DNA of 64,000 nt from the NCBI RefSeq assembly GCF_019090165.1, contig NZ_JAHRIB010000208.1, forward strand, positions 1-64,000, read 5' to 3'. The translations under genes were made by a program, and so were the position numbers. This DNA is from Streptomyces sp. BV286 (GTDB lineage: Bacteria; Actinomycetota; Actinomycetes; Streptomycetales; Streptomycetaceae). Positions 1 to 64,000 of the stretch are shown here, piece by piece. The notes beneath the pieces are model-generated. The model ran no database searches. It worked only from the letters and a program-made list of their open reading frames with translations, and had not been told where the DNA came from. Positions within the stretch are counted from its first letter, which is position 1. Each line of letters starts with the position of its first letter.

Positions 1-432
1 GCCGGTGTGAAGAAGACGTTCAAGGGCAAGACCACGAACCTGTACGTGAACGGCACGAACATGCCGTCCGTGAAGTCGACGATCACCGCCAAGCTCAAGC
101 AGGACAGCTCGATCGACTACGTGGTCACACTCGGCGCCCCCTTCGCGCTGACCTCCGTGCAGTCCGTGGACGACGCGGGCAGCAAGGCGAAGGTCGCGAC
201 CTTCGACCTCAACAAGGAGATGGTCAAGGCCATCGAGGACGGCGACATCCAGTTCGCCGTCGACCAGCAGCCGTACCTGCAGGGCTACCTCTCGGTCGAC
301 GCCCTGTGGCTCTACAAGACGAACGGCAACTTCAGCGGTGGTGGCCAGGAGCCGGTGCTGACCGGTCCGGCGTTCGTCGACAAGGAGAACGTGGCCGACA
401 TCGCGAAGTTCGCCGCGAAGGGCACTCGGTGA
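1..432 (+). CDS. sugar ABC transporter substrate-binding protein, C-terminal part
   Basis: This is the 3' part of a gene that begins before the window; the frame is open from the first base. The visible ~143 residues look like the C-terminal lobe of a periplasmic-binding-protein-1 type (ribose/galactose/inositol) receptor, including the typical segment with 'QFAVDQQPYLQGY'. It would be an extracytoplasmic lipoprotein that hands a sugar or polyol to the permease encoded next. The stop codon overlaps the GTG start of the permease gene, which implies co-transcription and translational coupling. The signal peptide and ligand-contact residues of the N-lobe are outside the window, so the ligand cannot be judged. 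Confidence 0.9.
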   Translation, partial: AGVKKTFKGKTTNLYVNGTNMPSVKSTITAKLKQDSSIDYVVTLGAPFALTSVQSVDDAGSKAKVATFDLNKEMVKAIEDGDIQFAVDQQPYLQGYLSVDALWLYKTNGNFSGGGQEPVLTGPAFVDKENVADIAKFAAKGTR

Positions 433-1511
433 CACCCATGACCCAGGCAACGGCACCGGCGACGAGTTCCTCGTCGCCGGGTTCGCCGGCCGCCCCCAAG
501 GACGGCCGGACCTCACAGCGGTCACTGGCCCGCCGGCTGGCGGCCCGTCCCGAGATCGGCGCGCTGATCGCGGCGATCGCCGTCTACGTCTTCTTCTTCG
601 CGGTCGCCTCGCCGTTCCGCGAGGCCAGTTCCCTGGCCAACGTGCTCTACGAGTCGTCGGTGATGGGCATCATGGCCCTGCCGGTGGCGCTGTTGATGAT
701 CGGCGGCGAGTTCGACCTGTCCGCCGGCGTGGCCGTGACCACCTCCGCTCTGACGGCCAGCATGTGGAGCTTCCAGCTCTCCATGAATATCTGGGTCGGC
801 GTCATCGTCGCCCTGGTGGTGTCGCTGGCCATCGGCGCGTTCAACGGCTACCTGCTGGTACGCACCGGTCTGCCGTCGTTCCTGATCACCCTGGGCTCGT
901 TCCTGATCCTGCAGGGCGCCAACCTCGCCATCACCAAGATCTTCACCGGGAACGTCGCCACCGACTCGATCAGCGACATGGACGGCTTCGACCAGGCCAA
1001 GAAGGTCTTCGCCTCCGAGATCGGCATCGGCGGCGTCGACGTCAAAATCACCGTCTTCTACTGGCTGGTCTTCGCCGCCGCCGCGACCTGGCTGCTGCTG
1101 CGCACCAAGTTCGGCAACTGGATCTTCGCCACCGGCGGCAACAAGGACAGCGCCCGCGCGGTCGGCGTCCCCGTCACCTTCACCAAGATCGCCCTGTTCA
1201 TGGGCGTCGGCGCCGGCGCCTGGTTCGTCGGCATGCACATCCTGTTCTCGTTCAACACCGTCCAGTCGGGCGAGGGCGTGGGCAACGAGTTCCTCTACAT
1301 CATCGCCGCGGTCATCGGCGGCTGTCTCCTCACCGGCGGATACGGCTCCGCGATCGGCCCCGTCATCGGCGCCTTCATCTTCGGCATGGTCTCCCAGGGC
1401 ATCGTCTACGCCAACTGGAACCCCGACTGGTTCAAGGCCTTCCTCGGCGTCATGCTCCTGCTCGCCGCCCTCGTCAATCTGTGGGTCCGCAGCCAGGCCA
1501 CCCGGAGGTAA
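429..1511 (+). CDS. CUT2-family sugar ABC transporter permease
   Basis: Membrane permease of the ribose/inositol type (RbsC/BPD_transp_2 fold), about 360 residues. A polar Ser/Ala/Pro-rich N-terminus of about 40 residues is followed by eight or more hydrophobic segments. Family-typical stretches include '[12 protein letters not shown]' near the second helix and '[18 protein letters not shown]' near the C-terminus. I chose GTG 429 because GAAGGG lies 6 nt upstream and the start overlaps the stop of the binding-protein gene; ATG 438 is the alternative. It sits between the binding protein and the ATPase, so it should form the transport channel for an undetermined sugar or polyol. Confidence 0.9.
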
Positions 1512-1515
1512 CGCC

Positions 1516-2424
1516 ATGACCACCGACAACACCTCCCCCAACGGGGCCACCGCCGTCCAGGACAGGCCCGGGGACGCCGAGCCGGTCGTCCAGCTGAAGG
1601 GCGCGGGCAAGGCCTACGGCAACGTCCGCGCCCTGCACGGCGTGGACCTGGCCGTGTATCCCAGCCAGGTCACCTGCGTCCTCGGCGACAACGGCGCCGG
1701 CAAGTCCACCCTGATCAAGATCATCTCCGGCCTGCACCAGCACACCGAGGGCCAGTTCCTCATCGACGGCCACGCCGTCCACCTCAGCACCCCACGCGAA
1801 GCCCTCGACAAGGGCATCGCCACCGTCTACCAGGACCTCGCCACCGTCCCCCTCATGCCGGTCTGGCGGAACTTCTTCCTCGGCTCCGAGATGACCAAGG
1901 GCCCCTGGCCCGTCCGCCGCCTCGACATCGCGAAGATGAAGGAGACCGCCGACCAGGAACTGCGCAACATGGGCATCGTCCTGGACGACCTCGACCAGCC
2001 CATCGGCACCCTCTCCGGCGGCCAGCGCCAGTCCGTGGCCATCGCCCGCGCCGTCTACTTCGGCGCCCGCGTCCTCATCCTCGACGAGCCCACCGCCGCC
2101 CTCGGCGTCAAGCAGTCCGGCGTCGTCCTCAAGTACATCGCCGCCGCCCGCGACCGCGGCCTGGGCGTCATCTTCATCACCCACAACCCCCACCACGCCT
2201 ACATGGTCGGCGACCACTTCAGCGTCCTGCGCCTGGGCACCATGGAACTCTCCGCCGCCCGCAGCGACGTCACCCTCGAAGAACTCACCAACCACATGGC
2301 CGGCGGCGCCGAACTCGCCGCCCTCAAACACGAACTCGCCCAGGTCCGCGGCGTCGACGTCGACAAACTCCCCGAGGAGGCGGACCTCCAGGCGCCCCTC
2401 CCCGCGTCCGAGGGCACGTCCTGA
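1516..2424 (+). CDS. sugar ABC transporter ATP-binding protein, single nucleotide-binding domain
   Basis: ATPase subunit for the CUT2 transporter. Walker A (GDNGAGKST) lies around residues 57-65, the signature LSGGQ near 166-170 and Walker B ([10 protein letters not shown]) near 187-196. A GGAGGT ribosome-binding site precedes the ATG. At 302 residues it has one nucleotide-binding domain, whereas the usual RbsA/XylG-type ATPases have two in tandem (about 500 residues); the FrcA type is a known single-domain exception, so two copies probably dimerise. The last ~40 residues are an acidic, Ala/Pro-rich tail. The stop overlaps the start of the next gene by one base. Confidence 0.93.
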
Positions 2425-3326
2425 TGGCCGGCGCGCTCGACCGAATCCGCGTCGGCTCGGCTCCGGACTCCTGGGGCGTCTGGTTCCCCGACGATCCCCA
2501 GCAGGTGCCCTGGGAACGCTTCCTGGACGAGGTCTCCGAGGCCGGCTACTCCTGGATCGAGCTCGGCCCGTACGGCTACCTGCCGACCGACCCGGCCAGG
2601 CTCACGGACGAGGTGGCCAAACGAGACCTGCGGGTGTCGGCCGGGACGGTCTTCACGGCGCTGCACCGCGGCCCCGACGTCTGGGACGCCACCTGGGAGC
2701 ATGTCGGCCAGGTCGCCGAACTGACCCGGGCCATGGGCGCGAAGCACCTCGTGGTCATCCCGTCGTTCTGGCGGGACGACAAGACCGCCGCGCTGATCGA
2801 GCCGCCCGACCTGACGGCCCGTCAGTGGTCGTACCTGGCCAAGGGCATGGAGCGGCTGGGGCACGAGGTCAGGGAGCGTTACGGGCTCGACATCGTCGTG
2901 CACCCGCACGCCGACACGCACATCGACACCGAGGAGCACGTCGAGCGCTTCCTCGACTCGACCGACTCCGGCCTGGTCAACCTCTGTCTGGACACGGGCC
3001 ATTACGCCTACTGCGGCGGAGACAGCGTCAAGCTGATCGAGACGTACGGCGAGCGCATCGGCTATCTGCACCTCAAGCAGGTCGATCCGCGGATCCTCGC
3101 CGACGTCGTCAAAAACGAGATCCCGTTCGGCCCCGCCGTGCAGCGCGGCGTGATGTGCGAGCCCCCGGCCGGCGTCCCCGCCCTGGAACCGGTGCTGGCC
3201 GCCGCCCAGAAGCTCGGCGTCGACCTGTTCGCCATCGTCGAGCAGGACATGTACCCCTGTCCGCCGGACAAGCCCCTGCCCATCGCGGTGCGCACCCGCA
3301 CGTTCCTGCGCTCCTGCGGCGCCTGA
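2424..3326 (+). CDS. sugar phosphate isomerase/epimerase family TIM-barrel protein (IolE/IolH-like)
   Basis: A 300-residue AP_endonuc_2-type TIM barrel, the fold used by inosose dehydratase (IolE), 2-keto-myo-inositol isomerase (IolI) and hydroxypyruvate isomerase. Metal-ligand candidates are '[10 protein letters not shown]' (about 154-163), 'CLDTGHYAY' (about 189-197), 'GYLHLKQVD' (about 212-220) and a late Glu in '[10 protein letters not shown]'. It overlaps the transporter ATPase gene by one base and is followed 17 bp later by a dehydrogenase gene, so it probably acts on the imported sugar or cyclitol after or before oxidation. Myo-inositol catabolism is a reasonable guess from the neighbourhood, but the substrate is not proven. 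Confidence 0.85.
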
Positions 3327-3343
3327 GAAGGGATCAACCGACC

Positions 3344-4363
3344 ATGGCTCAGCGCGGAACGCTCGGCGTGGCCGTCATCGGCACCGGGAAGATGGGCGCC
3401 GATCATGTCCGTCGGCTCAGCGAGGTGACCAACGGGGCCCGCGTGGTCGCCGTCGTGGACGTGGACGCGGAACGGGTCAAGCGCATCGCCGACGGCGTCG
3501 AGGGCTGCTCCGCGTACACCGACCCGGCCGCCGCGATGGCCGCGGACGGTGTGGACGCCGTCCTCATCGCCTCGCCGGGCCCCGCCCACGAGGCGGCCCT
3601 GCTCACCGCCTTCGAGCACGACCTGCCCGTGCTGTGCGAGAAGCCGCTCACGCCGGGCTCGGCCTCGGCGCTGCGCGTCCTGGAGGCCGAGCAGAAGCTC
3701 GGGCACCGCCGGGTGCAGGTGGGCTTCATGCGCCGTTACGACACCGAGTACGCGAAGCTCAAGGCGCTGCTGGAGACGGGCCAGCTGGGCCGGCCCCTGA
3801 TGCTGCACAACCGCCACCGCAACGTCGCGACCCCGCCCGGCTTCACCAGCGAGATGCTCATCAACGACTCCGTCGTGCACGAGATGGACATCACCCGCTG
3901 GCTGCTCGGTCACGAGATCACCGCGGTGACCGTGCTGAAGCCGACACCGTCGGGCAACGCGCCGGAAGGCCTGCAGGATCCGCAGTTCGTGGTGTTCGAG
4001 ACCGCCGGCGGCGCAATCGTGGACGTCGAGATCAACGTCAACTGCGGCTTCGGGTACCAGGTCCAGGCCGAGATGGTCTGCGAGCGCGGCACGGCCCGCA
4101 TCGGTGACGGACACGCCCTGGTCACGAACATGGCGGGCCGCTGGGGAGGCACCATCGCCCAGGACTTCGTGGAGCGCTTCGAGGACGCGTACGACCGCCA
4201 GATGCAGGCCTGGGTGGACGCCACCCGGCGCGGCGAGGTCACGGGACCCAGCGCCTGGGACGGGTACGCCACGGCCGCGGTCTGCGAGGCGGGCGTCCGG
4301 GCCCAGACCGAGGGCGGCCGCGTCGAGGTCGACCTCGTGGAACGCCCGGCCTTCTACGCCTGA
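3344..4363 (+). CDS. Gfo/Idh/MocA family oxidoreductase
   Basis: NAD(P)-dependent dehydrogenase of 339 residues. The N-terminal Rossmann motif is '[11 protein letters not shown]' (about residues 9-19), and the family's signature 'CEKPLTP' is near residue 100, where the Lys takes part in catalysis. The C-terminal domain carries '[16 protein letters not shown]', typical of inositol 2-dehydrogenase relatives (D-x3-H-like active-site segment). I chose ATG 3344 because it follows the previous gene by 17 bp and begins directly before the Rossmann strand. It is the last gene of the transporter operon and probably oxidises the imported polyol or sugar at C2 or C3. A strong hairpin terminator follows. 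Confidence 0.88.
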
Positions 4364-4387
4364 GCCGTGCACAGCGGCAACAACGCT

Positions 4388-4425
4388 CCTGAGGGGGGTG
4401 GCCCGATCGGGCCACCCCCCTCAGG
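4388..4425. terminator. bidirectional hairpin terminator
   Basis: A perfect 38-bp palindrome centred at 4406/4407, GC-rich, with no T-run, as is usual in Streptomyces. It lies between two convergent dehydrogenase genes and can end transcription from both sides. Confidence 0.85.
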
Positions 4426-4524
4426 GGCGCGGGGAACTGCGCGACCAGCCCACGACGGCCTGCGGACGACGGACCGGGGCGGGTTCCTGCCCGGGGCGGC
4501 GAGTCCGGCGACGCCGCCGGACGC

Positions 4525-5547
4525 TCACGCGCGCGGAAGCTCCGTACGGGGCCGGGGCGAGAAGCCGGCCCCGCGGTAGCAGTCGTCGATCAGGCTCATG
4601 GTGGCCACCGCGTCCTGCGCGTCGAGCGGCAGCGCCGCCCCGCCGCGCACATGGGCGGCGAACGCCTCCAGCTGGTAGGTGTACGAGGACCGCTTGCCGA
4701 GTTGCTCGGTCCGCTCCCCCGACGCCGTGCGGACGACGACGCGGTCGTCCCGGTGCGGCAGGACGAAGTTCATCGCGGTCGCCTCGCCGAGGGAGCCGAC
4801 GATCCGGCAGGTCATCCGCAGTTCGCTGTAGTCCATGTGGCAGCGGGCGGAACCGGTGGCGCCGCTCGGGAAGGCCAGGTCCGCGTCCAGCCACTCGTCG
4901 ACCTCCGGGGCGCCCTCGCGGCCGCCTCCCCTGGCTTCGACCAGGGTGGGCGCCCCGCCCGCCCAGGGGGCGAGCATGCGCAGGGCGTGCAGGCTGTAGC
5001 AGCCGAGGTCCATGAGCGCGCCGCCGGCGAGCGGCAGGGACCAGCGCGGATCGGTGTCGGGCGGGGCGGGGACGGCGACGAGCGTCTCGACGTGCCGCAG
5101 CTCGCCCAGCTCCCCGGACTCCAGCAGGTCGTGCAGGCGCCGGGTGACGGGGTGGAAGAGGTAGTGGAAGGCCTCCATGAAGACGGTGCCCGCCTTGTCG
5201 GCGGCGTCCCGGACCTCGACGGCCTCCTCCGTGTTGCTCGCGGAGGGCTTCTCCGTCAGCACGTGCTTGCCCGCGGCGAGCGCGGCAAGGTTCCACGGTC
5301 CGTGCAGGCCGTTGGCGAGCGGGTTGTAGACGACCTCGATCCCGGGGTCGGCGATCAGTTCCGCGTACGAGTCCACGACCCGTTCGACGTCGTGCTCGGC
5401 GGCGAAGGCCTCGGCCCGGGACCGGTCGCGGGCGGCCACCGCCACGAGGCGGTGGCCGGTCGCGCGGGCCGGGCCGACGAGGGACAGATCGGCGATGCGG
5501 GCGGCGCCCAGCACTCCGATGCGTAGTGGCTCGGCCGGAATCGTCAT
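4525..5547 (-). CDS. Gfo/Idh/MocA family oxidoreductase
   Basis: A 340-residue dehydrogenase. The nucleotide-binding motif 'VLGAARIADL' is near residue 12, and the catalytic segment 'LTEKPSASNTEEA' is near residue 95. The C-terminal half contains 'FMEAFHYLFHPVTRRL', characteristic of the trans-1,2-dihydrobenzene-1,2-diol / 1,5-anhydrofructose / xylose dehydrogenase branch. The start codon overlaps the end of the upstream dehydrogenase gene by 4 bp, so the two are translated from one message. Substrate unknown; a role in the same polyol/sugar pathway as the rest of the locus is an inference from position. Confidence 0.87.
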   Translation of the reverse strand: MTIPAEPLRIGVLGAARIADLSLVGPARATGHRLVAVAARDRSRAEAFAAEHDVERVVDSYAELIADPGIEVVYNPLANGLHGPWNLAALAAGKHVLTEKPSASNTEEAVEVRDAADKAGTVFMEAFHYLFHPVTRRLHDLLESGELGELRHVETLVAVPAPPDTDPRWSLPLAGGALMDLGCYSLHALRMLAPWAGGAPTLVEARGGGREGAPEVDEWLDADLAFPSGATGSARCHMDYSELRMTCRIVGSLGEATAMNFVLPHRDDRVVVRTASGERTEQLGKRSSYTYQLEAFAAHVRGGAALPLDAQDAVATMSLIDDCYRGAGFSPRPRTELPRA

Positions 5548-6548
5548 ACGCCGCGTACCTCCTCGATCGTCACGGTGCGGTGCTCACGCAGGGAGAGCGT
5601 GCAGGCGTCGGCGATCCAGCCCGCCTCCAGCGCGTCGGCGACGGTGCACGGCGAGGTCCGCCGGCCGGCGACGACATCGGTGAACGCGCTCAGTTCGGCA
5701 CGGTACGCCTCGGTGAAGCGGTCCATGAAGAAGTCGTGCGGAGTGCCCGCGGGGAAGGTGACACCGGGCTCGACGGAGCGCAGCGGCAGCTTGTCCTCCA
5801 GACCGACCGCGATGCTGTCCCGGAATCCGTGGAGCTCCATGCGGACGTCGTAACCGCGCGCGTTGTGCCGGGAGTTGGATACCACGGCGAGCGTGCCGTC
5901 GTCGAGGGTGAGGATCGCCGCGGTGGTGTCGGCGTCACCGGCCTCGGCGATGTAGGGCTCTCCGCGGTTGCTGCCGGTCGCGTACACCTCGGTGACCTCG
6001 CGCCCGGTGACCCAGCGGATGATGTCGAAGTCGTGCACGGAGCAGTCGCGGAAGATGCCTCCGGAGGCGGCGATGTACGCGGCCGGGGGCGGCGCCGGGT
6101 CGAGCGTGGTGGACCGTACGGTGTGCAGCGGGCCGAGCTCGCCGCCGAGGACGGCGGCGCGGGCGGCCACGAACCCGGCGTCGAAGCGCCGGTTGTAGCC
6201 GATCTGGATCTGGACGCCGCTGTCGCGCACGGCGTCGAGGACCTCGACGCCCTCCTTCATGGTGCGGGCGACGGGCTTCTCGCAGAAGACCGGCACGCCC
6301 GCCTCGACGGCGGCGAGGATCAGGCCCGGGTGGGCGTCGGTCGCGGCGGCGATCACCACGCCGTCCACGCCCGCGGCCAGTACGGCCTCGGGCGAGTCCT
6401 TGGCCTCGGCGCCGAAGCGCTCGACGGCCGCCGTGACCGCGGCCCGGTACGGGTCGGCGACGACGAGGGACTCGACCGCGTCGAGCCGGGAGAGGGTCTC
6501 GGCGTGGAAGGCGCCGATCCGGCCGAGGCCGAGGATGCCGATGCGCAT
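5544..6548 (-). CDS. Gfo/Idh/MocA family oxidoreductase, inositol 2-dehydrogenase-like
   Basis: A 334-residue dehydrogenase. It begins almost directly with the Rossmann motif 'ILGLGRIGAFH' (residues 4-14), carries 'CEKPVARTMKEG' near residue 94, and has 'QIGYNRRFDAGF' and 'DCSVHDFDIIRWVTG' in the C-terminal domain, a pattern common to IolG-type inositol 2-dehydrogenases. An AAGGAG ribosome-binding site lies 10-15 nt upstream of the ATG. It overlaps the downstream dehydrogenase gene by 4 bp. Its leader contains a long TTGC/TGCG-type low-complexity tract (6557-6664) separating it from the SDR gene. The inositol assignment is an inference from motif resemblance, not proof. Confidence 0.88.
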   Translation of the reverse strand: MRIGILGLGRIGAFHAETLSRLDAVESLVVADPYRAAVTAAVERFGAEAKDSPEAVLAAGVDGVVIAAATDAHPGLILAAVEAGVPVFCEKPVARTMKEGVEVLDAVRDSGVQIQIGYNRRFDAGFVAARAAVLGGELGPLHTVRSTTLDPAPPPAAYIAASGGIFRDCSVHDFDIIRWVTGREVTEVYATGSNRGEPYIAEAGDADTTAAILTLDDGTLAVVSNSRHNARGYDVRMELHGFRDSIAVGLEDKLPLRSVEPGVTFPAGTPHDFFMDRFTEAYRAELSAFTDVVAGRRTSPCTVADALEAGWIADACTLSLREHRTVTIEEVRGV

Positions 6549-6556
6549 GGTTCAGG

Positions 6557-6664
6557 GCTCCTTGCTCACGTGCTTGGTGCTTGTCTGCTGTTCGCCTGCG
6601 TGCTTGCTTGCCTGCGTACTTACTTGCCTGCGTGCGTGCTTGCTTGCTTGCGTGCTTGTGCCGA
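6557..6664. repeat. TTGC/TGCG tetranucleotide low-complexity tract
   Basis: About 100 bp made largely of imperfect TTGC, CTGC and GTGC units, densest at 6598-6658. It lies in the spacer between the SDR gene and the dehydrogenase gene. It reads in no plausible coding frame; the translation is Leu/Ala/Cys repetition. Simple-sequence repeats of this length are unusual in Streptomyces DNA. See findings. Confidence 0.8.
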
Positions 6665-6694
6665 AGTGCTCGGCCGAGTCCGTCGCGCGGCGGC

Positions 6695-7471
6695 TCAGTC
6701 GAGTCCGCCGAGGACGTTCTGGTCCCAGTCGATGACCGAGCCGGTGACGACACCGCTGCGGTCGGAGAGGAGCAGCACGACGAAGTCGGCGATCTCGTCG
6801 GGCTGGCCGAGCTTGCCCATCGGCAGTCGCCGCGCCGCCTGTTCGCGCCAGTCGTCACCCGCGTCGTGGAAGGTGCGCTGGGTGGTGTCCTCGCCCTCGG
6901 TCGCCGTCCAGCCGATGTTCAGGCCGTTGATCCGGATCCGGTCCCAGCGGTGGGCGTGCGCGGCGTTGCGGGTCAGTCCCGCGAGTCCGGCCTTGGCAGC
7001 CACGTACGGGGCCAGGAAGGACTGTCCGCCGTGCTCCGAGCTGGTGATGATGTTGACGACCGTGCCGGGCGCCTTGCGGGCCACCATGTCGGCCACGGCG
7101 GCCTGCATGGCGAAGAACGGGCCCTTGAGGTTGATCGCGATGTGCGCGTCGAACAGCTCGGGGGTCGTGTCGAGGAGCGTCCCGCGCGAGGTGAGCCCGG
7201 CGGAGTTGACCAGGCAGTCGACCCGGCCGTACGCGGCGATCACCTCGGCCACGCTGCCACGTGCCTGCTGCGCGTCGGAGAGGTCGGCCCGCACGTACAG
7301 GGCCTTGGCGCCGGCCCCGGTCAGTTCGGTGACCAGCGCCTCGCCGGGCTCGGGGCGACGGCCGGTGACGGCGACGGTCGCGCCCTCCCGGGCCGCGGCC
7401 CGGGCGACGGCCGCGCCGACGCCCTGGCTGCCGCCGTTGACGAGGACGACCTTGTCGTCGAGAAGTCCCAT
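6695..7471 (-). CDS. SDR family NAD(P)-dependent oxidoreductase
   Basis: A classical short-chain dehydrogenase of 258 residues. It has the cofactor motif 'VNGGSQGVGAAVA' (about 11-23), 'LVNSAG' near residue 86 and the active-site 'YVAAK' Tyr-x3-Lys near residue 156. An AGGAGG ribosome-binding site lies just upstream of the ATG. It follows the PhyH-type dioxygenase gene by only 14 bp, so the two are probably one transcription unit that may continue into the two Gfo/Idh/MocA genes. It most likely oxidises or reduces a hydroxyl of the sugar or cyclitol handled by this locus; the substrate cannot be read from sequence. Confidence 0.88.
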   Translation of the reverse strand: MGLLDDKVVLVNGGSQGVGAAVARAAAREGATVAVTGRRPEPGEALVTELTGAGAKALYVRADLSDAQQARGSVAEVIAAYGRVDCLVNSAGLTSRGTLLDTTPELFDAHIAINLKGPFFAMQAAVADMVARKAPGTVVNIITSSEHGGQSFLAPYVAAKAGLAGLTRNAAHAHRWDRIRINGLNIGWTATEGEDTTQRTFHDAGDDWREQAARRLPMGKLGQPDEIADFVVLLLSDRSGVVTGSVIDWDQNVLGGLD

Positions 7472-7485
7472 GCTCTGCTGCCTCC

Positions 7486-8664
7486 TCAGCTCTCGCGGCG
7501 CCCGGCGGCGGACCGCAGCGCGTCACGCAGGTGGTCCGGGGCCCGGTCCTCGCTCAGGGCACGGCGGACGAGGTCCGCCTGGGACGGTGGGGCCAGCCCG
7601 TCGACGGGCGGGTCGGAGTCCAGGTTGGTCGGGAAGGGGTAGCCCTCCGCGCAGGACGCGACGACCGTGTCCAGCCACTCCTGGCTCGCGCCCGCCGCCT
7701 TGCGCCTGAGCAGCACCGGATAGACGGCGTTGGTCATGGCCTGCCGGTCGACGCTCTCCATGGCCCGCCCGAAGGCGGAGGAGACCTGCAGCAGGTTGGC
7801 CATGCGGCGGATGTCCGGCGACGTGTTGTGTCCGGCGGCGTGGAAGAGGGCGGGGTTGAAGAACACCGCGTCCCCTTCGGCCAGCGGCAGCTGCACGTGG
7901 TGCGCCTCGAAATACGCGCGGAACTCGGGCAGCCGCCAGGCCAGGTAGCCGCTCTCGTACTTCTGCGAGTGCGGCAGGTACATCGTGGGGCCGGACTCGA
8001 CGGGCATGTCGCAGTGGGCGACCGCGCCCTGGAGCGTCAGCACCGGCGAGAGGCGGTGCACGTGCGCGGGATACGCGGCGGCGGCCTCGTCGCTCAGGAA
8101 TCCCAGGTGGTAGTCCCGGTGCACGGTCTGCGCGGCGCCGCCCGGGTTCACGACGTTGACCTGCGAGGTGACCTGGTAGCCGGGGCCGAGCCAGGCGTCG
8201 GAGACGAGGGCGAGGACGTCGTTGGCGTAGTAGTCGGCGAAGGCCTCCGGGTCCAGCAGGGCCGCCTTCTCCAGCGCGTTCCAGACACGGTCGTTCGCGC
8301 CCGGTTTGGCGAAGTGGTCGCCCGCGGTGGCGCCCGAGGCACGCTGCTCGGCGATCAGGGCGTCGAAGGCCTCGCTCATGCGGCGGAGGACCCCGCGGTC
8401 GGGGAAGGCACCCCGGAACACCACGATGCCGGGGCCGTCGGCCAGCGCGTGCACCAGCTCCGCCTGGACGCGGCGACGGCCCTCGGGCGTCCGGATCCCG
8501 GCGCGCAGGCTCTCACTGTCGTACAGCGGCACGTTCCGCTCGACGGAGGCGGCGTACGGGTGGTCGGCCGGGTCGGTGCCCCGCTCGACCAGCTCGCGGA
8601 AGCCTTCGAGGTCGCAGTCGTCCACGGACAGCCACGTCCGGGGTCCTGAAAGGGTGCGGGACAT
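7486..8664 (-). CDS. phytanoyl-CoA dioxygenase (PhyH) family protein
   Basis: A 392-residue non-haem Fe(II)/2-oxoglutarate dioxygenase candidate. The iron-binding facial triad can be read as 'VHRDYHLG' (His-x-Asp, mid-protein) and a distal His in 'FHAAGHNTSPDIRRM', the latter followed by an Arg suitable for 2-oxoglutarate. An AAAGGA ribosome-binding site precedes the ATG. It is the first gene of the minus-strand group and is transcribed divergently from the LacI-family regulator, which very likely controls it. PhyH proteins hydroxylate small molecules. Within a polyol/sugar locus the target may be a modified sugar or lipid, which is a speculative reading. Confidence 0.82.
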   Translation of the reverse strand: MSRTLSGPRTWLSVDDCDLEGFRELVERGTDPADHPYAASVERNVPLYDSESLRAGIRTPEGRRRVQAELVHALADGPGIVVFRGAFPDRGVLRRMSEAFDALIAEQRASGATAGDHFAKPGANDRVWNALEKAALLDPEAFADYYANDVLALVSDAWLGPGYQVTSQVNVVNPGGAAQTVHRDYHLGFLSDEAAAAYPAHVHRLSPVLTLQGAVAHCDMPVESGPTMYLPHSQKYESGYLAWRLPEFRAYFEAHHVQLPLAEGDAVFFNPALFHAAGHNTSPDIRRMANLLQVSSAFGRAMESVDRQAMTNAVYPVLLRRKAAGASQEWLDTVVASCAEGYPFPTNLDSDPPVDGLAPPSQADLVRRALSEDRAPDHLRDALRSAAGRRES

Positions 8665-8792
8665 CGTCGTCCTTTCGGAGATCGCGGCGACCCCTTCCGG
8701 TGTCGCGGCGACGCGTTGATGTCATTCTTGTGTCGCCGAACCCCTCAAGCAATCGTCAGTGAGCCATCAAAAACCCCTCAAGGAGCCGGAGA
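8665..8792. promoter_or_regulatory. divergent promoter region between PhyH operon and LacI gene, with 11-bp direct repeats
   Basis: A 128-bp divergent spacer. AACCCCTCAAG occurs at 8739-8749 and again at 8772-8782, the second copy running into the AAGGAG ribosome-binding site of the regulator gene. The repeats are in direct orientation, about three helical turns apart (33 bp). No classic LacI palindrome is visible here, so the repeats are candidate binding sites or a recent duplication. Confidence 0.45.
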
Positions 8793-9854
8793 ATGGGCCA
8801 CCCGTACGCGATCCGGGAGATCGCTCGTCAGGCGGGCCTGAGCGAGGCGACCGTGGACCGGGTCCTGAACGGGCGGGGCGGGGTCCGCGAGAGCACGGCC
8901 CGCTCGGTGCACCAGGCCGTCGCGGACCTGGACCGGCAGCGGACGCAGGTCCGGCTGACGGGCCGCACCTTCATGACCGACATCGTCATGCAGACCCCGG
9001 AGCGGTTCTCCACGGCGGTGCGCATGGCGCTGGAGGCCGAACTGCCGTCGCTGAGCCCGGCCGTGCTGCGCTGCCGGTTCCACTTCCGGGAGACGGGCGC
9101 GCCGGACGACCTGATCACGACGCTGGACCGGATCGCCCGCCGCGGCTCACAGGGCGTGATCCTCAAGGCCCCGGACGTCCCGGAGGTCACGGCGGCCGTC
9201 GGCAGGCTGGTGGCCGCGGGCATCCCGGTGGTGACCCTGGTGACCGACCTGCCCGCCAGCGGCCGGCTCGCCTACGTCGGCATAGACAACCGGGCGGCCG
9301 GCGCCACCGCCGGATATCTGATGGGCCAGTGGCTGGGCGACGGCCCGGGGCACGTCCTCACCACCATCAGCCGCGGCTTCTTCCGCGGCGAGGAGGAGCG
9401 CGAGATGGGCTTCCGGGCCACGATGCGCACGCTGCGTCCGGCCCGGCGGCTCGTCGAGGTCACCGACAGCGACGGCCTGGACGCCACCCAGTACGACCTG
9501 GTGCTCGCCGCGCTCCGGCACGACCCCGAGATCCGGGCCGTCTACTCGATGGGCGGGGGCAACAACGCCACGCTCGAAGCCTTCGACGCCGTCGGCCGGC
9601 GCTGTGACGTCTTCGTCGCCCATGACCTGGACCACGACAACGCCCGTCTGCTGCGCGCCGGGCGCCTCTCCGCGGTGCTCCACCACGACCTGCGCCAGGA
9701 CATGCGCACCGCCTGCCAGGCCGTCATAAGGGCCCATGACGCCATGCCCGCCGACCCCGCGCCCTCGCTCCCGTCGGCGATCCAGGTCGTCACGCCGTAC
9801 AACATGCCGCCCGAGACACCCCTGACGGACGTCCGCACCGGCGGCCAGGGGTGA
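8793..9854 (+). CDS. LacI family transcriptional regulator
   Basis: A 353-residue repressor. The N-terminal helix-turn-helix reads 'IREIARQAGLSEATVDRVLN' (residues 6-25), with the hinge and a periplasmic-binding-protein-like sensor domain following. AAGGAG lies 8-13 nt before the ATG. It sits divergent to the PhyH-SDR-dehydrogenase genes and 4 kb from the transporter operon, so it probably represses both in the absence of the sugar or cyclitol inducer. The ligand pocket resembles sugar receptors of the RbsB class by fold, but I cannot identify the inducer. Confidence 0.92.
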   Translation: MGHPYAIREIARQAGLSEATVDRVLNGRGGVRESTARSVHQAVADLDRQRTQVRLTGRTFMTDIVMQTPERFSTAVRMALEAELPSLSPAVLRCRFHFRETGAPDDLITTLDRIARRGSQGVILKAPDVPEVTAAVGRLVAAGIPVVTLVTDLPASGRLAYVGIDNRAAGATAGYLMGQWLGDGPGHVLTTISRGFFRGEEEREMGFRATMRTLRPARRLVEVTDSDGLDATQYDLVLAALRHDPEIRAVYSMGGGNNATLEAFDAVGRRCDVFVAHDLDHDNARLLRAGRLSAVLHHDLRQDMRTACQAVIRAHDAMPADPAPSLPSAIQVVTPYNMPPETPLTDVRTGGQG

Positions 9855-9866
9855 CGGGCAGATCGC

Positions 9867-10319
9867 TCAGCCGTTGGGGCGGAGCGTCCACAGGACCGTC
9901 ATCTCCCCGGTCACGGCGCCGTCCTCGCGCTGGATGGCGACCGCCACCGGGAACTCCGGGCGCTCTCCCGCGTCGAGTTCGGCGACGACGTCGGCGATGG
10001 GACGCCCCAGCGTCGCGGTGGCCGTGACAGGCCCTCTGGCCAGCTTCTTGAAGGCGATCTCGGCGGTCACGGGCAGCGGTACGGCCCGTGCGAGCTGGTC
10101 CCCGAACGCGGCCAGCACGACCGCGCCGCTCGCCGACTCACCGAGCGTGAACATCGCTCCGGCGTGCGGCCCGCCCACGTGGTTGTGGTACTCGCTCTGG
10201 TCGGGCAGCGCGAGCACGGCCTTCTCCGGAGTGGTCTCGAGATACTCCAGCTTCAGGGTCCGGACCATCGGCACCGTGGCGGCGAGCATCTCGCCGATCG
10301 ACATCTGATCTGCGCTCAT
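9867..10319 (-). CDS. hotdog-fold thioesterase (DUF4442/PaaI-like)
   Basis: A 150-residue single hotdog domain. The helix segment 'GGPHAGAMFTLGESASG' (about 48-64) is typical of the DUF4442/YiiD C-terminal and PaaI thioesterase group, and 'AEIAFKKLARGPVTA' forms the later strand. Such proteins hydrolyse acyl-CoA thioesters in the cytoplasm. It stands alone, convergent with the LacI gene (12 bp between stops) and divergent from the proline-rich membrane-protein gene. The substrate is unknown. Confidence 0.85.
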   Translation of the reverse strand: MSADQMSIGEMLAATVPMVRTLKLEYLETTPEKAVLALPDQSEYHNHVGGPHAGAMFTLGESASGAVVLAAFGDQLARAVPLPVTAEIAFKKLARGPVTATATLGRPIADVVAELDAGERPEFPVAVAIQREDGAVTGEMTVLWTLRPNG

Positions 10320-10487
10320 GGCCGCACGTTACCCACGAGTAGCCAAGCATGGCCAGAAAGAGACCCTCTTCACTCGGCCCGGCGGGAGGAGTCCCGGTAC
10401 CGGTGCGTCCGCATAAGGACCCATCTGCCTCCGGATCCGGTACGTCCCTGACGAGGGGCAGTGACCCAACCGTGTCCGGGACAGCAC

Positions 10488-10493
10488 TAGGGT
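10488..10493 (+). promoter_or_regulatory. -10 element (TAGGGT) for leaderless transcription
   Basis: TAGGGT ends 8 nt before the ATG at 10502, the geometry of Streptomyces leaderless promoters. No ribosome-binding site is visible before that ATG, which fits a leaderless mRNA. A matching -35 box is not obvious. Confidence 0.5.
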
Positions 10494-10501
10494 TACTGGC
10501 C

Positions 10502-11533
10502 ATGTGGCCAGGAAACCAGCCGCCCGGGGGCGAGCAGAACCCGCAGGACCCGAACCAGAACCCATATCAGCAGCCGGGGTACCAGCAGCCGAATCCGTAT
10601 CAGCAGCCCGGATTCCAGCAGACCGGACCTCAGCCGCAGAGCCCTTACACACAGCCGGGGCAGCCCGGTTGGAGTGCGCCCGGCGCACCGCAGCCCCCCG
10701 AGGGCGGCGGTGGCGGGAACAGGACGAAACTCGTCGCGATCGTGGCGGCCACGGCCGTCGTCGTCGCGGCGGGTGTCACGGGCGTGCTGGTTCTCGGCGG
10801 CGACAAGGACGACGAGGCAGGCGGCGACAAGGGCGGCAAGGCGAAGCAGTCGCCGTCGTCGAGCGCGGCCAAGGACCCGAGCGCGTCGGCGTCCACCGGT
10901 GAGGACAACCCGCGCGGCGCGGACGGCGAGAAGCCGACGATCGCGGGCTGGAAGGTCGTCATCAACCCCCGCTTCGGAACGATGTTCGACGTGCCGGCCG
11001 ACTGGGAGATCGAGAGTGCCGACACCAGTGTCGGCTTCGAGTGGGAGGAGAAGGGCAAGACCGACCGCACCACGGTCACCGCCCCCGCCTACCTCAAGTC
11101 CAAGTGGTGCACCAGCGACGACGACAAGGACGGCCGCGACGAGGACACGGCGCTGGCCACCGCCGGAACACGCGGCGAGAACGGCGCCAAGGACTCGGCC
11201 GAGGCGGCCGAGACCCGTGTGCCGTGGTGGATCTTCGGCGGCTACACGCAGCCCGACAAGAAGAGCGTGAAGTTCGACAAGGCGAAGCCGTACACGACCA
11301 AGTCGGGTCTCAAGGGCAGCATCGCCACGGCGCACTCCAGCAACACGCCCCAGAACAAGAAGTGCGACAGCGAGGGCAAGGCGATCACCTTCGCCTTCAA
11401 GAACGGCGCGGGTGACTACGTCACCTGGAACCTGTACGGCGCCAAGGGTGTCGACGACGAGATCCCCGAGGCCACGGTCCAGAAGATCCTGGGCACGGTA
11501 CGCCTGACCGAGGACGCGCCGACGGACGGCTAG
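10502..11533 (+). CDS. proline/glutamine-rich single-pass membrane protein
   Basis: A 343-residue protein of unrecognised function. Residues 1-70 are Pro/Gln/Tyr/Gly-rich ('NPYQQPGYQQPNPYQQPG' type repeats). A basic patch 'GGNRTKL' leads into one transmembrane helix (about 78-98, 'VAIVAATAVVVAAGVTGVLV'). After an acidic, Ser/Gly linker comes an extracytoplasmic domain of about 220 residues with two Cys (in 'KSKWCTSDDD' and 'NKKCDSEG') that could form a disulfide. The architecture, a cytosolic P/Q tail plus one helix and an exported domain, is common in Streptomyces envelope proteins of unknown role. ATG 10502 is chosen from the -10 box and the start of the P/Q-rich tail. Confidence 0.85.
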   Translation: MWPGNQPPGGEQNPQDPNQNPYQQPGYQQPNPYQQPGFQQTGPQPQSPYTQPGQPGWSAPGAPQPPEGGGGGNRTKLVAIVAATAVVVAAGVTGVLVLGGDKDDEAGGDKGGKAKQSPSSSAAKDPSASASTGEDNPRGADGEKPTIAGWKVVINPRFGTMFDVPADWEIESADTSVGFEWEEKGKTDRTTVTAPAYLKSKWCTSDDDKDGRDEDTALATAGTRGENGAKDSAEAAETRVPWWIFGGYTQPDKKSVKFDKAKPYTTKSGLKGSIATAHSSNTPQNKKCDSEGKAITFAFKNGAGDYVTWNLYGAKGVDDEIPEATVQKILGTVRLTEDAPTDG

Positions 11534-11552
11534 CGTCCCCGGCGCATCCCAC

Positions 11553-11607
11553 CGCCGCCGCGATCACGACGGACCCGAGCAGCCGGGGTACGTCGATCGC
11601 GGCGGCG
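11553..11607. repeat. 13-bp inverted repeat with 29-nt loop
   Basis: CGCCGCCGCGATC at 11553-11565 is repeated in inverse at 11595-11607. It lies between two convergent genes and may act as a terminator for either, though the loop is long. A tandem GGCATCCCT pair follows near 11638-11655. Confidence 0.5.
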
Positions 11608-11669
11608 TTCGCCGTCCTGGACGAGGGCGGCCACCACGGCATCCCTGGCATCCCTGGGTCCGGAAGCCC

Positions 11670-12515
11670 TCAGCCGATGCCGAACGCCCCGGCCGGCGGC
11701 TCCGGCGACGGCACCGCGTCCTCGTCGCGTACGGGCCGCGCGTCCCCCATGAAGACCCGCAGCGTGTCCCCGTGCTCGACCCGGGCGGGGAAGGCGTCGG
11801 CGGCCGTGCGGCGCATGAGGGTGGCGGTGTCGAGCGGCCGGTGCGAGGCGACGAGCACGGCGTTCCCGAAGCGGCGGCCGCGCAGCACGCCGGGCTCGGC
11901 GATCAGCGCGAGCTCTTCGAACACCGTGGAGAACGTGGCGAGTTGCGAGCGCAGGAAGGCGAAGGGCGTGGCATCGGCGAGGTTGGCCAGGTACACGCCG
12001 TCGCGCCGCAGGACGCGCGCGGTCTCCCGCGCGTACGCCTGCGAGGTCAGATGCGCCGGTACCCGGGAGCCGCCGAAGACGTCGGCGACCAGGACGTCGG
12101 CGGAGGCCGCGGGGGCGTTTTCGAGCCAGGCACGGGCGTCCGCGCCGTGCAGCACGATTCCGGCGTCCTCGGGGAGGGGCAGCTGCTCGACGACAAGGTC
12201 CAGGAGGCCGCCGTCGGCCTCGACCACGTCCTGCCGCGACCCGGGCCGCGTCGCGGCGACGTACCGGGGCAGCGTGAGCGCGCCACCGCCGAGATGCACA
12301 ACGTCCAGCGCCCGCCCGGGCTCCCCGACCGCGTCGAGGACGTGCCCGAGCCGGCGGGCGTACTCGAACTCCAGGTGCGTCGGCTCGTCCAGATCGACGT
12401 ACGACTGGGGCGCCCCGTCGACCGTCAGGAGCCAGGCCCGCTTCCGGTCGACGTCCGGCATCAGTTTGGCGGTCCCGTGATCCACGGTCCTGGTCACGGG
12501 TATCGGCTCGTCCAC
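11670..12515 (-). CDS. spermidine synthase-like, SAM-dependent methyltransferase-fold protein
   Basis: A 281-residue Rossmann-fold protein resembling the catalytic domain of spermidine synthases. The nucleoside-binding motif is 'VVHLGGGALTLPRYVA' (about 68-83), the acidic second strand is 'VVEADGGLLDLV' and a later acidic motif is 'DVLVADVFGGSRVP'. Many actinobacteria carry such 'fused' or orphan spermidine synthase-like proteins that need not make spermidine. It is transcribed alone toward the proline-rich membrane protein. Polyamine aminopropyl transfer is possible, but the true substrate is not evident. Confidence 0.82.
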   Translation of the reverse strand: MDEPIPVTRTVDHGTAKLMPDVDRKRAWLLTVDGAPQSYVDLDEPTHLEFEYARRLGHVLDAVGEPGRALDVVHLGGGALTLPRYVAATRPGSRQDVVEADGGLLDLVVEQLPLPEDAGIVLHGADARAWLENAPAASADVLVADVFGGSRVPAHLTSQAYARETARVLRRDGVYLANLADATPFAFLRSQLATFSTVFEELALIAEPGVLRGRRFGNAVLVASHRPLDTATLMRRTAADAFPARVEHGDTLRVFMGDARPVRDEDAVPSPEPPAGAFGIG

Positions 12516-12628
12516 GGGGCCATTGTGCCCGTACGGGCATGACCGGACCCGGTTCTCCTCCGATCCCGGCTCTCACGGCCCCTGCGGCCCCGTCCCCGCC
12601 GAGCCGCACGCGGTCCCGCGCCCGCACG

Positions 12629-13186
12629 TCACACGCCGACGGCCCCGTCGACGCACTCGCGGAGCAGGTCGGCGTGGCCGTTGTGCCGGGCGTACTCCTC
12701 GATCATGTGGATGAGGACCCAGCGCAGCGACACCGGCCCGCGCCAGGAGTCCTCGCCCGCGACGGCCAGATCGGGCGCTTCGGCCACGAAGCCCTCGGAG
12801 AACGCCACCTCCGCCCGCCAGGCCGCCCAGGCCTCGGCGATCACCGCGGGGTCCGCGACCGCGCCGTCGAAGTCGCCGTCCGGGTGCGCCGCCGAGGTGA
12901 AGAGCGCGGGCGCGTCCTGCCCGGCCAGCACCCGCCGGAACCAGCGGCGCTCCACGTCGGCGAGATGCCGTACCAGTCCGAGCAGCGAGAGCGTGGAGGG
13001 CTCCACGGACCGAAGGGCCAACTCACCCGCCAGACCCGCGCACTTCATCTCCAGCGTCGCCCGCTGGGCGCCCAGGATGTCGACGAGCAGGCTGCGCTCG
13101 TCGGCGGTGGCGGACGTGCTGAATCGACGGTCCTCCTCGGTTGCGGCGAAAATCCCGGCTCTTCGGTGTGGTCGCTGGCTCGTCAT
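12629..13186 (-). CDS. DinB superfamily protein (DUF664)
   Basis: A 185-residue four-helix DinB-fold protein of the DUF664 group. Typical segments are 'LEMKCAGL' (about 45-52), 'SLLGLVRHLADVERRWFRRV' and the C-terminal 'HMIEEYARHNGHADLLRE', which supplies His ligands for the family's divalent metal. Members are mycothiol-/thiol-transferase-like or of unknown function. The ATG at 13186 begins the conserved part; upstream extension codons are not conserved-looking. It lies downstream of tuf3, from which a strong terminator separates it. A paralogue with the same ending sits at 29701-30213. Confidence 0.87.
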   Translation of the reverse strand: MTSQRPHRRAGIFAATEEDRRFSTSATADERSLLVDILGAQRATLEMKCAGLAGELALRSVEPSTLSLLGLVRHLADVERRWFRRVLAGQDAPALFTSAAHPDGDFDGAVADPAVIAEAWAAWRAEVAFSEGFVAEAPDLAVAGEDSWRGPVSLRWVLIHMIEEYARHNGHADLLRECVDGAVGV

Positions 13187-13288
13187 GCCCCCATCCTCGG
13201 TCGGAGGCGTCGGCACGCGCACCCGTGTTTTCCGGGCGGGCGGTGTCCGGCGCCCGTGCTCCCGGACCGGGCGGACGGCGACGCGCGA

Positions 13289-13324
13289 GTGCCCGTCTCC
13301 CGTACGGATACGGGAGACGGGCAC
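13289..13324. terminator. strong hairpin terminator downstream of tuf3
   Basis: Two perfect 16-bp arms with a 4-nt loop (13305-13308), flanked by a further CCGGACCGG/CCGGTCCGG pairing (13262-13270 with 13324-13332). It lies 18 bp after the tuf3 stop and insulates the DinB-fold gene. Confidence 0.9.
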
Positions 13325-13342
13325 CGGTCCGGCAGCGCCGGT

Positions 13343-14524
13343 TCAGCCGACGGCGGTCACCGTGCCCGCGCCGACCGTGCGGCCGCCCTCACGGATCGCG
13401 AAGCCGAGCCCCGGCTCCAGCGGCACCTCGCGACCGAGCTCGACCCTCATCGTGACGGTGTCACCGGGCCGCGCGACCGCGCTCTCACCGAGGTCGACGT
13501 CGCCGACCACGTCCGCGGTGCGGATGTAGAACTGCGGCCGGTAGCCGGTGGACACCGGCGTCGTCCGGCCGCCCTCGCGCGCCGACAGGATGTAGACCTG
13601 CGCGGAGAAGTGGCGGCCGGGGACGACGCTGCCGGGCGCCGCGACGATGTGTCCGCGGCGCACGGCGTCGCGCGGGACGCCACGCAGGAGCAGCGCCACG
13701 TTGTCGCCGGCCTGCGCCTCGTCCATGGGCTTGCCGAACGTCTCCAGCCCGGTGACCACGGTGTCCACGGCGGCACCGAGCACCTCGACGCGGTCGCCCA
13801 CCCTGATCGTGCCGCGCTCGACCGCGCCCGTGACGACCGTGCCGCGGCCGGTGATGGTCAGCACGTTCTCCACCGGCATCAGGAACGGCGCGTCCACGTA
13901 CCGCTCGGGCATGGGCACGTACGTGTCCACGGCGTCGAGCAGCGCGCCGATCGCCTCGGTCCACCGCGGGTCGCCCTCCAGCGCCCGGAGCCCGGAGACC
14001 CGGACGACCGGTACGGAGTCGCCCCCGTAGCCGTGCGCGGTGAGCAGCTCACGGACCTCCAGCTCCACGAGGTCCGCCAGGACGGTGTCCTCGCCGTCGT
14101 CGACGGCGTCGGCCTTGTTCAGGGCGACGACGATGTGGTCGACGCCCACCTGCCGGGCGAGCAGCACGTGTTCGGCGGTCTGCGGCATGATCCCGTCGAG
14201 CGCGGAGACCACGAGGATCGCCCCGTCGAGCTGGGCCGCGCCCGTGACCATGTTCTTGACGTAGTCGGCGTGGCCCGGCATGTCCACGTGCGCGTAGTGC
14301 CGGGTGTCGGTCTCGTACTCGACGTGCGCGATGTTGATGGTGATGCCGCGCGCGGCCTCCTCCGGCGCCCGGTCGATCCGGTCGAACGGTACGAAGGTGC
14401 CGGAGCCGCGCTCGGCGAGGACCTTGGTGATGGCGGCGGTCAGGGTGGTCTTGCCGTGGTCGACATGACCCATGGTGCCGATGTTCAGATGTGGTTTGGT
14501 GCGCACGTAAGCCGTCTTGGGCAT
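13343..14524 (-). CDS. tuf3: elongation factor Tu, divergent EF-Tu3 paralogue
   Basis: A full-length 393-residue EF-Tu. The P-loop is GHVDHGKT (residues 19-26), the switch region is '[15 protein letters not shown]', DMPGH replaces the usual DCPGH, and NKAD is the guanine-specificity motif. Domains 2 and 3 are complete. It differs from ordinary EF-Tu in many surface positions. It stands alone, not in the rpsL-rpsG-fusA-tuf operon, which matches the extra EF-Tu3 gene known in several streptomycetes. It would deliver aminoacyl-tRNA to the ribosome. EF-Tu3 of S. ramocissimus is, from memory, reported resistant to EF-Tu-targeting antibiotics, and stringent-response induction of tuf3 has been described. 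Confidence 0.93.
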
Positions 14525-14844
14525 GGCAGAACCTCGAAGCCTCTTCAGTGTCAGCGGAGCTGAGTGATGGCCCCGGCGTCTCAGCGGCCGGGACAGGGAC
14601 CCCGAGGACTTGCCGACCCTCCCCCTGCGGGGTCCGCCGGACTATCCGGGAAGGGTCAGCTTCGGGCGCCTTCGGCGGCAGCCGCTGTGGTCACGACGGC
14701 AGCCTTCGGGGCATCCGCGACTGCGGACGCTGCGAGAGGGAAGGCGTACCGGAACATGAGGCGATCATCGCCGACGCGTCCGGCCGCGTCGAATGGTTTT
14801 CCGCGGGCGCGGGCCGCCGTGATCCGGGTGTTTCTGCTGGTGCG
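14525..14844 (-). promoter_or_regulatory. long upstream region of tuf3
   Basis: A 320-bp stretch without a gene between the AlkD-like gene and tuf3. It should contain the tuf3 promoter and a long leader. Near the start codon an 8-bp stem (GGACCCCG at 14597-14604 with CGGGGTCC at 14628-14635) could fold in the leader. No clear -10/-35 pair or canonical riboswitch was recognised. A ribosome-binding site is weak (AGGTTC-like). Confidence 0.4.
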
Positions 14845-15579
14845 TCAGGGGCCGATGTTCTTGAGCGCCTCGCGCACGGAGAGCGGCGAGAGCCGGTCCC
14901 GCTCGCGGGCGACGAATTCCCGTACGGCCGCCGGATCCGTCTTGGCGTACTCCCGCAGACACCAGCCGATCGCCTTGCGGACGAAGAAGTCGGGGTGCCC
15001 GGAGCGGCGGACGCAGTACGCGAAGAGCCGTTCGGTGTCGGTGGCTTCCTTGTACCGGAGTTGGTGGAGGAGCGCCGTGCGGGCGATCCACAGGTCGTCG
15101 TCCTCGATCCATCTGTCCATGTCGGCCCGCAGGCGCGGGTCGGCGGCCACGAGGCCTCCCACCACATGGCAGGCGAGCAGATCGACGGTGTCCCACCAAG
15201 GGACCGTGGAGACGAGACGACGGGCCACGGGCAGGAATCCGGACGAGAGACACCTCACATTGCGGCGCAGGTAGTCGACGGCGAAGTACTGGTACTCGCG
15301 CTCCGGCAGCCGCCAGCAGCGCAGGGCCACCGCCGTGCAGTCGGCCTCGTCCGGGCGGGGCGTTCCCGCGAGGACCGTACGGGAGAGCGCGCGGCGATCA
15401 GGCGTGGTCAGGCCGAGGAAGGGGGCGACATCCTTCATGTAGGCGCGCGCCGACTCGGCCCGCTGCGGGTCGGCGCCGGCGGCGTACGCGGCGGTCAGTC
15501 GCTCCAGCACCGTGTCCGCGAGAGCGCTGTGCGGCGGCTCCGAGCGGTCACCCGACATTCCGGAAGCTGTGACGCCCAT
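14845..15579 (-). CDS. DNA alkylation repair protein, AlkD-like HEAT-repeat family
   Basis: About 244 residues made of alpha-helical HEAT-like repeats. Family segments include 'YMKDVAPFLGLTTPDRRAL' (the PFxGxxxPxRR motif), 'YFAVDYLRR', 'TVPWWDTVDLLACHVVGGL' with the catalytic-region WWDTVD, and 'HPDFFVRKAIGWCLREYAKT'. AlkD glycosylases excise positively charged N3/N7-alkyl purines. ATG 15579 is the chosen start; ATG 15558 or 15606 are possible since no clear ribosome-binding site distinguishes them. It is divergent from the TVP38 gene, with 49 bp between starts. Confidence 0.9.
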   Translation of the reverse strand: MGVTASGMSGDRSEPPHSALADTVLERLTAAYAAGADPQRAESARAYMKDVAPFLGLTTPDRRALSRTVLAGTPRPDEADCTAVALRCWRLPEREYQYFAVDYLRRNVRCLSSGFLPVARRLVSTVPWWDTVDLLACHVVGGLVAADPRLRADMDRWIEDDDLWIARTALLHQLRYKEATDTERLFAYCVRRSGHPDFFVRKAIGWCLREYAKTDPAAVREFVARERDRLSPLSVREALKNIGP

Positions 15580-15628
15580 GAGACGAACCATACGGCGATC
15601 ACACACATGGGTCAGTTAGTGTCACCGG

Positions 15629-16402
15629 ATGCTCGATGCCACCACCCGCTCTGGGGGCACCGCCACGGTCACTCCCCCACTCCCCGCAACGGAACTCGTC
15701 CCCGTCGAGTTCTCCGCCGCGCCGAGAGGCCTGGCCGCCCGCTGCACGAGAGCACTGCTCTCGCCGTGGTCCCGGCTCTCGCTCCTGATCGCGCTGCTGC
15801 TGTCGGCCGCCGGGACGGTGCTGCTGTTCGAGCCACAGAGACTGCTGTCCGACGGCTGGCCGCCCCAGCTGAACGGCGCCGCGGCGGCGCTGGTGTTCGC
15901 GGTCGCGTACGGGCTGTGCACGGTCGCGTTCGTGCCCCGGCCGATCCTCAACCTCGCGGCGGGTGCCCTCTTCGGCTCACAGCTGGGGCTCGGGGCCGCG
16001 CTCGGCGGCACGGTCCTCGGCGCCGGGCTGGCCTTCGGGCTCGGCCGGATACTCGGGCAGGACGCGCTGCGGCCCCTGCTGCGCGGCCGCTGGCTGACGG
16101 CGGCCGACGGTCAGCTCAGCCGGCACGGCTTCCGCTCGATGATGGCCGCGCGCCTCTTCCCCGGGGTGCCGTTCTGGGCGGCGAACTACTGCGCGTCCGT
16201 GTCCCGCATGGGCTGGTTCCCGTTCCTGCTGGCCACCGGGCTCGGCTCGATCCCCAACACCGCCGCCTACGCCGTCGCGGGGGCCCGCGCCTCCACGCCG
16301 ACCTCTCCGGCCTTCCTGATCGCCATGGGTTTCATCGCGCTCCCCGCTCTGGCGGGCGCGATCGTCGCCTGGCGCAAACGCCACCACTTCCAGTCCCGCT
16401 GA
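15629..16402 (+). CDS. TVP38/TMEM64 (DedA-like) family membrane protein
   Basis: A 257-residue integral membrane protein. After a 45-residue cytosolic lead it has about six hydrophobic segments and the VTT/SNARE-associated domain hallmarks 'VPRPILNLAAGALFG' and 'RLFPGVPFWAANYCASVSRM' (F/Y-x4-R and G-x-P type re-entrant motifs). Relatives transport or scramble lipids, including undecaprenyl phosphate in the DedA group. Its role here is unknown. It is monocistronic, convergent with the cupin gene, with a hairpin between them. Confidence 0.85.
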   Translation: MLDATTRSGGTATVTPPLPATELVPVEFSAAPRGLAARCTRALLSPWSRLSLLIALLLSAAGTVLLFEPQRLLSDGWPPQLNGAAAALVFAVAYGLCTVAFVPRPILNLAAGALFGSQLGLGAALGGTVLGAGLAFGLGRILGQDALRPLLRGRWLTAADGQLSRHGFRSMMAARLFPGVPFWAANYCASVSRMGWFPFLLATGLGSIPNTAAYAVAGARASTPTSPAFLIAMGFIALPALAGAIVAWRKRHHFQSR

Positions 16403-16459
16403 GGCCGTACCCCCGACCGGCCGCCCGGGCCCCGTGGCCTCCGCGGCACGAGCCCCGGG

Positions 16460-16480
16460 GCGGACGCCCGGAGCGTCCGC
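16460..16480. terminator. hairpin between convergent genes
   Basis: GCGGACGC and GCGTCCGC form an 8-bp stem with a 5-nt loop, extended by partial CCCCG/CGGGG pairing outside. It is placed between the TVP38 stop and the cupin stop. Confidence 0.55.
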
Positions 16481-16502
16481 GTCGGGGCGCACGGGGAGCG
16501 GT

Positions 16503-17264
16503 TCACGTCCCCCGGTACACGTCGAGCCGCCCGCACATCCCGAACTTCCCGTACGCCGACGGCTGCTCGGCCCGCACCGCGGCGTCGGCGAGGTGGGACA
16601 CGTCGCCCCGCTCCAGCCGGTCGAGCTGTGCGCCCGTCGCCGCGGCGGCGGCCTCGGCTCCGCGCCGCCACCGGTCCCGCCAGTCGGCGAGCCGAGGCCG
16701 TACGAGGGCCGCGGCGGCCCGGTGGAACGCGGCGAGGGGCTCGGGCCCGTCCGCCTCCCGCAGCAGCCGGTATCCCTCCAGGGCGAGGTCGCGGCGGGCG
16801 CGGGCGACGCGCTCCTTCTCCTCCTCGGACGCGTCCGCCGGAATGACGGTGGCGGCGGCGTACGTCTGCAGGTCGGTCAGGTACTTCGGCGGCAGCGTCA
16901 GGACCGCGTCTCCCGCCTCCGGAAGGCCGCTGTTCTGCATGAGGACGGTGATGCGCAGGTCGTCGTCGTTGACCAGCCGGTGGATCGTGCCGGGCGTGAA
17001 CCAGGCGACCGTGCCCGGCGCGAGCGGCGTGACCTCGTACCCGGAGGCCGTCAGGGTCTGCACGGAGCCGCGCCCGCCGGTGACGACGTACGCCTCCGAA
17101 CAGGTCAGGTGCAGATGGGGAGTTCCCCCGCACACCCCGTCGTCGGCGGGCCAGTCGTACACCGAGAGATGCGAGACGGCGACCCCGCCGGGAAGGCCGG
17201 CGAAGCCTTCCGGCGGGCCGGTGAGGCCTTCGGACGGGCCGGTGGACCCTTCGGCGTCGCTCAC
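16503..17264 (-). CDS. cupin domain protein
   Basis: A 253-residue protein. A Gly/Pro-rich lead is followed by a single cupin beta-barrel: metal-ligand candidates are in 'TPHLHLTCSEAYVV' (His, His, Glu) and 'WFTPGTIHRLVN' (His). A helical C-terminal half of about 120 residues is rich in Arg/Ala. GTG 17264 is chosen because it overlaps the stop of the PmoA-like gene as GTGA, a standard coupled start. As the last gene of the dehydrogenase - PmoA-like - cupin operon, it is likely a sugar-acid or polyol isomerase/binding cupin, but no specific enzyme activity is recognisable. Confidence 0.82.
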   Translation of the reverse strand: MSDAEGSTGPSEGLTGPPEGFAGLPGGVAVSHLSVYDWPADDGVCGGTPHLHLTCSEAYVVTGGRGSVQTLTASGYEVTPLAPGTVAWFTPGTIHRLVNDDDLRITVLMQNSGLPEAGDAVLTLPPKYLTDLQTYAAATVIPADASEEEKERVARARRDLALEGYRLLREADGPEPLAAFHRAAAALVRPRLADWRDRWRRGAEAAAAATGAQLDRLERGDVSHLADAAVRAEQPSAYGKFGMCGRLDVYRGT

Positions 17265-18205
17265 CACGGGTGCTCCTCCAGGTACTTGGCGATCTCCTCG
17301 CGCTCCCAGGCTCCGTCGGCGACGACCACGCGGTAGCGGCGGGTGAGCGTGGCGCCGGGCGCGAGCTCCAGTTCGTCGAAGAACGCGAAGGAGGGCGCGA
17401 CGGCCGCGAACGGCTCGTTGCGGACGAACCAGTGGGCCGGGTGTGCGCCGCCGTCGCCCGTGTGGTCGTTCTCGGGTGCGTGCGCGAAGACGAGTGTCGC
17501 GTACCCGTCGGTGACGTCGTGCTCCGCGGAGTAGGCGAGCCACGGCGCCTGCTGCCCCATCAGGTCCGGTCCCTCGCTGTCGGGACCGATGATCCGGCCG
17601 TCCCGGAAGCCGCGGGGTCCGCGCCAGAACAGGCCCGTGTAGCCGGCCATCTCCCGCCCGGCCGTCGTCGGGCTGCCGAACCGCAGGGGCTCGTCCCGGC
17701 GGTTGGTGACGGAGGTCGTCCAGGTCAGCGCCCACGAGCCGGCCGCCGGGTCCACGTCGTGCACCTCGACGCGGCGCTCCTCCTCCGCCCACAGCGAGCC
17801 GTCGTACGGACGCCAGGTGAGCCGCTCGGCGATGACCGCGCCGCCCTCGCCCGTGCTGTCCGCCTCGACCCGGTCGAACGCGACGTGGTCCATCGACCCG
17901 ACGCGCTCGGGGAGTTCGAGATACCCGTCCCCGTGGACGTATGTGTTGCCGCCCCACAGATTCGCCCCCGACAGGTGCGAGGCGGTCATCTGCAGACCCT
18001 TGTGCCAGCGGTGGTCGTTGGGCCGGTAGTCCGTGACAACGTTGCCCGCGAGCGTCCTGAGCGGGTGCAGGTACGGCTTGGGGGCCTCCCAGGCCGCCTC
18101 CGGGCCGTAGACATAGCTGAACAGCTCCACGCCCGTGGTGGGTTCGGTGACCGTGATGCGGTCGCCGTGGGCGTGGACGATGCGCAGGCCGCCTCGTGCG
18201 GTCAT
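17261..18205 (-). CDS. PmoA-like (DUF6807) family protein
   Basis: A 314-residue beta-rich protein of the DUF6807 group, often named 'PmoA family' in databases although there is no link to methane oxidation. Conserved-looking segments are 'YLHPLRTLAGNVVTDYRPND', 'HRWHKGLQMTASHL' and 'PTTAGREMAGYTGLFWR'. The family occurs in bacterial carbohydrate-degradation loci beside Gfo/Idh/MocA dehydrogenases, as here: its start overlaps the upstream dehydrogenase by 4 bp and its stop overlaps the cupin start. The biochemical role is unknown; sugar binding or epimerisation is a guess from context and the His-rich conserved face. Confidence 0.85.
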   Translation of the reverse strand: MTARGGLRIVHAHGDRITVTEPTTGVELFSYVYGPEAAWEAPKPYLHPLRTLAGNVVTDYRPNDHRWHKGLQMTASHLSGANLWGGNTYVHGDGYLELPERVGSMDHVAFDRVEADSTGEGGAVIAERLTWRPYDGSLWAEEERRVEVHDVDPAAGSWALTWTTSVTNRRDEPLRFGSPTTAGREMAGYTGLFWRGPRGFRDGRIIGPDSEGPDLMGQQAPWLAYSAEHDVTDGYATLVFAHAPENDHTGDGGAHPAHWFVRNEPFAAVAPSFAFFDELELAPGATLTRRYRVVVADGAWEREEIAKYLEEHPW

Positions 18206-19458
18206 GCCGATGCCTCCTCGTGCGTCGCGGGTGCCCAGCCGGGCGCGCCACCGTGCAGGGCCGTGTAGTAGGGGTCGCCGGGGCGGATCTCGCCGGCCCG
18301 GACGGTCGTGTCCGTGAACGCCGACTTGTATAGAGCGGTGATCAGTTCGAGGCTGGTGCGCCCGTCGGCGCCGCTGCTGCGCGGCCGTTCGCCCGCGCGC
18401 ATGCTCGTGACGAGGTCACGCAGCTGGGCCAGGTGCGAACTGGGCACGTCGGCACCGAAGTCCTGCCAGGCCGTCACGTCCTCGGCCGGCGCGTCCGGTA
18501 CCGGGGTGATCCGCCAGTTGTCGTTGCTGTGGCCGTAGAGGTGGGTGAGTTCGACCGTCGCCCGCTCGCAGTCGATGCGTATGCGGCTGACCTCGTCCGG
18601 GCTGAGCACGCTGTTGACCACGGTCGCGAGCGCTCCGCTCTCGAAGCGTACGAGCGCGGTCGAGACGTCCTCCGTCTGCACGTCGTGCACAAGGCGCCCG
18701 GCCATGGCCCGTACCTCGCTCCACGGACCGAGCAGGTCCAGCAGCAGATCCATCTGGTGGATGCCGTGACCCATGGCGGGGCCGCCGCCCTCGGTCTCCC
18801 ACTTGCCCCGCCAGGGCACCGCGTAATAGGCGGCGTTGCGGTACCAGGTGGTCTGGCAGTGCGCCACGAGGGGCCGCCCCATGGCTTCGTCGGCGAGCAG
18901 GCGGCGTACGTGCTGCGCGCCGGAACCGAAGCGGTGCTGGAAGACGATGGAGGCGTACGGCCCGCCCTCGGTTCCCTCCGCCGCCTCCACGGCGTCGAAG
19001 TCGGCGAGCGTGGGTACCGGCGGCTTCTCGCACCACACCCAGGCGCCGGCACGCAGCGCGGCGACGGTCTGGTCGCGGTGCAGGGTGGGCGGGGTGCAGA
19101 TGGTGACGAGGTCCGGGCGCTGCTCGGCCAGCATCCGGTCGAGGTCGGTGTAGCCGTGCGGGACACCGCCGTCCGCGCAGAAGCGCTTCACCGCCGCGGC
19201 GTCGATGTCGACCGCTGCGACGACCTCCACCTCGCCCTCGGCGGCGAGCGCCGCGAGGGCGGGCAGGTGGCTGCCGGAGGCGATGGCTCCGGTGCCGATG
19301 ACGGCGGCCCGGATCCGGCGGCCTTCGAGCGGGGCCGGGCTCCGCCTCTGAGGCTCGGGGCTCTCATGGCTCTCGGGGTTCGGGTGTTCCGTGCTCTCGT
19401 GTGCGATGTCCTCGTGCTCGGGCGTCTGGCTGGTGGTGGCGTCGCGGGAAGTACGCAT
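18202..19458 (-). CDS. Gfo/Idh/MocA family oxidoreductase
   Basis: A 418-residue dehydrogenase with a polar, Glu/Pro/Ser-rich N-terminal tail of about 45 residues before the Rossmann motif 'VIGTGAIASGSHLPAL'. The catalytic-region motif is 'WCEKPPVPTLADF', and the C-terminal domain carries 'GGPAMGHGIHQMDLLLDLLG', common in this family's sugar-acid branch. ATG 19458 is chosen as the first plausible start after the operator; the tail might instead mean a later start. It is the first gene of a coupled three-gene operon with a LacI-type operator about 90 bp upstream. It probably oxidises a sugar or sugar acid. Confidence 0.85.
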   Translation of the reverse strand: MRTSRDATTSQTPEHEDIAHESTEHPNPESHESPEPQRRSPAPLEGRRIRAAVIGTGAIASGSHLPALAALAAEGEVEVVAAVDIDAAAVKRFCADGGVPHGYTDLDRMLAEQRPDLVTICTPPTLHRDQTVAALRAGAWVWCEKPPVPTLADFDAVEAAEGTEGGPYASIVFQHRFGSGAQHVRRLLADEAMGRPLVAHCQTTWYRNAAYYAVPWRGKWETEGGGPAMGHGIHQMDLLLDLLGPWSEVRAMAGRLVHDVQTEDVSTALVRFESGALATVVNSVLSPDEVSRIRIDCERATVELTHLYGHSNDNWRITPVPDAPAEDVTAWQDFGADVPSSHLAQLRDLVTSMRAGERPRSSGADGRTSLELITALYKSAFTDTTVRAGEIRPGDPYYTALHGGAPGWAPATHEEASA

Positions 19459-19543
19459 GGACGGGATCAGCACTCCATCGGACGAAACAGCGGATCTGGC
19501 AGACGCCCGGCCGTCGCGACGGCCACTGGCGGCGTCCCGACGG

Positions 19544-19559
19544 AAGCAAGCGCTTTCAC
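19544..19559. promoter_or_regulatory. LacI-family operator candidate
   Basis: Core AAGCGCTT (19548-19555), extended on the minus strand as GTGAAAGCGCTTGCTTC, close to the classic LacI/GalR-family consensus with a central CG. It lies 90 bp upstream of the dehydrogenase start. The operon is therefore probably repressed by a LacI-type regulator, perhaps the one at 8793 or one outside the window. Confidence 0.65.
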
Positions 19560-19766
19560 TCCTCGCGGAAACGTAAGCGGCGGCATCGTCGCGGGTCAAC
19601 ACCCCGGTCACCTCGTGGGATCTCCGCCGGGGAGGCCCTGTGGTCGCCCGGTCACCCGGGGGCGCTACGCTGCCCCGGGCGCGCCTGATCACCGAAGGCG
19701 ACAACACGGCACGTCCGCCCGCCCATTCACCGCGCTCCCGCCATCAGCACTTGGATCACGTAATTC

Positions 19767-20642
19767 ATGTCTTGGTTTGAATCCCTCATCCTCGGACTCG
19801 TCCAGGGGCTGACCGAGTTCCTGCCCGTCTCCTCCAGCGCGCACCTGCGGCTGACCGCGGCGTTCGCGGGCTGGGAGGACCCGGGAGCGGCCTTCACGGC
19901 GATCACCCAGATCGGCACGGAGACGGCGGTGCTGATCTATTTCCGCAAGGACATCGCGCGGATCATCTCGGCATGGTCCCGCTCCCTCACGAACAAGGCG
20001 ATGCGACGCGACCACGACGCCCAGATGGGCTGGCTGGTGATCATCGGCTCGATTCCGATCGGCGTGCTGGGCGTCACCCTCAAGGACCAGATCGAGGGGC
20101 CCTTCCGCGATCTGCGCATCACGGCGACCACGTTGATCGTGATGGGCATCATCCTGGGCATCGCGGACCGGCTCGCGGCGCGTGACGAGACAGGCGGGAA
20201 GCACCGGGCCGCGAAGGAGCGCAAGTCGCTCCAGGACCTGACCGTGAAGGACGGCCTGATCTACGGCATCTGCCAGGCCATGGCCCTCGTCCCCGGTGTC
20301 TCCCGGTCGGGCGCCACCATCAGCGGCGGCCTCCTCATGGGCTACACCCGCGAGGCCGCGGCCCGCTACTCGTTCCTGCTCGCCATCCCGGCCGTGCTCG
20401 CCTCCGGCGCGTTCGAGCTGAAGGACGCGAGCGAGAGCGGTCATGTCTCCTGGGGACCGACGGTCTTCGCGACGATCATCGCCTTCCTGGTGGGGTACGC
20501 GGTGATCGCGTGGTTCATGAAGTTCATCACGACCAAGAGCTTCATGCCGTTCGTCTACTACCGCGTCGCGCTCGGCATCCTGATCATCGTGCTGGTCAGC
20601 ATGGGCGTACTGAGCCCGCACGCGGCGGAGTCGTCGGGCTGA
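19767..20642 (+). CDS. uppP: undecaprenyl-diphosphatase
   Basis: A 291-residue BacA/UppP membrane phosphatase. The two active-site regions are intact: 'GLTEFLPVSSSAHL' (about 13-26) and 'PGVSRSGATISGGLLMG' (about 178-194), with about eight hydrophobic helices. It dephosphorylates undecaprenyl pyrophosphate to recycle the lipid carrier for peptidoglycan synthesis, and overproduction gives bacitracin resistance. A nearby ribosome-binding site is weak. It is monocistronic with a hairpin terminator downstream. The stop-codon region is partly duplicated 30 bp further on (20632-20645 and 20662-20675). Confidence 0.95.
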   Translation: MSWFESLILGLVQGLTEFLPVSSSAHLRLTAAFAGWEDPGAAFTAITQIGTETAVLIYFRKDIARIISAWSRSLTNKAMRRDHDAQMGWLVIIGSIPIGVLGVTLKDQIEGPFRDLRITATTLIVMGIILGIADRLAARDETGGKHRAAKERKSLQDLTVKDGLIYGICQAMALVPGVSRSGATISGGLLMGYTREAAARYSFLLAIPAVLASGAFELKDASESGHVSWGPTVFATIIAFLVGYAVIAWFMKFITTKSFMPFVYYRVALGILIIVLVSMGVLSPHAAESSG

Positions 20643-20704
20643 CGCGCGCACACGGCAAAGCCGTCGGGCTGACGCACGCCCGCCGGGGATCGCGACATGA
20701 CGAA

Positions 20705-20736
20705 GCCGCCCGCCTGATTCCCCCGTGGCGGGCGGC
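20705..20736. terminator. hairpin terminator of uppP
   Basis: A 10-bp GC stem (20705-20714 with 20727-20736) and a 12-nt loop, about 60 bp after the uppP stop. Confidence 0.75.
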
Positions 20737-20811
20737 CCGTGCTCGATGTCCGGAGGTCTGACTCGGCGGCGGCGACAAGGCGTCCTGGGCCACTGGACGA
20801 CACCGGCCTTC

Positions 20812-20856
20812 ACCGGCGGCGGGATTCGAACCCGCGTTTCCCTCTTATGAGGAGAA
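20812..20856 (-). pseudogene. tRNA-like 3' half with CAU anticodon loop
   Basis: On the minus strand an anticodon stem-loop (20840-20856; loop CTCATAA, five base pairs including two G-T) is followed by a 4-nt variable region. A perfect T arm comes next (20819-20835, GCGGG-TTCGAAT-CCCGC), then CGCCGGT where the 3' acceptor strand should be. No complementary 5' acceptor strand (ACCGGCG) or normal D arm is present upstream. It looks like a tRNA-Met/Ile fragment or an attachment-site remnant rather than a working tRNA. A real but divergent tRNA cannot be fully excluded. Confidence 0.45.
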
Positions 20857-20974
20857 GTATCCGCTGCCTTCGCACCTGGACGTCTACGACCGTAGCGGGC
20901 CCGGCGCTCGCGGGCACCCGAATAAAAGCGGCCGGGCCGAGAAGCGCGGACCTCGCCCGGTGCGGCTGGGGCGT

Positions 20975-21535
20975 TCACTCCTCCGGGAAGGCCTTCGCCC
21001 ACGGCTCCTGCTCGATCTCCAGGCCGCCGGCCACGTACGCGATGGTGCGGTACCAGCCCGCGAGGACCAGGAACTCCAGGGCCTCGCGTTCGCCGAGGTG
21101 CTCGCGCAGCCCGGCCCAGGCCTCGTCATCGAGTCGGGCCGTGTCGTGGAGTTGGTCGACGGCCGTGAGCAGGGCCTTCTGGCGGGGCGTCCAGGCCGGG
21201 TCGTCGGGAGCGCCGGTCACGGTCAGGAGCACCTGCTCCGGGGTGAGGTCGGCGGCCTGCGCGTACGCGGCCGCATGGACCCCCCACTCGTAGGCGCAGC
21301 CGCAGCGGGCCGTCACCCGTGCGACGACCAGCTCACGGTCCGCGTCGCAGAGCAGGCCGTGGACGAGGAGGCCCGCGCCGAGTGCGCGCATGCGGGAGGC
21401 GAGGTTCGGGTGGCGCTGAAGGACCTTGAAGAGCATCAGGGGTTCCCGGGTGACGCCGGGCGGCATCCAGCCGCGCAGGGCGCGCTCGGAGTCAGGGTCG
21501 TAGGGCGGCGAGATGCCGTCGATGCGCTGCTTCAT
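20975..21535 (-). CDS. carboxymuconolactone decarboxylase (CMD/AhpD-fold) family protein
   Basis: A 186-residue alpha-helical CMD-fold protein. It has the family's 'ELVVARVTARCGCAYEWGVH' segment (about 68-87), in which the redox Cys pair appears as Cys-x-Cys rather than the Cys-x2-Cys of AhpD. Members decarboxylate muconolactone or act as alkylhydroperoxidase-like reductases; many are controlled by redox- or aldehyde-sensing HxlR regulators. It is divergent from an HxlR gene, and a 37-bp perfect palindrome lies just upstream of its ATG, so autoregulated control by that HxlR protein is likely. Confidence 0.87.
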   Translation of the reverse strand: MKQRIDGISPPYDPDSERALRGWMPPGVTREPLMLFKVLQRHPNLASRMRALGAGLLVHGLLCDADRELVVARVTARCGCAYEWGVHAAAYAQAADLTPEQVLLTVTGAPDDPAWTPRQKALLTAVDQLHDTARLDDEAWAGLREHLGEREALEFLVLAGWYRTIAYVAGGLEIEQEPWAKAFPEE

Positions 21536-21541
21536 GCCTGT

Positions 21542-21578
21542 CGACTCTTGCGCTTCTGAATCAGAAGCGCAAGAGTCG
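21542..21578. promoter_or_regulatory. 37-bp perfect palindrome, candidate HxlR operator
   Basis: Two 18-bp arms (21542-21559 and 21561-21578) flank a single central A at 21560. It starts 7 bp upstream of the CMD start codon and 68 bp before the HxlR start. It would block CMD transcription if bound, or fold as a hairpin in the CMD leader. Its length and perfection are well above normal operators. Confidence 0.75.
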
Positions 21579-21645
21579 GAACGCGGCGGACCACTCGGAG
21601 AGTTGTCCGTTCAGTGAGGCAGCCGACAAGGAAGGGAGGCATTGC

Positions 21646-21981
21646 GTGAGCACGACGCCCCGTCCCGGCCGGCCCGTGCGCGGCTCGGACACCGGCCGCC
21701 CCGTGATGGCCGCACTCGACCTCCTCGGCCGCCGCTGGACGCTCCGGGTGATCTGGGAGCTCCACCAGGGCGGTGCCCCCGTGGGGTTCCGCGACCTCCA
21801 GCGGCGCTGCGACGCCATGTCCTCCAGCGTGCTGTCCGCCCGGCTCACCGAGCTGCGCGAGGCGGGGATCGCCGCTCCCACCGACGCGTCCACCTGGCGC
21901 CTGACCCCCCTCGGGGACGAGCTCGTGACGGCGATGGGCCCCCTGCTCGCCTGGTCGCACACGTGGGCGGAGCGGCAGTGA
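21646..21981 (+). CDS. HxlR family transcriptional regulator
   Basis: A 111-residue winged-helix protein starting at GTG. Family hallmarks are 'LLGRRWTLRVIWELHQGG' (about 26-43), 'GFRDLQRRCDAMSSSVLSAR' and 'RLTPLGDELV' at the wing. HxlR/DUF24 regulators bind DNA as dimers and often respond to reactive electrophiles or redox state. No Cys is in the usual sensory position near the N-terminus, so this one may sense a small molecule. It is divergent from the CMD gene, its probable target. Confidence 0.9.
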   Translation: MSTTPRPGRPVRGSDTGRPVMAALDLLGRRWTLRVIWELHQGGAPVGFRDLQRRCDAMSSSVLSARLTELREAGIAAPTDASTWRLTPLGDELVTAMGPLLAWSHTWAERQ

Positions 21982-22095
21982 GGCCCGGGTCCGCCGCACC
22001 GGAACCTCAACTCGGCGGCTCCCGCAGGTTTATGGCGTGACCAACCACATACGGCATGGGTAGTCATCCGGTAGCGCACGGTCAGTCCCTGGCCC

Positions 22096-22101
22096 TAGGC
22101 T
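22096..22101 (+). promoter_or_regulatory. -10 element (TAGGCT) for leaderless transcription
   Basis: TAGGCT ends 7 nt before the ATG at 22109, indicating transcription from or next to the A of ATG. It decides the start of the small downstream gene against GTG 22103. Confidence 0.55.
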
Positions 22102-22108
22102 GGTGCGC

Positions 22109-22288
22109 ATGTCCCCCGATTCCCTGACCCCTGGTTCCGTGCGGTCTGCTGCCGCACTGAACGAGCAGATCCGAGCGTTATGGATACGCGCGGGCGGTTC
22201 CCTGTCCGCCCACGAGCGGGCCGAGTACGAGCTTCTGGTCGTGAAGTGGGCCGCCGCCGTACGCAAGGAGATCATCGAAGCGGCATGA
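22109..22288 (+). CDS. small conserved hypothetical protein
   Basis: A 59-residue soluble, helical, charged protein with no recognised domain. The C-terminal half, 'LSAHERAEYELLVVKWAAAV', looks like a single amphipathic helix. A leaderless promoter precedes the ATG. Codon usage is typical of the surrounding genes and the reading frame is maintained, so it is probably a real small protein of the type that recurs across Streptomyces. It could be a regulator partner, but nothing shows this. Confidence 0.72.
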   Translation: MSPDSLTPGSVRSAAALNEQIRALWIRAGGSLSAHERAEYELLVVKWAAAVRKEIIEAA

Positions 22289-22403
22289 CGTCCGGGGCGC
22301 GCGGGGCCCGTCACGGCGCCCCGCCCGCCCCCTCCCGGGCCCTCCTCCCGGACCGGCCCCCGCCCTCGCGCCCCGCACAGCGCGTGCGGCGCGTGCGGCG
22401 GCC

Positions 22404-23279
22404 TCAGCCTGTCGCCCCGGGCGCGGCGGACGCGGAGGCCACTCGCATCGCTCGCAGCACGTGGGCACGGAAGGTGCGCGGCTCGCGGCCGGTGAGGCGT
22501 CGGACGGTGTCGGTGACGCGGTCCTCGGCCCCTTCCGCGTTCGCGCGGTCCATGCCGGCCAGCATCGCGGCGTACTCCAGGGGCATCGAGGCGGCCAGGT
22601 GGTCCCGCATCCGTTCGTACGCCAGCGGCCGGTGGACGACCGTGCGCCCGGTCACCTCGGTGAGGACGGTCGCGACGTCGGCGTGACTCAGCGCCTCGGG
22701 TCCGGTGACGACCAGGTCGGTGCCGGGCGCCCGGACATCGGTCAGCGCGTGCTCGGCGACGGCCGCGATGTCGTCGGCGTCGACGAAGGCCACCCGGCCC
22801 TCGCCCGCCGCGGTGAGGATCACGCCCTCCTCCCGGATGCTCCGCGCGTGCAGGTGGTCACCGGTGAAGTTCTGCATGAACCACGACGGCCGCAGGACCG
22901 CCCACTCGTCGAAGAGCGCGGGCAGAGCCCGGTGCACCTGTCCGACGGCGGGACCTCCCGCGGGTATCGCCGAGGAGCTGAGCAGGACCGCGCGGCGCAC
23001 CCCGGACGCACGGGCCTGTTCCAGGAAGGGCAGCATGACGTCGGCCGGCGTCGGTGAGTCCACGGGTGGGACGAGATAGACGCGATCCGCGCCGCGCAGG
23101 GCCCCCTCGTACGTCGCCGGGTCGTGCCAGTCGAATCGCACGGCCTCCGCGCCGTCGACGGGGGTGGCGCGCCGGCCGGCGGCCCTGACGCGATACCCCC
23201 GAGCCGCGAGGCGGGAGGCCACGCGCCTGCCGGTGGTGCCGGTGGCCCCGAGGACCAGTGCGGCGCCGGGCCCGGTCAT
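22404..23279 (-). CDS. NmrA-like NAD(P)-binding protein
   Basis: A 291-residue atypical SDR. The Rossmann motif 'LVLGATGTTGRRVASRLAARG' spans residues 9-29, and 'LSSSAIPAGGPAVGQVHRAL' and 'RPSWFMQNF' are typical of the NmrA/HSCARG group, which lacks the SDR Tyr-x3-Lys and often senses NADP or reduces quinones. The ATG is the first in-frame codon after the NTF2-like gene and overlaps its end by 4 bp. The pair is divergent from a TetR regulator whose twin operators lie between them, suggesting induction by a xenobiotic or metabolite. Confidence 0.88.
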   Translation of the reverse strand: MTGPGAALVLGATGTTGRRVASRLAARGYRVRAAGRRATPVDGAEAVRFDWHDPATYEGALRGADRVYLVPPVDSPTPADVMLPFLEQARASGVRRAVLLSSSAIPAGGPAVGQVHRALPALFDEWAVLRPSWFMQNFTGDHLHARSIREEGVILTAAGEGRVAFVDADDIAAVAEHALTDVRAPGTDLVVTGPEALSHADVATVLTEVTGRTVVHRPLAYERMRDHLAASMPLEYAAMLAGMDRANAEGAEDRVTDTVRRLTGREPRTFRAHVLRAMRVASASAAPGATG

Positions 23280-23704
23280 CGGTCCCTCCGCGTGAAGTCG
23301 GCGGCGTCGCCCTGGAGGACGGCGAGCGGGTTCCAGTAGTCGCGGTAGTGGGTGATGAGACCGCCGGCCACCTTCACCACGGCGATGTACCTCATGTCGA
23401 ACGGCACATCGGTCTCCACCAGTTTCCCCACCCCGCGCATCTCCACCACGATCGTCCCGGGTTCGCCGGTCTCGTGGATCTCCACGTCGGGGAAGTCGTG
23501 GAGGTCGATGTGGTCGGGGTAGTGACGCATGTAGTCGGCGACCGCGCCCCTGCCCTCCAACCGCTTCGGCCACCCTTCCGGCGCGAACGGGAACTCGAGG
23601 ACGCCGCCCTCGTCCCACAGGTCGATCCAGCCGGAGACGTCCTTGTCGATCAGCAGCCGCAGGCCGTGGCGGAACAGGTCCGCCGGTCGCGTGGTCGTGG
23701 TCAT
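23276..23704 (-). CDS. NTF2-like (SnoaL-type) fold protein
   Basis: A 142-residue protein with the cone-shaped NTF2/SnoaL fold: 'LFRHGLRLLIDKDVSGWIDLW' (helix) and 'YIAVVKVAGGLITHYRDYWN' (terminal strands) are diagnostic. Such proteins are isomerases, cyclases or binding proteins for small hydrophobic ligands. The ATG at 23704 is the first codon downstream of the operators, and a TATCGGAGGAGCC-type ribosome-binding site precedes it. It is translationally coupled to the NmrA-like gene. Probable target of the divergent TetR regulator. Confidence 0.87.
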   Translation of the reverse strand: MTTTTRPADLFRHGLRLLIDKDVSGWIDLWDEGGVLEFPFAPEGWPKRLEGRGAVADYMRHYPDHIDLHDFPDVEIHETGEPGTIVVEMRGVGKLVETDVPFDMRYIAVVKVAGGLITHYRDYWNPLAVLQGDAADFTRRDR

Positions 23705-23724
23705 GAGGGCTCCTCCGATACGAT

Positions 23725-23741
23725 GCGGACCAGCGGTCCGC
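23725..23741. promoter_or_regulatory. TetR operator 1
   Basis: GCGGACC-AGC-GGTCCGC, a perfect 7-bp inverted repeat with a 3-nt spacer, 21 bp upstream of the NTF2-like start. It shares the GGACCNNNGGTCC core with operator 2. Confidence 0.8.
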
Positions 23742-23755
23742 TTGACTACAACAAT

Positions 23756-23772
23756 ACGGACCGCGGGTCCGT
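23756..23772. promoter_or_regulatory. TetR operator 2
   Basis: ACGGACC-GCG-GGTCCGT, a perfect 7-bp inverted repeat with a 3-nt spacer, centred 31 bp (about three helical turns) from operator 1, on the same DNA face. The TetR gene starts 33 bp beyond. Confidence 0.8.
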
Positions 23773-23804
23773 TTATGCAAGCCTGGGAAACCCGGAGGAA
23801 CCCC

Positions 23805-24410
23805 GTGCCCGAGCGCAAGCCCCGAGCGGACGCCGTACGCAACCAGGAAGCGGTACTCGCCGCGGCCGACCGGCTCTTCGCCCGCAGCGACCGTCCGGAG
23901 CAGGTGACCATGGCCGACATCGCGGCCGAGGCCGGCGTGGGCAAAGGGACGCTCTTCCGCGGCTTCGGCGACCGCACCGGCCTGATCCAGGCCCTGTACG
24001 AAACCCGACTGGAACCGGTCCGCCGGGCCGTCACGGACGGACCGAGCCCTCTCGGCCCCGCCACCCCGCCCCTGGAGCGCGCGCCGGCCCTGCTGGACGC
24101 CGTCCTGTGCTTCAAGCTCGACCACCGGCACCTCTCGCTGGCCCTGGAGGAGGCGGGGAGCGGCAGCCCTTACGGCGCCGGGCACTACGACTGGTGGCAC
24201 GGCACGCTGCGGGGCGTCCTGGAGGAGATCCCCGGTTTCGACGGCAGCGACTTCACCGCCCACGCACTGCTCGCCGCGGTCCGCGCCGACCTCGTCGACC
24301 ACCTGGCCGACCGTCAGGACGCGCCCCGAGAGCGACTGCGGGCGGAGCTGGCCGCCTTCGTCGCAAAGGTCCTGAACGGCCCGTACCCGAGCGAGCCGGC
24401 CGCCCCGTAG
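23805..24410 (+). CDS. TetR family transcriptional regulator
   Basis: A 201-residue TetR protein. The DNA-binding part includes 'TMADIAAEAGVGKGTLFRGF' (about 37-56). GTG 23805 is chosen because GGAGGA lies 5 nt upstream; ATG 23775 would add ten unconserved residues. The C-terminal ligand domain is of the type 'LLDAVLCFKLDHRHLSLALE' with no identified ligand. Twin GGACCNNNGGTCC operators in the divergent promoter imply autoregulation and repression of the NTF2-NmrA pair. Confidence 0.92.
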   Translation: MPERKPRADAVRNQEAVLAAADRLFARSDRPEQVTMADIAAEAGVGKGTLFRGFGDRTGLIQALYETRLEPVRRAVTDGPSPLGPATPPLERAPALLDAVLCFKLDHRHLSLALEEAGSGSPYGAGHYDWWHGTLRGVLEEIPGFDGSDFTAHALLAAVRADLVDHLADRQDAPRERLRAELAAFVAKVLNGPYPSEPAAP

Positions 24411-24536
24411 GAGCAACTCCCTTCCGCGCACCGGGCATTCATCCCGGGGCGCGTCCGGGCGTCCGTGCGGCACACGCCCGGTGAATGTCCCTGCACGCCC
24501 CTTGGCTCGGCCCCCCTCGTGGCCAACACTGAGCCG

Positions 24537-25022
24537 ATGACGCAGCGCGTGGAACTGGCAGCGGTGATGGACCGGCTCGCGGTCGACGGGGTGGTCACCG
24601 AGTACGCGGTGGCGGTCGACGACGGGGACTGGGAGGCGTACCGACGGCTGTTCGCGCCGGACGGACGGGCGGACTACCGGTCCGCGGGCGGCATCGAGGG
24701 GGACGCCGTCCAGATCGCCGGGTGGCTCTCGCAGACCATGGAGCTGTTTCCCATGCGGCAGCATCTGATCGTCAACCGGCAGGTGACGTTCGGGCTGCTG
24801 GAGCAGGACACGGGCGACACGGCCCGGGTGCGGGCCGACTACGTCAACCCGATGCGCTTCTCGGGCCACGGGGACGGATCCACCGAACCCGACTTCGTGT
24901 GCGGCGGCCGGTACGACTTCGGACTGCTGCGTACGCACAACGGCTGGCGGCTGCGCGAGGTGGTCGTGCACGAGAAGTGGCGCCGGGCCACCCAGCCGCG
25001 CCAGGAGCCCGCCGCCCATTGA
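24537..25022 (+). CDS. NTF2-like (SnoaL_4) fold protein
   Basis: A 161-residue NTF2-like protein of the polyketide-cyclase/dehydratase type: 'VVTEYAVAVDDGDWEAYRRL' and 'GRYDFGLLRTHNGWRLREVV' are characteristic. The ATG is preceded by a GAGCC-type weak ribosome-binding site. It follows the TetR gene by 126 bp, so it may be separately expressed. Family members bind or isomerise small hydrophobic molecules; the ligand is not identifiable. It is unrelated at sequence level to the NTF2-like gene at 23276 beyond the fold. Confidence 0.83.
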   Translation: MTQRVELAAVMDRLAVDGVVTEYAVAVDDGDWEAYRRLFAPDGRADYRSAGGIEGDAVQIAGWLSQTMELFPMRQHLIVNRQVTFGLLEQDTGDTARVRADYVNPMRFSGHGDGSTEPDFVCGGRYDFGLLRTHNGWRLREVVVHEKWRRATQPRQEPAAH

Positions 25023-25185
25023 GACGGGCCGACCCCGCCCTTCGCGTCCTCGCGGGCCCGGCCCACCCCGACGACACCTGCCGACTGGCCTGACCCGCGC
25101 GAGTCTGGGCACCCTTACGGAGATCGTTCCGGTACGCGCACACTGGAGTCACGCACCGGGCTTCGGGGGCCGAGGGAGGCGCTGG

Positions 25186-26772
25186 ATGAACCTGTCCGCC
25201 ACTGACTGGCGCCGACGTCTCGCCTCTCCCTGGTGGCGTGGTGCGGCGGCCGCGCTCGCCGGAGCGCTCCCGATGCTGAGCTTCCCCGCACCGTCCCTGT
25301 GGTGGTTCGCGTACGTCGCCCTGGTGCCGTGGATCCTGCTCGTGCGCTCGGCCCCGACCGGGCGGCGGGCCGCGTACGACGGCTGGCTCGGCGGGCTCGG
25401 CTTCATGCTGGCCGTGCACCACTGGCTGCTGCCGAGCCTGCATGTCTTCACCCTCGTGATAGCGGCCCTGCTGGGCGCGCTCTGGGCTCCGTGGGGCTGG
25501 CTGGTACGCCGGTTCCTGGCCGGTGTGCCGTCGCCCGGCCGGGTGGTGGCCGCCTTGTTCGTCGTGCCCTCGGGCTGGCTGATGGTCGAACTCGTGCGCT
25601 CGTGGGAGGGGCTGGGCGGCCCCTGGGGCCTGCTCGGGTCGAGCCAGTGGGACGTGGAGCCCGCGCTGCGGCTCGCCTCGGTCGGCGGTGTGTGGCTGCT
25701 CAGCTTCCTGCTCGTCGCCGTGAACGTCGCGGTCGCCGTCCTCGTCGCGGTACGGCGCTCCCGCGTCCCCGCGGTCGCCGGACTCGTCGCCACGGCCGCG
25801 CTCACCTCGGCGGTCTGGTCCTGGTCGCCACGCCCGGAGACCGACGGCCGGACCCGGATCGCCGTCGTACAGCCCGGCATGATCGACGGCGCCGACGGCC
25901 CGGAGCGGCGGTTCGCGCGCGAGGAGGAGCTCACCCGGGAACTGGCCGGTCAGGACGTGGACCTCGTCGTGTGGGGCGAGAGCAGTGTCGGCTTCGACCT
26001 CGTCGACCGCCCGGACCTGGCGGACCGGCTCGCCGCGCTGTCCCGCGAGGTCGACGCCGACATCATGGTCAACGTGGACGCCCGCCGCTCCGACCGGCCG
26101 GGCATATACAAGAGTTCCGTGCTCGTGGGTCCGCAGGGCCCGACGGGCGACCGCTACGACAAGATGCGACTCGTCCCCTTCGGGGAGTACGTCCCGGCCC
26201 GGTCCCTCCTCGGCTGGGCCACCTCCGTGGGCAAGGCGGCGGGCGAGGACCGCATGCGCGGCACCGAGCAGGTCGTGATGGACGTCGGCGACGGACTGCG
26301 GGTCGGTCCGATGGTCTGTTTCGAATCGGCGTTCCCCGACATCAGCCGGCACCTCGCGCGGGACGGGGCCCAGGTACTGCTCGCGCAGTCGGCGACCTCG
26401 TCGTTCCAGAGCAGCTGGGCACCCGAGCAGCACGCGTCGCTCGCTGCGCTGCGGGCCGCCGAGACGGGCCGGCCCATGGTCCACGCGACCCTCACCGGTG
26501 TGTCGGCGGTCTACGGTCCGAGCGGCGAGCGCGTCGGCTCCTGGCTCGGCACCGACGCGAGTGCGTCCGCCGTGTACGAGGTGCCGCTGGCCGACGGTGT
26601 CACCCCGTACGCGCGGTTCGGCGCGTGGCCGGTCCACGCGGCCCTGCTGATCCTGGCCACTCTGGGCGGCGCGGAGGTCATACGGGCGCTGCGCCTCAGG
26701 CGGAGCGCTCAGTCACCGCCCGTACCACTCGCTCGCACAGTTCGTGAGTCGCCAACGCGTCCCGGGCGCTGA
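25186..26772 (+). CDS. lnt: apolipoprotein N-acyltransferase
   Basis: A 528-residue enzyme that adds the third acyl chain to lipoproteins. Six or so hydrophobic segments fill residues 15-215, and a nitrilase-fold domain follows with the Glu-Lys-Cys triad at E265 ('WGESS'), K326 ('YDKMRLVPFGEY') and C378 ('MVCFES'). One transmembrane segment follows near the C-terminus. Streptomycetes do N-acylate lipoproteins, and more than one Lnt is common. The last 25 residues ('LRLRRSAQSPPVPLARTVRE' type) are encoded over the 3' end of a convergent dehydrogenase gene, a 77-bp overlap. Confidence 0.92.
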   Translation: MNLSATDWRRRLASPWWRGAAAALAGALPMLSFPAPSLWWFAYVALVPWILLVRSAPTGRRAAYDGWLGGLGFMLAVHHWLLPSLHVFTLVIAALLGALWAPWGWLVRRFLAGVPSPGRVVAALFVVPSGWLMVELVRSWEGLGGPWGLLGSSQWDVEPALRLASVGGVWLLSFLLVAVNVAVAVLVAVRRSRVPAVAGLVATAALTSAVWSWSPRPETDGRTRIAVVQPGMIDGADGPERRFAREEELTRELAGQDVDLVVWGESSVGFDLVDRPDLADRLAALSREVDADIMVNVDARRSDRPGIYKSSVLVGPQGPTGDRYDKMRLVPFGEYVPARSLLGWATSVGKAAGEDRMRGTEQVVMDVGDGLRVGPMVCFESAFPDISRHLARDGAQVLLAQSATSSFQSSWAPEQHASLAALRAAETGRPMVHATLTGVSAVYGPSGERVGSWLGTDASASAVYEVPLADGVTPYARFGAWPVHAALLILATLGGAEVIRALRLRRSAQSPPVPLARTVRESPTRPGR

Positions 26773-27601
26773 GGACCTTGCCCGCGCCCACCGCGTCGAG
26801 GAAGGCGAGCACGACCTGCTCGATACCGCGCTGTCGGGCCACCGGCACCCAGTCGCCGCGCCGCCGCGTCGTCGGCTGCCCCTTGTGGTCGACGACCTCG
26901 GCGAGGTTGAGCACCTGACGCTTGGTGTCCTGTCCTGACACCTCCAGGATCTCCTCGTTCGAGCCGCTCAGCCTGTTCATCACCCCGAGCGCCGTGAACC
27001 CCTCCCCGGCCAGTTGCAGCACGACGTGGTGCAGCAGCCCGTCCTCGACGCGTGCCCGTACGCTCACGTCGTCGACCTGTCCCGGCACCAGGAACCGCAG
27101 GGTGTCCACGACGTGGATGAAGTCGTCGAGGATCATCGTGCGGGGCTGTTCCGGCAGGCCGACGCGGTTCTTCTGCATCAGGATCAGGTCACGCGGATGG
27201 TCGGCGCACTGCGCGTACCCGGGTGCGTAGCGCCGGTTGAAGCCGACCGCCAGGCTGGTGCTGCGCTCCTCCGCGAGCCGCACCAGGCGCTCCGAGTCGG
27301 CGAGTTCGTACGCGATCGGCTTGTCGACATAGGTGGCGACGCCCGCTTCGAGCAGCCGCGTCACGATCTCGGGATGCGCGTGCGTGGGCGCGTGCACGAA
27401 CGCCGCGTCGAGGTCCTGGGCGAGCAGCGCGGAGAGGTCCGTGTGCCGCCGCTCGGCCGGCACGTGCAGGCTGTCGGCGACCGTGGCGAGGGTCGCGGGC
27501 GTCCGTGTGTGCAGGTGCAGTTCGAGCCCCGGGCGGGTGGCGAGCACCGGCAGGTACGCCTTCACCGCGATGTCGCCGAGTCCGATGCAGCCGACCTTCA
27601 C
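26696..27601 (-). CDS. Gfo/Idh/MocA family oxidoreductase
   Basis: A 301-residue dehydrogenase, shorter than its paralogues in this window. The N-terminal Rossmann motif is 'GCIGLGDIAVKAYLPVLA', and the 'YVDKPIAYELADSERL' segment has Asp where others have Glu in the E-K-P motif. GTG 27601 is chosen because GGAGGA lies 7-12 nt upstream; an earlier TTG is unlikely. It lies 27 bp downstream of the flavin monooxygenase stop and may share its message and TetR control. Its 3' end overlaps the lnt gene by 77 bp on the opposite strand. Substrate unknown. Confidence 0.85.
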   Translation of the reverse strand: MKVGCIGLGDIAVKAYLPVLATRPGLELHLHTRTPATLATVADSLHVPAERRHTDLSALLAQDLDAAFVHAPTHAHPEIVTRLLEAGVATYVDKPIAYELADSERLVRLAEERSTSLAVGFNRRYAPGYAQCADHPRDLILMQKNRVGLPEQPRTMILDDFIHVVDTLRFLVPGQVDDVSVRARVEDGLLHHVVLQLAGEGFTALGVMNRLSGSNEEILEVSGQDTKRQVLNLAEVVDHKGQPTTRRRGDWVPVARQRGIEQVVLAFLDAVGAGKVLSARDALATHELCERVVRAVTERSA

Positions 27602-27628
27602 GGGGATCTCCTCCAACGCATTGGCGGG

Positions 27629-28837
27629 CTAGGGGACACGTACGCCCGTCTCGTCGGAAGCATACGGCGACCGCGGCGGCCGCCAGTCGGCGATTCCGTC
27701 GAAACTCCGCAGGAAGAGGGCGGGCCCGGCCTTGGAGACCATGGTGATCGCCGCGTCCCGCAGCAGGATCCCGGGACGGCTTCGCATCATGTTGAGGCGG
27801 GCCACCCCGACGGCCTTGCGGCTGATTCCGGTCGTACGCGCCTTGCGGGCCGCCGTGTACCCGGCGAGGCCCTCGACGGTCCGGCCGTCACGCGGGGCGG
27901 CGTGGTGGGCGAGCACGACCGCGTCCTCGATCGCCTGGTTGCCGCCCTGGCCCAGCGTCGGCGGCATGGCGTGCGCCGCGTCCCCGAGCAGGGCGACCCG
28001 GCCGGCGTGGAAGGCGGGCAGGGGCTCGGCGATGTGGTGGACGTCGTGGCGCAGGACGTCCACGGGGCGGGCGGCGGCGAGCACGGCGGGGACCGGGTCG
28101 TGCCAGTCGCCGAAGAGCCGTACCAGCTCGGCCCGTTCGTCGTCGGCCGCCCGCCCTCCGGCGGGCACTCGGGCGGCGGCGTAGGCGTACACCCGGCCGT
28201 CGTCGAGCGGGTGCGTGCCCCAGATGCGGCCCCGTCCCCAGGTCTCGTGCGAGGCGAAGTCCGCCCCGGGCAGCGGGATGACGGTCCGCCAGGTGGTGAA
28301 ACCGGAGTAGACGGGCCCCGGATGCCCCGGGAACAGCGTCCCGCGTACGGCTGACCGGATACCGTCCGCGCCGACGACCAGCTCGGCCTCCAGTTCACCG
28401 GCGGGGGTGCTCACGCGCGCGGGCCGGCCCGCACCACCGGGATCCACCAGGGCCGCCGCGGACGCCGTCCGCACGACGCCCTCGGGCAGCCGTGCGGCCA
28501 GGCTGTCGATGAGTGTGGCGCGATGCAGGAGAACGAGCGGTCCGCCGAAGCGCTCGGCCATCACGGCGGCGCTGCTCCGCGAGAGCCAGTGACCGCCGGG
28601 GGTGCGCAGTCCGCCGTCGCCCTGCCAGGCGGCGAGGCCGCGGATCTCGTCGCCGAGCCCGATCACGTCGAGGGCGCGCAGCGAGTTGGGCGCGAGGGAG
28701 ATGCCCGCGCCGACCGGTTCGAGGGAACGCGCCCGCTCCAGGACCGTGACCGCCCAGCCGCGCCGGTGCAGGGCCACCGCCGCGGTGAGACCTCCGATGC
28801 CGCCGCCCACGATCAGTGCGCGTGGTGACTGTGCCAT
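27629..28837 (-). CDS. FAD-dependent monooxygenase (PHBH family)
   Basis: A 402-residue group A flavoprotein hydroxylase. The FAD-binding motif 'VGGGIGGLTAAVALHRRGW' is near residues 10-28, the DG motif is 'VGADGIRSAVR', and the GD motif near the C-terminal third is 'VALLGDAAHAMPPTLGQGGN'. The family hydroxylates aromatics, salicylate or small cyclic compounds using NAD(P)H and O2. The ATG at 28837 follows the twin operators of the divergent TetR regulator. The substrate is undetermined; the pairing suggests induction by an aromatic or antibiotic-like compound. Confidence 0.9.
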   Translation of the reverse strand: MAQSPRALIVGGGIGGLTAAVALHRRGWAVTVLERARSLEPVGAGISLAPNSLRALDVIGLGDEIRGLAAWQGDGGLRTPGGHWLSRSSAAVMAERFGGPLVLLHRATLIDSLAARLPEGVVRTASAAALVDPGGAGRPARVSTPAGELEAELVVGADGIRSAVRGTLFPGHPGPVYSGFTTWRTVIPLPGADFASHETWGRGRIWGTHPLDDGRVYAYAAARVPAGGRAADDERAELVRLFGDWHDPVPAVLAAARPVDVLRHDVHHIAEPLPAFHAGRVALLGDAAHAMPPTLGQGGNQAIEDAVVLAHHAAPRDGRTVEGLAGYTAARKARTTGISRKAVGVARLNMMRSRPGILLRDAAITMVSKAGPALFLRSFDGIADWRPPRSPYASDETGVRVP

Positions 28838-28852
28838 GACTCCCCCAACGTC

Positions 28853-28901
28853 CACTACATCTGTAGTATCCGAACATGTCGACCGTACTACAGATGTAGT
28901 G
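28853..28901. promoter_or_regulatory. twin TetR operators (ACTACANNTGTAGT)
   Basis: CACTACATCTGTAGTA at 28853-28868 and its exact reverse complement at 28886-28901, separated by 17 bp. Each has 6-bp inverted half sites ACTACA/TGTAGT. They span the space between the monooxygenase start (28837) and the TetR start (28922). Confidence 0.85.
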
Positions 28902-28921
28902 CGAAAGGTAGGTTGGTCCCC

Positions 28922-29512
28922 ATGGCCCCCAGCAGCACCGGCGCGACCCGCGCCGAACTCATCGCCGACTCCGCCCTCGACCTGCTCGCCGAGCGCGGCA
29001 TGCGCGGGCTCACCCACCGCGCCGTCGACGCGGCGGCCGGGCTCCCACCCGGGTCCACGTCCAATCTCGCGCGGACGAGGCTCGCGCTGCTGGAGGCGGC
29101 GGTGCGGCGTCTCGCGGAGCGCGAGGCGCGGGTGCTCGGCCTCGACGAGATGCCGGATCCGCGGGGCGGCCTCGACTCGCTGGCGGAGGGCATGGCCCTC
29201 GGGGTTCACCGCTCGCTGACGGGCAACCGTCACCTGCTGATCGCACGGTACGAGCTGGCGCTGGAGGCGACCCGCCGTCCGGAACTGCGCGCGTTCTTCG
29301 ACGCCACGGGGCGGCAGTTCCGGGACGCCCTCACCGGGCTGCTGACGGCGGCGGGCTCACCGGACCCCGCACGGCACGTGCTGTCCCTGGTGGCCTGGGC
29401 GGACGGGCTGATGTTCTCGTGCGCCGCGGGTTCGTACCACGCGGACGTGCCGTCCCTCGGCGAGGTACGGGCCGGACTGCGGGAGCTGCTGGACGGGATG
29501 CTGCGCGACTGA
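28922..29512 (+). CDS. TetR family transcriptional regulator
   Basis: A 196-residue TetR protein. The N-terminal domain reads 'ADSALDLLAERGMRGLTHRA' and 'VDAAAGLPPGSTSNLARTR', the variant with Pro-Pro-Gly-Ser in the recognition helix seen in many actinobacterial TetR proteins. The ATG follows an AAAGGTAGG-type ribosome-binding site. The ligand-binding domain ends in 'FSCAAGSYHADVPSLGEVR'. It is divergent from the flavin monooxygenase, and the two ACTACA-N2-TGTAGT sites between them are the obvious operators. Confidence 0.91.
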   Translation: MAPSSTGATRAELIADSALDLLAERGMRGLTHRAVDAAAGLPPGSTSNLARTRLALLEAAVRRLAEREARVLGLDEMPDPRGGLDSLAEGMALGVHRSLTGNRHLLIARYELALEATRRPELRAFFDATGRQFRDALTGLLTAAGSPDPARHVLSLVAWADGLMFSCAAGSYHADVPSLGEVRAGLRELLDGMLRD

Positions 29513-29600
29513 CGAGACGGTCCGCGGGCATGGGCGCCTGCCGAGAGCGGGGACCCGGGGACCCGGACCCGGTGGCCGGGCGGTCCCGCACCGCGGCGGC

Positions 29601-29651
29601 CGGTGCGCCGGTGGCGCGGTGCAGCGGCGGCCCGGTGCGCCGGTGGCGCGG
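29601..29651. repeat. 19-bp direct repeat
   Basis: CGGTGCGCCGGTGGCGCGG occurs at 29601-29619 and 29633-29651, 32 bp apart, in the spacer before the DinB-fold gene. Neighbouring sequence is G/C-only and the repeat may be a slippage duplication. Confidence 0.6.
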
Positions 29652-29700
29652 GCACGAAAAGTGGTGGGCCGGGCCCTCGGCGGTCCGCGATGATGCGGCC

Positions 29701-30213
29701 ATGACGATCGAACGCAGTGAACCCGCCCAGGACGCCGGCGAACGGGCCATGCTGGAGGGCTGGCTGGACTACCACCGGGAGACCCTCGCCTGGAAGTGCG
29801 CGGGGCTGGACGACGCTCAGCTCAGGACCGCGTCGGTCCCGCCCTCCGAACTGTCCCTGCTCGGTCTCGTCCGGCACATGGCGGACGTGGAGCGCGGCTG
29901 GTTCCGCAGGGTCCTCGTGAACGACGACCCCGGGCCGATCCACTACAGCGACGAGGACCGGGACGGCGAGTTCCACCTCACCGAGGCGGACACCTGGGAG
30001 GAGGCCCACGCCACCTGGCAGGGCGAGATCGCCATCGCCCGCCGCAACTCCGCGCGCTTCGGCCTGGACGACCTGTCGGAGGGCGGGAGCAGGCACACCG
30101 GTGAGCCCTACAACCTGCGGTGGATCTACACCCACATGATCGAGGAGTACGCACGGCACAACGGTCACGCCGACCTGCTCCGCGAGAGCATCGACGGGGC
30201 CACCGGTGACTGA
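29701..30213 (+). CDS. DinB superfamily protein (DUF664)
   Basis: A 170-residue four-helix DinB-fold protein, paralogue of 12629-13186: both contain 'SLLGLVRHMADVERGWFRRV' or nearly so and end in 'HMIEEYARHNGHADLLRE'. The conserved His residues could hold a divalent metal. No gene partner is visible. The ATG at 29701 is the start of conserved sequence. Function unknown; thiol-dependent transferase activity is known for some DinB proteins, which is only a family-level hint. Confidence 0.88.
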   Translation: MTIERSEPAQDAGERAMLEGWLDYHRETLAWKCAGLDDAQLRTASVPPSELSLLGLVRHMADVERGWFRRVLVNDDPGPIHYSDEDRDGEFHLTEADTWEEAHATWQGEIAIARRNSARFGLDDLSEGGSRHTGEPYNLRWIYTHMIEEYARHNGHADLLRESIDGATGD

Positions 30214-30300
30214 GGCACAGGCCGCCGGGTGTTCACCCATGCGGGGCACACTCCTGTCGTCGGCTCCCCAAACCCGGGCCGACGCAGCAGAGTTGCGCGG

Positions 30301-30768
30301 GTGCATCGAACCGCGACCACCGCAACGCTCCTGGTCACCGTGGCCGTCTCGGCCGTCTCCGGCTGTGTGACCGTCCAGCGGACAGCCCCGCCCGGCCCAC
30401 CGCCCGTACCGCCCCCGGTGGCGGAGCCGCGGCCGGGCGGCCGGGCCGAACCCCAGATCGTGCAGGCCCCGGCCCGCGAGGCCCTGGAACTCATCGGCCC
30501 GTCCCGGCCTCCGGCAGCCGCGTCCACTCCTGCCCGTACGGCCCCCGAGGGTCCCGCCGCGGCCCCGGCGGCCCCGCCCCGCCACGTCCCCGCCGAGCCG
30601 CCCGGGCAGCAGCAGCGCCCGCGGCGTCCCGAGCACCGTGCGGTCCCGCCCCTGCCCACGTCCGTGCCGTCGGCCAACACGGACGTCTGCGCTCTGGGCC
30701 GGGCGTACGGCGGGTGGAAGGCGGACAGTCCGCAGGCGGCCATCTGCAAGGACATGTACGGCCGTTGA
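30301..30768 (+). CDS. putative proline-rich lipoprotein
   Basis: A 155-residue exported protein starting at GTG. The signal peptide (residues 3-21) ends in the lipobox 'SAVSGC', with Cys22 as the probable lipidated residue. Then follows a Pro/Ala/Arg-rich disordered stretch of about 100 residues. A short C-terminal module 'DVCALGRAYGGWKADSPQA' with two Cys ends in 'ICKDMYGR'. That C-terminal module looks conserved and folded, while the middle is a spacer. Function unknown. It is downstream of the DinB-fold gene by 87 bp. Confidence 0.78.
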   Translation: MHRTATTATLLVTVAVSAVSGCVTVQRTAPPGPPPVPPPVAEPRPGGRAEPQIVQAPAREALELIGPSRPPAAASTPARTAPEGPAAAPAAPPRHVPAEPPGQQQRPRRPEHRAVPPLPTSVPSANTDVCALGRAYGGWKADSPQAAICKDMYGR

Positions 30769-30845
30769 CCACCGGGGCCGCCCCGAAGGCGTCGGCCGGG
30801 CGACGACCGGCCCGGCCGAAGCACCCGCACCCCCGCCTTCGATCG

Positions 30846-31403
30846 CTAGGGCCTCTGGCGTGGCGGTCCCAGCGTGTCCCCGCCCGGCCCTCTCCCCTGC
30901 CTCGGCGTGGGTTCGGGTGCTTCGGCCGGACCTGGCCGGTCCAGTCTCGACTCCAGGCGGCCGATGCCGGCCCGGATCCCGTCGCCGTAGGCGTCGTCGC
31001 CGAGGACGTCCACACGGCTGCGCGCCACACCCAGGTGGCTGCGGGCCGCCTCGGAGCGGCCGAGCTTCACGTAGTCGGCGGCGAGGTTCAGATGCAGGGA
31101 CGGGTAGAAGGCCCGTACCGCGAGGGACTGGTGGTGCTCCGCGACCCGCGCGTCGGTGAGCTCGTCCGCCGCCGACAGGGCCCGCAGGTCCCAGGCGAGC
31201 TCGTCCGAGGGATCGTCCTGCGCGTCGGCCATGTAGTGCGCGAGCGTGCAGCGGTGGAGCGGGTCGCCCTCCTCACCGATCTCGGCCCACAGGTCCAGGA
31301 AGCGGCTCCGGGCCTCCTCACGGTCGCCGCCGTGGAGGAGCATGACGGCCTGTCCGATCCTGGTCATCATCGCGTCCGCCGCCTGTTCCTGTTGCTCCGC
31401 CAC
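30846..31403 (-). CDS. tetratricopeptide-like hypothetical protein
   Basis: A 185-residue helical protein resembling TPR-type cytoplasmic proteins of actinobacteria: 'IGQAVMLLHGGDREEARSRF' and 'FYPSLHLNLAADYVKLGRSE' are TPR-like helix pairs. GTG 31403 is chosen because GGAGGG lies 7 nt before it. The last 30 residues are Pro/Gly-rich. No catalytic residues are evident; it may be a protein-interaction module. No operon partner. Confidence 0.78.
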   Translation of the reverse strand: MAEQQEQAADAMMTRIGQAVMLLHGGDREEARSRFLDLWAEIGEEGDPLHRCTLAHYMADAQDDPSDELAWDLRALSAADELTDARVAEHHQSLAVRAFYPSLHLNLAADYVKLGRSEAARSHLGVARSRVDVLGDDAYGDGIRAGIGRLESRLDRPGPAEAPEPTPRQGRGPGGDTLGPPRQRP

Positions 31404-31624
31404 CGCGTCACCCTCCACCCGATCGTCCGCCGGCCGGCGCACCCGCGCCGGCCGTTGCCACCTCTCCCGACGCTAACGGCAGGCACTGACAATCGAGCTC
31501 AGGCGGCCCCGTGCAGCGCTGGGCCAGCCCGGTGACGGGGCCGGGGCCGGCAGGCCCGGCGCACGGGCCGCCCTGCCGGTTCCCAGGTCCGGTGCCGGTG
31601 ACGACCTGGTGACGTCACCTCGCG

Positions 31625-32308
31625 TCAGCCGAGGTCGGGGATCCGCCAGTCGATCGGGTCGTGGCCCTGCTTGGCGACCGCCTCGTCGATCTGGGTGAAG
31701 GGCCGGGAGCCGAAGAACTTCTTCGCGGACAGCGGCGAGGGGTGGGCGCCCTTCACCACGATGTGGCGCTCCTCGTCGATGAGCGGGAGCTTCTTCTGCG
31801 CGTAGTTGCCCCACAGGACGAAGACCGCCGGGTCGGGCCGGTCGGTCACGGCCCGGATCACCGCGTCGGTGAACTTCTCCCAGCCCTTGCCCTTGTGCGA
31901 GTTGGCCTCACCGGCTCGGACCGTCAGCACCGCGTTGAGCAGCAGGACACCCTGCTCGGCCCACGGCATCAGATAGCCGTTGTCCGGCACGGGGTGGCCG
32001 AGCTCCTCCTTCATCTCCTTGTAGATGTTCCGCAAGGAGGGCGGGGTCTTCACACCGGGGCGGACCGAGAAGCACAGGCCGTGGCCCTGGCCCTCGCCGT
32101 GGTACGGGTCCTGGCCGAGGACGAGCACCTTCACGCGCTCGTACGGCGTCGCGGCGAGCGCGGCGAAGACCTCGTCGCGCGGCGGGTAGACGGGGCCCCT
32201 GTCGCGCTCCTCCTCGACGAACTCGGTGAGCTCCTTGAAGTAGGGCTTCTGCAGCTCTTCGCCCAGGACGCCGCGCCAGGACTCGGGCAGCATGGCGGTG
32301 TCGGTCAC
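31625..32308 (-). CDS. ung: uracil-DNA glycosylase, family 1
   Basis: A 227-residue Ung. The water-activating loop GQDPYH has its catalytic Asp at residue 67, 'GVLLLNAVLTVRAGEANSHKG' is the uracil-recognition region, and 'GAHPSPLSAKKFFG' holds the leucine-loop/DNA-intercalation motif with catalytic His. The enzyme removes uracil from DNA after cytosine deamination or dUTP incorporation. GTG 32308 is chosen because AAGGAAG precedes it; upstream in-frame codons would extend past this site. Monocistronic. Confidence 0.96.
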   Translation of the reverse strand: MTDTAMLPESWRGVLGEELQKPYFKELTEFVEEERDRGPVYPPRDEVFAALAATPYERVKVLVLGQDPYHGEGQGHGLCFSVRPGVKTPPSLRNIYKEMKEELGHPVPDNGYLMPWAEQGVLLLNAVLTVRAGEANSHKGKGWEKFTDAVIRAVTDRPDPAVFVLWGNYAQKKLPLIDEERHIVVKGAHPSPLSAKKFFGSRPFTQIDEAVAKQGHDPIDWRIPDLG

Positions 32309-32398
32309 GTGAACTTCCTTAGATGTGCGGTCGTTTCCGGTGCACCAGAACCTACCGCCGCCCACTGACAACCGGCCGGGCTCCGGCCGACTCCGCCG

Positions 32399-33979
32399 CT
32401 ACCAGCTGGTCTTGCGGTCCAGCTCCCACATCATCATGATCGTCGACGGGTCGATGGAGCGCTCGACGCCGGAGATCTCCTCGCTGGCGGCGACGTACTG
32501 CTTGCCCTGCCACAGCGGCAGCAGCCGCGCGTCGTCCACGAGGATGTCCTGGGCCCTCCTGAACTGCGCGACGACGGCCCCTCGGTCACTCTGACGGCGC
32601 GACTCGGGCAGCAGCACGTCCGTGATCTCGGGGGACTTGTACGGCGTGCCGAGCGCGTTCTGCTCGCCCACGAACGGCGCGATGAAGTTCTCCGCGTCCG
32701 GGAAGTCGGGGAACCAGCCGCGGCCGAACACCGGGTACTCGCCCTTGCGGTAGCCCGCCTCGTACGTCTTCCAGGGGCGGCCCTTGACGGTGACGCTGAA
32801 CAGGCCGGACGCGTTGAGCTGGCGTCTGAGCTCCTCGAACTCCGGCTTGGTCGTCGAGCCGTACCGGTCGGTCGTGTACCAGAGGGTGAGCGGGACGCGT
32901 TCGGCGATCCCGGCCTCCAGGAGCATCTGCCGGGCCTTGGCGGTGCTGGGTTTGCCGTAGTCGTCGAAGAAGCCCGTGGTGTGACCCGCCAGTCCGCGCG
33001 GGACCATGGAGTACAGCGGCTCGACGGTGTCCTTGTAGATGTTGTGGGCGATGGCCGGGCGGTCGATGACCTGCGCGACGGCCTTGCGGACGGCGGCCTT
33101 CTTGGCCCACGGGTCCTTCGGGTTGAACACCAGGTAACTGATCTCGGTGCCCGCCCCCTCCACCAGCTGGATCTCGTCCTTGGCCCGCCGGTCCTGGAGG
33201 TCGACGACGTCCCTGGCGGCGAGTCCGCGGAGGGTCACGTCGATCTGCCCGTCCTCCAGCGCGGCGACCATCTCGCCCGAGTCCTGGAAGTACCGGATGG
33301 TGGTGGCGCCGTTCTTCCGGTCGGCGAAGCCCTTGTAGTTGTCGTTGCGGACGAGCCGGGCCTCCTGCCCCTCCTCGTAGCCGTCCAGGCCGTACGGTCC
33401 CGATCCGGTGACCTTGCCGTCCTCGCGCAGGGCGTCGGCCGGGTACTCCTCGGGGTCGACGATCGACATGGCCGGCGTCGCGAGCACGAACGGGAAGGTG
33501 GCGTCCGGCTTGTTGAGGCGGAAGACGACCTCGCGGTCGCCCTTCGTGTCGACCCGCTCCAGGCTGCCGAGCAGCCCCGCGGGGCCGCCGTCCACGGCGA
33601 TCTTCCGGATGCGGTCGATGGAGTGCTTCACGGCCTTGGCGTCGAGTCCGTGCCCGTCGGAGAAGGAGAGACCCTCCCGCAGCGTGCAGCTGTACACGCG
33701 GTTGGAGTCGTCGGTGAAACGGCAGCTCTCGGCGGCGTCCGGCTCGGGCGCGGCCGCCCCGGCCGGGTAGCTGAGGAGCGTCTGGTAGATGTTGCGGAAC
33801 AGCTCCCAGGAGCCGTCCCAGGACGCGGCGGGGTCCAGGGTGCTGGGCGCGCTGGTCGTGCCCACGACGATCGGACCCTCGTCCTCGGACGCGTCCGAGG
33901 AGAACACCCCGCATCCCGTCACCAGGGATATGGACGCGATCGCCGACAAGTGCCGTAGAGACCTGTTCCGGTTGAACAC
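32399..33979 (-). CDS. ABC transporter substrate-binding lipoprotein (peptide/nickel type, SBP_bac_5)
   Basis: A 526-residue oligopeptide-binding-like lipoprotein. The signal peptide ends in the lipobox 'LVTGC' with Cys23. The SBP_bac_5 domain has 'STLDPAASWDGSWELFRNIY' and 'YSCTLREGLSFSDGHGLDAKAVKHSI' type hallmarks. GTG 33979 is chosen because GAGGAGCG precedes it by a few bases. No permease or ATPase genes flank it, so it is an orphan binding protein serving transporters elsewhere or having a different role. It is separated from ung by 90 bp in the same direction. Confidence 0.9.
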   Translation of the reverse strand: MFNRNRSLRHLSAIASISLVTGCGVFSSDASEDEGPIVVGTTSAPSTLDPAASWDGSWELFRNIYQTLLSYPAGAAAPEPDAAESCRFTDDSNRVYSCTLREGLSFSDGHGLDAKAVKHSIDRIRKIAVDGGPAGLLGSLERVDTKGDREVVFRLNKPDATFPFVLATPAMSIVDPEEYPADALREDGKVTGSGPYGLDGYEEGQEARLVRNDNYKGFADRKNGATTIRYFQDSGEMVAALEDGQIDVTLRGLAARDVVDLQDRRAKDEIQLVEGAGTEISYLVFNPKDPWAKKAAVRKAVAQVIDRPAIAHNIYKDTVEPLYSMVPRGLAGHTTGFFDDYGKPSTAKARQMLLEAGIAERVPLTLWYTTDRYGSTTKPEFEELRRQLNASGLFSVTVKGRPWKTYEAGYRKGEYPVFGRGWFPDFPDAENFIAPFVGEQNALGTPYKSPEITDVLLPESRRQSDRGAVVAQFRRAQDILVDDARLLPLWQGKQYVAASEEISGVERSIDPSTIMMMWELDRKTSW

Positions 33980-34225
33980 CGCACGCTCCTCGATGTGCCC
34001 TGCCAAGGTGGGCAGGACCATATCGCAGTGCCCCGCCCGGTCAACCGGATCCGTTGGCGGGGCACCTGACGTGCACGAACATCATCTGTGCGATTTTTTT
34101 CGGCTCTGCGGCACTTGTTTGGAAAGTGTGCGGAACAAATCCGTCAACTGTACGAATTATCCAAGTCGCCGCCCCCTGCGAGACACCGCGGAGAAATCAC
34201 CGAAATCCTCGCCGGAGCGGCCGGT
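33980..34225 (-). promoter_or_regulatory. upstream region of binding-protein gene, AT-richer
   Basis: This gene-free 246 bp contains an AT-richer patch (about 34076-34165, including a run of seven T) unlike the surrounding DNA. It should hold the promoter of the lipoprotein gene. I see no clear operator palindrome. Confidence 0.4.
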
Positions 34226-34984
34226 TCAGGACACGCCGGCGTTGAGGAGGATGCCGCCGTCGACCACGAGGGTCTGCCCCGTGATCCAGTCGGACTGCTC
34301 CGAGGTGAGGAACGCGGCGGTGCCGCCGATGTCCGACGGCACACCGAGCCTGCCGAGCGGGTAGGCCGCGGCGGCCTCCGCCTCCCGGCCCTCGTACAGC
34401 GCCTGCGCGAACTTGGTCTTGACCACGGCGGGAGCGATCGCGTTGACCCGCACCTGGGGCGCGAACTCGTGCGCCAGCTGCAGGGTCAGGTTGATCATGG
34501 CGGCCTTGCTGATGCCGTACGCCCCGATGAACGGGGAGGCCGAGACGCCCGCGAGGGAGGCGATGTTGACGATCGCGCCGCCGTTCGCGCTCTGCCACGC
34601 CTTCCACGTCTGCTGGGCGAACCCGAGCGCGGAGACGACGTTGGTCTCGAACACCTTGCGGGCCACGTCGAGGTCGAGGTCGGCGATCGGCCCGAACACC
34701 GGGTTCGTACCGGCGTTGTTGACCAGGAAGTCGACGCGGCCGAACGCCTCCATGGTGCGCTCGACGGCCTGGGCCTGGTGGGCGACGTCGTGGGCCTTGC
34801 CCGCGACACCGATGACGCGGTCGGCGCCGAGCTTCTCGACGGCCTCCTTGAGCGCGTCCTCGTTGCGGCCGGTGATGCACACCCGGTCGCCGCGGGCGAG
34901 CAGTGCCTCGGCGACGCCGTAGCCGATGCCGCGGCTGGCGCCGGTGACGAGGGCGACCTTGCCCGAGAGTTCCACAGTGGTCAT
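34226..34984 (-). CDS. SDR family oxidoreductase (3-oxoacyl-ACP reductase-like)
   Basis: A 252-residue classical SDR. The cofactor motif 'VTGASRGIGYGVAEALLARG' spans residues 14-33, NNAG lies near 90, Ser in 'IVNIASLAG' and the catalytic 'YGISK' Tyr-x3-Lys near 155. The C-terminal 'GGILLNAG' closes the domain. It is 16 bp downstream of a second FabG-like gene, so the pair is probably one unit. FabG-type reductases act in fatty-acid or polyketide synthesis, but genes in this arrangement are also used for alcohol/ketone or steroid-like substrates. Confidence 0.9.
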   Translation of the reverse strand: MTTVELSGKVALVTGASRGIGYGVAEALLARGDRVCITGRNEDALKEAVEKLGADRVIGVAGKAHDVAHQAQAVERTMEAFGRVDFLVNNAGTNPVFGPIADLDLDVARKVFETNVVSALGFAQQTWKAWQSANGGAIVNIASLAGVSASPFIGAYGISKAAMINLTLQLAHEFAPQVRVNAIAPAVVKTKFAQALYEGREAEAAAAYPLGRLGVPSDIGGTAAFLTSEQSDWITGQTLVVDGGILLNAGVS

Positions 34985-35000
34985 GTCGCTGTCCCCAGTC

Positions 35001-35762
35001 CTAGTTGAGCGGTCCGCCGGCCACGTACAGCACCTGGCCGGAGACGAATCCGGCGTCCTCGCCCGTGAAGAAGGCGATCGCGTTGGCGATGTCGTCCGGG
35101 TTGCCGACGCGCTGGACGGGGATCTGGGTGGCGGCCGCGGCCTGGAACTCCTCGAAGCCCATGCCGACCCGCTCGGCGGTGGCGGCCGTCATGTCGGTCA
35201 CGATGAAGCCGGGCGCGACGGCGTTCGCGGTGACACCGAACTTGCCGAGCTCGAACGCGAGGGTCTTGGTGAAGCCCTGCAGTCCGGCCTTGGCGGCGGA
35301 GTAGTTGACCTGGCCGCGGTTGCCGAGCGCCGAGGACGAGGAGAGGTTGACGACCCGGCCGAACTTGGCGTCCACCATGTACTTCTGCACGGCCCGCGTC
35401 ATCAGGAAGGAACCGCGCAGGTGCACGTTCAGGACCGTGTCCCAGTCGGACGCGCTCATCTTGAACAGCAGGTTGTCGCGGAGCACGCCCGCGTTGTTCA
35501 CCAGGATCGTCGGCGCCCCGAGCTCGGTGGCGACCCGGGTCACGGCGGCCTCGACCTGCGCCTCGTCGGAGACGTCGCAGCCCACCGCGATCGCCCTGCC
35601 GCCGGCGGCGGTGATCTTCTCGACGGTGTCCTTGCACGCGGCCTCGTCGAGGTCGATCACCGCGACGGCGCGGCCCTCGGCGGCCAGTCGTACGGCGGTC
35701 GCGGCGCCGATGCCGCGCGCGGCACCGGTGACTACGGCGACGCGCTGCTCAGTGGTGGACAT
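35001..35762 (-). CDS. 3-oxoacyl-ACP reductase FabG-like SDR
   Basis: A 253-residue SDR close to FabG. The cofactor motif 'VTGAARGIGAATAVRLAAEG' spans residues 11-30, NNAG near 93, and the catalytic Ser in 'SSSSALGNRGQ' with 'YSAAKAG' Tyr-x3-Lys near 155. Its probable role is NADPH-dependent reduction of 3-oxoacyl groups. It is the first gene of the pair. A 14-bp imperfect palindrome (35836-35849) resembling TetR-type operators of acyl-metabolism genes lies upstream. Several FabG paralogues are normal for Streptomyces, so the exact pathway is unclear. Confidence 0.91.
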   Translation of the reverse strand: MSTTEQRVAVVTGAARGIGAATAVRLAAEGRAVAVIDLDEAACKDTVEKITAAGGRAIAVGCDVSDEAQVEAAVTRVATELGAPTILVNNAGVLRDNLLFKMSASDWDTVLNVHLRGSFLMTRAVQKYMVDAKFGRVVNLSSSSALGNRGQVNYSAAKAGLQGFTKTLAFELGKFGVTANAVAPGFIVTDMTAATAERVGMGFEEFQAAAATQIPVQRVGNPDDIANAIAFFTGEDAGFVSGQVLYVAGGPLN

Positions 35763-35835
35763 TGCTGGTTCTCCTCGCCCTTGGGAAGCCCTCTGACAGG
35801 CCTGAGCCTGCGGCTCTCACGGTACGCCCCTGTGG

Positions 35836-35849
35836 TGAGCGACCGCTTA
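35836..35849. promoter_or_regulatory. imperfect palindrome, candidate TetR-type operator
   Basis: TGAGCGACCGCTTA, 74 bp upstream of the FabG-like start, with 5 of 7 half-site bases matching. It resembles AAGCG/CGCTT operators found before acyl-CoA genes in actinobacteria, but no regulator gene is adjacent. Confidence 0.4.
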
Positions 35850-35921
35850 GTACCTTCAGCAGACGTGACGCTAGAAGCCTTGGCACCCAGTGTCAACGGC
35901 CGACGGCGCCCATGTGATCCA

Positions 35922-36314
35922 TTACCTGACCAGCAGGTCGAGCAGCCGCCGCGCCTCGGCCGCGGGATCGGCCGTGAGACCGGTGTGGACGGGCCCCGGC
36001 TGCACGACCGTGGAGCGGGGCGCGATCAGCCAGCGGAAGCGCCGTCCGGGGTCGTCGCCCGCGGCCTGTCCCGCCGCCTCGCCCCCGGCGCAGACACCCT
36101 CGACGGCCCGCAGGGCGGCCCGTACTCCCGCCACGTCCGCCTTCGGGTCGAGGGCGCGCAGCTTGGTCTCGTCGAGGTGGGTGTGGGCGGCCACGAAGGA
36201 CTTCGCGCGGCAGTAGACGAGCACGCCCGCGTTGAAGTACTCCCCCCGTTCGACGCGCGGTACGACGCGCAGCAGCGCGTACTCGTAGACGACGCGGCCG
36301 TCGCGCTCGCTCAC
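35922..36314 (-). CDS. DUF3037 family protein, partner of HipA-like kinase
   Basis: A 130-residue protein of the DUF3037 family: 'YEYALLRVVPRVERGEYFNA' near the N-terminus, then 'GVLVYC' and the C-terminal 'RFRWLIAPRSTVVQPGPVHT' are the recognisable segments. GTG 36314 is chosen because it overlaps the stop of the HipA-like gene as GTGA. DUF3037 genes sit beside HipA-like kinase genes in many bacteria, as here, implying a shared but unknown function. It is transcribed away from the S9 peptidase. Confidence 0.85.
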   Translation of the reverse strand: MSERDGRVVYEYALLRVVPRVERGEYFNAGVLVYCRAKSFVAAHTHLDETKLRALDPKADVAGVRAALRAVEGVCAGGEAAGQAAGDDPGRRFRWLIAPRSTVVQPGPVHTGLTADPAAEARRLLDLLVR

Positions 36315-37078
36315 TTCGTGCCCTCCCGGACGGTGCGGATGCGCTCGTGAACGGTGGCGGCGCGGGCGAGGAGCGGCTCCGCGTACGCCTGCCGGAGCGC
36401 GTCGGCCGAGTCGAACCCGGGCTCGTCCGTGAGCCATGCGTCGGGGATCGCGGCGGTCACCTCGGCGAGCAGGTCCGGTGTGACCCGCGGCCCCAACTCC
36501 CTTGCGGCAGCCGCGATGTCGGGGTCGAAGGGGGCGAGTGCGTGGTCGGAGGCGTCGTAGTGCCTGGCCGCGGAGGCCTGTGCGCCCGGCCAGTTGTGGT
36601 GCCAGATCATGGTGGCGCCGTGGTCGATGAGCCACAGATCCCCGTCGCGGACCAGCAGGTTGGGGTTGCGCCACGACCGGTCGACGTTGTTGACGAGCGC
36701 GTCGAACCACACGACCTTGCCGGCCTCCTCCCGGCTCACCCTGTGGGCGAGGGCGTCGAAGCCGATCGCCCGGGAGAGGAAGTCCATCCCGAGGTTCAGT
36801 CCGCCGCTCGACTTGAGCAACTCCTGCACCTCCTGGTCCGGTTCGCCGAGTCCGATGACCGGATCGAGGCCGATCGCGACCAGTCCCGGCACGCGCAGGC
36901 CCAGCCGCCGGGCGAGTTCACCGCAGACGACCTCCGCGACGAGGGTCTTGCGCCCCTGTCCCGCGCCGGTGAACTTCATGACGTACGTTTCCAGATCATC
37001 GGCCTCGACGAGTCCGGGCAGCGATCCGCCCTCACGCATGGGCGTGATGTAGCGGGTCGCACTGACTTCCTTGAGCAT
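36311..37078 (-). CDS. HipA-like (PI3/PI4-kinase fold) family protein
   Basis: A 255-residue kinase-fold protein. Probable catalytic and metal-binding segments are 'DALVNNVDRSWRNPNLLVRD', with an HxD-like loop in which Asn-Val-Asp-Arg and a following Asn would coordinate Mg-ATP, and 'LWLIDHGATM', equivalent to the D-F-G metal motif. 'YVMKFTGAGQGRKTL' resembles the ATP-binding Lys region. It lacks the N-terminal domain of toxin HipA and is paired with DUF3037 rather than HipB, so it may not be a toxin. Its substrate is unknown. Divergent from the S9 peptidase gene. Confidence 0.82.
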   Translation of the reverse strand: MLKEVSATRYITPMREGGSLPGLVEADDLETYVMKFTGAGQGRKTLVAEVVCGELARRLGLRVPGLVAIGLDPVIGLGEPDQEVQELLKSSGGLNLGMDFLSRAIGFDALAHRVSREEAGKVVWFDALVNNVDRSWRNPNLLVRDGDLWLIDHGATMIWHHNWPGAQASAARHYDASDHALAPFDPDIAAAARELGPRVTPDLLAEVTAAIPDAWLTDEPGFDSADALRQAYAEPLLARAATVHERIRTVREGTK

Positions 37079-37151
37079 CGCCCCAGGTTACTGGGGCGTT
37101 CCCCGTCCGCCCACGCGACGTTCTGCGTCCGTCCGCACGAAGGGACCATCC

Positions 37152-39266
37152 GTGACCGCAGAGGACCTGCCCCTGCAGTTCGCCCGCACGAAGCGTTTCT
37201 CCCTGGGTGTGCCGCGCGGCTTCACCGTCTCGCCCGACGGCGAGCGCGTGCTCTTCGTGCGCACCGCGAGCGGCCGCTCCACGACGGGCCTGCTGTGGCT
37301 GCACGAGAACGGCGGGGAACGGCTGCTCGCCGACCCGCTCGCGCTGGGCGCCGAAGGCGAGGTCCCCGAGGCCGAGCGGATCCGCCGCGAGCGGGCCCGC
37401 GAGACGAGCGGCGGAATCGTCTCGTACGCCACGGACACGGCCGTCCGTCTGGTCGCGTTCGCTCTCGCGGGTGCCCTGTGGACCGTGCGCACGGACGAGG
37501 GCGTCCCGCGCCCGGTCCCCACGCGGGGCCCGGTCGTCGCCCCGCGCCCCAGCCCCGACGGCACGCACATCGCGTACGTGAGCGAGGGCGCCCTGTGGGT
37601 CGTACGCGCCGACGGCACCGGTGACCGCGCGCTGGCCGAGCCGGAGGGCCCGGAGATCACGTACGGGCTCTCGGACCACGTGTCGTCCGAGTCCCTGGAA
37701 CGTACGCGGTCGTTCTGGTGGTCGCCGGACGGGAGCGCGCTGCTGGTGGTGCGGGTCGACAACACGCCCGTCCAGCGGTGGTACATCAGCGATCCGGCGC
37801 ATCCCGAGCGTCCTCCGCGCGCGGTCAGGTATCCGGCGGCGGGCACGGCCAACGCGCGGCTCTCCCTGCACGTCGTGGGCCTCGACGGGGGCCGTGTCGA
37901 CGTGGCGCTCCCCGAAAAGGCCGCCGAGTCGCATCCGGACGGGGCGTGGACGGACCCGGCCTTCGAGTACGTCGTGCACGCGGGCTGGAGCGAGGCCGCC
38001 CCCCTCGCCGTCGTACAGACCCGGGACCAGCGCTCGGCGTACCTGCTGCGCGTCGATCCGGCGACCGGCGCGACCACGACACTGCACCACCTCAGGGACG
38101 CCGCCTGGCTGGAGTTCGTCCCCGGAACACCCCTGTCCACCCCCGCCACCGGTCTCGTCCTCACCACGCAGGAGGGCACCCGCGGGCTGCTGATGACCGC
38201 GACCGGGGTGCGCACACCGGAGGGCCTGTACGTCCACGAGCTGCTCGGCACGGCGGACGGCCAGCTCTACTTCATGGCCGCCGAGGAACCGACCGAGGCA
38301 CACGTCTGGTCGTACGACCCGGGCAGCGGCTTCGCGCGCCTGACCGACGAGCCGGGCGTGCACCACGCCACCGTCGGGGCCGGCACGGTCGTGCTGGACA
38401 GTCTCACGCCCGACGGCCGGACGGTCACGGTGCTGCGCGACGGCGTCCCGGCCGGACGGATCCGGGTGCTGGCCGAGCGGCCCGTGACCCGGCCGCGCCC
38501 CCGCTTCCTGACGCTCGGCGAGCGGGAGCTGCGCGCTGCGCTGTACCTGCCGGCGTCGTACGAACCGGGTGCGCGCCGCCTCCCCGTGATCGTGCACTCG
38601 TACTCCGGGCCGGGCGCGCAGAAGGTCGTGAAGGCGGCCATGTGGCACCACCCCGTGAACCAGTGGTTCGCCGACCAGGGGTTCGCGGTGCTGGCGGTCG
38701 ACGGGCGCGGCACCCCGGGGCGTGACCGGGCCTGGGAGACCGCCATCCACGGCGACCAGCTGATGCCGGTGATCGAGGACCAGGCGGACGCCGTACGCGC
38801 CGCCGCGGAGCTCTTCCCGGAGTTGGACACCGGCCGTGTGGCCATCCGCGGCTGGTCCTTCGGCGGCTATCTCGCGGCGGGTGCCGTACTGCACCGGCCC
38901 GACGTGTTCCACGCGGCCGTCGCGGGCGCGGCGCCGACCGATCTGCGGCTGTACGACACGCACTGGAAGGAACGGTTCCTCGGGCATCCGGACGTACAGC
39001 CGGACCACTACGAACGCTGCTCCCTGGTGGCGCACGCCCACAAGCTCACGCGCCCCCTGATGCTCGTCCACGGTATGGCCGACGACAATGTGGCGCCCGC
39101 ACACATGCTGCGGTTCTCGGCGGCGCTGCTCGCGGCGGGCCGGCCGCACACCGTGCTCCCGCTGGCAGGGGCGACGCACCTGGTGGCACAGGAAGGCGTG
39201 ATAGACACCCTGCTCCGGCTCGATCTCGATTTCATCAAGAAGTCGCTCGATCACCGGACCGTCTGA
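37152..39266 (+). CDS. S9 family peptidase (DPP-IV/acylaminoacyl-peptidase type)
   Basis: A 704-residue prolyl-oligopeptidase-clan enzyme without a signal peptide, so probably cytosolic. The N-terminal ~430 residues form the beta-propeller ('ITYGLSDHVSSESLERTRSF' belongs to the DPP IV-type propeller), and the C-terminal alpha/beta-hydrolase domain has Ser569 in 'GWSFGGY', an acidic residue at 644/645 ('MADDNV') and His676 ('GATHLV'). It cleaves N-terminal dipeptides or acylated peptides. GTG 37152 is chosen because AAGGGA precedes it and the reading frame before it is not conserved-looking. Confidence 0.92.
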   Translation: MTAEDLPLQFARTKRFSLGVPRGFTVSPDGERVLFVRTASGRSTTGLLWLHENGGERLLADPLALGAEGEVPEAERIRRERARETSGGIVSYATDTAVRLVAFALAGALWTVRTDEGVPRPVPTRGPVVAPRPSPDGTHIAYVSEGALWVVRADGTGDRALAEPEGPEITYGLSDHVSSESLERTRSFWWSPDGSALLVVRVDNTPVQRWYISDPAHPERPPRAVRYPAAGTANARLSLHVVGLDGGRVDVALPEKAAESHPDGAWTDPAFEYVVHAGWSEAAPLAVVQTRDQRSAYLLRVDPATGATTTLHHLRDAAWLEFVPGTPLSTPATGLVLTTQEGTRGLLMTATGVRTPEGLYVHELLGTADGQLYFMAAEEPTEAHVWSYDPGSGFARLTDEPGVHHATVGAGTVVLDSLTPDGRTVTVLRDGVPAGRIRVLAERPVTRPRPRFLTLGERELRAALYLPASYEPGARRLPVIVHSYSGPGAQKVVKAAMWHHPVNQWFADQGFAVLAVDGRGTPGRDRAWETAIHGDQLMPVIEDQADAVRAAAELFPELDTGRVAIRGWSFGGYLAAGAVLHRPDVFHAAVAGAAPTDLRLYDTHWKERFLGHPDVQPDHYERCSLVAHAHKLTRPLMLVHGMADDNVAPAHMLRFSAALLAAGRPHTVLPLAGATHLVAQEGVIDTLLRLDLDFIKKSLDHRTV

Positions 39267-39324
39267 ACCGTGTGGATGACCTTCCCGTACCCCTTGTCGG
39301 ATCAAGGCACATCCGCGTAGACGC

Positions 39325-39348
39325 ACATCTGAACATCTGCACATCTGT
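39325..39348. repeat. three tandem 8-bp repeats (ACATCTGN)
   Basis: ACATCTGA, ACATCTGC and ACATCTGT at 39325-39348, with a partial copy ACATCCGC near 39309. They lie 17 bp upstream of the Rieske gene start and could be activator or repressor half sites. Confidence 0.6.
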
Positions 39349-39364
39349 GGAAGGGACCGCCACT

Positions 39365-39844
39365 ATGTCCAGCGAATCGATCGAGCCTGCGCCCGCAGTC
39401 TGTCGCCGCACCCTCCTGGCGGCGCTGGGCGGAGCCGGTATCGCCGCCACGCTGACCGCCTGCGGAGGCTCCGACGACAGTTCGTCGGGCTCCTCCGACA
39501 CCTCGACCGGCTCCGCCGGATCCACCGGCTCGTCCGGATCCACCGGATCTGCGGGGGGCGCGGCGCTCGCCAAGACCAGCGACATCCCGGAGGGCGGCGG
39601 CAAGGTGTTCGCCGATCAGTCGGTGGTCGTCACCCAGCCGACGGCCGGGGAGTTCAAGGCCTTCTCGACGGTGTGCCCGCACCAGAAGCAGCGCGTGAAC
39701 AGCGTGGACAACGGCCTCATCACCTGCCCCGCCCACGGCAGCCAGTTCAGCGTCACGGACGGCAGCGTCGAGAAGGGCCCCGCGACCAGCGGGCTGACCG
39801 CGGCCAAGATCACCGTGTCCGGGGACTCGATCACGCTCGCCTGA
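39365..39844 (+). CDS. Rieske (2Fe-2S) lipoprotein
   Basis: A 159-residue exported iron-sulfur protein. It has a twin-arginine-type N-terminus (Arg14-Arg15), a hydrophobic core and the lipobox 'LTAC' with Cys33. A Ser/Gly/Thr repeat linker follows (about 35-62), then a Rieske domain with Cys104-x-His106 and Cys121-x2-His124 as the cluster ligands. It should carry electrons outside the membrane, for example as the partner of an unknown oxidase or reductase. Tat export is expected because the cluster is folded in the cytosol. Its 3' end overlaps the next convergent gene by 14 bp. Confidence 0.88.
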   Translation: MSSESIEPAPAVCRRTLLAALGGAGIAATLTACGGSDDSSSGSSDTSTGSAGSTGSSGSTGSAGGAALAKTSDIPEGGGKVFADQSVVVTQPTAGEFKAFSTVCPHQKQRVNSVDNGLITCPAHGSQFSVTDGSVEKGPATSGLTAAKITVSGDSITLA

Positions 39845-40481
39845 CCGGACGGCGCTGTTCGAGACAGGCCAGCACCTCGTCCGTGGTGGTGATGGTGGCC
39901 ACCAGGGCGAGCGTGTTGCGGATCATCACGGGGGTGTAGTCCGCGGGCACGCCCGCGATGGCGTCCCCGGGGACCACGGCGGTGTAGCCGCGGTTCACGG
40001 CGTCGAACACCGTGTTGGGCACGGCCACGTTGGCGGAGACCCCGGTCACGACGAGGGTGCGGCAGCCCAGGTTGCGCAGCAGTGCGTCGAGTTCGGTGCC
40101 GGCGAGGGGCGACAGGCCGTGCAGACGGCGTACGACGAGGTCCTCCTCGGCCACCACGACCGGTGGCGCGACCCGGACCGCGGCGGTGCCCCTCAACTGC
40201 TGGACCGGCAGACGCCCGGCCGCGCGGAACAGCCGGGCGTTGTGGTTCGCGCCGCGGCCGTCGGGACGGCGCTCGGCGATCGCGTGCACCACCTGTACGC
40301 CGCTCTCGTGGGCCGCGTCCACGAGGCGCGCGACACGGGTCAGCGCGCCCGAGGCGCGGGCCGCCTCGGCGAGTTCCGGCAGCGCGCTGCCCGGGCCGAC
40401 GACACCCTGCTGGCACTCGACGGTCAGCAAGACCGTGGTCGCGGGATCGAGGAGTTCGCGGAGTTCTTCGTACGACGGCAT
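39831..40481 (-). CDS. isochorismatase-fold (cysteine hydrolase-like) protein with altered active site
   Basis: A 216-residue isochorismatase-superfamily protein. The fold is evident: 'TVLLTVECQQGVVGPGS' (first strand), 'LSPLAGTELDALLRNLG' and 'LVVTGVSANVAVPNTVFDAV'. All three catalytic positions differ from cysteine hydrolases: Glu for the strand-1 Asp, Arg-Arg for the Lys, and Ala for the Cys (NVAV instead of N-x-C-V). It is probably inactive as a hydrolase. ATG 40481 has AGGGGAG upstream. It may be a binding protein or belong to a non-cysteine subfamily such as isochorismatase itself. Confidence 0.8.
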   Translation of the reverse strand: MPSYEELRELLDPATTVLLTVECQQGVVGPGSALPELAEAARASGALTRVARLVDAAHESGVQVVHAIAERRPDGRGANHNARLFRAAGRLPVQQLRGTAAVRVAPPVVVAEEDLVVRRLHGLSPLAGTELDALLRNLGCRTLVVTGVSANVAVPNTVFDAVNRGYTAVVPGDAIAGVPADYTPVMIRNTLALVATITTTDEVLACLEQRRPVRRA

Positions 40482-40635
40482 GGGCTCCCCTGTCGCAAGC
40501 GGTCTTCGGGCCGGCGCGACCGTGCCGCCCGACCGGCGGTGGCGGGCGAGCGTAGCCACCATTGCGTACGGACGGAAGACGGACCATGCTTTCCTGACGA
40601 GGCGTCAGACATGATGTCGGGGAAGAGGGAACCGT

Positions 40636-41103
40636 ATGGCCGCCACTCAGCGCCGGGGCCGAAGGATCATGATGACTCCCGAGGAGCTGGACGAGTTCCT
40701 GGCCGCCCAGCGCACCTGCCGCGTCGCGACCGTCTCCGCCGACGGCGCGCCGCACGTCAGCACACTGTGGTTCGCCTGGGACGGCAAGTCGCTCTGGCTG
40801 TACTCCATCACCCGGAGCAAGCGGTGGGCCGACCTGCGACGCGATCCCCGGGTGGCCGTGGTCGTCGACACGGGAGAGGAGTACGACGAGCTGCGGGGCG
40901 TCGAGCTGTCGGGCTCGGTCGAGTTCGTCGGCGAGGTGCCGCGCACCGGCGAGCCGTGTCCCGAACTCGACGCCGTGGAGCGGTTGTTCGCCCGTAAGAA
41001 CTTCGGGCTGGACGAGATGCCGCACGACGGCAGACACGCCTGGATGCGGCTGACGCCGGAGGCGACGGCCTCATGGGACTTCCGCAAGCTCGCCTCGCCG
41101 TGA
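40636..41103 (+). CDS. PPOX class split-barrel flavin/F420-binding protein
   Basis: A 155-residue pyridoxamine-5'-phosphate-oxidase-like protein, with 'TCRVATVSADGAPHVSTLWF' (about 27-46), 'LWLYSITRSKRWADLRRDPR' and 'DTGEEYDELRGVEL' as typical FMN/F420-binding segments. GAGGGAACC precedes the ATG. In actinobacteria such proteins are often F420-dependent reductases of varied substrates. The C-terminal 'WDFRKLASP' is common in this group. No operon partner; the LysR gene is convergent to it. Confidence 0.88.
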   Translation: MAATQRRGRRIMMTPEELDEFLAAQRTCRVATVSADGAPHVSTLWFAWDGKSLWLYSITRSKRWADLRRDPRVAVVVDTGEEYDELRGVELSGSVEFVGEVPRTGEPCPELDAVERLFARKNFGLDEMPHDGRHAWMRLTPEATASWDFRKLASP

Positions 41104-41239
41104 CGGGAGGGGGTTCGGGCGGCACGGGCGTCGCCCGCTCTCCCCGCACCCCGGCCCGCATCCCGGGCCCGCGGTCTGCGGCCCGCTGCGTCGCCGGGCG
41201 TGCGCGCACGCCACGCACCATGGCCGACGGCGGGCCGGG

Positions 41240-42142
41240 TCACCCGAGCGCCGAGCCCGCCTTCCGCAGCGCGTCCGCGACCGCCCGGATCGACGGACGG
41301 CGGTCGGCGTCCGCCCGCCACACCGCGTAGACGTGCCGGGTGACCCGGTGCCGCACCGGGACCGTCCGCACGCCTTCCGGCACCGGGCCGCGCCCGAGCC
41401 GGGGCGCGACGCACACCCCGAGCCCCGCCGCGACCAGAGCGAGCTGTGTGTGATGCTCCTCCGCGCGGTGGGCGATCACCGGCTCGATCCCCTTGCCGCG
41501 CAGGGTGAAGAGCAGCCACTCGTGACAGAACTCGCCCTCCTCCCAGGCGATCCACTCGTCGTCGGCCAGGTCCTCGAGGTCCACCTCGGAACGGTCGGCG
41601 AGGGGGTGCCCCGCGGGCATCGCCACATCGGTGGGGTCGTCGAGGAGAGAGGCCTTGACCAGCCCTTCGGGCATGGGCAACGGCTTGTTGTACCAGTCGA
41701 GCACGACGGCCAGGTCGATGTCGCCGCGCAGTACCCCGGCGACCCCGCCCTCCGGCTCCAGCTCGCGGGAGCGGACCCGCAGTGCGGGATGCTCGGACCG
41801 CAGCGCGGCCAGCGCGGCGGGGAACAGCCCGCGCGCCGCCGTCGGGAACGCCGACATCCGCAGCTCACCCACCACCTGCCCGCGCTGCGCCTCCAGGTCG
41901 GACTGGGCGAGCTCGACCTGGGACAGGATGCGCGCGGCGTGGTCGGCGAGCAGCCGCCCGGCGTCGGTGAGACGGACCCCCCGCCCGTTCTTCGCGAGCA
42001 GTTGCTGCCCGACCTCCCGCTCCAGCTTGGACATCTGCTGGGAGACCGCGGAAGTCGTCACGTGCAACCCGTCGGCCGCGCCGCTCACCGAGCCGTGCCG
42101 GGCGAGGGCGTCGAGAGTGCGCAGGCGCTCCAGATTCAACAT
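41240..42142 (-). CDS. LysR family transcriptional regulator
   Basis: A 300-residue LysR regulator. The N-terminal winged helix reads 'LERLRTLDALARHGSVSGAA' and 'SQQMSKLEREVGQQLLAKNG'. The periplasmic-binding-like effector domain follows. It is divergent from a DMT-type exporter gene, the usual pattern of a LysR activator of an efflux gene for amino acids or metabolites. Direct repeats and a short palindrome in the 74-bp space between them are likely binding sites. The inducer is unknown. Confidence 0.93.
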   Translation of the reverse strand: MLNLERLRTLDALARHGSVSGAADGLHVTTSAVSQQMSKLEREVGQQLLAKNGRGVRLTDAGRLLADHAARILSQVELAQSDLEAQRGQVVGELRMSAFPTAARGLFPAALAALRSEHPALRVRSRELEPEGGVAGVLRGDIDLAVVLDWYNKPLPMPEGLVKASLLDDPTDVAMPAGHPLADRSEVDLEDLADDEWIAWEEGEFCHEWLLFTLRGKGIEPVIAHRAEEHHTQLALVAAGLGVCVAPRLGRGPVPEGVRTVPVRHRVTRHVYAVWRADADRRPSIRAVADALRKAGSALG

Positions 42143-42152
42143 GTAAGCAAGA

Positions 42153-42194
42153 CTACGAGATACCGTCCGAGAAATCTCGCTTGTTCTACGAGAT
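42153..42194. promoter_or_regulatory. candidate LysR binding region
   Basis: CTACGAGAT occurs at 42153-42161 and 42186-42194 (33-bp spacing) and flanks a palindrome CGAGA-AA-TCTCG (42168-42179). It spans the divergent space between the LysR gene and the exporter. The three elements are in line with the RBS/ABS pattern of LysR regulators. Confidence 0.6.
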
Positions 42195-42216
42195 CGTCTC
42201 CGTCATCGTGAGACGC

Positions 42217-43188
42217 ATGAGCGCCCCGACCGAGCCCCGGATCCCCCTTCCCACCTCCCCCGACGCCCCTGCGGTTTCATCCCGGGACACCGCGCTCCAC
42301 CCCTGCCCGGCCCTCGACTGGCGCCTGCGGTTCGGCGCGCTCTCCCTCGTCTGGGGCTTCAGCTTCCTTCTGATCAAGGTGGGTACGGATGGGTACGCGC
42401 CGTTCCAGGTGACGCTCGGCCGGCTGCTGTTCGGGACGCTGGTGCTCGCCGCGGCGATGGTCTGGAAGCGCGAGCGCCTGCCGCGCGGTGTACGCACCTG
42501 GGGACATCTGGCGGTCGCGGCCCTGCTCCTGAACGCGCTGCCGTTCTCCCTGTTCGCCTACTCCGAGCTCACGATCCCGTCCACGCTGGCGGGGATCTGC
42601 AACGCGACCTCGCCCCTGTGGGGCATGGCCCTGTCGATGGTCGCCCTCTCCGAGGACCGGCCCACGCGCCGCCGCGTGGCGGGCCTCGGCATCGGTTTCG
42701 TCGGCGTGCTGACGGTGCTCGGCGCCTGGCAGGGTTTCCAGGGCCTGGACGCCGCCGGCACCACGATGGCGTTGCTGGCCTCCCTCAGCTACCCGATCGG
42801 CTGGATCTACGTCCGCCGCACGCTGGCCGGCTCCAGTGAGTCCAACCTGTCGTTGACGGGCGCCCAGTTGCTGATCGCGACGGTCCAACTGGCGGTTGTC
42901 ACACCGCTGTTCACCGAGGCTCCGACCCACTTCGCGCTCGTACCGCTGCTCGCGGTGATCGCGCTGGGCGCCCTCGGCACGGGCCTGGCGGTCCTCATCC
43001 AGTACGGCCTGGTCGCCGAAGTCGGCCCGACCACGGCCCAGATGGTCACGTACTTCATCCCCGTCATCGCCACCGCCGCGGGTGTCGCGATCCTCGGCGA
43101 ATCACTGACCTGGTCGACGCCGGTGGGTGCCGTCATCGTGCTGGCGGGCGCGGCACTCACCCAGTCCAGGCCCAGGACCTCGCCGTAG
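42217..43188 (+). CDS. EamA/DMT family transporter
   Basis: A 323-residue drug/metabolite transporter with two EamA repeats of five helices each: 'LSLVWGFSFLLIKVGTDGYA' begins repeat 1 and 'GALGTGLAVLIQYGLVAEVG' the second half. A ~38-residue polar lead precedes helix 1. Homologues such as RhtA/YdcZ export amino acids or metabolites. ATG 42217 is chosen over upstream TTG 42181 and GTG 42208 because of its position after the operator region. Probable activation by the divergent LysR protein. Confidence 0.9.
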   Translation: MSAPTEPRIPLPTSPDAPAVSSRDTALHPCPALDWRLRFGALSLVWGFSFLLIKVGTDGYAPFQVTLGRLLFGTLVLAAAMVWKRERLPRGVRTWGHLAVAALLLNALPFSLFAYSELTIPSTLAGICNATSPLWGMALSMVALSEDRPTRRRVAGLGIGFVGVLTVLGAWQGFQGLDAAGTTMALLASLSYPIGWIYVRRTLAGSSESNLSLTGAQLLIATVQLAVVTPLFTEAPTHFALVPLLAVIALGALGTGLAVLIQYGLVAEVGPTTAQMVTYFIPVIATAAGVAILGESLTWSTPVGAVIVLAGAALTQSRPRTSP

Positions 43189-43240
43189 GTCCGGGACCTC
43201 GCCCGGCTCCGTGCCTGACCTTCGCCACCGGACACCCCGA

Positions 43241-43296
43241 GCCGAAGGCCAGAGGCCGGGGGCCGGGGGCCGGGGGCCGAAGGCCAGAGGCCGGGG
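43241..43296. repeat. GC-only minisatellite
   Basis: GCCGAAGGCCAGAGGCCGGG occurs at 43241-43260 and 43276-43295, with three tandem CCGGGGG units between. The region lies after the DMT gene and before the convergent MocR gene, so it may act as a composite terminator; its repeat structure is unusual. Confidence 0.7.
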
Positions 43297-43312
43297 CCAA
43301 GGCCGGCGCCGG

Positions 43313-44644
43313 TCAGACGTACCGCCGTGCGGGCGCGGGCCCCACCGCGGCGGCGATCGCGTCCGCCATGGGCCGGGCCTCGTCCACTCCGAGTGTCGAC
43401 ACGGTGATCCGCAGCCCGGGCGGCGCACCCGTCCGGAAGCGGGCCCCCGGCGCCACGGCCCAGCCGGAGTGCAGCAGCCGCGCGACGGCCCCGGTCTCGT
43501 CCGGTACGGGCACCCACACGTTCATGCCACTGCGCCCGTGCGCCTCGATGCCATGCTCCGCGAGCGCGCCGATCAGGGCGTCCCGGCGCCGCCCGTAGGC
43601 GACGGCCACGGCCCGGCTGTCCACCTCGCCGCCCGCCCACAGGTGCACGACGGCCCGCTGCAGCAGTCGGCTCACCCAGCCCGGTCCCAGCCGCTGCCGC
43701 CCCTGGACGCGGTCCAGGGTCTCGGTGTCGCCGGTGACCACGGCCAGCCGCAGGTCGGGCCCGTACGCCTTGGCGACCGAGCGCAGCAGTGCCCAGTGCC
43801 GGGTCACCCCGGCCAGCGGGTGCAGTGGCACGTCGACGATGCGGTGCCCGTGGTCGTCCTCGATGAGCAGGGTCTCCGGGTACTCCCCCAGGACGGCACG
43901 GAGGGCACGCGCGCGCGTGGCGCTCACCGCGGCGCCCGTCGGGTTCTGCGCCCGGTCGGTGACGATCAGGGCCCGCGCGCCGCCCGCCAGGACGGCCCGT
44001 ACGTCGTCGGGCAGCGGCCCTTCGTCGTCGACGCCGACCGGCACGGCCCGCAGCCCGAGGGCCGGGACCAGGTCGAGCACACTGTGCCAGCCCGGATCCT
44101 CGACGGCGACCGCGTCCCCGGGCCGGAGGTGGACGCTGAGCACCCGCTCGATGGCGTCGAGCGATCCCGAGGTGACGAGGACCGGCCCGTCCGGCACACC
44201 GTCCGCGTCCATGTCGGCGCGGGCCGCCCGCGCCAGCTCCGGGTCAACGCCCGCCTCTCCGTACAGCACCGGCCTGCGGTCGGAGAGTTCCGCGGCGGCC
44301 GCGAACGCCTCGGCGAGCGAGGGCAGCAGGGCAGGGTCCGGGTTGCCGTCGGACAGGTTGCGCACCCCGGGCGGTACGTCCGGACGGGCCAGCTCACGGG
44401 CTGTCGTCACCGGCTTGGGGCGTACCCGGCTGCCGCGCCGGCCCGCGGTCTCGATGACCCCGCGCTCCCGCAGCGTGCGGTAGGCGGCCGCGACGGTATT
44501 GGGATTCACGCCCAGCCGGTCCGCCAACTCCCGCATGGGCGGCAGCACTTGACCGGGCTCCAGCTCTCCGGAGCCCACCGCTCGCTCGACGCTGGCCGCA
44601 ATCTCGGCTGCGCGCCTTCCTTCGATCCGATACTCTCCTAGCAC
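43313..44644 (-). CDS. MocR/GntR-type regulator with aminotransferase domain
   Basis: A 443-residue fusion. A GntR winged-helix domain (about 1-75, with 'LADRLGVNPNTVAAAYRTLR') is joined to a PLP-binding class I aminotransferase-like domain. The PLP Lys lies in 'LRSVAKAYGPDLRLA', and the phosphate-contact 'GSLDAIERVL' segment is also recognisable. MocR regulators sense PLP or amino acids; the PdxR branch controls vitamin B6 synthesis. Here the divergent target is a pair of split-barrel flavoprotein genes. A 12-bp palindrome 12 bp upstream of its start is a probable operator. Confidence 0.91.
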   Translation of the reverse strand: MLGEYRIEGRRAAEIAASVERAVGSGELEPGQVLPPMRELADRLGVNPNTVAAAYRTLRERGVIETAGRRGSRVRPKPVTTARELARPDVPPGVRNLSDGNPDPALLPSLAEAFAAAAELSDRRPVLYGEAGVDPELARAARADMDADGVPDGPVLVTSGSLDAIERVLSVHLRPGDAVAVEDPGWHSVLDLVPALGLRAVPVGVDDEGPLPDDVRAVLAGGARALIVTDRAQNPTGAAVSATRARALRAVLGEYPETLLIEDDHGHRIVDVPLHPLAGVTRHWALLRSVAKAYGPDLRLAVVTGDTETLDRVQGRQRLGPGWVSRLLQRAVVHLWAGGEVDSRAVAVAYGRRRDALIGALAEHGIEAHGRSGMNVWVPVPDETGAVARLLHSGWAVAPGARFRTGAPPGLRITVSTLGVDEARPMADAIAAAVGPAPARRYV

Positions 44645-44655
44645 AAAGCAGAGTA

Positions 44656-44667
44656 TGCACTAGTGCA
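44656..44667. promoter_or_regulatory. MocR operator candidate
   Basis: TGCACTAGTGCA, a perfect 12-bp palindrome flanked by GTA and ATAC, 12 bp upstream of the MocR-type gene start and 85 bp before the divergent flavoprotein gene. The ACTAGT core is typical of MocR-type direct/inverted boxes with GTGC-like half sites. Confidence 0.65.
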
Positions 44668-44751
44668 ATACAGGGCGCAAGGCGAGCACGGCATGCCCGA
44701 GCCCACCGCGTACCCACGAGAACAGATGACGACGCTGACCTGGAGAGCACC

Positions 44752-45429
44752 ATGACGGAGACGGCCGCCCCGCACCCCGCCACCTACACCCCGACCGACC
44801 GCACCGTCCCCACCCGCTCCCGGGACCGCGCCGCGTACGACCACGAGATGGTGCACGCGATACTCGACGAGGGGTACGTGGGCCACCTCGGCTTCGTCCG
44901 GGACGGGGCGCCGGTCGTGCTTCCCACGCTGTACGGACGGGTCGGCGAGCGGCTCTACGTGCACGGCTCGACGGGTTCGCGCCCGCTGCGGATGGCGGGT
45001 CAGACCGACCCAGGACTGCCGGTCTGCCTCACGGTCACGCACGTCGACGGGCTGGTGCTGGCCCGCTCGGCGTTCCACCACTCGATCAACTACCGCTCGG
45101 TGGTGGTGCACGGCGTGGCGCACCAGGTGACGGACCCGGACGAGAAGCGGGAGGCGCTGGACGCGCTGGTCGACCACGTGGTGCCCGGCCGCTCGTACGA
45201 CTCCCGGCCCGCCAACGCCAAGGAGCTGGCCGCCACCGCCGTACTGCGCCTGGACCTCGCCGAGGTCTCCGCCAAGCTGCGCACCGGCGGGCCGAACGAC
45301 GAACCGGAGGACCTCGGCCTGCCCCACTGGACCGGCGTCCTCCCGGTCCGCACGAGCTACGGGGCTCCCGTGGCGGCCGACGACCTGGCGCCCGGCATCG
45401 AGGTGCCCGACTACCTGACGACGCTCTGA
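44752..45429 (+). CDS. pyridoxamine 5'-phosphate oxidase family split-barrel protein
   Basis: A 225-residue split-barrel FMN-binding protein of the Pyridox_ox_2 type, with 'GYVGHLGFVRDGAPVVLPTL' (about 40-59) and 'RLYVHGSTGSRPLRMAGQTD' as the flavin-phosphate region. GAGAGCACC precedes the ATG. It may oxidise B6 vitamers or bind flavin to reduce another substrate. Its start is divergent from a MocR regulator that could sense PLP, which makes a link to B6 metabolism attractive. The stop overlaps the next gene's ATG by one base. Confidence 0.9.
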   Translation: MTETAAPHPATYTPTDRTVPTRSRDRAAYDHEMVHAILDEGYVGHLGFVRDGAPVVLPTLYGRVGERLYVHGSTGSRPLRMAGQTDPGLPVCLTVTHVDGLVLARSAFHHSINYRSVVVHGVAHQVTDPDEKREALDALVDHVVPGRSYDSRPANAKELAATAVLRLDLAEVSAKLRTGGPNDEPEDLGLPHWTGVLPVRTSYGAPVAADDLAPGIEVPDYLTTL

Positions 45430-46061
45430 TGCTCATCCATCCCTGGGACGCGTCCCTCGACGACGCCGAGTGGCAGCAGTGGCTGGCCGTCCACGACTTC
45501 GGCCAGCTCGCGGTGAACGGCCTGTCCGGTGAGCCGCCGCACGTCCAGCCGGTCCACTTCGTCCACGACGCCGAGCGCGGTGAGGTCCTCGCCCACCTGG
45601 CCCGCCCGAGCCCGCTGTGGCCCGCGCTCCGGGCCGACCCGCTCGTGACGCTGAGCGTGGTCGACGACTACGTGTTCGTGCCGGGCCCCTGGCAGGCTCC
45701 GCCCGACGCCCCGTCGGACCACGGCACCCCGACGAGCTTCTACGCCGCCGTCCAGCTCCGCTGCACCGCCCATGTGGTGGACGACCCCGCGGAGAAGGCC
45801 GAGCTCCTCAACCGGCAGGTCGGCCACTTCCAGCCGGAGGGCGGCTCGGCCCGCGTGGCCGTCGGGGAGGGCCCGTACGGCCGGATGCTGTCCGGGATTC
45901 GCGGCCTGCGGCTCGAAGTGACCGGCGTACGGGCGAAGTTCAAGTACGCCAATCACCGGTCGGAGGAAATCCAGAACCGTGTCGCGGACGAACTGTCCGA
46001 GAGGGGCGGTCCCGGGGACGCGGCGGCGCGAGCCCACCTGCTGAGGCGGCGCCGGGCCTGA
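45429..46061 (+). CDS. FMN-binding, PaiB-type protein
   Basis: A 210-residue protein of the FMN_bind_2/PaiB family, with 'LIHPWDASLDDAEWQQWLAV' at the N-terminus and 'VQPVHFVHDAERGEVLAHLA' and 'IRGLRLEVTGVRAKFKYANH' as family-typical segments. PaiB of Bacillus was described as a negative regulator of sporulation and degradative enzymes, but biochemical work on the family points to flavin or haem binding. It is the second gene of a two-gene unit with the split-barrel gene, overlapping by one base. A strong terminator follows. Confidence 0.88.
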   Translation: MLIHPWDASLDDAEWQQWLAVHDFGQLAVNGLSGEPPHVQPVHFVHDAERGEVLAHLARPSPLWPALRADPLVTLSVVDDYVFVPGPWQAPPDAPSDHGTPTSFYAAVQLRCTAHVVDDPAEKAELLNRQVGHFQPEGGSARVAVGEGPYGRMLSGIRGLRLEVTGVRAKFKYANHRSEEIQNRVADELSERGGPGDAAARAHLLRRRRA

Positions 46062-46087
46062 CACCGGGTCACCCCGGGAATGACCGT

Positions 46088-46122
46088 GCCGCGCGGGCCC
46101 TACAGGGGTGGGCCCGCGCGGC
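46088..46122. terminator. bidirectional hairpin terminator
   Basis: A 13-bp GC-only stem (46088-46100 with 46110-46122) and a 9-nt loop, placed between the convergent PaiB-type and DMT transporter genes. Confidence 0.85.
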
Positions 46123-46125
46123 TGG

Positions 46126-47145
46126 TCATACGCGCTCGCCGAGTTCGGGGTCCTGCGGCTTGCGGGCGTCGTGGAGACGCGGACGGAGCGGCGCCGGCGC
46201 CTCCTCGGACACTGTCCCGGCGGTCCCCTTGCCCCGTGCCTCGGCGACCGCGAGCCCCGCGACCGATCCGAGCATCAGCAGGGTGCCCGCGACGGTCGCC
46301 GCGGTGATCCGCTCGCCGAGCAGCCCGACGGCGAGCACCGCCGCGCTCACGGGTTCGAGGAGCATGATCACGGAGACGGTGGCCGAGCGGACGACGGCCG
46401 CACCCGCGAAGTACAGGGCGTAGGCGAGGGCGGTCGGGACAGCCGCCACGAACGCCAGCAGCGCGACGACCCTGACGGGTTCCGTGGTGTGCGGTACCAG
46501 TCCCTCGGCGAGAGCGAACGGCAGCAGGCACAGGGTCGTGACGGCGAACGCCCCCACGGTGCCGGCCGACGCGTCGACGCCGCCGCCACGCCCCCACCAG
46601 CGGGTCAGCAAGGTCATGACGGAGTAGCCGACGGCGGAGACGACCGCGAGCGCGATCCCCCACGGCCGGACCGTCGCGTCCCCGCCGCCGAGCACCAGCA
46701 CCGCGAGCCCGGCGAGCGCCCCGGCGACGGCGGCATGTCCGGCCCGCCCGAGCCGCTCTCCCATGGTCAGCCGCGCTCCGAGCGCGATGAGCACAGGCCC
46801 GGCGCCGAGGGTGACGACGGTGGCCACCGCCAGTCCGGTGGCCTCGACGGCGGCGAAGTACGCGGTCTGGAAGACCGCCAGCCCGATGCCCGTGGCACCG
46901 GTCCGCAGCAGGCGGGTACGCAGCCGGGGCCGTGCGAGAGGGTGTGCCAGGCGTCGCAGCGACCGGACGGCGAGCAGCAGGGCCAGGCCGCCCGCGCAGC
47001 GCCAGAAGGACAGAGTGACGGGGCCCATGTCGCTCGAGCGGTAGACGAGCGCGGCGACCGCGCCCGCGGTGCCCCAGGCGGCGCCGGCGACGGTCAGGTA
47101 GAGGAGGCCTCGCCCGAGGGGCAGGCCGGAGACGGCATTCGACAC
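46126..47145 (-). CDS. EamA/DMT family transporter
   Basis: A 339-residue DMT transporter with ten hydrophobic segments, starting '[20 protein letters not shown]' and with '[20 protein letters not shown]' in the second repeat, both typical of the RhtA-like EamA group. GTG 47145 is chosen because GGAGAG lies 4-9 nt before it. It is the second DMT gene in tandem with 47498-48580. About 300 bp upstream begins a candidate leaderless leader peptide with an attenuator-like hairpin, suggesting translational attenuation by an amino-acid signal. Export of an amino acid or metabolite is the family-level inference. Confidence 0.9.
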
Positions 47146-47403
47146 GTGTTCTCTCCGCAGATCCGCAGAAGTTCGGGAAAGGACCACGTCCAACGCCGTG
47201 CAGACAGCACGTCAGCGCTTCAGCGGCGTGCGCCGCCGCGGGACGGGCGGCCGTCACGCGCGGCAGGCGGCACGAACACGACGATCACCACGAGCACGGC
47301 GGTGGCCACGGAGATGGCAGTCGATGTGAACGGGACGTCGCCGAGAGCACGGCTGTCGCTTCGGCACGGAGGGTCCTCGGACTTCGTCCGCGGGCAACAC
47401 CGG

Positions 47404-47428
47404 CGCGCCCGGCCGGTGGCCGGGCGCG
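47404..47428 (-). promoter_or_regulatory. attenuator-like hairpin in the leader of the DMT gene
   Basis: An 11-bp perfect GC stem (47404-47414 with 47418-47428) and a 3-nt loop, lying 17 bp after the stop of the 13-codon leader ORF and 258 bp upstream of the transporter start. Competing antiterminator pairing could not be evaluated by eye. Confidence 0.5.
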
Positions 47429-47445
47429 GGTTCCGGACGGCCCGC

Positions 47446-47487
47446 TCAGGCGGCCGGAGGCGGAAGAACGAGAGCGTTCGAATGCAT
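47446..47487 (-). CDS. candidate 13-residue leader peptide
   Basis: An ATG ORF of 13 codons translating to MHSNALVLPPPAA, followed by TGA. It carries Leu(CTC)-Val(GTT)-Leu(CTT) then three Pro codons; CTT and GTT are rare third-base-T codons in this GC-rich genome. A TTGTCG-N18-TAGGCT promoter places the transcript start at or near the A of its ATG, so it would be leaderless. A hairpin follows 17 bp later and a DMT exporter gene lies about 300 bp downstream. The arrangement resembles ribosome-mediated attenuation leaders. No experimental support; a chance ORF is possible. Confidence 0.45.
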   Translation of the reverse strand: MHSNALVLPPPAA

Positions 47488-47494
47488 GATCAAG

Positions 47495-47524
47495 AGCCTA
47501 GACCGCGGTTCCCCGTCCCGACAA
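47495..47524 (-). promoter_or_regulatory. promoter for the leader peptide and DMT gene
   Basis: On the minus strand, -35 TTGTCG (47519-47524), 18-bp spacer and -10 TAGGCT (47495-47500), 7 nt before the leader ATG. The -10 box overlaps the stop codon of the upstream DMT gene. Confidence 0.6.
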
Positions 47525-48580
47525 CTCCCTTTCGGCGTCCCCCGCGGCACGCGCCCCGGGCTCCTGCGAGCCCTCCCCCGCCCCCGGTTCCCCCGGCGCC
47601 TGCGAAGCATCCGCCGGTGTCTGCGAGGTCTTGGCCGGCGTGGAGGTCTGCGCGATCAAGGCACCGCACAGCACGACCGCGCCGCCGATGATCTGGGGCG
47701 CCGAGAGGTGCTCGCCCAGCAGGACCCAGGCGAGCACGGTCGCGACGACCGCCTCCAGGCACGCCACGACCCCCGCCACCTGGGGCGAGAGCCTGCGCAC
47801 CGCCAGGACGCCGGTCATGTAGGCGACGACGGTCGCGATCAGCACGATCCAGCCCAGCAGCAGCGAGGCCGCGACGGCCGTTCCGTCCAGGGCCGCCGTG
47901 CCCGCGAGGACCGACCAGTCCATGCCCCACGGCCGCGCGACGACCGTCAGGACCAGCGCACCGACGAGCAGTCCGTACGCAATGACGCCGAGCGGGGCCG
48001 GCGCCTCCTCGCCCGCGTCGCCGCCCTGGTCGGACAGGACGAAGTAGCCGACCTGGCAGCACGCGGCGCCGAGTGCGAGCAGCAGTCCGAGGACGTCGAA
48101 GCTCAGCCCCGCCCACACTTCGACGACACAGGCCAGACCACCGACGGCGAGGACGACCCCGAGGGCGGCGGCACGGGTGACGGGCCGGCGTTGCACGAAC
48201 CGCACCCAGCCGAGGAGCAGCGCCGGCGCGAGGTACTCGACGAGCAGCGCGACCCCGACGGGTATCCGGGAGATCGAGGCGAAGTAGAAGGCCTGGACGC
48301 CGGCGACGGCCAGCAGTCCGAATCCGGCGAGCAGCGCGGGGCGTTCACGCACCAGCCGCCGGTGGCGCACGGCCAACGGCAGCATGACCAGCGCGGCACC
48401 CGCGACGCGCAGCCACACCACGTGCAGAGGGTCGAGGCCCGCCTCGATCAACGGCTTGGCGGCGACACCGGATCCACCGAACGCGACCGCGGACCCGAGC
48501 GCGAGCCCCAGGCCGATGCCCCTGCCGCGGTTGCCCTGACTGCTCTCTGACGTATGCACCATGATGACAGGCGATGACAT
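47498..48580 (-). CDS. EamA/DMT family transporter
   Basis: A 360-residue DMT transporter, unlike the one at 46126 in sequence but with the same ten-helix plan: 'LGLALGSAVAFGGSGVAAKP' begins repeat 1 and 'QIIGGAVVLCGALIAQ' ends repeat 2. A Pro/Thr/Gly-rich, cytosolic tail of about 45 residues follows. ATG 48580 is chosen because GGGGGTG precedes it; ATG 48562 is possible. Homologues in actinobacteria export amino acids or aromatic metabolites. Its 3' end carries the promoter of the next transcript. Confidence 0.89.
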   Translation of the reverse strand: MSSPVIMVHTSESSQGNRGRGIGLGLALGSAVAFGGSGVAAKPLIEAGLDPLHVVWLRVAGAALVMLPLAVRHRRLVRERPALLAGFGLLAVAGVQAFYFASISRIPVGVALLVEYLAPALLLGWVRFVQRRPVTRAAALGVVLAVGGLACVVEVWAGLSFDVLGLLLALGAACCQVGYFVLSDQGGDAGEEAPAPLGVIAYGLLVGALVLTVVARPWGMDWSVLAGTAALDGTAVAASLLLGWIVLIATVVAYMTGVLAVRRLSPQVAGVVACLEAVVATVLAWVLLGEHLSAPQIIGGAVVLCGALIAQTSTPAKTSQTPADASQAPGEPGAGEGSQEPGARAAGDAERELSGRGTAV

Positions 48581-48785
48581 GAGCGTCACCCCCATTGACA
48601 CCTGTCTCATCGACTGGACGGGCCGACCCCCGGCACGTCGAGGCACCGGAGCACCGAAGTGGGCGTCCAGGATCGGCACGCCGGACGGGCACATCACCGG
48701 CCACACCGTCTCCGCGCGCCGGAGCCCGGGGCGCGCCCCGCGAGCAAGTGGGCCGGAAACGGTTCGGAGGTCCGGTCCGAGTACC

Positions 48786-49319
48786 TCAGGCCTCGACGCC
48801 CCGACCGGCCGCACCCTCCAGGCGCGCCAGCAGTTCCCGCACGTCGACCCCCGCGCGCCCCAGCACCTCCACGGCCCGCGACCCGGGTTCGGTGATGAGC
48901 GCGGCGAGCAGGTCGACGCCTTCCGCGAGCAGGTCACCCCGCCGCGTGGCGCGCTCGTACGCGGCCGTCATGACCGCGGCCGCCACCGGCGACCACCCGT
49001 CGCCGGTGACCGTCGGCACGGCTCCCGAGTCCTCGACGGAACCCTGCCAGCGCAGCCCGTATCCGATGCTGCGCTGCACGAGGTAGCCGAGCAGGCGGGC
49101 GATCTGCGGGCCGCCCCCGAAGAGCTCGCGCACTTCGGGGTCCGACTCCAGGAGCGTGTGCAGCAGATGAGCCGTGTCGATCTGCCGGTCCCCGTCCCGC
49201 AGCGCCCGTCTGCGCGCTCCGGCGACCACGGCTGCCAGCTCCGCGCCGATCCGGGCGTCCGCGTCCACGCCGACCGGGCCTCGCTCGGCGGCCTGCTGAT
49301 GGGAAGTACGGTGTTGCAC
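48786..49319 (-). CDS. Clp N-terminal domain protein (orphan Clp_N)
   Basis: A 177-residue protein consisting of two Clp_N repeats and no ATPase domain: 'IDTAHLLHTLLESDPEVREL' and 'AEGVDLLAALITEPGSRAVE' are the repeat signatures of ClpA/ClpC N-domains. Such orphans are thought to work as adaptors or decoys for Clp ATPases. GTG 49319 is chosen because GAGGTGGGGG lies just before it. It is divergent from a small hypothetical gene. No ClpP/ClpC partner is in the window. Confidence 0.85.
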   Translation of the reverse strand: MQHRTSHQQAAERGPVGVDADARIGAELAAVVAGARRRALRDGDRQIDTAHLLHTLLESDPEVRELFGGGPQIARLLGYLVQRSIGYGLRWQGSVEDSGAVPTVTGDGWSPVAAAVMTAAYERATRRGDLLAEGVDLLAALITEPGSRAVEVLGRAGVDVRELLARLEGAAGRGVEA

Positions 49320-49423
49320 ATCCCCCACCTCATCAGCCACCCGGCGTCCGGTCATCCTCGTGAGGAAGCATTTTCGCGTCCGGCGCAGGGTGTGCGCCGG
49401 TAGCCGCTTCCTCCTCCTTACGG

Positions 49424-49705
49424 ATGACACCGCGCCGCTTTCGCGTCGGGGGCGCGCGCCGCTCGGATCCGCGCCCCTCGCGCAACCACGTCGCTCGGGT
49501 GCTCGTCCACAGCGACATGGAGAGCAGGTGCTGGCTGGTGGCCCTGCCGTCGGTCGACGGCAGACAGTACGTGTACCGGGTCTACGCCCCTGAGGACGCG
49601 CTGCTCGCCGACCTGTTCTGGGAGGCGTGGCACTGCCACGACGAAGGCCCCTTCCCGCGCGCGTGGGACCTGTTCGACGCGGCGGTGATACGGCGCGTCG
49701 GCTGA
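49424..49705 (+). CDS. small hypothetical protein
   Basis: A 93-residue protein with no recognised family. The C-terminal two thirds, 'VLVHSDMESRCWLVALPSVD' to 'FPRAWDLFDAAVIRRVG', look folded, while the first ~25 residues are Arg-rich and may not be translated; GTG 49505 or ATG 49517 are later possible starts. It is divergent from the Clp_N-only gene. Coding is likely from third-position GC in the C-terminal part, but the start is uncertain. Confidence 0.55.
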   Translation: MTPRRFRVGGARRSDPRPSRNHVARVLVHSDMESRCWLVALPSVDGRQYVYRVYAPEDALLADLFWEAWHCHDEGPFPRAWDLFDAAVIRRVG

Positions 49706-49755
49706 GCGCAGTCCCCGCTCGTCGCCCCTCGCGGCGGCAACGGCCTCCACATTTC

Positions 49756-49770
49756 CTGACGGTTCATCAG
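49756..49770 (+). promoter_or_regulatory. inverted-repeat element upstream of SRPBCC gene
   Basis: CTGACGGTTCATCAG (half sites CTGA/TCAG) followed by TATTGAATGTTCG, 89 bp upstream of the SRPBCC start. It looks like a recurrent operator or promoter element; I did not identify its regulator. Confidence 0.45.
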
Positions 49771-49858
49771 TATTGAATGTTCGGGCCCCTGCGGCTACGT
49801 TCCGCGACACCGTAGGCAGCTGCGCCCGGCGCAGCGCCCGAGACGAAGGGGTGGCCGC

Positions 49859-50287
49859 ATGGCCGAAGTCAGCGCGGAAGCACGGATCGAGGCGCCCCCC
49901 GAGAAGGTCTGGGCGCAGCTCACGGACTTCTCCTCGTACGGAGAGTGGAACTCCACTCACACCAGCTTCCCGAAGGGCGGCCCCCAGACCCTGGAAGTGG
50001 GCGGCACCTTCGAGGAGAACATGAAGCTCATGGGCTTCCCGGCCGAGGTCAACTGGACCATCGAGGAACTGGAGACGGCCCGGACGTTCGCGATCCGCGG
50101 CAAGGGGCCGATGTCCGTGATCGTCGCCACGCGCTACACGCTGGCCCCCGAGGGCGGGGCCACCACGGTCCGTATCGACGGCGAGTTCACGGGCGCCGCC
50201 GTCTCACTGATGGCGGGCAAGCTGAAGGACTCGGCGACGGCGGCCCTCAACGAGTCCCTGCGCAAACTGGGTGGGCTGGTCGCCTAG
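49859..50287 (+). CDS. SRPBCC family protein
   Basis: A 142-residue START/Bet v1-like protein: 'SAEARIEAPPEKVWAQLTDF' at the N-terminus and 'MAGKLKDSATAALNESLRKL' as the long C-terminal helix are characteristic. The deep cavity of this fold binds small hydrophobic ligands; relatives are polyketide cyclases/dehydratases or lipid binders. GAAGGGG precedes the ATG. An inverted-repeat element and a strong terminator bracket it, so it is a single-gene unit. Ligand unknown. Confidence 0.88.
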   Translation: MAEVSAEARIEAPPEKVWAQLTDFSSYGEWNSTHTSFPKGGPQTLEVGGTFEENMKLMGFPAEVNWTIEELETARTFAIRGKGPMSVIVATRYTLAPEGGATTVRIDGEFTGAAVSLMAGKLKDSATAALNESLRKLGGLVA

Positions 50288-50321
50288 AGGCCTCCACGAC
50301 ATACCCCTCCGGCACACACGT

Positions 50322-50355
50322 GAAGGGGGTGCCTCGAAGTCGAGGCACCCCCTTC
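50322..50355. terminator. strong hairpin terminator
   Basis: A perfect 16-bp stem (50322-50337 with 50340-50355) and a 2-nt loop, 35 bp after the SRPBCC stop and 33 bp after the convergent PadR stop. Confidence 0.9.
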
Positions 50356-50388
50356 GTCGCGGCCGGTTCGGCCGGATGGACCGAGCCA

Positions 50389-51042
50389 TCAGTCCTCGTC
50401 GGCAAGGATCAGATACAGCTTCTTGCGCGATTCGTTGATGACGGCCAGCGCCTTCTCGCGCTGCTCCTTGCTGCCGGTCTTCCAGACCTGCCCGAACGCC
50501 TCCATCAGACCGAAGCCGGCCTGCCGGATGTCGCTCAGCGCCTCCCAGTCGACCCCGCGTCCCGCATCCTCCCAGGGCGCTTCCGCACCCTCGTCGGCGG
50601 CGACGCGGCCTTCCTCGGTCAGCGAGAACAGCTTCTTGCCGCCCTCGGTCGCATTGCTGATCAGGCCCTCGTCCTCCAGCAGCTGAAGGGTCGGGTACAC
50701 CGAGCCGGGGCTCGGCTTCCACGCCCCTCCGCTGCGCTCGGCGATCTCCTGGATCATCTCGTAACCGTGCATGGGCCGGTCCTTGAGCAGGGCCAGGATC
50801 GAGGCACGTACGTCGCCGCGCCGCGCCCTGCCACGCGGTCCGCCCCGGCCTCCGCGCCCGCCCCAGGGGCCCGGACCGAATCCGGGACCGCCGAAGCCGG
50901 GCCCGAAGGGACCGAAGGCCGCACGCCGCCCTTCGAAGCCTCCCCGGTCGCCCCGACCGGGGCCACCGTGGCCGTGTCCACGACCGTGACCGGGGCCGAA
51001 GCCCGGTCCGTATTCCTCTCCATGGGAACGCATCGCCATCAC
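50389..51042 (-). CDS. PadR family transcriptional regulator with Gly/His/Arg-rich N-terminus
   Basis: A 217-residue PadR regulator. The first ~75 residues are Gly/Pro/Arg/His-rich, with repeated G-H-G-R-G-H-G units. The winged-helix PadR domain (about 80-150) has 'DVRASILALLKDRPMHGYEM' and 'PSPGSVYPTLQLLEDEGLIS'. A helical C-terminal domain follows. GTG 51042 and nearby ATG codons are alternative starts. The low-complexity N-terminus might bind metal or nucleic acid. CGATATATCG 35 bp upstream is the likely autoregulatory operator. Confidence 0.88.
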   Translation of the reverse strand: MMAMRSHGEEYGPGFGPGHGRGHGHGGPGRGDRGGFEGRRAAFGPFGPGFGGPGFGPGPWGGRGGRGGPRGRARRGDVRASILALLKDRPMHGYEMIQEIAERSGGAWKPSPGSVYPTLQLLEDEGLISNATEGGKKLFSLTEEGRVAADEGAEAPWEDAGRGVDWEALSDIRQAGFGLMEAFGQVWKTGSKEQREKALAVINESRKKLYLILADED

Positions 51043-51076
51043 TCCATTCCATCGTTGATCTGTCGCGATGCGTCAA

Positions 51077-51086
51077 CGATATATCG
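51077..51086. promoter_or_regulatory. PadR operator candidate
   Basis: CGATATATCG, a perfect 10-bp palindrome, inside a larger imperfect dyad (TGTCGCGATGCG ... CGCACGACA). It is 34 bp upstream of the PadR-type gene start. The AT core is typical of PadR-class boxes. Confidence 0.6.
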
Positions 51087-51216
51087 GAATAGGTCGCACG
51101 ACAAGGTTCTGCCGGCAGAAGGCGGCCAGGAGGCGGACCGGAGAGGGTCAGAAGAAGGCCGCCCGCCGCGGATTGGCCTTGGCCCGTGCCCGTGAGCAGC
51201 GCCTACCGTCGTGCGC

Positions 51217-52035
51217 ATGCGGATTCGTATCGTCGACGCCTTCACCGACCGCCCCTTCGCCGGCAACCCGGCCGGGGTCCTCCTCCTCGACGCCTCGACG
51301 TCCTTCCCGGACGACACCTGGCTGCAGCACGTGGCCCTGGAGGTCAACCACGCCGAGACGGCGTTCGCCCACCCCCTCCCGAAGGGCGGTGACGCGGACT
51401 GGGCACTGCGGTGGTTCACCCCCGCCGCCGAGGTCGCGATGTGCGGCCACGCGACACTCGCCACCGCACACGTGCTGGCCACCACGGGGGCGGCCCGGGG
51501 CCCCGTACGGTTCGCGACCAGGAGCGGTGTGCTCGTCGCGACCGCGCTCGAGGACGGCTCCATCACGATGGACTTCCCGACCGCCCCGCTCACCGCTGTC
51601 GAGAACTTGCCGGGCGTCGCCGAGGCCCTGGGCGCCGAGCCGCTCACCACCTACGACACCGGCCCGAACATCGGCGACCTGCTCGTCGAACTCGCCGACG
51701 AGAAGACGGTCCTGGGCCTCGCCCCCGACCTCGTGGCCCTCGGCCGTCACTCGGAACGAGGCATCATCGCGACGGCCCGCGCCGAAGATCCCTCCAGGGG
51801 CTACGACTTCGTCTCCCGCTGCTTCTTCCCGAACATCGGCATCGACGAGGACCCGGTCACCGGCAGCGCCCACACGGCCCTCGCCCCGTTCTGGTCCGAG
51901 CGCCTCGGCCGTGCCGAACTCACCGGCCTCCAGGCCTCCGCCCGCTCCGGACGGGTCCGCACGGAGCTCAGGGGCGACCGCACGTTCCTCTCCGGCCGTG
52001 CGGTCACCGTGATCGAGGGCGACCTGCTCGCGTGA
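51217..52035 (+). CDS. PhzF family isomerase-like protein
   Basis: A 272-residue diaminopimelate-epimerase-fold protein of the PhzF group, with 'VDAFTDRPFAGNPAGVLLLD' at the N-terminus, 'LRWFTPAAEVAMCGHATLAT' in the first domain and 'NIGIDEDPVTGSAHTALAPF' in the second, including the 'GNPAG' and 'GSAHT' family motifs. Glu at the conserved 'HAET' position (residues about 47-50) would be the catalytic base in PhzF-type isomerisation. The role in primary metabolism is unknown. ATG 51217 is preceded by a TACCGT box suggesting leaderless start. Confidence 0.9.
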   Translation: MRIRIVDAFTDRPFAGNPAGVLLLDASTSFPDDTWLQHVALEVNHAETAFAHPLPKGGDADWALRWFTPAAEVAMCGHATLATAHVLATTGAARGPVRFATRSGVLVATALEDGSITMDFPTAPLTAVENLPGVAEALGAEPLTTYDTGPNIGDLLVELADEKTVLGLAPDLVALGRHSERGIIATARAEDPSRGYDFVSRCFFPNIGIDEDPVTGSAHTALAPFWSERLGRAELTGLQASARSGRVRTELRGDRTFLSGRAVTVIEGDLLA

Positions 52036-52064
52036 ACAGCACGAGCAGGCCGTGAACAGCACAA

Positions 52065-52093
52065 AGGGGCGTACGACCGACTCGTACGCCCCT
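52065..52093. terminator. hairpin terminator
   Basis: A perfect 12-bp stem (52065-52076 with 52082-52093) and a 5-nt loop, between the PhzF and CPBP stops. The preceding CGTGAACAGCAC is duplicated at 52031-52042 and 52051-52062. Confidence 0.85.
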
Positions 52094-52139
52094 CACACGC
52101 CACGCCCCCGGCATGCCGCGCAGGTGCCGGCGGCTCCGC

Positions 52140-52940
52140 TCAGGCGGTGGGCAGCCACCCCACCTTGCCCGCCAGCAGCGCGTATCCCACGAACGCCCCG
52201 ATGTCGAGGAGCGCGTGGGCTACCACCAGTGGACCGACCCGGCCCCAGCGGCGGTACAGGTAGACGAAGACCACGCCCATCACCATGTTGCCGATGAACC
52301 CGCCGATGCCCTGGTAGAGGTGGTACGAGCCGCGCAGCACCGAGCTGGCCACCAGGGCGGAGACCGGCGTCCAGCCCAACTGGTCGAGGCGGCGCAGCAG
52401 ATACCCGACGACGATGACCTCCTCCAGCACCGAGTTCTGGATCGCGGAGAGGATCAGGACGGGGAACTTCCACCACACGTCGGGCAGGGCCTCGGGCACG
52501 ACGGTGAGGTTGAAGCCGAAGCCGCGCGCCGCCAGGTAGAAGGCGATGCCGGAGCTGCCGATCACCGCGGCGATCGCGGCGCCCCGGGCGAGGTCGGGCC
52601 ACGGACGGGTGCGGTCGAAGCCGAGCGTGCGCAGCCCCTTCCCCTCGCGGAGCAGGAAGTGCGCGACCAGGGCGACCGGCACCAGCGCGGACGCGATCCC
52701 GAACAGCTGCCAGGCCAGATCGAGCCACGGACGGCCGGGCGCGGCCGAGGCGTTGAGCGTGGCCGCCTGATCCTTCAGACCTCCCGGTCGGGTGACCGAC
52801 CCGACAAAGCTGATCAGCGCGGAGACCCCGCTCGCCCCGAGCGAGACCCCCAGTACGAGCAGCGTCTCGTCGCGGAGAATCCGCCGCGTGGGCCGTTCCC
52901 CGGGAAAGGAATCAGCCACCGGCCCCTGCCCCACCTGCAC
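52140..52940 (-). CDS. CPBP family intramembrane protease
   Basis: A 266-residue, eight-helix Abi/CPBP protein. Catalytic-site hallmarks are 'SVLEEVIVVGYLLRRL' (EExxxR-like) and 'SSVLRGSYHLYQGIGGFIGN' with 'VAHALLDIGAFVGYALLAGK' providing the later His. Such glutamic-type proteases process prenylated or bacteriocin-linked proteins; immunity and processing roles are known elsewhere. No bacteriocin gene is near. GTG/ATG usage near 52940 is clear from the reading frame. Monocistronic, terminator downstream. Confidence 0.87.
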   Translation of the reverse strand: MQVGQGPVADSFPGERPTRRILRDETLLVLGVSLGASGVSALISFVGSVTRPGGLKDQAATLNASAAPGRPWLDLAWQLFGIASALVPVALVAHFLLREGKGLRTLGFDRTRPWPDLARGAAIAAVIGSSGIAFYLAARGFGFNLTVVPEALPDVWWKFPVLILSAIQNSVLEEVIVVGYLLRRLDQLGWTPVSALVASSVLRGSYHLYQGIGGFIGNMVMGVVFVYLYRRWGRVGPLVVAHALLDIGAFVGYALLAGKVGWLPTA

Positions 52941-53135
52941 GCATGCCTCCAGTTGAGTAATCCCCGCCTCATCCCCGTCTTCGCCCCGCTAGGGTCTCGA
53001 AAGAAGTTACGAAGATCGTGCGCGACGGGCCGTCGGTGGACGGACGTCATGCGGAGCGCATCCCCCTTGTGCCATACCATTCGGCCGTTTCCGGCTTCTA
53101 CGGCTCAAGGCTCGATCAGGGAGGGGCACACCGTC

Positions 53136-54905
53136 ATGGGACGTCACAGCTTGCCCGACGGGCCGCGAAGGGGCCGCACCGGCCCCCGGTCACGCATTCC
53201 GCGCCGCAACGTGGCACTCGCGGCGGGCCTCGCGCTCGCCCTCGCCGCCGGCACCGCGGCCGCGGTCGACGGTGGCCCGCTGTCCTTCGGCGCGTCCTGC
53301 TGGGACAGCGCCGTCCGCCTCAGGATCGTCGCCGCACCCGGCATCGCGCCCGCCCTCAAGGACGCGGCCGGCTACGCACGGGACAACGACGTGACGTCCG
53401 ACGGCAGCTGCCTCGACATCAGCGTGACCGCCCGGGACAGCGACGAGGTGATGGAAGACCTGCGGTCGCGGCGCAAGGGCGCGACCGACTTCGAGGCGTG
53501 GGTACCGGACTCGGGCGTGTGGGTGAACCGGGTCCTGGCGGACGACCGGTCGATTCCGGTGACCCCGGCGGGCAATGTCGCCCTGTCCCCCATCGCCGTC
53601 GCCATGATTCCCACGGCGGCGAAGTCCCTCGGCTGGCCCGAGAAGCAGTACTCCTGGACCGAGCTGGCGGGCGCGGCCCTGACGAGCGGCCGCCTGAAGC
53701 TCGGTGCGGGCGACCCCTCGCACAGTGCCACGGGCCTGCTCGCGCTGACCCAGCTGGTCCACGCGACGAGCGGGGCGAAGGACGGCGACACGCAGGCGGC
53801 CGCCACCGCGAAGGCCCTTTCGCAGCGCACCTCCGACAGCGACGGCCAGGTCCTGGAAACCCTGCCGCGCGACCTCTCCGCCGCCGAGCAGGGCAACGCG
53901 AGGCGCAATCAGGCACTGATCCTCGCCGAGCAGGCGGCGTTCGCGTACAACGCGTCCGCGGACAGCGGCGACGACCTCGACCTGTTCTATCCGAAGGACG
54001 GCTCGCCCCGCCTCGACCACCCGTTCGCGCTGGTCGACGAACCGACGCTGACCACCGACGAGAGCCGGGCGGCGCTGCGCTTCATGACACTCCTCGGCGA
54101 GCCCGCGGGGCGCAGGATCCTGGAGAAACGCGGTTTCCGTACGGACGACGACGAGGCCCCGGCCGCCCTGGTCGCCGGAGCGGGAGGCCGAGCGCCGCAG
54201 CCGTACAAGGTGCTGCCGGACGAACCGATCACGGACAAGGAGATCGAGGAGGCCCTCGGCATGTGGACGATCACCGTGCAGAGCGCCCGGCTGACCGCGG
54301 TCGTCGACGCCTCCTCGTCCATGTCGGACCCGGTGCCGGGCACCAGCGAGTCCCGGATGGCCGTGACCAGGGCGGCTCTGCTCCAGGCCCTCACCACCTT
54401 CACCCCGGAGGACGAGGTCGGGCTGTGGACGTTCTCCACGAAGCTCGACGGCAAGCGCGACTACCGCGTCCTCGTGCCCACCGACCGGCTCGGCGACCAG
54501 GTGGGCAGCGGTACGCAGCGGGACCGGCTGTCGGCGGCCTTCCGTGGCCTCAAGCCGGTGCCGGACGGCGCGACCGGCCTGTACGACACCACCCTGGCCG
54601 CGTACAAGGCGGCCACGGCCTCCTATCGCAAAGGCAAGTTCAACGCGGTGGTCCTGCTGACCGACGGCGTGAACCAGGATCCCGGGAGCATCTCGCGCTC
54701 CAGCCTGGTCGCCGAGCTCCGCAGGATCACCGACCCGGAGCGCCCCGTGCCTCTGATCGCGATCGCGGTGGGCCCCGAGGCCGACAAGGACGAGCTGGGC
54801 GAGATCGCCGAGGCGACCGGCGGGTCGGGCCATCTGGTCACCGACCCGTCCCAGATCCACTCGGTGATCCTGAAGGCCGTCGTCCGGGCGGGCGACAAGA
54901 ACTGA
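53136..54905 (+). CDS. secreted or membrane-anchored VWA domain protein with binding-protein-like N-domain
   Basis: A 589-residue exported protein. After a basic N-terminus and one hydrophobic helix (about 24-44) comes a ~330-residue region resembling a substrate-binding fold ('LRIVAAPGIAPALKDAAGYA'). A VWA domain follows with an intact MIDAS motif 'VVDASSSMSDPVPG' (DxSxS) and later Thr/Asp positions in 'LLTDGVNQDPGS'. The combination is common in Streptomyces but its role is unknown; metal-dependent binding of an extracellular partner is likely. GGGAGGGG precedes the ATG. A GCS2-type gene is convergent. Confidence 0.88.
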   Translation: MGRHSLPDGPRRGRTGPRSRIPRRNVALAAGLALALAAGTAAAVDGGPLSFGASCWDSAVRLRIVAAPGIAPALKDAAGYARDNDVTSDGSCLDISVTARDSDEVMEDLRSRRKGATDFEAWVPDSGVWVNRVLADDRSIPVTPAGNVALSPIAVAMIPTAAKSLGWPEKQYSWTELAGAALTSGRLKLGAGDPSHSATGLLALTQLVHATSGAKDGDTQAAATAKALSQRTSDSDGQVLETLPRDLSAAEQGNARRNQALILAEQAAFAYNASADSGDDLDLFYPKDGSPRLDHPFALVDEPTLTTDESRAALRFMTLLGEPAGRRILEKRGFRTDDDEAPAALVAGAGGRAPQPYKVLPDEPITDKEIEEALGMWTITVQSARLTAVVDASSSMSDPVPGTSESRMAVTRAALLQALTTFTPEDEVGLWTFSTKLDGKRDYRVLVPTDRLGDQVGSGTQRDRLSAAFRGLKPVPDGATGLYDTTLAAYKAATASYRKGKFNAVVLLTDGVNQDPGSISRSSLVAELRRITDPERPVPLIAIAVGPEADKDELGEIAEATGGSGHLVTDPSQIHSVILKAVVRAGDKN

Positions 54906-54909
54906 CCCC

Positions 54910-56430
54910 TCACCCCAGCGGGACGGCCGGCTCGCGCAACCCCACCGGCCAGGTGTGCACCGGCTCACCGAGGCGCATCAGCTCGCAGTACCGCTGCGTC
55001 GTGGCGGCCAGCGCGGCGTCCCGCCCCAAGCCGCTCTCCAGCGCCTTGTGGAACGTACGCGACTGCCAGGAGGCTCCGTTGACGCCTCGCTTGCACCGCT
55101 CCTCGATCACACCGAGGTAGAGGTCCCGGTCGGCCGGCTCGACGCCCCACGCGTCCAGCCCCTGCGCGGCGAGCGGCAGCAGCTCGTCCAGCACCAGCTG
55201 TACCGCGGGCACCCGCGTGACCCCGCCGTACCGGGCGCGCCGCGGCCACTCCAGGCGGGCGTCGATCCCGTACCGGCAGGCGTGGTCGAAGTTGGCGGCC
55301 GCTGCCTCGAAGGGCAGCCGGGTCCACACGGGCCGTGCCTCCGCGGCCAGTGCGCGTACGAGCCCGTAGTAGAAGGCCGCGTTGGCGACGACGTCGATCA
55401 CGGTGGGGCCCGCGGGCAGCACCCTGTTCTCGACGCGCAGATGCGGGACACCGTCGGCGATGCCGTACACCGGGCGGTTCCAGCGGTAGACGGTGCCGTT
55501 GTGGAGCACGAGTTCGGCGAGTTTCGGGATGCCTCCCTCGTCGAGGACGCGCAGCGGGTCCTCCTCGTCGCGGATGGGCAACAGGGGAGGGAAGAAGCGC
55601 AGGTTCTCCTCGAAGAGGTCGTACGCCGAGGAGATCCACCGCTCACCGAACCAGGTCCGCGGCCTCACCCCCTGCGCCTGGAGCTCGGGCGGGCGGGTGT
55701 CGGTGGACTGCTGGAACAGCGGCGGCCGGGACTCGCGCCACAGCTCACGGCCGAAGAGGAACGGCGAGTTGGCGCCGACCGCGATCTGGGCCGCGGCAGC
55801 GGCCTGCGCGGCGTTCCACACATCGGCGAACCGTCCGGGGGTGACCTGGAGATGCAACTGCACCGAGGTGCAGGCCGCTTCGGGCGCGATGGACGCCGAG
55901 GTGCAGCTGAGCCGCTCCACGCCCTCGATGTCCAGCGTGAAGTCCTCGCCGCGGGCCGCCACGATCTGGTCGTTGAGCAACGTGTAGCGGTCCACGTCGG
56001 AGAGGTTCGCCGAGACCAGGTCGTCACGGGCGAGGGTCGGCAGAATACCGATCATCACGATCCCGGCATCGACCTCGTTCGCCTTCCGGTGGGCATACGC
56101 GAACGACGTCCGCAACTCCTCCGCGAGACGGTCGAATACACGGCCCTCAAGCGGATGGGGAGCAATGTTGACTTCCAGGTTGAACATGGCGAGTTCTGTT
56201 TGGAAATCGCGGCTCGCGATACGCTCGAGTACTTGCGCATTCATCATTCTCGGCATGCCGTCCGGCCCCGCCAGATTCAGCTCGATCTCCAGTCCCATGA
56301 GATTCCTGGGACGGTCGAACTGCTTCTCCGCCAACAAGCGCGCCAGCCCCGCCAGGCACTGCTGGAGCTTTTCGCGGTACCGTCGCCGATCGGACAGCCC
56401 GATCGGCCCCGCCACGACCTTCTCCCCCAT
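54910..56430 (-). CDS. glutamate-cysteine ligase family (GCS2-type) protein
   Basis: A 506-residue GCS2-like ATP-grasp-type ligase. Recognisable parts are 'RNLMGLEIELNLAGPDGMPR' (acidic metal-binding segment), 'AMFNLEVNIAPHPLEG' and 'ANSPFLFGRELWRESRPPLF', a segment common to carboxylate-amine ligases of this family. It probably joins an amino acid to a carboxylate using ATP; gamma-glutamylcysteine synthesis is not proven because mycothiol producers do not need it. GGAGGG precedes the ATG at 56430. A ~670-bp region without a clear gene follows upstream. Confidence 0.87.
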   Translation of the reverse strand: MGEKVVAGPIGLSDRRRYREKLQQCLAGLARLLAEKQFDRPRNLMGLEIELNLAGPDGMPRMMNAQVLERIASRDFQTELAMFNLEVNIAPHPLEGRVFDRLAEELRTSFAYAHRKANEVDAGIVMIGILPTLARDDLVSANLSDVDRYTLLNDQIVAARGEDFTLDIEGVERLSCTSASIAPEAACTSVQLHLQVTPGRFADVWNAAQAAAAAQIAVGANSPFLFGRELWRESRPPLFQQSTDTRPPELQAQGVRPRTWFGERWISSAYDLFEENLRFFPPLLPIRDEEDPLRVLDEGGIPKLAELVLHNGTVYRWNRPVYGIADGVPHLRVENRVLPAGPTVIDVVANAAFYYGLVRALAAEARPVWTRLPFEAAAANFDHACRYGIDARLEWPRRARYGGVTRVPAVQLVLDELLPLAAQGLDAWGVEPADRDLYLGVIEERCKRGVNGASWQSRTFHKALESGLGRDAALAATTQRYCELMRLGEPVHTWPVGLREPAVPLG

Positions 56431-57103
56431 CGAAGCTTCCCTCCTCGACTGGGCAGCCCGAAGAACCGGCCGCTGGTGTCCCGGGTCACCGGGGGATGAT
56501 GCCCAGGCAATGTGATCGATAACGCCCTGGAAGGATCCCCCGGGCACTAGTCTGAACGCGGCTTTCTCCGGGCACATTCACCAGGCATGAGTCACCGCGT
56601 TGTTTTTGACGATCGGCACTGTCGTGAAAAACACCGACGAGAACCGGCCGACCACCTCGGTGGCATATCCCGAGGTCATCGTCGGGTACCCCTGGAGAAC
56701 CAGGAGCAAACACACGTAACGACGACCGAATTGTCTCTTGCCTTTAATGTGCGAAGCGGTTAGATGAAACATCGTCTGAACACGTGTCGTATAAACTCCG
56801 CGAACGAGGCAGAGAGTTGACGCTCGCGGCCGCGGGGACTGTCGTCGAAGTGACGTCGTTCGCACGAAGGGCGGGCCGCGCGGTGTGGGTGCGTGCGATC
56901 GCAAAGGCGCCGGAAGGATCTCGTGGCGAAGTCGCGAGGACCTTCCGGCAACTCTGCGAGCGCGTGTGCCGGTCACCGCGCGGCAGCCGTCGCTTCGACG
57001 ACAGGCCCCACGCGCCCCCCGCCCCCTCTGACCCCGAGAGCTGACAGCGCCGTCCGCCCCCGCCCTCGCGCCACCATGCCTGTCTAATGAGAGGCGACCC
57101 ACC
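56431..57103. other. 673-bp intergenic region without a confident gene
   Basis: This stretch has lower GC than the surroundings in its middle (about 56590-56820). It contains an imperfect inverted repeat GTTTTTGACGA (56602-56612) / TCGTGAAAAAC (56622-56632). The longest plausible frame is GTG 56784 to 57044 (plus strand, 86 codons), but its third-position GC is only moderate and it has no recognisable motif. It may be a degraded gene, a non-coding RNA region or the promoter region of the two flanking genes. Confidence 0.5.
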
Positions 57104-57694
57104 ATGCCGCTGCACGTCCCGCAGGCTCCCGCACCCGCACTGCGCACCGTCCTCACGGCCCTCGGTTCCCCCACCGCGGTCCGCGAGGCACGCACCCCGT
57201 CCCTGCGCAGCGCCCAGGGGCCCCTCACAGCCGAACACCCCCTGCCCGTCCATGTACTGGACCACATCACGTCGACGGGCGCCTCCAGCACCCGGCTGGC
57301 CGGGTGGCGTTTCCTCGTCCACTGCGGTGATCGGGCCATAGCAGCCGCGGAAACCAGGCTGACGCCCGACGGATGGGCCTTCTCCCACTTCTTCGAAGGC
57401 CCGTACATCACCGCCACCGAACGCGCCCTGCGCCAGGCCGAGACGATGCCGGGGCCCTACCAGCCACGCCTGCTCTCCGTACCCGCGCTCTACATGCTCA
57501 CACTCTGGCTGCACGGGGACTGCGGCGCCGACGGCACCGAGGGCCGCCCCGCCGCCACCGACCTGCTCGTACCCCTGGCGCCCGCCCCGCCGGGAATCGC
57601 CGCGCACCGACCGCACCGCGTGGCCGAGCTGCTGCCCGTCCTGACTCATCGGCTCACCCCGACGCACGTCCCGCTGCTCGGCTCACCCGCCTGA
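57104..57694 (+). CDS. conserved hypothetical protein
   Basis: A 196-residue soluble protein with no recognised domain. The middle part, 'AGWRFLVHCGDRAIAAAETR' to 'YQPRLLSVPALYMLTLWLHG', looks folded and is probably the conserved core; the N-terminus is Pro/Ala-rich. GAGAGGCG precedes the ATG by 7 nt. High third-position GC supports coding. No gene partner is evident. Confidence 0.72.
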   Translation: MPLHVPQAPAPALRTVLTALGSPTAVREARTPSLRSAQGPLTAEHPLPVHVLDHITSTGASSTRLAGWRFLVHCGDRAIAAAETRLTPDGWAFSHFFEGPYITATERALRQAETMPGPYQPRLLSVPALYMLTLWLHGDCGADGTEGRPAATDLLVPLAPAPPGIAAHRPHRVAELLPVLTHRLTPTHVPLLGSPA

Positions 57695-57997
57695 GCACAT
57701 CCCCGGCTTCCGTGCCCCGCGGCCCCACCCGGCCGCGGGGCACTCCGCTGTGCGCGGTGACCGGTGGGAAGGGGGTTGCGTGGAGTGACGGCAGGAGGAC
57801 GCAGCGCACCCCCGGCCCGTACGGACTAGCCCCATCTAGCCACTCCGAACCACCCGAAGGGACAGCCCAGTTGGAATGAACCGTCCGCACGGGTGATGCG
57901 TCCTCAACCTGTGAGGAGCGCTGCCGCGAAATCCCTGCGGATTGACGCCCGTAGGGCAACACTGGGTTCTGAACCATCTGACAAACGGGGGGCGGCC

Positions 57998-58276
57998 ATG
58001 AGCACCAGTTCGAGCCGCGGGACAGACACGACACCGAACACCGACGTCACACCACAGCGAAAGATCCCATCAATGTGCCAGCACCAGCCACCGTGCCCGA
58101 CAGCCGACTCCGCCGACCGGGAAGCAGCGCTCCTCGCGGCGCACCACCCGGAGCAGGGATGGAGCCTGCTGTGCAACGGCGTCCTGCTCTTCGAGGACAC
58201 CGGTGAGCTCCTGCCGGACGGCCGGATCATCGCCCCGCACCGGCCTGTGGCCACGGGCGTGATGACCGCCGCCTGA
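57998..58276 (+). CDS. DUF5999 family small protein
   Basis: A 92-residue (or 67-residue from ATG 58073) protein of the DUF5999 group, which begins 'MCQHQPPCPTADSADREAAL' in typical members, with 'GWSLLCNGVLLFEDTGELLP' as the core. The first 25 residues from ATG 57998 are Ser/Thr-rich and might not be translated, but a G-rich site (GGGGGGCGGCC) precedes that ATG, so both starts remain possible. Two Cys at the N-terminus of the core could bind metal. The family is small, common in Streptomyces and of unknown function. Confidence 0.85.
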   Translation: MSTSSSRGTDTTPNTDVTPQRKIPSMCQHQPPCPTADSADREAALLAAHHPEQGWSLLCNGVLLFEDTGELLPDGRIIAPHRPVATGVMTAA

Positions 58277-58324
58277 GCGGCACGGCGCACCAAGGGCGGC
58301 GGGGCAGGCCGCCCGGACAGAGAA

Positions 58325-58360
58325 GGGGCCGGCCCGGGAAGCACTCCCGGAACCGGCCCC
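58325..58360. terminator. hairpin terminator downstream of gcvP
   Basis: An 8-bp outer stem (58325-58332 with 58353-58360) and a 6-bp inner stem (58334-58339 with 58345-58350), GC-rich, 20 bp after the gcvP stop. It also ends the convergent DUF5999 gene. Confidence 0.8.
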
Positions 58361-58379
58361 GACGCATGAGCGGGAGCGA

Positions 58380-61265
58380 CTACTCCTCGTAGGCGTCCAG
58401 CGGCGGGCAGGAACAGACCAGGTTCCGGTCGCCGTACGCCTGGTCGATCCGCCGCACCGGCGGCCAGTACTTGTCCGCGGCCGACACACCCGCCGGGAAG
58501 ACGGCCTCCTCACGGCTGTACGCGTGCTCCCACGCGTCGCCGAGCGCAGCTGCCGTGTGCGGCGCGTTCCGCAGCGGGTTGTCGTCCGCGGCCCACTCCC
58601 CCGAGCCGACCTTCTCGATCTCCGCGCGAATGGCGATCATCGCCTCGCAGAACCGGTCGAGCTCGATCAGGTCCTCGCTCTCGGTCGGCTCTATCATCAG
58701 CGTGCCGGCCACCGGGAACGACATCGTCGGCGCGTGGAACCCGTAGTCGATGAGCCGCTTGGCGACGTCGTCGACGCTCACGCCGGTCGCCTTGGTCAGC
58801 GGCCGCAGGTCGATGATGCACTCGTGCGCCACCAGCCCGCCGGGACCGGTGTAGAGCACCGGATAGTGCGGCTCCAGACGCTTGGCCACGTAGTTCGCAC
58901 TGAGTACGGCCACCTGCGTGGCCCGCTTGAGTCCCTCACCGCCCATGAGACGGACGTAGGCCCACGAGATGGGCAGGATGCCCGCGGAGCCCCAGGGAGC
59001 CGCGGAGATGGGTCCCACGCCCGTCTCCGGGCCGGCCGCGGGCTGCAGCGGGTGGTTCGGCAGGTAGGGCGCCAGGTGCGCGCGTACGCCGACCGGGCCG
59101 ACACCCGGGCCCCCGCCGCCGTGCGGGATGCAGAACGTCTTGTGCAGGTTGAGGTGCGAGACGTCGCCGCCGAAGTGACCCGGCTTGGCCAGTCCCACCA
59201 GCGCGTTGAGGTTGGCGCCGTCCACGTAGACCTGGCCGCCCGCCTCGTGCACCTGCGCGCAGATGTCGGCGACGTGCTCCTCGAACACCCCGTGCGTCGA
59301 GGGGTACGTGATCATCAGCACGGACAGCTCGTCGCGGTACTGCTCGATCTTGGCCCGCAGGTCCTCGACGTCGATCTCGCCGTCCTCGGCGGTCTTCACG
59401 ACGACGACCTTCATCCCGGCCATCACCGCGCTGGCCGCGTTCGTGCCGTGCGCCGAGGAAGGGATCAGGCAGACGGTGCGCTGGTCGTCGCCGGCCGCCC
59501 GGTGGTAGCCGCGTACGGCCAGCAGACCGGCCAGTTCGCCCTGCGATCCGGCGTTGGGCTGCAGCGACACCTTGTCGTAGCCTGTGACCTCGGCGAGCCG
59601 CTCCTCCAGCTCACGGATGAGCGTGAGGTAGCCCTGGGCCTGCTCGGCGGGCGCGAAGGGGTGCAGCTGCCCGAACTCGGGCCAGGTGACCGGCTCCATC
59701 TCGGTGGTCGCGTTGAGCTTCATGGTGCACGAGCCGAGCGGGATCATGCCCCGGTCGAGCGCGTAGTCGCGGTCCGCGAGCCGGCGCAGGTAGCGCAGCA
59801 TCGCGGTCTCGGAGCGGTACTGGTGGAAGACCGGGTGCGCGAGGTACGTGTCGGTGCGCAGCAGCGGGTCCGGCAGCGTGTCCTGCGCCGTCGCGTCCAA
59901 TGCCGCCACGTCACCGTCGACTCCGAACGCCGCCCAGACGGCACCCAGCTGGGCCCGCGTCGTCGTCTCGTCACAGGCGAGGGACAGGTGGTCGGCGTCG
60001 ACCTGACGGAGGTTGACCCCGCCCTGGCGTGCGGCCGCGAGCACCTCGGCGGCCCGGCCCGGCACCCGAACGGTGAGCGTGTCGAAGTACGCCTCGTGGA
60101 CGACCTCGACGCCGCCCGCCGCCAGGCCGGCGGCGAGGATCGTGGCGTACCGGTGGGTGCGCCGGGCGATGGCCCGGAGGCCCTCGGGACCGTGGTAGAC
60201 GGCGTACATGCCGGCCATCACGGCGAGCAGTACCTGAGCCGTACAGATGTTGCTGGTCGCCTTCTCACGGCGGATGTGCTGCTCGCGCGTCTGCAGGGCG
60301 AGCCGGTACGCCTTGTCGCCGTCCGCGTCGACCGAGACGCCGACGAGCCGTCCGGGCAGGCTGCGCGCGAACTTCTCGCGCACGGCCATGTATCCGGCGT
60401 GGGGCCCGCCGAAGCCCATCGGCACGCCGAAACGCTGTGTCGTGCCGACGGCGATGTCGGCGCCCAGTTCACCGGGCGGGGTGAGCAGCGTCAGGGCGAG
60501 CAGGTCGGCGGCCACGGTGACGACCGCTCCCAGCTCGTGCGCCTGCTCGACGACGGGCCCGAGATCGCGGACGGCTCCGGAGGCACCGGGGTACTGGAGG
60601 AGCACCCCGTTGATCTCGCGCTCGGCGAGCTCGGCGGGGATGCCCTCGCTCAGGTCGGCGACGACGACCTCGACGCCGGCGGGCTCGGCGCGGGTCTCGA
60701 TCACGGCGACGGTCTGCGGCATCGTGTCCGCGTCGATGAGGAAGAGGCCCTTCTTGTTCTTCCCCATGCGCCGCGACAGCGCCATGGCCTCGGCGGCCGC
60801 CGTGCCTTCGTCGAGGAGCGAGGCACCGGAGGTCGGCAGACCCGTCAGGTCGGCGACCACGGTCTGGAAGTTGAGCAGCGCTTCCAGGCGGCCCTGCGAG
60901 ATCTCCGGCTGGTACGGCGTGTACGCCGTGTACCAGGCGGGGTTCTCCATGACGTTGCGCAGGATGACGGGCGGCGTGAACGTGCCGTAGTAGCCGAGCC
61001 CGATCATCGAGTCGAGCACCTGGTTGCGGTCCGCCAGGGAGCGCAGCTCGGCCAGCACCTCGGCCTCGGTGCGGGCGCCCGGCAGGTCGAGCGAGTCGGC
61101 GTTCTTGATCACGTCCGGCACCGCGGCGGCCGTCAGCTCGTCGAGCGAGCCGTACCCCACCTGCGCGAGCATCTTGGCCCGGGCTTCGGTGTCGGGCCCG
61201 ATGTGGCGCTGCTCGAAGGGGATTCCCTGTTCGAGCTCGGAGAGCGGAATACGATGGGCGGTCAT
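58380..61265 (-). CDS. gcvP: glycine dehydrogenase (aminomethyl-transferring), P-protein
   Basis: A 961-residue single-chain P-protein of the glycine cleavage system, with both halves fused. '[20 protein letters not shown]' is the N-terminal half's signature, and the PLP Lys is residue 709 in '[17 protein letters not shown]'. It decarboxylates glycine and passes the aminomethyl group to the H-protein lipoyl arm. GGAGG precedes the ATG at 61265. It is under a tandem glycine riboswitch directly upstream, which fits on-switch control by glycine. gcvT and gcvH are not in the window, so the operon is split. Confidence 0.96.
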
Positions 61266-61339
61266 TGCGGAGGCCTCCTGGTCTGACGACCTTCGAGGGG
61301 CACCACGGCGTGGGGGTGCCCGAACGGCCTCCCCCTCTG

Positions 61340-61540
61340 TCATCTCAACCTGAGAGCTTCACCGGCCCGCCACGAGGGCGCGCCGACTTTCACCGTCGGT
61401 GAGAGCAGCATCCGTCGAACACCCGTACACCGCTCTGCTTTCCAGAGTGACCTCGTCCGTGCGGTACGTGAGCCTGAGAGATTCCGGGGAGGATTTGCTC
61501 CTTCGGCGCCTCCGATGAAGCCTGGAGGACTCTCCCGCAC
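61340..61540 (-). promoter_or_regulatory. tandem glycine riboswitch
   Basis: On the minus strand, aptamer 1 starts with GTGCGGGAGAGTCC (61540 downward) and contains the family-typical 'GCCGAAGGAGCAA' and 'GGAATCTCTCAGGC' segments. Aptamer 2 has 'GACGGTGAAAGTCGGC' and ends with 'GAAGCTCTCAGG' near 61348. The two aptamers and short linker end 75 bp before the gcvP ATG, so the riboswitch controls gcvP, usually switching expression on when glycine is abundant. Confidence 0.93.
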
Positions 61541-61651
61541 GGGGTCAGCAGCCGTTGCCCAGCGTACCAGCGGGGTTCCCTCGAGTGGCCGCCCTCCTCA
61601 AAGTGCTCTTTCGTAGTGCTTACGGATGAGTTGCGAGCAGCTGGAGGGCCC

Positions 61652-62026
61652 GTGCAGACCGACATCGATCCGCGCAACCTGATAGGCCGCAAGGCGTTCG
61701 ACCGCAACGGCACGAGGATCGGCACGGTCGACGAGGTCTACCTCGACGACGCGACCGGCGTACCGGAGTGGGCGGCCATACGCACCGGCCTGTTCAGCCG
61801 CGATGCCTTCGTCCCCCTGGAGCCCAGCGAGCTGGTCGGCGGATCACTGCGCATCCCCTTCGAGCGAGCCCTGATCAAGGACGCCCCGGACTTCGGTGTG
61901 GGCCGCCATCTCTCCCCGGAACAAGAACTCCAGCTCTACCACCACTACGGCCTGGACGTGGGCCCGCCTCCCCCCTTCCCGGACCGTGACTTCGGCCGCC
62001 TGGCGGGCAAGGACGAAGCCCCGTAG
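61652..62026 (+). CDS. PRC-barrel domain protein
   Basis: A 124-residue protein with a PRC-barrel: 'NLIGRKAFDRNGTRIGTVDE' (about 8-27) and 'FVPLEPSELVGGSLRIPFER' are the core strands. The C-terminal 40 residues are His/Tyr/Pro-rich. GTG 61652 is chosen because GGAGGG precedes it by 5 nt. Such proteins help RNA processing (RimM-like) or photosynthetic complexes in other bacteria; in actinobacteria the stand-alone form is of unknown role. It is divergent from gcvP. Confidence 0.85.
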   Translation: MQTDIDPRNLIGRKAFDRNGTRIGTVDEVYLDDATGVPEWAAIRTGLFSRDAFVPLEPSELVGGSLRIPFERALIKDAPDFGVGRHLSPEQELQLYHHYGLDVGPPPPFPDRDFGRLAGKDEAP

Positions 62027-62122
62027 AAGCCCCTTTCACAGGCGCGGGCGACGGCGGCTCTCCGGGACGCTGGAAACCGCGCGACCGGCCGCAGACTGCC
62101 CCCACGCTCGAACGCGCCTCGG

Positions 62123-63517
62123 TCACCCCTCCCCGGCCACCCCGGGCGGTCCCGCGGGCACCCCCGCGTCGCCGGGTCTTCGCTCCACCAACGGCAACGG
62201 CTCCGCCGCCTCCAACGCGGGGTCGTCGACCCGGAACGTCCGCACCCGCCCCGGCGCGGACCCCGGCGTCTCGAACCGCACGGTCACCCGCCCCACCCCG
62301 CTCCCCTGCACCCACCCGTGCCCGAACTCGGCATGGCGCACATCGTGCCCCGCGTGCCACCGCCGCTCGGCGACGGGCACCGGCTCCCCGGCCGGCTCCA
62401 CCGCCACTTCCTCACCAGAACCCACCGGCTCTCCCGCCGCGGCGGCCCCGGCCTGGGCGAAGAGATCCTCCTGCGTGTAGTCGGCGAGCCCCGAGACCCC
62501 GACACCCAGCAGCCGCACGCCTCCCGTGGTGTCCACGGACTCCAGCAGCCGCGCCGCCGCCTCCCGCACCACCGCGGGATCGTCCGTCGGCCCGCGCAGC
62601 GTCTCGGACCGGGTGAGTGTGGAGAAGTCGTACCGCCGCACCTTCAGCACGATGGTCCGCCCCGACAGATGCGCGCCCCGCAGCCGCTGGACACACCGGT
62701 CCGCGAGCCGCTGCACCTCCGTCCGCACGCGCACCCTCTCGTGGATGTCCACGTCGTACGTGTCCTCGACGGACACCGACTTGGTGTCCCGCTCGGCCAC
62801 CACGGCCCGCTCGTCACGGGCCAGCGCCATCGCGTACAGCCCGACCCCGTGCGCCTTCCCCAGCAGCCGTACGAGCTCGTCCTCGCCCGCCTCCGCGATC
62901 TCCCCGACCGTGGTGATCCCGGCCCGCCGCAGGTGGTCGCCCGTGGCGGGTCCCACGCCCGGCAGGATGCGCACCGACATGGGAGCGAGCAGCTCCCGCT
63001 CACTGCCCGGCTCGATCAGCACGAGCCCGTCGGGCTTGGCCTGCTCTGAGGCGATCTTCGCAAGCATCTTGGAGGCGGCGAGCCCCACCGATCCGGTCAG
63101 CCCGGTGACGGCCCGGATGTCCGCGCGCAGCTTCCCCGCGGCCAGCCGCGCCGACCCCTCGTCCCAGGCCGCCTGCCCGGCCTCCAGGTCCACGAACGCC
63201 TCGTCCAGACTGAGCGGCTCCACCAGCGGCGACAGCTCCCGCAGCAGCCCCATCACCTGCTCGCTGATCTGCCGGTAGAGCCCGAAGCGCGGTACGAGGT
63301 ACGCGGCGTTCGGCGCCAGGCGGCGGGCCTGCGCCATGGGCATCGCCGAATGCACCCCGAAGACCCGTGCCTCGTACGAACAGGTGGCGACCACGCCGCG
63401 CGGCCCGAGGCCGCCCACGACGACCGCCTTCCCGCGCAGGCTCGGCTTGGCTGCCTGCTCCGCCGAGGCGAAGAAGGCATCCATGTCGAGATGCAGGATC
63501 GTGGGCGCGGTTCTCAC
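62123..63517 (-). CDS. dinB: DNA polymerase IV (Y-family)
   Basis: A 464-residue translesion polymerase. The catalytic carboxylates are in 'LHLDMDAFFASAEQ' and 'SLDEAFVDL', the finger region is 'SYEARVFGVHSAMP', and the helix-hairpin-helix is 'LPGVGPATGDHLRRAG'. The little-finger domain follows. A C-terminal extension of about 100 residues, including 'RWHAGHDVRHAEFGHGWVQG', is longer than in E. coli DinB and common in actinobacteria. It copies past damaged or mismatched template bases with low fidelity. Monocistronic; no lexA box was recognised by eye upstream. Confidence 0.95.
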   Translation of the reverse strand: MRTAPTILHLDMDAFFASAEQAAKPSLRGKAVVVGGLGPRGVVATCSYEARVFGVHSAMPMAQARRLAPNAAYLVPRFGLYRQISEQVMGLLRELSPLVEPLSLDEAFVDLEAGQAAWDEGSARLAAGKLRADIRAVTGLTGSVGLAASKMLAKIASEQAKPDGLVLIEPGSERELLAPMSVRILPGVGPATGDHLRRAGITTVGEIAEAGEDELVRLLGKAHGVGLYAMALARDERAVVAERDTKSVSVEDTYDVDIHERVRVRTEVQRLADRCVQRLRGAHLSGRTIVLKVRRYDFSTLTRSETLRGPTDDPAVVREAAARLLESVDTTGGVRLLGVGVSGLADYTQEDLFAQAGAAAAGEPVGSGEEVAVEPAGEPVPVAERRWHAGHDVRHAEFGHGWVQGSGVGRVTVRFETPGSAPGRVRTFRVDDPALEAAEPLPLVERRPGDAGVPAGPPGVAGEG

Positions 63518-63616
63518 CTCACCGATGCTGCCCTACGCCACTGACAATGCCCCGGCACACGCCTTCGGAGCCGCACCGGACCTGCGCGAACCGCCGGGCC
63601 GCCGGGAGGGGGCGGG

Positions 63617-64000
63617 TCAGACGGCGCGGTTCCGGCGCCGCGCCAGTTCGTCCGTGGGATTGGTCCCGACGAGCGTCTCGCCCGTGTCCACACGCTCCCC
63701 GTGCAGCTGCGAGAGCGCACTCTCCACGTCCCGCCACACGACGCCCACGGCGATACCGAAGATGCCCTGGCCGCCCTGGAGAAGCGCGTGGACCTCGTCC
63801 GGCGAGGAACACTCGTAGACCGTGGCGCCGTCGCTCATCAGCGTCATCCGCTCCAGGTCGACAAATCCGCGCTCCCTGAGGTGCTGGACCGTGGTGCGGA
63901 TGTTCTGCAGTGAGACCCCTGTGTCGAGGAAACGCTTGACGATCTTCAGGACCACCACGTCCCGGAAGCTGTAGAGCCGCTGCGTCCCCGACCCGTAGGC
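63617..64000 (-). CDS. MerR family transcriptional regulator, C-terminal part
   Basis: The 3' part of a gene that begins beyond the window; the frame is open at position 64000. The visible ~127 residues include the end of the MerR winged helix ('RLYSFRDVVVLKIVKRFLD') and the dimerisation helix 'RTTVQHLRERGFVDLERMTL', followed by a C-terminal region without a recognised ligand-binding motif. From memory a MerR-type gene follows dinB in streptomycetes, near the FtsR/bifunctional-nuclease/FHA region; this could not be checked. Function is regulatory, ligand unknown. Confidence 0.85.
   Translation of the reverse strand, partial: AYGSGTQRLYSFRDVVVLKIVKRFLDTGVSLQNIRTTVQHLRERGFVDLERMTLMSDGATVYECSSPDEVHALLQGGQGIFGIAVGVVWRDVESALSQLHGERVDTGETLVGTNPTDELARRRNRAV

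Follow-up and report, generated by a model that had tools for sequence, protein, structure and literature searches.

The locus described here lies on the minus strand of the window (the whole stretch of Streptomyces sp. BV286 DNA that was analysed, 64,000 nucleotides long), where a short leader separates two genes of the EamA/DMT type. The upstream gene will be referred to as DMT1 and the downstream gene (DMT2) as the exporter. In the direction of transcription, the features are as follows:

47498-48562, minus strand: upstream gene DMT1 (EamA/DMT), whose end carries the promoter
47519-47524, minus strand: -35 box TTGTCG, within the 3'-terminal part of DMT1
47495-47500, minus strand: -10 box TAGGCT, 18 bp from the -35 box, overlapping the TAG stop codon (47498-47500) of the upstream EamA gene
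47446-47487, minus strand: mini-ORF MHSNALVLPPPAA-stop, 13 codons, with its ATG at 47487, 7 nt after the -10 box
47461-47486, minus strand: segment 0, the mini-ORF stretch that can pair with the exporter translation-initiation region
47439-47455, minus strand: hairpin 1:2 over the end of the ORF and its stop codon (47449-47455 with 47439-47445)
47404-47428, minus strand: central hairpin of 11 bp (47418-47428 with 47404-47414), 17 nt past the mini-ORF stop
47387-47395, minus strand: segment 3, GCCCGCGGA, whose partners are segment 2 directly after the stop codon (47440-47445) or the Shine-Dalgarno (SD) region of the exporter
47134-47158, minus strand: exporter translation-initiation region, with the SD CGGAGAGA (47150-47157), the GTG start codon (47143-47145) and the first codons
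46126-47145, minus strand: exporter gene DMT2 (EamA/DMT; Pfam PF00892, E 2.5e-24)

An initial annotation of this DNA had described a promoter, a 13-codon ORF, a hairpin and an exporter gene, and each of them was found at the place given. The initiation region (47134-47158) is the predicted pairing target of both the mini-ORF and segment 3. The leader in the window is unusually long: 300 nt separate the ORF stop from the exporter start, most of 167 leaders having 99-215 nt, and extra GC-rich sequence lies ahead of the exporter (47146-47386). A scan against Rfam 15 detected no family above its gathering score at the element, so a known Rfam family was ruled out as its identity. Elsewhere in the window (61452-61547, minus strand), a glycine riboswitch aptamer is found with 69.2 bits, its gathering score being 32.

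A DNA search with a 401-bp query matched 26 of 41 genomes, a figure that includes matches to its coding part. Distribution was also examined with a covariance model (R1) derived from an alignment of 16 relatives, which covers the mini-ORF and the hairpin and was used with a cut-off of E <= 0.01. Matches were detected in 219 of 295 sampled Streptomyces genomes, in 183 of 245 genomes of the order sample (181 of the genus and two from other genera of the family) and in 23 of 246 genomes of the class sample, five of these outside the order; the three samples overlap. The arrangement is thus far from a chance occurrence. The idea of a multicopy regulon was rejected as there is one strong match per genome. 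Second matches in genomes G150 and G274 have no Pro-Pro ORF nearby, and the second match in G465 is a single element split by an inserted repeat. Below, we refer to 170 distinct elements, obtained from 185 nhmmer loci by keeping those with an ORF, merging duplicates and excluding L118. L118 is a further matching locus with ACG in the position of the ATG, and its start codon may have been lost.

An EamA/DMT gene follows all 170 elements (167 recognised by motif search, three by eye), in agreement with the initial annotation, which placed the leader ORF before a DMT exporter. Among the 167 starts called by motif, 164 are at 77-300 nt; three lie at implausible distances of 39, 399 and 473 nt. In two of the cases judged by eye, L095 and L096, the EamA gene looks interrupted or shortened. 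When the search was made from the protein side and followed by the model, the element was found ahead of 77 of the best 80 exporter orthologues kept from named genomes, a count to be read knowing that the model itself was built from Pro-Pro-bearing elements. A regular-expression count at the same 80 orthologues gave 70, and is biased because Pro-Pro served as a filter. In the three orthologues without the element (L234, L241 and L263), inspection by eye showed that the whole leader is gone and that the exporter lies directly behind DMT1, so control of the exporter has apparently moved to the operon of the upstream gene; the Leu codon of DMT1 at the -35 position is CTG or CTT in these loci, not TTG.

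The exporter was absent (E <= 1e-30) from 35 of 37 Streptomyces genomes negative for the model. It is present in the other two, preceded by a Pro-Pro mini-ORF of more divergent sequence; divergent mini-ORFs were found using Pro-Pro as a filter, so the independent evidence there is not Pro-Pro itself, it is the complementarity described below. All 13 element-positive genomes tested have the exporter. Comparison of the exporter with solved structures yielded nothing at E <= 0.001, and comparison with NCBIfam yielded only amino-acid-transporter matches below their cut-offs.

A TAnnnT hexamer stands 7 nt before the ATG in 152 of the 170 elements, 8 nt in 11 and 6 nt in 2; five elements lack it. 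Of the 165 elements with a -10, 143 also have TTG as a -35, every one at a spacing of 18 bp although several spacings were tried. The spacing is compatible with a transcript starting on the A of the ATG. The ATG is conserved where a leaderless transcript would begin, which agrees with the leaderless arrangement initially proposed.

The -35 box is written by a Leu TTG codon of DMT1 and the -10 box by its TAG stop codon, and relatives without the element have other synonymous codons at the promoter positions of DMT1. In L013, L014 and L016, examined by eye, DMT1 is present with a different gene behind it and CTG replaces TTG, and the end of DMT1 codes for nearly the same residues without TTG and TAG. 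Since these loci keep DMT1 and have neither mini-ORF nor exporter, the view that the element is part of DMT1 was rejected. The view that DMT1 is part of the switch was rejected as well, as L094 has the element and the exporter with no DMT1 upstream (by eye).

The mini-ORF varies in length, with 11 codons in 63 elements, 12 in 26, 13 in 80 and 15 in one. Pro-Pro is found near the C-terminus, two to three codons ahead of the stop, in all 170, and is preceded by another Pro in 162 and by Ser in 8. The sixteen relatives have VLPPPAA as their core, or a sequence close to it (for instance VLSPPAA); some elements have the Leu of the core substituted (IVSPP, VTPPP). Stop codons interchange (TGA 105, TAG 52, TAA 13), the Val codon is found in four forms (GTT 77, GTG 39, GTC 31, GTA 20, with Ile ATC instead in 3), and Pro codons vary synonymously with the amino acid retained. 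The preservation of the frame across different lengths, stops and synonymous changes indicates that a translated frame has been selected at the C-terminal end of the peptide, a pattern typical of a conserved leader ORF that is probably translated. An alignment across Streptomyces had been suggested in the initial annotation: the ORF and the Pro-Pro are kept, whereas length (11-15 codons) and Leu number vary. Peptides with no Leu (one element), one (51), two (115) and three (3) are found, which speaks against sensing of Leu or other branched-chain amino acids when Pro-Pro is present in 170 of 170. Of the amino acid signals originally suggested, the proline one survives in the form of the Pro-Pro motif and the branched-chain or Leu one does not.

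Certain T-ending codons are strongly overrepresented. CTT is found in 126 of the 170 elements and makes up 1.4% of Leu codons in exporter genes; for GTT the figures are 77 elements and 1.8% of Val codons, and CCT is the second Pro codon in 110 elements, compared with 4.9% of the Pro codons of exporter genes. Among Pro codons, CCU and CCC are translated more slowly (PMC8129111). The rare T-ending codons had been interpreted as control codons. They are indeed enriched, yet they are located in the stretch complementary to the purine-rich ribosome-binding site of the exporter, and we attribute them to the need for such bases in the strand opposite the SD. That they slow the ribosome as well is conceivable.

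The main point of this work, missed in the earlier reading, is that the RNA of the mini-ORF is complementary to the SD and start of the exporter. In the window, nucleotides 47461-47486 pair with 47134-47158 in a duplex with a computed energy of -23.5 kcal/mol, and pairing of the initiation region with the ORF has a computed probability of 0.80; in the minimum-energy fold, the ORF:start stem closes the structure (z -2.9). By computation, the ribosome-binding site of the exporter would thus be hidden by this pairing. The register places the 5' part of the ORF opposite the start-codon region and the V-L-P-P part opposite the SD.

Pairing across genomes was calculated for 158 leaders: three of the 170 have uncalled starts, three have starts at an implausible distance, four have wrongly called starts (L076, L156, L188, L195), and two lack a recognised segment 3. 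These leaders fall into two sequence groups, A (n=102) and B (n=56). Over the whole ORF, the mean energy was -17.5 kcal/mol for native pairs and -15.3 when partners were shuffled (0 of 200 shuffles as strong), a control that leaves shared ancestry in place; shuffling the bases of the ORF gave -11.2. The excess was seen both in group A (-18.6 vs -17.5) and in group B (-15.6 vs -14.0), with 0 of 200 shuffles as strong in either, and also when the 5' part of the ORF and the start region were considered (-10.6 vs -9.6 in group A and -6.6 vs -5.8 in group B, 0 of 100 in both). Eleven more divergent loci, from Streptomyces and other genera, gave -19.6 vs -16.8 (0 of 500). A control stretch within the exporter gene showed no excess pairing with the ORF over shuffles; the stretch just ahead of segment 3 paired with the ORF core better than shuffled. 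The initiation region is not in every case the best partner of the ORF: on average, 19% of other windows equal it in group A and 29% in group B, and it ranks among the top 2% of windows in 20 of 102 and 10 of 56 leaders, respectively. The reach of the complementarity, which includes both SD and start codon, points to control of translation initiation.

Other helices were also examined. Hairpin 1:2 is paired in 98.0% of 880 cells (147 sequences), and its outermost pair is GC in 75, CG in 37, UG in 16, GU in 4, UA in 1 and unpaired in 12. Sliding this hairpin by +1 column gave as many double changes and a slightly higher covariation score, and its pooled duplex energy was weaker than that of partner shuffles. 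In the central hairpin, with 7 bp counted, 90.6% of cells are paired and 6 of 7 pairs show changes on both sides. The pairing of segments 2 and 3 is found in 98.3% and is nearly invariant; it carries little information because it hardly varies. Group A has a three-way structure that segment 3 completes by pairing with the SD; 91.7% of its cells are paired, and it shows 48 double-change cells, most of them in the inner hairpin, compared with 17.9 in shuffles. Two of five measures for this structure fell within the shuffles (116 and 38 of 500), and the 3:SD pairing itself is nearly invariant, with 2 double changes. Group B showed no 3:SD pairing above shuffles. Two sets of leaders were used: A3, with 92 of the 98 group-A leaders listed (L105, L147, L159, L172, L184 and L186 were omitted as short or odd), and A4, with 147 of 158 leaders (the first 150 minus L105, L159 and L172).

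The hairpin had been proposed to act in attenuation, for which an intrinsic terminator would be one solution. The longest T run behind the hairpin, within -12 to +25 nt of the first base of the segment that follows it, is 1 in 116 leaders, 2 in 40 and 3 in 2. With such short runs in 158 of 158 leaders, a U-tailed terminator was rejected.

Attenuation as the likely logic is supported, in the form of a control of translation initiation that would be exerted by ORF:start pairing. We consider a translational attenuator of the DMT-type exporter to be the best explanation, and a probable one. A sigma-70-like promoter within the end of the upstream gene would place the transcript start on the ATG of the mini-ORF or very close to it. 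In the resting fold, the ORF RNA would mask the SD, the start codon and the first codons, located 77-300 nt downstream, leaving the exporter untranslated; a further segment, past the central hairpin, is complementary to the SD as well in one of the sequence groups. A ribosome slowing at the invariant Pro-Pro would cover the ORF, undoing its pairing with the SD along with the hairpin at its end, and would thereby open the exporter start, turning the exporter ON. If the ribosome finished and left quickly, the ORF RNA could fold back, turning it OFF. Conservation, an open frame, a promoter, the invariant Pro-Pro and the co-varying complementarity are established at the level of sequence comparison. 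We infer that the ribosome stalls at Pro-Pro and that stalling would raise, not lower, exporter expression; the trigger might be a shortage of EF-P activity or of charged tRNA-Pro, or a compound that targets the ribosome. A more specific version, which we put forward tentatively and with less than even confidence, is that of a polyproline attenuator: a leaderless mini-ORF would gauge the passage of ribosomes over Pro-Pro and release an exporter of the offending or surplus compound. Its input would be the activity of EF-P, the charging level of prolyl-tRNA or a compound that delays the formation of such bonds, and the coding RNA of the mini-ORF would itself be the strand that masks the exporter start.

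Folding calculations are consistent with this attenuator in part. On average, the initiation region was unpaired with a probability of 0.30 in free leaders, 0.38 with a ribosome footprint at Pro-Pro and 0.29 with a control block (n=169); the gain from 0.30 to 0.38 is small, with a Wilcoxon p of 6e-16 (n=169). Under other folding settings, the SD was unpaired with a probability of 0.19 in the free leader, 0.23 with the ribosome at Pro-Pro and 0.26 with the ribosome at the stop codon, and 29 leaders favoured Pro-Pro and 59 the stop codon. A ribosome at the stop codon is therefore at least as effective, and the folding model leaves the position of the pause unexplained. Pro-Pro slows ribosomes and EF-P relieves the delay, and Leu-Pro-Pro-Pro and Ser-Pro-Pro-Pro are weak stalls in E. 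coli (PMC4176338). A Leu or Ser before such a motif fits either a conditional pause or no useful pause.

The last observations also bear on a reading in which stalling frees segment 3 to pair with the SD, thus switching the exporter off, or in which translation of the mini-ORF is enough, with no conditional stall, to keep the exporter site open, the Pro-Pro merely tuning dwell time. The effect of a ribosome at the stop codon in the folding model and the weakness of LPPP and SPPP stalls in E. coli (PMC4176338) are in its favour. However, Pro-Pro is kept in 170 of 170 elements although the codons around it and the ORF length are free to change; this points to a function of the motif over and above its translation, and we regard either variant as unlikely. 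Little probability can be given as well to transcription attenuation, in which the hairpin (or Rho) would stop transcription unless the leader ribosome stalled, in the manner of trp/leuS-type leaders or of CruR. The conserved ORF, the GC-rich hairpin 17 nt past its stop and the mutually exclusive helices 1:2 and 2:3 would suit such a device, and Rho-dependent control by an upstream ORF with a C-terminal RAPP is known (PMC9426467); against it are the T runs, which do not exceed 3 in any of the 158 leaders, and a co-varying complementarity that extends to the SD and start codon of the exporter, superfluous for a terminator.

The two remaining alternatives concern the ORF itself. If it were untranslated, a by-product of an ordinary structured leader or of an uncharacterised riboswitch, the strong RNA structure and the base pairing of certain conserved Ala codons would be accounted for; the survival of the frame through length changes, the interchange of three stops and the synonymous variation of Val and Pro codons make this very improbable. 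The amino acid attenuator of the initial annotation, sensing Leu or Val, draws on the Val-Leu that most elements have ahead of Pro-Pro-Pro and on the rare CTT and GTT codons. This we consider extremely improbable, as Leu number ranges from 0 to 3 and the core Leu is replaced in some elements (IVSPP, VTPPP), the rare codons are explained by the complementarity, and the controlled gene codes for an exporter rather than a biosynthetic enzyme.

By analogy, the control logic of the putative attenuator appears nearest to the LEU element of leuA, and the design of its peptide nearest to CruR. In the LEU element of Actinobacteria, pairing is predicted between the SD box and a run of Leu codons ahead of leuA, a biosynthetic gene, and a pseudoknot has been proposed (PMC1262725). 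In contrast, the element described here has Pro-Pro and an exporter, and its predicted pairing runs across the SD, the start codon and the first codons; there is no Leu run (0-3 Leu) and an EamA gene takes the place of leuA downstream. The CruR upstream ORF of Bordetella pertussis likewise has a Pro-Pro near its C-terminus (RAPP, three residues before the end), and stalling turns on downstream transport genes (PMC9426467). CruR is, however, a copper-sensing DUF2946 protein of ~145 residues that acts, in the account given there, by Rho-dependent termination and with no SD occlusion (PMC9426467). MHSNALVLPPPAA has neither a CXXC copper motif nor RAPP. The terminator hairpin with a U tract found in leaders of the trp/ilv/leuS type is also missing, T runs being 1-3 in 158 of 158. 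Such leaders have a run of codons for the amino acid that their downstream genes make; in the element described here, the invariant run is Pro-Pro and an exporter gene follows.

In translational attenuators of the ermC/cat type, an antibiotic-triggered stall on a leader peptide frees a hidden ribosome-binding site, the SD being hidden by a separate segment. Here, the hiding strand would be the ORF itself. Pro codons of the mgtL leader ORF make the Salmonella transporter gene mgtA responsive to EF-P (PMC6460261); those codons are interspersed, the effect is at the mRNA level, and both the transporter family and the bacteria are others (PMC6460261). Leader peptides of 12-29 residues, most of them leaderless, have been described in S. 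lividans (leuL, ilvL, trpL, alaL, thrL, metL; PMC8079986). The eight peptides listed in that source serve amino-acid genes or a Met importer, and none of the eight matches this sequence or precedes a DMT exporter (PMC8079986). Searches of an open-access library of papers turned up no description of such an element, and the peptide string VLPPPAA matched no paper there.

If the interpretation is right, the element would be a polyproline-translation sensor, widespread in Streptomyces, that dispenses with a separate anti-SD segment. Streptomyces proteomes are rich in Pro-Pro motifs (PMC8129111); a leader that reads Pro-Pro translation would therefore show how Streptomyces watch that process. The element would also provide a handle on the substrate of a DMT exporter common in the genus, as an agent that slows Pro-Pro should induce its own export. 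A leader whose coding strand doubles as the mask of the next gene's start would tie together codon choice, peptide and RNA structure.

Additional observations involve individual loci. Palindromic inserts are found directly after the mini-ORF stop in L295/L299 (G465; ~150 nt) and, in a shorter form, in L284 (G099), and spacing at this position therefore seems free to grow. In G414 (contig C198), L298 is a divergent second copy with the mini-ORF MQLFLTPPPPAA before another EamA gene, whose start region also looks complementary, by eye, to its mini-ORF.
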